A stretch of DNA of 12,413 bases from Candidatus Omnitrophota bacterium (GTDB taxonomy: Bacteria > Omnitrophota > Gorgyraeia > Gygaellales > Profunditerraquicolaceae): positions 1 through 12,413 of the forward strand of contig JAGVOR010000129.1 in assembly GCA_020052635.1 (NCBI GenBank), written 5' to 3'. Every line of letters begins with the position of its first letter. Within the stretch, counting starts at the first letter, position 1. Position numbers and translations under genes: made by a program. The notes under the pieces are model-generated. The model did no database searches. It was not told the DNA's origin and saw only the letters and a list, made by a program, of their open reading frames with translations. Positions 1-12,413 of the stretch are shown here, one piece after another.

Positions 1-1
1 T

Positions 2-97
2 CATTTATTGCGGCACCTCAAAGATAGTAAGCTGGATTATATGGCCTTCCATAATCTAAAGGAAGTCTTCATCTATTTGAGAAAGAAGCTAGCCTAA
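2..97 (+). CDS. C-terminal end of an unidentified protein (partial)
   Basis: An open frame enters from the left edge and stops at the TAA at 95-97, giving 31 visible residues ending YLRKKLA. The segment is charged, with alternating Leu/Lys residues that suggest an amphipathic helix (around NLKEVFIYLRKKL). It ends 27 nt before the SD and start of the transporter gene, on the same strand, so it may be the preceding operon member. It is too short to assign a family; a small regulator is conceivable but nothing visible supports that. The frame choice rests only on it being open to the edge and stopping neatly before the next SD. Confidence 0.5.
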   Translation, partial: HLLRHLKDSKLDYMAFHNLKEVFIYLRKKLA

Positions 98-124
98 TTC
101 CCGTTTTAATTATAGGAGTATTTT

Positions 125-1396
125 ATGATGGAACCAAAGATTATCGCTCTGTTCGTATTTATCGTGGCTTATATTTTGTTTGTTGCGTTTCCGCATAAAC
201 GCACAGGGATAGCTTTAGGGGGAAGCTTATTTTTGATTTTAACCGGAGCTGTCTCAGTAAAAGCTGCGTTTTTGGCGGTTAACTGGAATGTAATGGGGAT
301 TTTTATCGGGACCCTGATCTTGGCGGATGTTTTTATGCAAAGCCGCATGCCAGCCTATATCGCTGAAATCGTAGTGGATAAAGCAAAGAATACCGGCTGG
401 GCAATGTTGTTTATCTGCGCCTTGAGCGGTTTTATCTCCGCATTTGTGGAGAATGTGGCGACAGTATTGATTGTCGCTCCCATCGCTTTGGCTTTAGCCA
501 AGAAGCTGAAGATTAATCCTACCAATATGATGATTGCCATCGCCATCTCCAGTAATTTGCAGGGGGCAGCTACTTTAATCGGCGATCCCCCCAGCATGCT
601 TTTGGGAGGATTCGCGAAGATGAATTTCGGGGATTTCTTTTTCTACCGGGGCAGGCCCAGCATATTCTTTGCGGTCGAGCTGGGAGCAGCTGTTTCTTTC
701 CTCGTGCTTTATTTTATCTTCAGGAAATACAAAACTAAAATCCAGCTGGTGGCGGTAGAGAAGGTGAAAAGCTGGGTGCCCACGGTTTTGTTAGTCAGCT
801 TGATTATTTTGTTGGCACTTTCCTCGTTTTTTGATACCGGATTTAACTCTCTGGCTGGGCAACTCTGCATGATTTTTGGGGTGATTGCCCTGATTTGGGA
901 AAAAACCGTAAATAAAACTTCGATTTCTGCTGGCCTTAAGAAGCTAGACTGGGAGACAACCTTTTTCTTGATCGGTATTTTTATTATTGTCGGCGGGATT
1001 TCACTTACCGGTTGGATTGGCGTCCTGGCAGATTATTTAGCCAGCCTGGTCGGCACAAATATCTTTTTGGGGTATACGGCGATTGTTTTTCTTTCGGTTC
1101 TGCTTTCGGCGTTTATCGACAATGTCCCTTTCTTAGCCGCGATGCTGCCGGTAGCCATGATTATGTCGGATAAATTACAGATTAATCCGTCGTTGTTTCT
1201 TTTTGGCCTGTTGATCGGTGCCAGCCTGGGTGGCAATATTACCCCTATCGGGGCCAGCGCTAATATTGTTGCCTGTGGTTTACTTAAAAAAGAAGGTTAT
1301 CCAGTCAAATTTACGCATTTTATGAAGCTGGGTGTTCCCTTTACCCTAGCTGCGGTAACCGCTGCCTATTTGTTGGTTTGGTTGATCTGGAGCTAA
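125..1396 (+). CDS. ArsB/NhaD-superfamily (SLC13-like) ion transporter
   Basis: A 423-residue polytopic inner-membrane protein with about 11-12 hydrophobic segments. It shows the two inverted half-repeats of the ArsB/NhaD ion transporter superfamily: ENVATV (109-114) followed by SSNLQGAATLIGDPPSML (142-159) in the first half, and DNVPFLA (332-338) followed by GGNITPIGASANIVA (369-383) in the second. These re-entrant, Asn/Gly/Pro-rich motifs form the substrate and ion path in this superfamily. The substrate cannot be read from sequence: arsenite, Na+/H+ exchange or a dicarboxylate are all possible, and no arsenic gene is identifiable beside it. Start ATG 125 follows AGGAG at 114-118; a second ATG is adjacent at 128. 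It is followed after 3 nt by the permease gene, so the two are probably co-transcribed. Confidence 0.85.
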   Translation: MMEPKIIALFVFIVAYILFVAFPHKRTGIALGGSLFLILTGAVSVKAAFLAVNWNVMGIFIGTLILADVFMQSRMPAYIAEIVVDKAKNTGWAMLFICALSGFISAFVENVATVLIVAPIALALAKKLKINPTNMMIAIAISSNLQGAATLIGDPPSMLLGGFAKMNFGDFFFYRGRPSIFFAVELGAAVSFLVLYFIFRKYKTKIQLVAVEKVKSWVPTVLLVSLIILLALSSFFDTGFNSLAGQLCMIFGVIALIWEKTVNKTSISAGLKKLDWETTFFLIGIFIIVGGISLTGWIGVLADYLASLVGTNIFLGYTAIVFLSVLLSAFIDNVPFLAAMLPVAMIMSDKLQINPSLFLFGLLIGASLGGNITPIGASANIVACGLLKKEGYPVKFTHFMKLGVPFTLAAVTAAYLLVWLIWS

Positions 1397-1399
1397 GTT

Positions 1400-2437
1400 A
1401 TGTCCGAGATGCCTGATTGCTGCCAAAATAAAATTAAGGGTTGGCGTCCAAATAAACTATTTTTGATTACCGTTCTGATTTTCACCTTAATATTATGCTC
1501 CTATTTCTTCCCGCCGCTTCTTCCTTTCCGTAAAATTTTATTTCAATATTTTAAATCCATCTGGTGGGCAGTAGTCTTAGGATTATTTCTGGGGGGCCTG
1601 ATCGATTATTATGTGCCCCGGGAGTATATCTCGAAAATTCTATCCCGCAAATCTTGGCGTACGATTCTTAGCGCGGTACTTTTGGGTTTTTTAATGAGCG
1701 CCTGCAGCCACGGGATACTGGCTTTGTCGATCCAGTTGCATAAAAAAGGGGCGAGTAACCCCGCGGTGGTGAGTTTTCTTTTGGCCAGCCCCTGGGCGAA
1801 TTTAGCGGTGACCATGATGCTGGTCAGCCTCTTTGGGTTCAAGGGGATCCTGATCGTCTTGGCGGCGATGCTGGTGGCAATCAACACCGGTTTTATCTTT
1901 ATGTGGCTGGAAAAGAAAGGGCTAATCGAGACAAATAAATCTACGCTGGAGGTTCCCGCGGCCTATTCGATCAAAAAGGATTTTTATCTGCGGACTAAAA
2001 ACTATAAATTTAACCGCGCCACGTTAAAGCAGGATTTTAAAGGCATCGCCAAGGGTTTAATTATGCTTTCGCAAATGGTGCTTTGGTGGATACTTTTCGG
2101 GATGCTTTTAGCCAGCTTAGCCGGGGCATTTATCCCGGCGCATTTTTTTCATAAATTCATGAACGCAACGTTTACGGGGTTAATCCTTACTCTGGCGCTA
2201 GCGACGGTAATTGAGGTCTGCTCGGAAGGTTCAAGCCCGTTGGCCTTTGAGATTTACCGCCAAAGCGGCGCCTTAGGCAATAGTTTTACCTTTCTAATGG
2301 CCGGGGTAGTTACCGATTATACCGAAATTGGTTTACTCTGGAGTAATGTTGGCAGAAAAGTTGCGCTCTGGCTGCCGGCCGTTACCGTCCCGCAGGTTTT
2401 ATTGCTGGGTTATATTTTTAATTTATTTATAAAATAA
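1400..2437 (+). CDS. DUF318/UPF0718-type permease
   Basis: A 345-residue membrane protein with roughly 8 to 10 hydrophobic segments. The motif ACSHGILALSIQLHKKGA (101-118) and FLLASPWANL (126-135) match the first repeat of the predicted permease family DUF318 (YraQ/ArsP-like), which normally has a Cys-containing motif, then a K-G-A-S turn, then a L-A-(S/T)-P helix. A second half-repeat appears around EVCSEGSSPLAFEI (272-285), with GVVTDYTEIG at 302-311. A basic linker (about 171-215) separates the halves. Some relatives export organoarsenicals, but most are uncharacterised, so the substrate is unknown. The N-terminus carries a CC pair (7-8) that could bind a metal. GGAG at 1389-1392, inside the end of the preceding gene, is the likely SD; a 3-nt gap implies coupling with the transporter. 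Confidence 0.8.
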   Translation: MSEMPDCCQNKIKGWRPNKLFLITVLIFTLILCSYFFPPLLPFRKILFQYFKSIWWAVVLGLFLGGLIDYYVPREYISKILSRKSWRTILSAVLLGFLMSACSHGILALSIQLHKKGASNPAVVSFLLASPWANLAVTMMLVSLFGFKGILIVLAAMLVAINTGFIFMWLEKKGLIETNKSTLEVPAAYSIKKDFYLRTKNYKFNRATLKQDFKGIAKGLIMLSQMVLWWILFGMLLASLAGAFIPAHFFHKFMNATFTGLILTLALATVIEVCSEGSSPLAFEIYRQSGALGNSFTFLMAGVVTDYTEIGLLWSNVGRKVALWLPAVTVPQVLLLGYIFNLFIK

Positions 2438-2451
2438 GAAAAATTTTTCTT
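2436..2451. promoter_or_regulatory. AT-rich palindrome upstream of -35 (UP-element-like)
   Basis: A perfect 16-nt palindrome, AAGAAAAATTTTTCTT, begins at the stop codon of the permease gene and runs into the -35 box of the rrf2 promoter. An A-tract followed by a T-tract just upstream of -35 resembles an UP element contacted by the RNA polymerase alpha subunit. It could instead be a weak terminator for the upstream pair, but its stem has almost no GC and would fold poorly. Confidence 0.35.
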
Positions 2452-2477
2452 GACAAATGATACTAATATGGTATCAT
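2450..2477 (+). promoter_or_regulatory. sigma70-type promoter of the rrf2 operon
   Basis: A perfect -35 box TTGACA at 2450-2455 is followed after 16 nt by TATCAT (2472-2477), one base from the TATAAT consensus. Transcription should start near 2484 and leave an untranslated leader of about 150 nt before the regulator start at 2634. The spacer is almost filled by an inverted repeat, so the promoter is likely to be repressible. Confidence 0.75.
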
Positions 2478-2478
2478 T
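2456..2478. promoter_or_regulatory. Inverted-repeat operator, probably for the Rrf2 regulator
   Basis: AATGATAC (2456-2463), 7 nt, GTATCATT (2471-2478) is a perfect 8-bp inverted repeat lying between the -35 and -10 boxes. Rrf2-family repressors such as IscR and NsrR bind dyad sites of about this size at promoters and commonly control their own genes. The position next to an Rrf2 gene makes autoregulation the simplest reading. No second perfect copy was found in this window by eye. Confidence 0.65.
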
Positions 2479-2513
2479 CATTATCTGTTTAGAATGAGAG
2501 GGGGTGATCGATC

Positions 2514-2597
2514 ATGACAGTTGCAGTCAGGTATATGTTGAGGCCGGTGGCCCATTGCAAAGAGGGTTGCAGTCAAGTGTCCTGGGCAAGACCTTAA
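2514..2597 (+). CDS. Possible 27-residue leader peptide with CxxxC
   Basis: ATG at 2514 opens a 27-codon frame ending at TAA 2595-2597, wholly between the promoter and the rrf2 gene. It is preceded by GAGGGGGTGATC (2498-2509), one mismatch from an extended anti-SD complement (GGAGGTGATC), at good spacing; that is one of the stronger SDs in the window. The peptide is basic and has Cys15 and Cys19 (HCKEGCSQ). A competing GTG at 2504 in another frame would read through the rrf2 start and is less convincing. It might be a real small protein, a regulatory leader peptide, or a chance ORF in a structured leader; sequence alone does not decide. Confidence 0.35.
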   Translation: MTVAVRYMLRPVAHCKEGCSQVSWARP

Positions 2598-2633
2598 ACT
2601 ACCCAAGCTTTTATAAACCCGTCAGGAGGTTTT

Positions 2634-3026
2634 GTGAAACTAATTACCAGAAATACGGATTATGCTTTAAGGGCGATTTGTTATATCGCCCAACAGGATA
2701 AAGTAGTGGCCGTTACTGAATTGGTTAAGGTTTTGGGTGTGCCGCGCCCTTTTCTGCGCAAGATCCTGCAGCGCTTGAGCCAAAAGAGAATACTTGAATC
2801 TTATAAAGGCCAAGCCGGAGGTTTCAGGCTCAAAGGCCAGCCGCAAAAGATTTTTATCATTGAGGTCATGCGTGTTTTTCAGGGAGAGATCGCCCTTAAC
2901 GGGTGTTTTCTGAACAAGCACGTCTGTCCTAATAAAGGTAAGTGTATTTTGAGAAAAAAGATCAAACTGATCGAGGATGATGTATTTACGCAGCTTAAGC
3001 GGATTAATATTGCTTCGTTAATTTAG
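2634..3026 (+). CDS. Rrf2-family Fe-S transcriptional regulator
   Basis: A 130-residue protein of the usual Rrf2 length. The N-terminus KLITRNTDYALRAICYIA and the winged helix-turn-helix that follows (VTELVKVLGVPRPFLRKILQRL, about 27-48, then the wing with KGQAGGFRL near 58-66) are typical of the family. Three cysteines, C91, C98 and C104 (C-x6-C-x5-C), correspond to the cluster-binding cysteines of IscR and NsrR, so it probably binds an Fe-S cluster and responds to NO, O2 or Fe-S status. Start GTG 2634 is chosen because AGGAGG lies at 2623-2628 and the conserved N-terminus begins here. It heads the operon containing hcp, a common target of NO-sensing Rrf2 proteins. Autoregulation through the dyad at 2456-2478 is inferred. 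Confidence 0.9.
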   Translation: MKLITRNTDYALRAICYIAQQDKVVAVTELVKVLGVPRPFLRKILQRLSQKRILESYKGQAGGFRLKGQPQKIFIIEVMRVFQGEIALNGCFLNKHVCPNKGKCILRKKIKLIEDDVFTQLKRINIASLI

Positions 3027-3035
3027 GGGTTAAAT

Positions 3036-3902
3036 ATGGCCAAGAGAAAGATTATTACGATTGATGAGAAAAAATGTAACGGCTGCGGTTTATGTATTCC
3101 CAATTGCCCGGAAGGGGCAATCCAGATTATTGACCAGAAGGCCCGCCTGATCAGCGATTTATTCTGCGATGGCCTGGGGGCCTGTATTGGCCATTGCCCG
3201 CAGGGGGCGATCAGTATTGAAGAGCGGGAAGCCGTCGCTTATGATGAGAAAAAGGTTATGTCGAATATTGTTAAGCAGGGCAAAAATACGATTAAGGCGC
3301 ATCTTTTGCATTTAAAAGAGCATAATGAACACAAATATTTGCAACTGGCACTGGATTATCTGCGCGAGCAAAAGATTGAGAATCCCCTGCTTGCAGAAGC
3401 GCCAGCTGTTTTAAAAAATGAGCATGCTTTGGGCGGTTGTCCCGGCTCCAGGGCATTTGATTTCCGGCAGCCGCCGGTTCAGGCCCAAGGTGAGCAAACG
3501 GGAAAACGGCCATCCGAGCTGCGGCAGTGGCCTCTGCAGCTGCACCTTATTTCTCCCCAGGCGTCGTATTATCAGAAAGCCGACCTGCTTCTGGCTGCCG
3601 ATTGTACGGCTTTTACCTTGGGTGATTTTCACAAAGATTATTTAAAAGGGAAAGCTTTAGCAATTGCCTGCCCTAAACTGGATCAGGATAAAGATGTTTA
3701 CGTGGAGAAGCTTATTGCTTTGATTGATGAAGCGCTGATCAATACCCTGACCGTAATTATTATGCAGGTTCCTTGCTGCGGCGGCTTGGTTGCTATTGCC
3801 CAGCAAGCGCTGGATCAGGCTAAAAGAAAAATTCCCATTAAAACTGTCATTGTCAGTCTGCAGGGAGAGATCCTTTCTGCGGAATGGGTGACGGCTAAAT
3901 AA
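3036..3902 (+). CDS. Ferredoxin-like Fe-S protein with cysteine-rich C-terminal domain
   Basis: A 288-residue probably cytoplasmic electron-transfer protein. Residues 10-62 form a dicluster ferredoxin domain. Cluster I has C14-x2-C17-x2-C20-x3-C24-P. In the second motif C44, C50 and C54-P are present, but the middle position (L47) is not cysteine, so the second cluster may be 3Fe-4S or have another ligand. The rest (about 70-288) has further cysteines in GGCPGS (C135), AADC (C190), ACPKLD (C212) and VPCCGG (C247, C248), which look like metal or cluster ligands. I know similar proteins near hcp genes in anaerobes but no established function. It begins 9 nt after rrf2 with a weak AGGGGT SD overlapping the rrf2 stop. 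A role as electron donor for Hcp, replacing Hcr, is an inference. Confidence 0.8.
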   Translation: MAKRKIITIDEKKCNGCGLCIPNCPEGAIQIIDQKARLISDLFCDGLGACIGHCPQGAISIEEREAVAYDEKKVMSNIVKQGKNTIKAHLLHLKEHNEHKYLQLALDYLREQKIENPLLAEAPAVLKNEHALGGCPGSRAFDFRQPPVQAQGEQTGKRPSELRQWPLQLHLISPQASYYQKADLLLAADCTAFTLGDFHKDYLKGKALAIACPKLDQDKDVYVEKLIALIDEALINTLTVIIMQVPCCGGLVAIAQQALDQAKRKIPIKTVIVSLQGEILSAEWVTAK

Positions 3903-3904
3903 CG

Positions 3905-4060
3905 ATGAGTTGGGATTGTCCGCATAATGATAAAGGCCGCTGTTTAAAGGCAGGTGGTACTTGTAAGCCGGGTAAAAAGGGGTGTGTTTTAAGGGGAAGG
4001 GTGCGTTTTATCGGCGAGAACAGAGAGGAAGATAATGAGCAACTGCCCGGGTCAAGATAA
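3905..4060 (+). CDS. Small Cys4 protein of unknown function
   Basis: A 51-residue ORF starting 2 nt after the ferredoxin stop codon. Cysteines at 5, 13, 20 and 27 (C-x7-C-x6-C-x6-C) in a basic, Gly/Lys-rich context (CPHNDKGRC, GGTCKPGKKGCVLRG) suggest a small zinc- or Fe-S-binding fold. It overlaps the HD-domain gene in another frame: that gene starts at 4035, inside codon 44. The C-terminal tail past about residue 38 is polar and may be mostly a consequence of the overlap. No separate strong SD is visible, so translation is probably coupled to the preceding stop. The regular Cys spacing, tight packing and matching strand argue that it is a real gene. It could be an accessory of the adjacent Fe-S protein; that is a guess. 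Confidence 0.7.
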   Translation: MSWDCPHNDKGRCLKAGGTCKPGKKGCVLRGRVRFIGENREEDNEQLPGSR

Positions 4061-4748
4061 GCGCAAGGTCACTCCGCAGGCGGTTTTTTGTCCAGCCTGT
4101 GGCTGCGAAACCGAGATGTTCTCCGATGAAATTAAGGCCAGCTGTCCTAAATGCCGCAAGGTTTTCTACCGGGAAGTTTTACCCGCCTGCATCGACTGGT
4201 GCGCTTCGGCTAAGGAATGTATCGGCCAGCAGGCATACGGTGAATATATAATAAATAAGTCACTTTTATTAAAAGATAAATTGCTGTTTGAACTGAAAGA
4301 ACATTTTGGTACTGATCTAAAGCGGATAAATCATGCCAGAAGAGTTCTGGATTATGCGGAGGAGATTTTACGCCGGGAGGGCGGGGACTGGCAAATTGTT
4401 GTTCCGTCAGCCATACTGCATGATGTGGGGATCAAGCCGGCTGAGGAGAGGTATGGCTCATCCGCCGGGCATTTACAGGAGAAGGAGGGCCCGGAAATAG
4501 CCAGGAAAATCCTGCTCAAGCTAGGATTTAAAAAAAATGAGATTGAAGAGATCTGCCAGATTGTCGCGCATCATCATTCACCGGGAAAGATCAATACGCT
4601 GAATTTTAAGGTTTTATACGACGCGGACTGGTTAGTAAATTTAAAAGACGAAGTGGATATTGAGGATAAGATTAAGGTCAAAGGGATCATTGAAAAAGTA
4701 TTTTTAACTAAAACCGGCAAAGGTATTGCTTGTCAGCTGTATCTTTAA
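4035..4748 (+). CDS. HD-domain phosphohydrolase with N-terminal zinc ribbon
   Basis: A 237-residue protein of two parts. Residues 17-45 hold a ribbon-like CPAC/GC (C19, C22, C24) and CPKC (C37, C40) pair, followed by three more cysteines (C52, C56, C62). Residues about 85-235 form an HD domain: H100 (INHARRV), the HD dyad H129-D130 (AILHDVGI), the HHH at 179-181 (VAHHHSPG) and D196/D198 (YDADWL), the order expected for a divalent-metal phosphohydrolase. Relatives act on nucleotides or signalling nucleotides, and the substrate here is unknown. The start ATG 4035 is preceded by AGAGG (4024-4028) and sits inside the end of the small Cys4 gene. It lies 15 nt before hcp, so it belongs to the redox-stress operon; metal or cluster sensing by the Cys region is conceivable. 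Confidence 0.8.
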   Translation: MSNCPGQDKRKVTPQAVFCPACGCETEMFSDEIKASCPKCRKVFYREVLPACIDWCASAKECIGQQAYGEYIINKSLLLKDKLLFELKEHFGTDLKRINHARRVLDYAEEILRREGGDWQIVVPSAILHDVGIKPAEERYGSSAGHLQEKEGPEIARKILLKLGFKKNEIEEICQIVAHHHSPGKINTLNFKVLYDADWLVNLKDEVDIEDKIKVKGIIEKVFLTKTGKGIACQLYL

Positions 4749-4763
4749 AAAAAGGAGGAGCAA

Positions 4764-6059
4764 ATGTTTTGCGATCAATGTGAACAGACAGCGGGGGGTA
4801 CGGGGTGTACGACGAGAATGGGCACCTGCGGCAAGGATGAAGATATCCATAGTTTACAGGATACCCTGGTTTATGGGTTAAAGGGAATCGCCGCCTATGC
4901 TTATCACGCCCGGCAGTTCGAAGCCCGCGATGAAGAAGTGGATGCTTTTATGCACGAAGCGCTTTTTACTACTTTGACCAACGTCAGCTTCGATTTAAAC
5001 CAGCATCTGGCGATGGTTTTAAAATGCGGGGAAATGAATTTGAAGATTATGGAGCTTTTGGATAAGGTGCACGTGGAGAATTTCGGTAATCCTGTGCCGA
5101 CAGCGGTGGATACCGGAACCAGAAAAGGCCCGGGCATACTAGTTACCGGCCATGACCTGCTGGATTTGCAAGAGATACTTAAGCAAACCGAGGGGACGGG
5201 AATTAATATTTACACGCATGGGGAAATGCTTCCTGCCCACGCTTACCCGGAGTTAAAAAAATTTAAGCATCTGGCGGGCAATTACGGCGGGGCCTGGCAG
5301 GAGCAGAGGAAAGATTTCAATGCTTTTCCGGGAGCGATCCTGGTCAATACTAATTGCGTGATGACGCCTCAGGCGGGTACTTATCTTGACCGGCTTTTTA
5401 CTTGTAATGTTGCCGGGGTCCAGGGCGCTGCGCATATTAAAACCCGGGATTTTTCCGCGCTCATTCAAAAAGCTAAAACATTACCTTCATTGCCGGAGGC
5501 TAACGGCCAGAAAATTATGACCGGATTCCACCATACGGCGATTTTGGGGTTAGCGGATAAAATCGTTGGGGCGGTAAAAGCAGGAAAAATTAAAAGGTTT
5601 TTTTTAATCGGCGGTTGTGACGGCGCGCGTCCCGGGAGGAATTATTATACTGAATTTGCCGAGAAGGTTCCTCAGGATTGCGTAATCCTGACTTTGGCTT
5701 GCGGAAAATACCGTTTCAATAAGCTGGAGTTTGGTGCGATTGACGGTATTCCGCGCCTGATCGATATCGGGCAGTGCAATAATGCCTATTCGGCAATCCA
5801 AGTCGCCCTGGCCTTGAGCAAGGTATTTAATTGTTCGGTAAATGAATTACCGATCTCTTTTGTGCTTTCCTGGTTTGAGCAGAAGGCCGTGGCAATTTTA
5901 CTGACGCTTCTTTACTTGAACATTAAGGGAATCCGCCTGGGGCCGACCCTGCCGGCGTTTATCTCCAAAAACGTGCTTAACGTATTAGTGGAAAAGTTTG
6001 ATATTAAACCCGTTACTACTGTGGATGCGGATTTAGAACAGGCGCTTAAGGGCAAATAG
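4764..6059 (+). CDS. hcp: Hybrid-cluster protein (hydroxylamine/NO reductase), short form
   Basis: A 431-residue cytoplasmic Hcp. The N-terminal cluster ligands are C3, C6, C15 and C22. All eight expected ligands of the hybrid 4Fe-2S-2O cluster can be placed: H130 (TGHDLLDL), E154 (HGEMLP), C198 (TNCVM), C285 (GGCDGARPGR), C313 (LACGKYRF), C338 (GQCNNAY), E372 and K374 (WFEQKA). Classical Hcps are about 540-550 residues; this one lacks the helical segment of roughly 110 residues between the N-terminal cluster and the hybrid-cluster domain, as in the class III proteins known from thermophiles and archaea. Hcp reduces hydroxylamine in vitro, and in E. coli acts as an NO reductase giving N2O. 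SD AAGGAGG is at 4752-4758. No Hcr with a fused 2Fe-2S domain is present; the ferredoxin-like protein or the FNR-like flavoprotein may supply electrons. Confidence 0.95.
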   Translation: MFCDQCEQTAGGTGCTTRMGTCGKDEDIHSLQDTLVYGLKGIAAYAYHARQFEARDEEVDAFMHEALFTTLTNVSFDLNQHLAMVLKCGEMNLKIMELLDKVHVENFGNPVPTAVDTGTRKGPGILVTGHDLLDLQEILKQTEGTGINIYTHGEMLPAHAYPELKKFKHLAGNYGGAWQEQRKDFNAFPGAILVNTNCVMTPQAGTYLDRLFTCNVAGVQGAAHIKTRDFSALIQKAKTLPSLPEANGQKIMTGFHHTAILGLADKIVGAVKAGKIKRFFLIGGCDGARPGRNYYTEFAEKVPQDCVILTLACGKYRFNKLEFGAIDGIPRLIDIGQCNNAYSAIQVALALSKVFNCSVNELPISFVLSWFEQKAVAILLTLLYLNIKGIRLGPTLPAFISKNVLNVLVEKFDIKPVTTVDADLEQALKGK

Positions 6060-6070
6060 TCTGAATTCGA

Positions 6071-6098
6071 TTGTAAACCCGGCAAAAAGCCGTATAAT
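6071..6098 (+). promoter_or_regulatory. Promoter of the superoxide reductase gene
   Basis: A perfect TATAAT at 6093-6098 with TTGTAA (6071-6076, four of six matches to TTGACA) 16 nt upstream, in the 65-nt gap between hcp and the superoxide reductase gene. The spacer contains a small CGGC/GCCG hairpin (CCGGCAAAAAGCCG). Transcription would begin near 6105, leaving a leader of about 20 nt. This suggests that the sor-rubredoxin-tpx block can be expressed independently of the rrf2-hcp unit. Confidence 0.55.
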
Positions 6099-6124
6099 AA
6101 ATATCAAATTATCAGGAGGTAAAC

Positions 6125-6520
6125 ATGGCGAATATAGGGGATTTGGTGCAGTCCGCAGACTGGAAGGCCGAAAAGCATGTCCCGGTCATTGAGGGGCCGG
6201 ATAAAGCAGCCGCCAGCCAAGCGGTTAATCTTGAGGTTAGCGTAGGTAAGCAGATCGCGCATCCCAATACCACCGAGCATCATATCCGGTATATTGAGGT
6301 ATATTTCTTGCCTAGCGGTGAAAAATTCCCCTATCAGCTGGGGCGTTTTGAATTTAACGCGCATGGCGAATCCGTCCAAGGGCCTAATACCAGCTCGATC
6401 TTTTCCGAGCCAAAAGCCGTGGTTACTTTTAAGGCGGCTAAAAGCGGAACAGTGATGGCGCTGGCCTATTGCAATATCCATGGCCTCTGGAGAAGCGAAA
6501 AAGAATTGAAGGTGGAGTAA
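6125..6520 (+). CDS. Superoxide reductase (neelaredoxin type, 1Fe)
   Basis: A 131-residue cytoplasmic superoxide reductase that reduces superoxide to hydrogen peroxide without making O2. The catalytic iron ligands are visible: H18 in EKHVP, H46 and H52 in AHPNTTEHH, C116 and H119 in CNIHGLW; E16 and K17 of the EKHVP loop are the usual active-site helpers. The N-terminal desulforedoxin domain of desulfoferrodoxin is absent, so this is the single-iron type and needs an external donor, normally the rubredoxin encoded two genes downstream. SD AGGAGG at 6114-6119 fixes the start. It has its own predicted promoter. Its peroxide product would go to Tpx, as no rubrerythrin or catalase is seen here. 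Confidence 0.93.
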   Translation: MANIGDLVQSADWKAEKHVPVIEGPDKAAASQAVNLEVSVGKQIAHPNTTEHHIRYIEVYFLPSGEKFPYQLGRFEFNAHGESVQGPNTSSIFSEPKAVVTFKAAKSGTVMALAYCNIHGLWRSEKELKVE

Positions 6521-6537
6521 GCGGACCAAATTAATTA

Positions 6538-6628
6538 CACCCGGCGTTTATCGGATTTACGCCGGTGCGTCCTTTGTGGACAGACACCCGACGCTAATTG
6601 GAATTGCGTCGGTGCGCCCTTTCTGGGC
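6538..6628. repeat. Tandem hairpin element: two A-B modules
   Basis: Two similar units follow one another. Unit A1 (6538-6567): CACC-C-GGCGT, 11-nt loop TTATCGGATTT, ACGCCGGTG. Unit B1: GTCC (6569-6572), TTTGT, GGAC (6578-6581). Unit A2 (6585-6614): CACC-C-GACGC, loop TAATTGGAATT, GCGTCGGTG. Unit B2: GCCC (6616-6619), TTTCT, GGGC (6625-6628). In both A units the left arm has one extra C, a conserved bulge. Arm differences between A1 and A2 are compensated on the opposite arm. The element ends 2 nt before the SD GGAGG (6631-6635) of the membrane protein gene. A related element lies at 11551-11700. Function unknown: structured mRNA leader or dispersed palindromic repeat. Confidence 0.8.
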
Positions 6629-6640
6629 AGGGAGGAAAGT

Positions 6641-7030
6641 ATGTGTATGCAAAAGTTGCCGCAGTTAATGGCGGTTGTGCCGATCTCGGTTTTATTGACC
6701 GTGAGTTTTTTCGTGCTCGTGGTGATCCGCAAAATTGAGGAAAAAGGGTTAAGGGCGTTTGGTTATGTTGTAGCCGGATTACTTTGGCTGGCCGCCCTGG
6801 TAGTTTTCGGGGCAGCGGCCTTTGGTTTAGGTAAAGACGGACTGGGGGCAAAAAAATACCGTTCGCCAAGATCGCAAATGCAGATGGGCGCTATGCCGCC
6901 GCAGATGATGCATCCGGATGGTGCGGCAGTAATTAACCCTTCTGCGGGGACGCCGCAAATTAAAGCCGTAAAAAGATCAGGATGTTCTAGCTGCTCAGGG
7001 AATAAAGGCGTAGTTACCAAAAAAGAATAG
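6641..7030 (+). CDS. Small membrane protein with Met-rich and CxxC tail, unknown function
   Basis: A 129-residue protein with two hydrophobic helices, about 8-29 and 39-63, joined by a short charged loop (RKIEEKG), then a soluble tail. The tail has a methionine cluster with histidine (M80, M82, M85, M89, M90, H91; motif QMQMGAMPPQMMH) and near the end SGCSSCSGNKG with C115 and C118. Met/His clusters and CxxC pairs are typical of copper or other soft-metal binding, but no known family is recognised. Start ATG 6641 follows GGAGG at 6631-6635; ATG 6647 is an alternative. It lies directly downstream of the tandem hairpin element and 16 nt before rubredoxin, between superoxide reductase and its presumed donor, which suggests a role in the same redox system. 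Confidence 0.75.
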   Translation: MCMQKLPQLMAVVPISVLLTVSFFVLVVIRKIEEKGLRAFGYVVAGLLWLAALVVFGAAAFGLGKDGLGAKKYRSPRSQMQMGAMPPQMMHPDGAAVINPSAGTPQIKAVKRSGCSSCSGNKGVVTKKE

Positions 7031-7046
7031 CCAGGGAGGATAACCA

Positions 7047-7208
7047 ATGAGTAAATATAAATGTTTAGTTTGCGGTTATATCTATGATCCTAAAATCGGA
7101 GATCCGGATAACGGCCTTGCCCCGGGCACAAGCTTTGAGGATCTTCCTGCTGATTGGGTCTGCCCGGAATGCGGCGTCGGTAAAGATCAGTTTGAGAAAA
7201 TCGCTTAA
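7047..7208 (+). CDS. Rubredoxin
   Basis: A 53-residue rubredoxin: [15 protein letters not shown] at the N-terminus and [16 protein letters not shown] at the C-terminus provide the two CxxCG-type loops (C6, C9, C39, C42) that hold a single Fe(SCys)4 centre. The conserved [16 protein letters not shown] segment between them is canonical. It is a one-electron carrier in the cytoplasm, and is the usual donor to superoxide reductase and to flavodiiron proteins, both encoded in this window. SD GGGAGGA (7034-7040) precedes the ATG. The gene ends where the SD of tpx begins (AAGGAG at 7207-7212), so the two are tightly linked. Confidence 0.95.
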
Positions 7209-7221
7209 GGAGATTTAAATA

Positions 7222-7779
7222 ATGTCCAGGACAGTTAAATTCAAAGGTGCGCCTTTAACTTTAACCGGGAAAATAGCCAGGGTAGGCAAACGGGCGCCGG
7301 ATTTTAAGTTGATTTCACCGGATTTAAAAGAGGTAAGTTTAGCGGATTTTACCGGCAGGATAAAGGTGATTAATTTTTTTCCTTCATTGGATACCCCGGT
7401 TTGCGACTTGCAGGTTAAAGAATTCAATAAAAAATCCGCGGGGCTTTCATCGGAAGTAGTAGTGATCGGGATCAGTAAGGACTTGCCCTTTGCCCAGGCC
7501 CGTTTCTGTTCGGCGCATGAGATTAAGCAGGAGGTTGTGCTTTCGGATTACCGGTTCTCTTCTTTCGGTTTAAACTACGGGGTACTGATCAAAGAATTAA
7601 ATCTTTTGGCCAGAGGCGCTTTGATTATTGATCAGCAGGATTGTCTCAGGTACATTCAGCTGGTTGATGAAATAACCCAGGCGGTTAATTTCAGTGAAGT
7701 GTTTGATAGCTTACAGAAAGTAATAAGCTCTCCGGCAGTAATTAGAAAGCCATGGGGTGGTTGTGTCTGTGGGAAATAA
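7222..7779 (+). CDS. tpx: Thiol peroxidase (atypical 2-Cys peroxiredoxin) with CxC tail
   Basis: A 185-residue Tpx. The peroxidatic cysteine is C61 in SLDTPVCDLQV (canonical SxDTPVC) and the resolving cysteine C96 in QARFCSAHE; the VGKRAPDF and NFFPSLDT segments are typical. Tpx reduces hydrogen peroxide and alkyl hydroperoxides and is recycled by a thioredoxin-type protein; the glutaredoxin encoded at 10332 is a candidate. The protein is about 15 residues longer than usual (E. coli Tpx has 168), with the extra part at the C-terminus ending KPWGGCVCGK (C181, C183). A CxC near the terminus could be a disulfide relay or metal site. The start ATG 7222 has AAGGAG at 7207-7212 overlapping the rubredoxin stop. 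Confidence 0.93.
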   Translation: MSRTVKFKGAPLTLTGKIARVGKRAPDFKLISPDLKEVSLADFTGRIKVINFFPSLDTPVCDLQVKEFNKKSAGLSSEVVVIGISKDLPFAQARFCSAHEIKQEVVLSDYRFSSFGLNYGVLIKELNLLARGALIIDQQDCLRYIQLVDEITQAVNFSEVFDSLQKVISSPAVIRKPWGGCVCGK

Positions 7780-7781
7780 AA

Positions 7782-8486
7782 ATGCCTGTAGAAATTAAAG
7801 TTAAAATTAAAGAGATTATCCGGCGGACCTATAATGTCAAAAGTTTCCGTCTGGAGACCCCGGGTATTCTGGAATTTAAGGCCGGCCAATTTCTTTCGGT
7901 TAAACTTAAAGGCAACGAGCAGCTAAAAAGATACCTTTCCATCTCCAGTTCCCCCACCGAAACGTGCTATCTGGAGTTTACTAAAAAATTAACGGAAAGC
8001 GATTTTTCAAAAACTTTGGACAGCTTAACCGCCGGCGATGAAATAGAGGTGCAGTATCCTTTCGGGAAATTTGTGCTCGATGAATCTTTCCCGAAGATCG
8101 CTTTTTTGTCCGGCGGAATCGGAATTACACCTATCCGCAGCATCTGTAAATACGCGGTAGACAAAAATCTTGGCAGCGACCTGGTTTTGCTTTATGCTAA
8201 TCGTTCGGTAAGGGATGTGGTGTTTAAAGAAGATTTTGACGCGATGGTGAAGAGTTACTTTCGGCTGAAGGTGGCGCATGTTTTGTGTGAAACCGAGCCG
8301 GGTTTTAAATGCACCGTCGGCAGGATTAATGCCGGAGTGATCAAGAATGAGATCCCGGATTATGCCCACCGGAAATTCTATCTTTGCGGCCCGCCGCTGA
8401 TGGTGGAGGCGATGAAAAAGATATTGACTGAAGAGTTAGCGGTTACAGCTGAAATGGTAGTGACCGAGAACTTCCAGGGTTATTAA
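7782..8486 (+). CDS. Ferredoxin-NAD(P)H reductase-like flavoprotein
   Basis: A 234-residue FNR-family oxidoreductase. The FAD-binding motif is RYLSISSSP (50-58, the RxYS type), with a beta-barrel before it; the NAD(P)-binding half begins at SGGIGITPIRS (110-120) and includes YLCGPPLMVEAM (200-211). It ends in an aromatic tail, ENFQGY. No 2Fe-2S ferredoxin domain is attached, unlike Hcr or phenol-hydroxylase reductases. Likely role: pass electrons from NAD(P)H to rubredoxin (7047) for superoxide reductase and the flavodiiron protein, or to Hcp. ATG 7782, 2 nt after the tpx stop, is preferred: the conserved domain starts right after it. An in-frame ATG at 7752 inside tpx would add 10 unlikely residues. 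No strong SD is seen, so translation is probably coupled to tpx. Confidence 0.87.
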   Translation: MPVEIKVKIKEIIRRTYNVKSFRLETPGILEFKAGQFLSVKLKGNEQLKRYLSISSSPTETCYLEFTKKLTESDFSKTLDSLTAGDEIEVQYPFGKFVLDESFPKIAFLSGGIGITPIRSICKYAVDKNLGSDLVLLYANRSVRDVVFKEDFDAMVKSYFRLKVAHVLCETEPGFKCTVGRINAGVIKNEIPDYAHRKFYLCGPPLMVEAMKKILTEELAVTAEMVVTENFQGY

Positions 8487-8510
8487 CAATGGAAAAAATT
8501 TTTAAAGAAG

Positions 8511-8637
8511 CTCCGACTCAGTAGCACGAAAAAATTCTCTAGAATTTTTACGATTCGTCGGAGTAAGTTCGCAGACGCCCGCCATAAAATGCGGCGGGCT
8601 ATAACTTACGTCAGCACAAAGTGCTGACGTAAGTTAT
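8511..8637. repeat. Cluster of three hairpins upstream of the flavodiiron gene
   Basis: Hairpin 1 (8511-8563): outer arms CTCCGAC / GTCGGAG enclosing an AT-rich inner stem AAAAATTC-TCTA-GAATTTTT (8530-8549). Hairpin 2 (8577-8599): GCCCGCC, 9 nt, GGCGGGC. Hairpin 3 (8601-8637): a perfect 17-bp stem starting ATAACTTACGTCAGCAC with loop AAA. GTAAGTT at 8563-8569 is complementary to AACTTAC at 8603-8609, so an alternative fold enclosing hairpin 2 would compete with hairpin 3. The last hairpin ends 10 nt before the SD of the flavodiiron gene. It may be an attenuator-like leader, a terminator region between transcription units, or a fragment of a palindromic mobile repeat. This 172-nt gap contains no convincing gene. 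Confidence 0.75.
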
Positions 8638-8658
8638 CTGCTCATTTAGGAGGGGTTT

Positions 8659-9846
8659 ATGGCGGCGATTGAAATATTACCTAAAATATATTCGGTGGGG
8701 GTGGTTGATTGGGGGGTGCGCAACTTTCACGGCCATACTTATACTACCAGCAGAGGGTCAAGCTATAATGCTTATCTTATCGTCGATGAAAAGATAGCCC
8801 TGGTTGATGCCGTCGCCGCCCCGTTTGCCCAAGAGTTGATCGATAATATCAAAGAAGTCGTCCCGCCGGAAAGAATCGATTACATCATTGCTAACCACGT
8901 GGAGACCGACCATTCCGGAGCCCTGCCGGCCGTTCTGGCGCTTTGCCCTAAAGCCAAGGTTTTGGGTACCGCTAAATGCCAGGAAGGGTTGTATAAACAT
9001 TATTATCAAAACTGGGATTTTCAAACCGTTAAAACCAATGATCAGTTAAAACTCGGGCAACGGAGTTTGAGTTTTATCGAGGCGCCGATGATCCATTGGC
9101 CGGATAGCATGTTTACCTATTGCCCGCAGGACCAATTGCTTCTGCCTAATGATGCCTTTGGCCAGCATTTCGCTTCCAGCGCCCGGTTTGATGATCAGGT
9201 CGATCAGTGCGCATTAATGGATGAGGCAGAAAAGTATTACGCCAATATCCTTTGGCCTCTGGGCGCGGTGATCCTTAAGAAGATCCAGGAGATCCAGAAA
9301 TTAAACATTCCGATTAAAATGATCGCCCCCAGCCACGGAGTAATCTGGCGCCGGGATCCGGCTAAAATTATCAATGCCTATCTTGGTTGGGCCAAGGGCG
9401 AGGTGAGAGATAAAGTTGTTGTAGTTTATGAAACTATGTGGGGCTCATCCGAACAAATGGCCAGGAAAATAGTCGACGGTTTAGCCTCCGTTGGAATTGA
9501 GGTTAAGCTGTTTGATGTGGCACAAAGCGACCGCACGGAAATAATCACCCAGATGCTTTCGGCCAAAGGTTTTTTATTCGGTTCCTCCACGCACGATAAC
9601 GATATGTTGCCCAATATCGCCGCTTTCCTGGAGATTGTCAAAGGCTTAAAACCCAAGGGTCGCCGGATAGGTTTTTTTGGTTCCTATGGCTGGGCCGGCG
9701 GCGCGCTTAAAGAGATGCAGGATTTGCTTAGCAATTGCGGGACCCAGGAGACTTTGCCGGCCCTGGCGGTTAAGTATGTCCCGGATACCGCTGAATTAGC
9801 GGGCTGTTTTGAATTTGGGGTTAAATTCGCCCAGAGCTTAAAATGA
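8659..9846 (+). CDS. Flavodiiron protein (A-type flavoprotein, O2/NO reductase)
   Basis: A 395-residue class A flavodiiron protein. The metallo-beta-lactamase-like domain (about 1-250) carries the diiron ligands in the standard register: H80, E82 and D84 in NHVETDHSG, H146 in MIHWPDS, D165 in PNDAFG and H226 in PSHGVIW. The flavodoxin domain (about 253-395) binds FMN through TMWGSSEQ (259-266) and GSYGWAGG (341-348). Such proteins reduce O2 to water or NO to N2O with electrons from rubredoxin, which is encoded in this window. No extra C-terminal rubredoxin or flavin-reductase module is fused. SD AGGAGG at 8648-8653 supports ATG 8659. Its stop overlaps the start of the next gene by 4 nt. Preference for O2 versus NO cannot be read from sequence, but the Hcp and Rrf2 context makes NO reasonable. 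Confidence 0.95.
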   Translation: MAAIEILPKIYSVGVVDWGVRNFHGHTYTTSRGSSYNAYLIVDEKIALVDAVAAPFAQELIDNIKEVVPPERIDYIIANHVETDHSGALPAVLALCPKAKVLGTAKCQEGLYKHYYQNWDFQTVKTNDQLKLGQRSLSFIEAPMIHWPDSMFTYCPQDQLLLPNDAFGQHFASSARFDDQVDQCALMDEAEKYYANILWPLGAVILKKIQEIQKLNIPIKMIAPSHGVIWRRDPAKIINAYLGWAKGEVRDKVVVVYETMWGSSEQMARKIVDGLASVGIEVKLFDVAQSDRTEIITQMLSAKGFLFGSSTHDNDMLPNIAAFLEIVKGLKPKGRRIGFFGSYGWAGGALKEMQDLLSNCGTQETLPALAVKYVPDTAELAGCFEFGVKFAQSLK

Positions 9847-10313
9847 AACCGATACCCGAACCAATAATTAATTTTTTGCGTTCCCAGAGCTTTGTGATTG
9901 TTTCTTCAATCGACCCCAACGGGTTTCCGCACAGTTCTTGCAAGGATATCGTTAAAATCGAGCCGCAAGGCAAGATTTACCTGATCGATGTTTACCAGGG
10001 CTTGACCATCAAGAATATCCTGCTTAATCCGCAGGTAAGTATCAGCGCGGTAGATGAGCATAAATTTATGGGTTTCTGTCTGAAGGGTAAGGCCGGCATG
10101 CTGGAGGATAAAATCAACCAGGAGATGATTAAGGCCTGGGAGGACAAGATTACCTCCCGCCTGGCCAAAAGGCTCTTAAGAAACTTGACTCAGGATCAGG
10201 GCCAGCGGCATCATCCGGAGGCCAGCCTGCCACATCCTAAGCAATTGATTCTGCTGGAGGTGGAAGAAATTCTTGATCTTGCCCAACACCATTTAAAAAA
10301 GCACGCGTTATAA
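9843..10313 (+). CDS. PNPOx-like FMN-binding protein
   Basis: A 156-residue protein with the split-barrel fold of the pyridoxamine 5'-phosphate oxidase-like family. The N-terminal SQSFVIVSSIDPNGFPHSSCKDIVKI (split across 14-39) and KIYLIDVYQGLTIKNILLNPQVSISAVD (44-71) are the typical strand and FMN-phosphate-binding regions. The region 82-112 is a helical insertion, and the Lys/His-rich C-terminus is poorly conserved. It starts within the stop of the flavodiiron gene (ATGA, 9843-9846), so the two are translated together. In Moorella the flavodiiron protein pairs with a separate flavin/rubredoxin reductase (Hrb); this gene may be a functional counterpart, though it is from a different flavin-binding family and has no rubredoxin domain. 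That role is inferred from coupling only. Confidence 0.8.
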   Translation: MKPIPEPIINFLRSQSFVIVSSIDPNGFPHSSCKDIVKIEPQGKIYLIDVYQGLTIKNILLNPQVSISAVDEHKFMGFCLKGKAGMLEDKINQEMIKAWEDKITSRLAKRLLRNLTQDQGQRHHPEASLPHPKQLILLEVEEILDLAQHHLKKHAL

Positions 10314-10331
10314 GCAAGGTAAGGAGGGAAT

Positions 10332-10571
10332 ATGGCTAAAAGCGTAAAAGTTTACAGCACCTCAACCTGCCCCTGGTGTATCCGCGCCAAACAATTTTTA
10401 AAAGAGAACAACATCGAATTTCAAAACCTGGATGTTTCCGGCGATCAGCTGGCAGCTGATGAGATGATGGCTAAAACCGGGCAGATGGGGGTTCCGGTTC
10501 TGGATATCGACGGGGAAATTATTGTCGGCTTTGACAAAGAAAGAGTCAAATCAGCCTTAGGATTAGCATAA
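10332..10571 (+). CDS. Glutaredoxin-like protein (YruB type)
   Basis: A 79-residue thioredoxin-fold protein. The active site is C13-P-W-C16 in STCPWCIRAKQFL, the cis-proline lies in MGVPVL (52-57), and the C-terminal part reads VGFDKERVKSALG, typical of the YruB/NrdH-like glutaredoxins of anaerobes rather than of glutathione-dependent ones. In Clostridium pasteurianum a similar small protein works with a TrxR-like flavoprotein (the Cp9/Cp34 pair). Here the flavoprotein follows directly. The likely job is to carry electrons to a disulfide target such as Tpx. SD AAGGAGG at 10321-10327 supports the start. Confidence 0.92.
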   Translation: MAKSVKVYSTSTCPWCIRAKQFLKENNIEFQNLDVSGDQLAADEMMAKTGQMGVPVLDIDGEIIVGFDKERVKSALGLA

Positions 10572-10592
10572 TTTTATTTGCGGCGGCAGCTT

Positions 10593-11513
10593 ATGATGAA
10601 GATTTACGATTTAATTATTATCGGAGCCGGTCCGGCCGGGATTACCGCCAGTGTTTATGCAGCTAGAAAACAGCTGGATTTTTTAGTCATTAGTATAGAC
10701 GTCGGCGGACAAACCGCCTGGAGCGGCGAAGTAGAAAATTATACGGGATACCAGTTTATCAGCGGCCCGGAGCTGGCGCAAAAATTTGAGGAGCATTTGC
10801 ATAAATTCAAGACGCCGCTTAAAGAAAATGAAGAGGTTCTCGCCCTGGAAAAAACCGATTCGCTCATCCGGGTTAAAACCAGCCGCAGCGATTATCAGGC
10901 CCATAGCGTTATTATCGCCAGCGGGAAAAAATCCAGAGAGCTGATGGTGGAGGGGGAGAAGGAATTCAAAAATCGTGGCTTAACTTATTGTGCCACTTGC
11001 GATGGCCCGCTATTTGCCGGCAAAGTCGTAGCGGTCGTCGGCGGAGGTAACTCTGCTTTGGACGCGGCCCTGCAGTTGATGAAGATTGCCAAGCAGGTTT
11101 ATGTTATCAATAACACTGCCGCTTTAACCGGGGATGCGGTGATGCAAGATAAGATCGTGCAGGCCACCAACACGACAATTTTTAATAATACTTTAGTCAC
11201 CGCGGTCTTAGGGGATAAATTTGTTAACCGGATTAAAATCAAAAACCGCAATCAGCAGGAGGAGTTGGCGGTGGCAGGAGTATTTGTGGAGATCGGTCTG
11301 GTGCCTAACTCCGGTTTTGCTAAAGGGGTCAATAAAAATTCCCAAAACGAAATTATCGTCGATGCGCGCAACCGGACAAATATCGAAGGTGTTTTTGCTG
11401 CCGGGGATGTGACGGATGTGCCGGAGAAGCAGATCATTATTGCCGCCGGAGAAGGCTCTAAAGCCCTCTTAAGCGCATTTCATTATTTATCAAGAAATAA
11501 TTTTAGCGATTAG
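10593..11513 (+). CDS. AhpF-like / thioredoxin reductase-like FAD disulfide reductase
   Basis: A 306-residue flavoprotein with FAD-binding GAGPAG (11-16), redox-active C133-A-T-C136, the NAD(P)-binding GGGNSA (150-155) and a C-terminal FAD contact in FAAGDVTDVPEKQIIIA. The thioredoxin reductase signature for NADPH (HRRxxxR) is missing: the corresponding stretch reads VINNTAALTGD, and the C-terminal half resembles AhpF, which uses NADH. It lacks the AhpF N-terminal domain, which the neighbouring glutaredoxin may replace. Start uncertain: ATG 10593 (or 10596) puts the usual few residues before the Rossmann strand; a TTG at 10578 would add five. No clear SD precedes any of them, so coupling with the glutaredoxin 21 nt upstream is likely. 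Confidence 0.88.
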   Translation: MMKIYDLIIIGAGPAGITASVYAARKQLDFLVISIDVGGQTAWSGEVENYTGYQFISGPELAQKFEEHLHKFKTPLKENEEVLALEKTDSLIRVKTSRSDYQAHSVIIASGKKSRELMVEGEKEFKNRGLTYCATCDGPLFAGKVVAVVGGGNSALDAALQLMKIAKQVYVINNTAALTGDAVMQDKIVQATNTTIFNNTLVTAVLGDKFVNRIKIKNRNQQEELAVAGVFVEIGLVPNSGFAKGVNKNSQNEIIVDARNRTNIEGVFAAGDVTDVPEKQIIIAAGEGSKALLSAFHYLSRNNFSD

Positions 11514-11550
11514 GGATTTATGGTAAAATAAAGATAATAGTTTGGTATTA

Positions 11551-11700
11551 CGCAGTGATTGACTGCGCCCGGCGTTTATGCGGAATCACCCGACGTTAAT
11601 CGGAATTACGTCGGTGTGGCCTTGTGGCCTATGCGCCGGTTCACCCGGTGAGGGTGACACTTGGCCTATCCGATAGGCCAAGGGGCTAGCCCTTCTGGGC
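11551..11700. repeat. Complex hairpin cluster with related A-B modules
   Basis: In order: CGCAGT-GATTG-ACTGCG (11551-11567); a left arm CCGGCG that can pair with CGCCGG ending near 11639; within this, unit A3 (11587-11616) CACC-C-GACGT, loop TAATCGGAATT, ACGTCGGTG and unit B3 GGCC-TTGT-GGCC (11618-11629); then TCACCC-GGTGA-GGGTGA (11641-11657); a perfect 10-bp stem CTTGGCCTAT-CCG-ATAGGCCAAG (11660-11682); and GCCC-TTCT-GGGC (11689-11700), matching unit B2 of the element at 6538-6628. The SD GGAGAGG (11701-11707) of the NifU-like gene follows at once. No protein reading of this 200-nt gap is convincing. Function unknown. Confidence 0.75.
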
Positions 11701-11714
11701 GGAGAGGAATAAAC

Positions 11715-11936
11715 ATGAGAGAAAGAATCGAAAAAGCGCTGGATAAGGTCAGGCCGATGTTAATGGCAGATGGCGGAAATGTGGAATTAGTGGAGGTTAC
11801 CGCGGACGGAATCGTGAAGTTGAAGTTGAAAGGCAGCTGCGGCTGCTGCCCGATGAGCTCGATGACCTTAAAGAACGGGATCGAAAAAATCTTAAGGCAA
11901 GATGTTCCGGAGATCAAAGAAGTTATTGCCTTATAG
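11715..11936 (+). CDS. NifU C-terminal-domain (Nfu-type) Fe-S scaffold/carrier
   Basis: A 73-residue protein that is entirely the NifU C-terminal domain: [16 protein letters not shown] near the N-terminus (13-28) and the cluster-binding C42-x2-C45 in [18 protein letters not shown], followed by the conserved amphipathic helix and ...[10 protein letters not shown]. An extra cysteine (C44) lies within the CxxC. Such proteins bind a 4Fe-4S cluster between two monomers and deliver it to target enzymes. The start ATG 11715 is chosen because SD GGAGAGG (11701-11707) precedes it and the family begins here; longer in-frame readings would run into the hairpin cluster. In this operon it may help assemble or repair the Fe-S proteins encoded upstream, which are damaged by O2 and NO; this is inference. 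Confidence 0.9.
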
Positions 11937-11949
11937 CAGAGATTCCTTA

Positions 11950-12413
11950 ATGTTGCTGTCAGATAAGCTTAACCGCCTTAAACATATCATCCGCGGATAC
12001 CGTTCGGTTTTAATCGCCTTTTCAGGCGGCCAGGACAGCGCTTTTCTGCTTAAAATTTGCGCGCTTACGCTGCCTGCCGCTAAAATTTTAGCGGTCACCG
12101 CCGTTTCGCAAACTTATCCCCAAAGCGAACTGGCGGCGGCAAAGAAACTGGCCAGGCAGATCGGGGTAAGGCATAAAGTTATCCGCACCGCCGAACTGAG
12201 TAATAAAAATTTTCGCGATAATCCGATTAAACGTTGTTATTTTTGTAAGCAGGAGCTCTTTACTAGATTAATCTCTTTGGCAAAGCGTCATCGGTTAGCG
12301 GCGGTAGCGGAGGCTAGCAGCCTTTCGGACCGAGATGATTTCCGGCCCGGGAGTATCGCTAAACACCAGCTTAAAATTAAGTCTCCTTTAGTGCGGGCGG
12401 GTTTTAATAAAAA
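11950..12413 (+). CDS. larE: LarE-like ATP-dependent sulfur transferase (partial, 3' end missing)
   Basis: An open frame of 154 codons running off the right edge. The PP-loop ATP-binding motif is at 25-30 (FSGGQDSAFLL), C96 and C99 occur in RCYFCKQELF, and EASSLSDRDDFRPGSIA (121-137) and KSPLVRAGF (144-152) correspond to the LarE family order (usually GTNxDDxxDxRPG and SPLxxAG). LarE supplies sulfur for the nickel-pincer cofactor of lactate racemase and related enzymes. Departures here: Gln instead of the usual Val in SGGVDS, and ASS in place of GTN. The start ATG 11950 is 13 nt after the nfu stop with only a weak AGAG-type SD. LarB, LarC or a LarA-like enzyme are not visible in this window, so a related sulfur-insertion role is possible. 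Confidence 0.8.
   Translation, partial: MLLSDKLNRLKHIIRGYRSVLIAFSGGQDSAFLLKICALTLPAAKILAVTAVSQTYPQSELAAAKKLARQIGVRHKVIRTAELSNKNFRDNPIKRCYFCKQELFTRLISLAKRHRLAAVAEASSLSDRDDFRPGSIAKHQLKIKSPLVRAGFNK

Follow-up and report, generated by a model that had tools for sequence, protein, structure and literature searches.

What are the small hairpins that precede genes in this stretch of DNA, structured elements of the messenger RNA or pieces of mobile DNA? The window, i.e. the whole stretch of 12,413 nucleotides analysed here, comes from a Candidatus Omnitrophota bacterium (GenBank assembly GCA_020052635.1, contig JAGVOR010000129.1), and a preliminary description of its letters had noticed paired hairpin modules, A and B, offering exactly these two options. 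Based on the comparison of many copies, we consider it probable that A-B is a non-autonomous mobile palindromic element of about 47 bp, which inserts at Shine-Dalgarno sequences (SDs).

The A-B unit of about 47 nt consists of hairpin A, with a bulged C and a near-constant 11-nt loop, and hairpin B, whose stem is hypervariable in sequence and nearly perfectly paired. Three A units were found on the forward strand at 6538-6567, 6585-6614 and 11587-11616, with the arms, the extra C in the left arm and the near-constant loop that had been described; the A stem is, however, two pairs longer than described, owing to an outer CA/TG beyond the bulged C. The first copy begins 17 nt past the stop codon of the desulfoferrodoxin gene and reads CAC(C)CGGCGT / ACGCCGGTG around the loop TTATCGGATTT (model match 1.8e-9, model seed). 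It is followed by the B hairpin GTCC tttgt GGAC at 6569-6581 (arms 6569-6572 and 6578-6581). With a period of 47, the second A (6585-6614; model match 7.2e-11, seed) and its B hairpin GCCC tttct GGGC at 6616-6628 (arms 6616-6619 and 6625-6628) complete a tandem pair. One base further lies the SD GGGAGG (6630-6635), followed by the ATG at 6641 of an ORF (6641-7030) without Pfam match. Site 1 (6538-6628) is hence a tandem pair within the 120-nt gap between the desulfoferrodoxin gene (stop codon 6518-6520; PF01880) and this ORF.

Site 2 (11569-11707), on the same strand, is a composite. An outer A (11569-11639; arms CCGGCG at 11569-11574 and CGCCGG at 11634-11639) carries in its loop an inner A-B unit, composed of the third A (11587-11616; model match 3.5e-11, seed) and the B hairpin GGCC ttgt GGCC at 11618-11629 (arms 11618-11621 and 11626-11629). 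Three more hairpins occupy 11642-11700, namely CACCC/GGGTG (11642-11656), TTGGCCTATC/GATAGGCCAA (11661-11681) and a last, B-like GCCC ttct GGGC (11689-11700), which adjoins the SD GGAGAGG (11701-11707) before the ATG at 11715 of a NifU-domain gene (PF01106). Both the nesting of the third A and the ending of both sites at an SD had been overlooked. When folded as RNA, positions 6536-6632 gave z = -2.4 (3 of 200 shuffles were equally good) and positions 11555-11702 z = -2.9; folded as DNA, the former reached z = -4.0 on the top and -4.8 on the bottom strand. No curated Rfam family overlaps either site up to E=5; the earlier description had not recognised the module as a known riboswitch or repeat family. 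From 2634 to 11936 the window holds a run of genes resembling an oxygen/iron-sulfur defence by Pfam matches: Rrf2, Prismane, desulfoferrodoxin, redoxin, flavodiiron-type, pyridine nucleotide reductase and NifU.

Are these units peculiar to the window? A search for further copies in the genome and its relatives revealed a large family. The genome itself (1.09 Mb in 199 contigs, 69% complete) yielded 18 BLAST hits at E<=10 and 14 at E<=0.05. With a covariance model, R1, built from 12 copies all of this genome, we obtained 34 matches at E<=1: 27 are distinct places with E<=0.0025, the 12 seeds included, and at least three others repeat such a palindrome on its opposite strand. All 13 genomes of the genus that were searched in this step carry between 4 and 53 matches (E<=0.1; some counted on both strands), while 2 of 8 genomes from other families carry 2-3 at the same threshold. 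At the level of the order, a match at E<=0.001 was obtained in 91 of 128 genomes, covering 48 of 75 genera, and 37 genomes show none. In a draw from the phylum, 46 of 285 genomes match at E<=1e-5, all 46 from the same class, though the draw may have included few others; the distribution is very uneven, a single distant genome (G261) holding 19. A pattern scan of named genomes returned 107 stretches, and the 80 listed are all from Omnitrophota (Velamenicoccus was checked). The spread of A-B is wide, patchy and uneven, with G009, G106 and G112 among the genomes rich in copies, and the unit behaves as a dispersed short palindrome outside genes.

Where do the copies lie? They occupy the coding strand, and their B hairpin adjoins the SD of the following gene; the SD as the likely landing site is the key point that the first inspection had missed. 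Immediately 3' of B comes an AAGGAG-like SD, and A is often preceded by the purines AAG or AAGG as well. In a pattern-selected set of 111 exact copies, 99 of which have enough flank, an SD with a start codon lies within 80 nt downstream in 72 of 99 cases; the opposite strand gives 6 of 98, and points chosen at random give 97 of 555. The distance to the start codon is 19-34 nt in 62 of these 72 copies and 50-74 nt in the other 10, as an extra hairpin or unit would yield. A set selected by the model gave the same picture. From the 142 listed matches of four genomes it took 114 sites, one of which lay too close to an edge, and a downstream SD and start were present in 86 of 113 cases versus 3 of 113 on the other strand; B was recognisable in 104 of these sites and adjacent to the SD in 77. 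At the other 27 sites the rule applied here detects no gene start; they include neighbours of tRNA genes (L067, L085; partly by eye) and a copy within a reading frame (L136).

We then restricted the count to the 120 sites having both an upstream stop codon on the same strand and a downstream SD with start. The position upstream of SDs, which had been proposed as a check, is borne out in detail: in 95 of the 120 the end of B falls no more than 1 nt from the SD, where a uniform insertion between stop and SD predicts 28.1, and in the subset with a gap of at least 20 nt this holds for 42 of 65 sites versus 2.4 expected. The distance from the upstream stop codon, for its part, varies from 0 to over 190 nt. 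The downstream genes are unrelated (82 proteins form 70 clusters) and, by reading of their sequences, encode among others ribosomal proteins, ClpC, DnaN, IlvC, CarB, GlyA, RibH, GroEL and SMC. Part of this SD adjacency could be due to harmless insertions having survived, or to selection for a function in the leader. Individual loci add further observations. One A-B copy (L136 / L323) lies within an 874-codon stop-free frame and resembles a palindromic insert in a protein-coding gene, and a Group I intron (RF00028; L085 4916-5173) is found near an A copy and tRNA genes. In the B variants of L077 (identical to L053), L048 and L357 the 3' arm equals or nearly equals GGAGGA; here, the SD itself may sit in the B stem and could be masked.

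Is the element present in front of the same gene in related genomes? At orthologous sites it is either present or absent: filled copies lie in or directly before the SD tract, and orthologues have the SD without the element. Upstream of dnaN, among 19 loci read (22 fetched; one genus), 14 are empty and 5 filled (G102, G009, G006, G113 and G106), each with A-B directly before the SD; the nearest DnaN relatives of the filled G102, which are G008, G103 and G005, are empty. Upstream of ribH, A occurs in 2 of 25 loci read (26 fetched; one genus). Upstream of rplT, of 25 loci read (26 fetched), 7 carry A (two of them degenerate or composite), 5 carry an unrelated repeat, termed C, and 13 carry neither (one with a possible A remnant); both A and repeat C directly precede an AGGAG-like SD. 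The empty sites keep an intact SD, and the filled ones show a clean insertion of 45-48 bp with an SD again downstream. Two pairs display this most cleanly, L378 with CTAAAATAAGG-(A-B ending AC)-AAGGAG versus CTAAAATAAGGAG in L070, and L388 with GTGGTAA-(A-B)-GGAGG versus GTGGTAAGGAGG in L061. An all-against-all comparison of flanks had returned at least 104 empty and at least 272 filled pairs, many of them duplicate or weak, and we used instead a reduced list of 35 sites with an alignable partner missing that copy. Since several of the 35 partners are distant or only one tandem unit apart, the claim rests on L378/L070, L388/L061, dnaN, ribH and rplT. The rarity of filled sites among relatives suggests gain rather than loss.

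Copies also interrupt other elements. A copies break up another repeat (L297 versus L316, L109 and L236), and a match to the FMN riboswitch (RF00050, 82 bits; L031 1300-1572) contains two A-like copies in reverse orientation. As to the junctions, among 149 non-tandem sites whose B is perfect the last three bases before A are AGA in 58 and AGG in 18; AAG occurs within 6 nt left of A in 64 of 114 sites, and the right flank is (A)AGGAG. Between 0 and 4 bp of AAG/AAGG are repeated on both sides, varying between sites; since A is repeatedly preceded by AAG or something close to it, this two-sided repeat may either be a short duplication of the target or belong to the element. The idea of AGGAG as an obligatory target was abandoned, because some copies have AAG alone on their right and nested copies have AATT.

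Of the two options originally put forward, the mobile palindrome is supported by the dispersed, tandem and nested copies, the copies inside an FMN riboswitch and the empty sites, the RNA element being the less likely of the two. None of the outcomes named in advance as contradicting the proposal was encountered (an absence of further copies, an absence of covariation, a known RNA family), and no known transposon end was found either. We infer that an enzyme acting in trans would recognise hairpin A, by its near-constant loop and bulged C, and insert the unit at AAG or AAGG. Copies landing between stop and start codon would be tolerated because the SD stands again 3' of them, and would accumulate as tandem, nested and composite arrays. 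Their stems keep pairing while the sequence turns over, which would take either selection of the hairpin as a transposition substrate or template-switch repair of the palindrome. The likeness to the ends of IS200/IS605 elements makes a single-strand mechanism of the HUH type the first guess: the constant orientation, the insertion at a purine motif, the two hairpins with a bulge and the variable or absent duplication suggest, by analogy, a single-strand HUH transposase supplied in trans. On this reading, a regulatory role is neither needed nor excluded.

How strictly is the pairing maintained? Among the seeds (11 distinct), 99.0% of the cells pair as compared to 90.4% in shuffles, 0 of 500 of which reach the seed result; five of nine pairs show double-sided changes and none a one-sided change. 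In 117 matches from four other genomes (86 distinct), aligned by a fit to the model and hence biased towards it, 98.2% are paired versus 91.0%, with 51 double-change cells versus 18.5 after shuffling (0 of 500); three pairs vary on one side only and slid controls fall to 22-54% pairing. For B, 192 of 198 copies pass a lenient pairing rule, and 1067 of their 1106 cells are Watson-Crick, 14 G-T, 11 A-C and 14 others. There are 36 different perfect B stem sequences, and the 4-nt loop mostly ends in GT. The stems of A and B hence covary beyond shuffled and slid controls, as had been claimed, both in the seeds and in other genomes, and the seeds, the larger set and the B stems all support a maintenance of structure, which had been read as selection on structure.

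Such maintenance could also arise by mutation alone, as quasipalindrome correction by template switching can keep stems perfect without selection. The nearly exclusive Watson-Crick pairing of B, with many perfect sequences and few wobble intermediates, and the fast change of B against 97%-identical flanks in L313/L306 both fit this mechanism. It fails, however, to explain the constant A loop, the dispersal and the SD placement, so that we regard it as a possible yet rather unlikely explanation on its own, and at most as a compatible addition to the insertion of a mobile palindrome.

A second alternative retains the RNA element, i.e. A-B would be a selected cis-regulatory RNA in 5' leaders and intercistronic gaps (a ribosome standby site, a protection of mRNA ends or a protein-binding loop), duplicated because it is useful. 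The constant spacing from the start codon (19-34 nt in 62 of 72 copies), the near-constant A loop and the many housekeeping genes downstream agree with such a role; against it, the downstream genes are unrelated, most orthologues examined lack A-B and an unrelated hairpin repeat occupies the same spot. Within one genus and for three genes, the element is not conserved at orthologous genes (5 of 19 for dnaN, 2 of 25 for ribH, 7 of 25 for rplT). Where both orthologous sites are filled (16 pairs, some from one locus), B shows 11 compensated changes and 1 single change, which favours such a role, but A shows 6 compensated and 8 single ones, a count at odds with strict selection for pairing in A once it has inserted. 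A strand test for selection on RNA versus DNA gave a weak signal of 30 G-T versus 16 A-C pairs over A and B, stemming mostly from A: on the top strand, A stems have 16 G-T versus 5 A-C in copies chosen with an RNA model, whereas B stems (14 versus 11) show no clear bias. Finally, the predicted accessibility of the SD is the same with and without the element (mean 0.53 versus 0.52 over the 112 sites that conform to a fixed layout, p=0.30), which would fit tolerance rather than regulation. Together with the lack of an Rfam match, this leaves the RNA element as an unlikely rival.

Could A-B be a REP element, moved by RAYT-like (TnpA-REP) proteins of these genomes? Y1 genes (PF01797) are present in all 27 of 27 genomes of the genus, and of five Y1 proteins scanned, four are nearer to the REP-associated model than to the IS200 model, below its cut-off, and one is an IS200/IS605 transposase over the cut-off. 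A-B shares with REPs a hairpin with a bulge and a high copy number. Two further hints are weak: a degenerate A-like match (E=0.59) lies about 0.8 kb from the broken Y1 gene of the window's own genome, and G101 has a Y1 gene with an A copy 2.6 kb away, just outside the fetched stretch. However, in 40 of 71 Y1 matches whose regions were fetched (203,860 bases), an A copy occurs in 1 of 40, at 2.3 kb, and no autonomous relative combining a Y1 gene with the same ends was seen in these 40 of 71 regions with the A model alone. By a loose text test with no chance control, words belonging to a different palindrome, GGGGAC and GTCCC, stand within about 1 kb in 13 of 26 Y1 regions. REPs are tagged with GTAG or CGTC according to PMC3733652; within 6 nt left of A, GTAG occurs at 2, CGTC at 0 and AAG at 64 of 114 sites, i.e. 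A-B has no such unpaired tag at one end. For the two families plotted in PMC3733652, same-direction REPs are placed close to where the upstream gene ends (its 3' end) and at variable distance to the next gene, which is the opposite of the A-B placement. The RAYT/REP partnership is hence unsupported by 40 of 71 Y1 regions and the flanks of 26, where no RAYT gene flanked by the repeat was found, and, given the tag and the inverted placement, we consider it very unlikely.

In the course of this comparison we observed that diverged RAYT-like genes share a leader motif of their own, GTTAGA-N(8-22)-CGTC(A/C/T)(A/G)TT, in 16 of 26 regions (L183, L184, L189-L192, L196, L198-L200, L203, L205, L211, L214, L217 and L221), with 40 matches in all loci examined, duplicates included. 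Transcription terminators or chance palindromes, for which only the GC-rich hairpins would speak, can practically be dismissed, as by eye no T-run follows the hairpins, these lie between same-direction genes directly before an SD, and the copy numbers and E-values contradict chance.

Is the SD a target of A-B only? Repeat C (TCATTTTTCCCC..GGGGAAAAATGA) is an unrelated two-hairpin repeat with 30 strand matches in loci fetched for other purposes (L070, L076, L105, L109, L158, L236, L241, L243, L307, L318, L354 and L396). As its word is palindromic, the 30 matches amount to about 15 places, 13 of them ending in GAGGAG before a start codon. The window itself contains a further hairpin composite, family D, at 8505-8650 (RNA fold z=-7.6), which ends in CTCATTT directly before AGGAGG and the ATG (8659) of the flavodiiron-type gene. 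Family D-like pieces were seen by eye or pattern in L008, L009, L037, L107 and L245, and of six pattern matches the window's own is the only one adjacent to an SD. Whether Omnitrophota carry several unrelated two-hairpin families that land at, and regenerate, the SD, and so rewrite the leaders of housekeeping genes, with the ribosome-binding site as a safe harbour for mobile DNA, we judge to be evenly balanced.

Mobile palindromes of small size are generally reported from the ends of genes and from other gaps that tolerate them. If insertion of A-B at the SD is the right reading, its landing at the ribosome-binding site, in gaps of same-direction genes and ahead of essential ones, would represent a new logic of targeting. 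We found no description of the A-B repeat or of SD-targeting palindromes in the open-access literature, though they may be described elsewhere, and as far as this literature shows, the SD as target choice of short mobile DNA appears to be new. The loci would then offer a natural series of leader variants before one gene and a precise motif for seeking the enzyme. More generally, covarying hairpins in front of genes, for which regulatory RNA is the customary interpretation, could on this reading turn out to be mobile DNA.

How does A-B compare with known systems? The MIRU of mycobacteria and the Correia/NEMIS elements are likewise intercistronic mobile repeats, but differ in sequence, size and target. 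MITEs of the DDE type have terminal inverted repeats that pair together, whereas A and B are separate hairpins and the ends of the unit are unpaired in the folds. The ends of IS200/IS605 elements resemble A-B in having two hairpins, one of which carries an extrahelical base; insertion next to a short motif with little or no target duplication may be a further common trait. A-B differs as a unit of about 47 bp, with no gene and no autonomous relative identified. A guide-sequence logic is set out for IS200/IS605 in PMC8266576. REP/BIME elements of the GTAG and CGTC families, as PMC3733652 and PMC8266576 describe them, resemble A-B as short dispersed palindromes, some with a bulged stem, in dimers or clusters, with a conserved short motif beside the hairpin, and are thought to be moved in trans; CGTC families also occur without a known dedicated transposase. 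A-B differs from these in lacking the GTAG or CGTC tag, in its tie to the SD of the downstream gene, in its regular pairing with a second, hypervariable hairpin and in not being found to flank RAYT-like genes. The BOX, RUP and SPRITE repeats of pneumococcus are, according to PMC3049150, small mobile repeats that cluster and apparently insert into each other, one of them forming a composite with T box riboswitches; they are overrepresented between convergent genes, gaps between cotranscribed genes being less tolerant, whereas the main home of A-B is the gap between same-direction genes. We therefore file A-B under the known kind of mobile palindromic repeats, and not as a REP.
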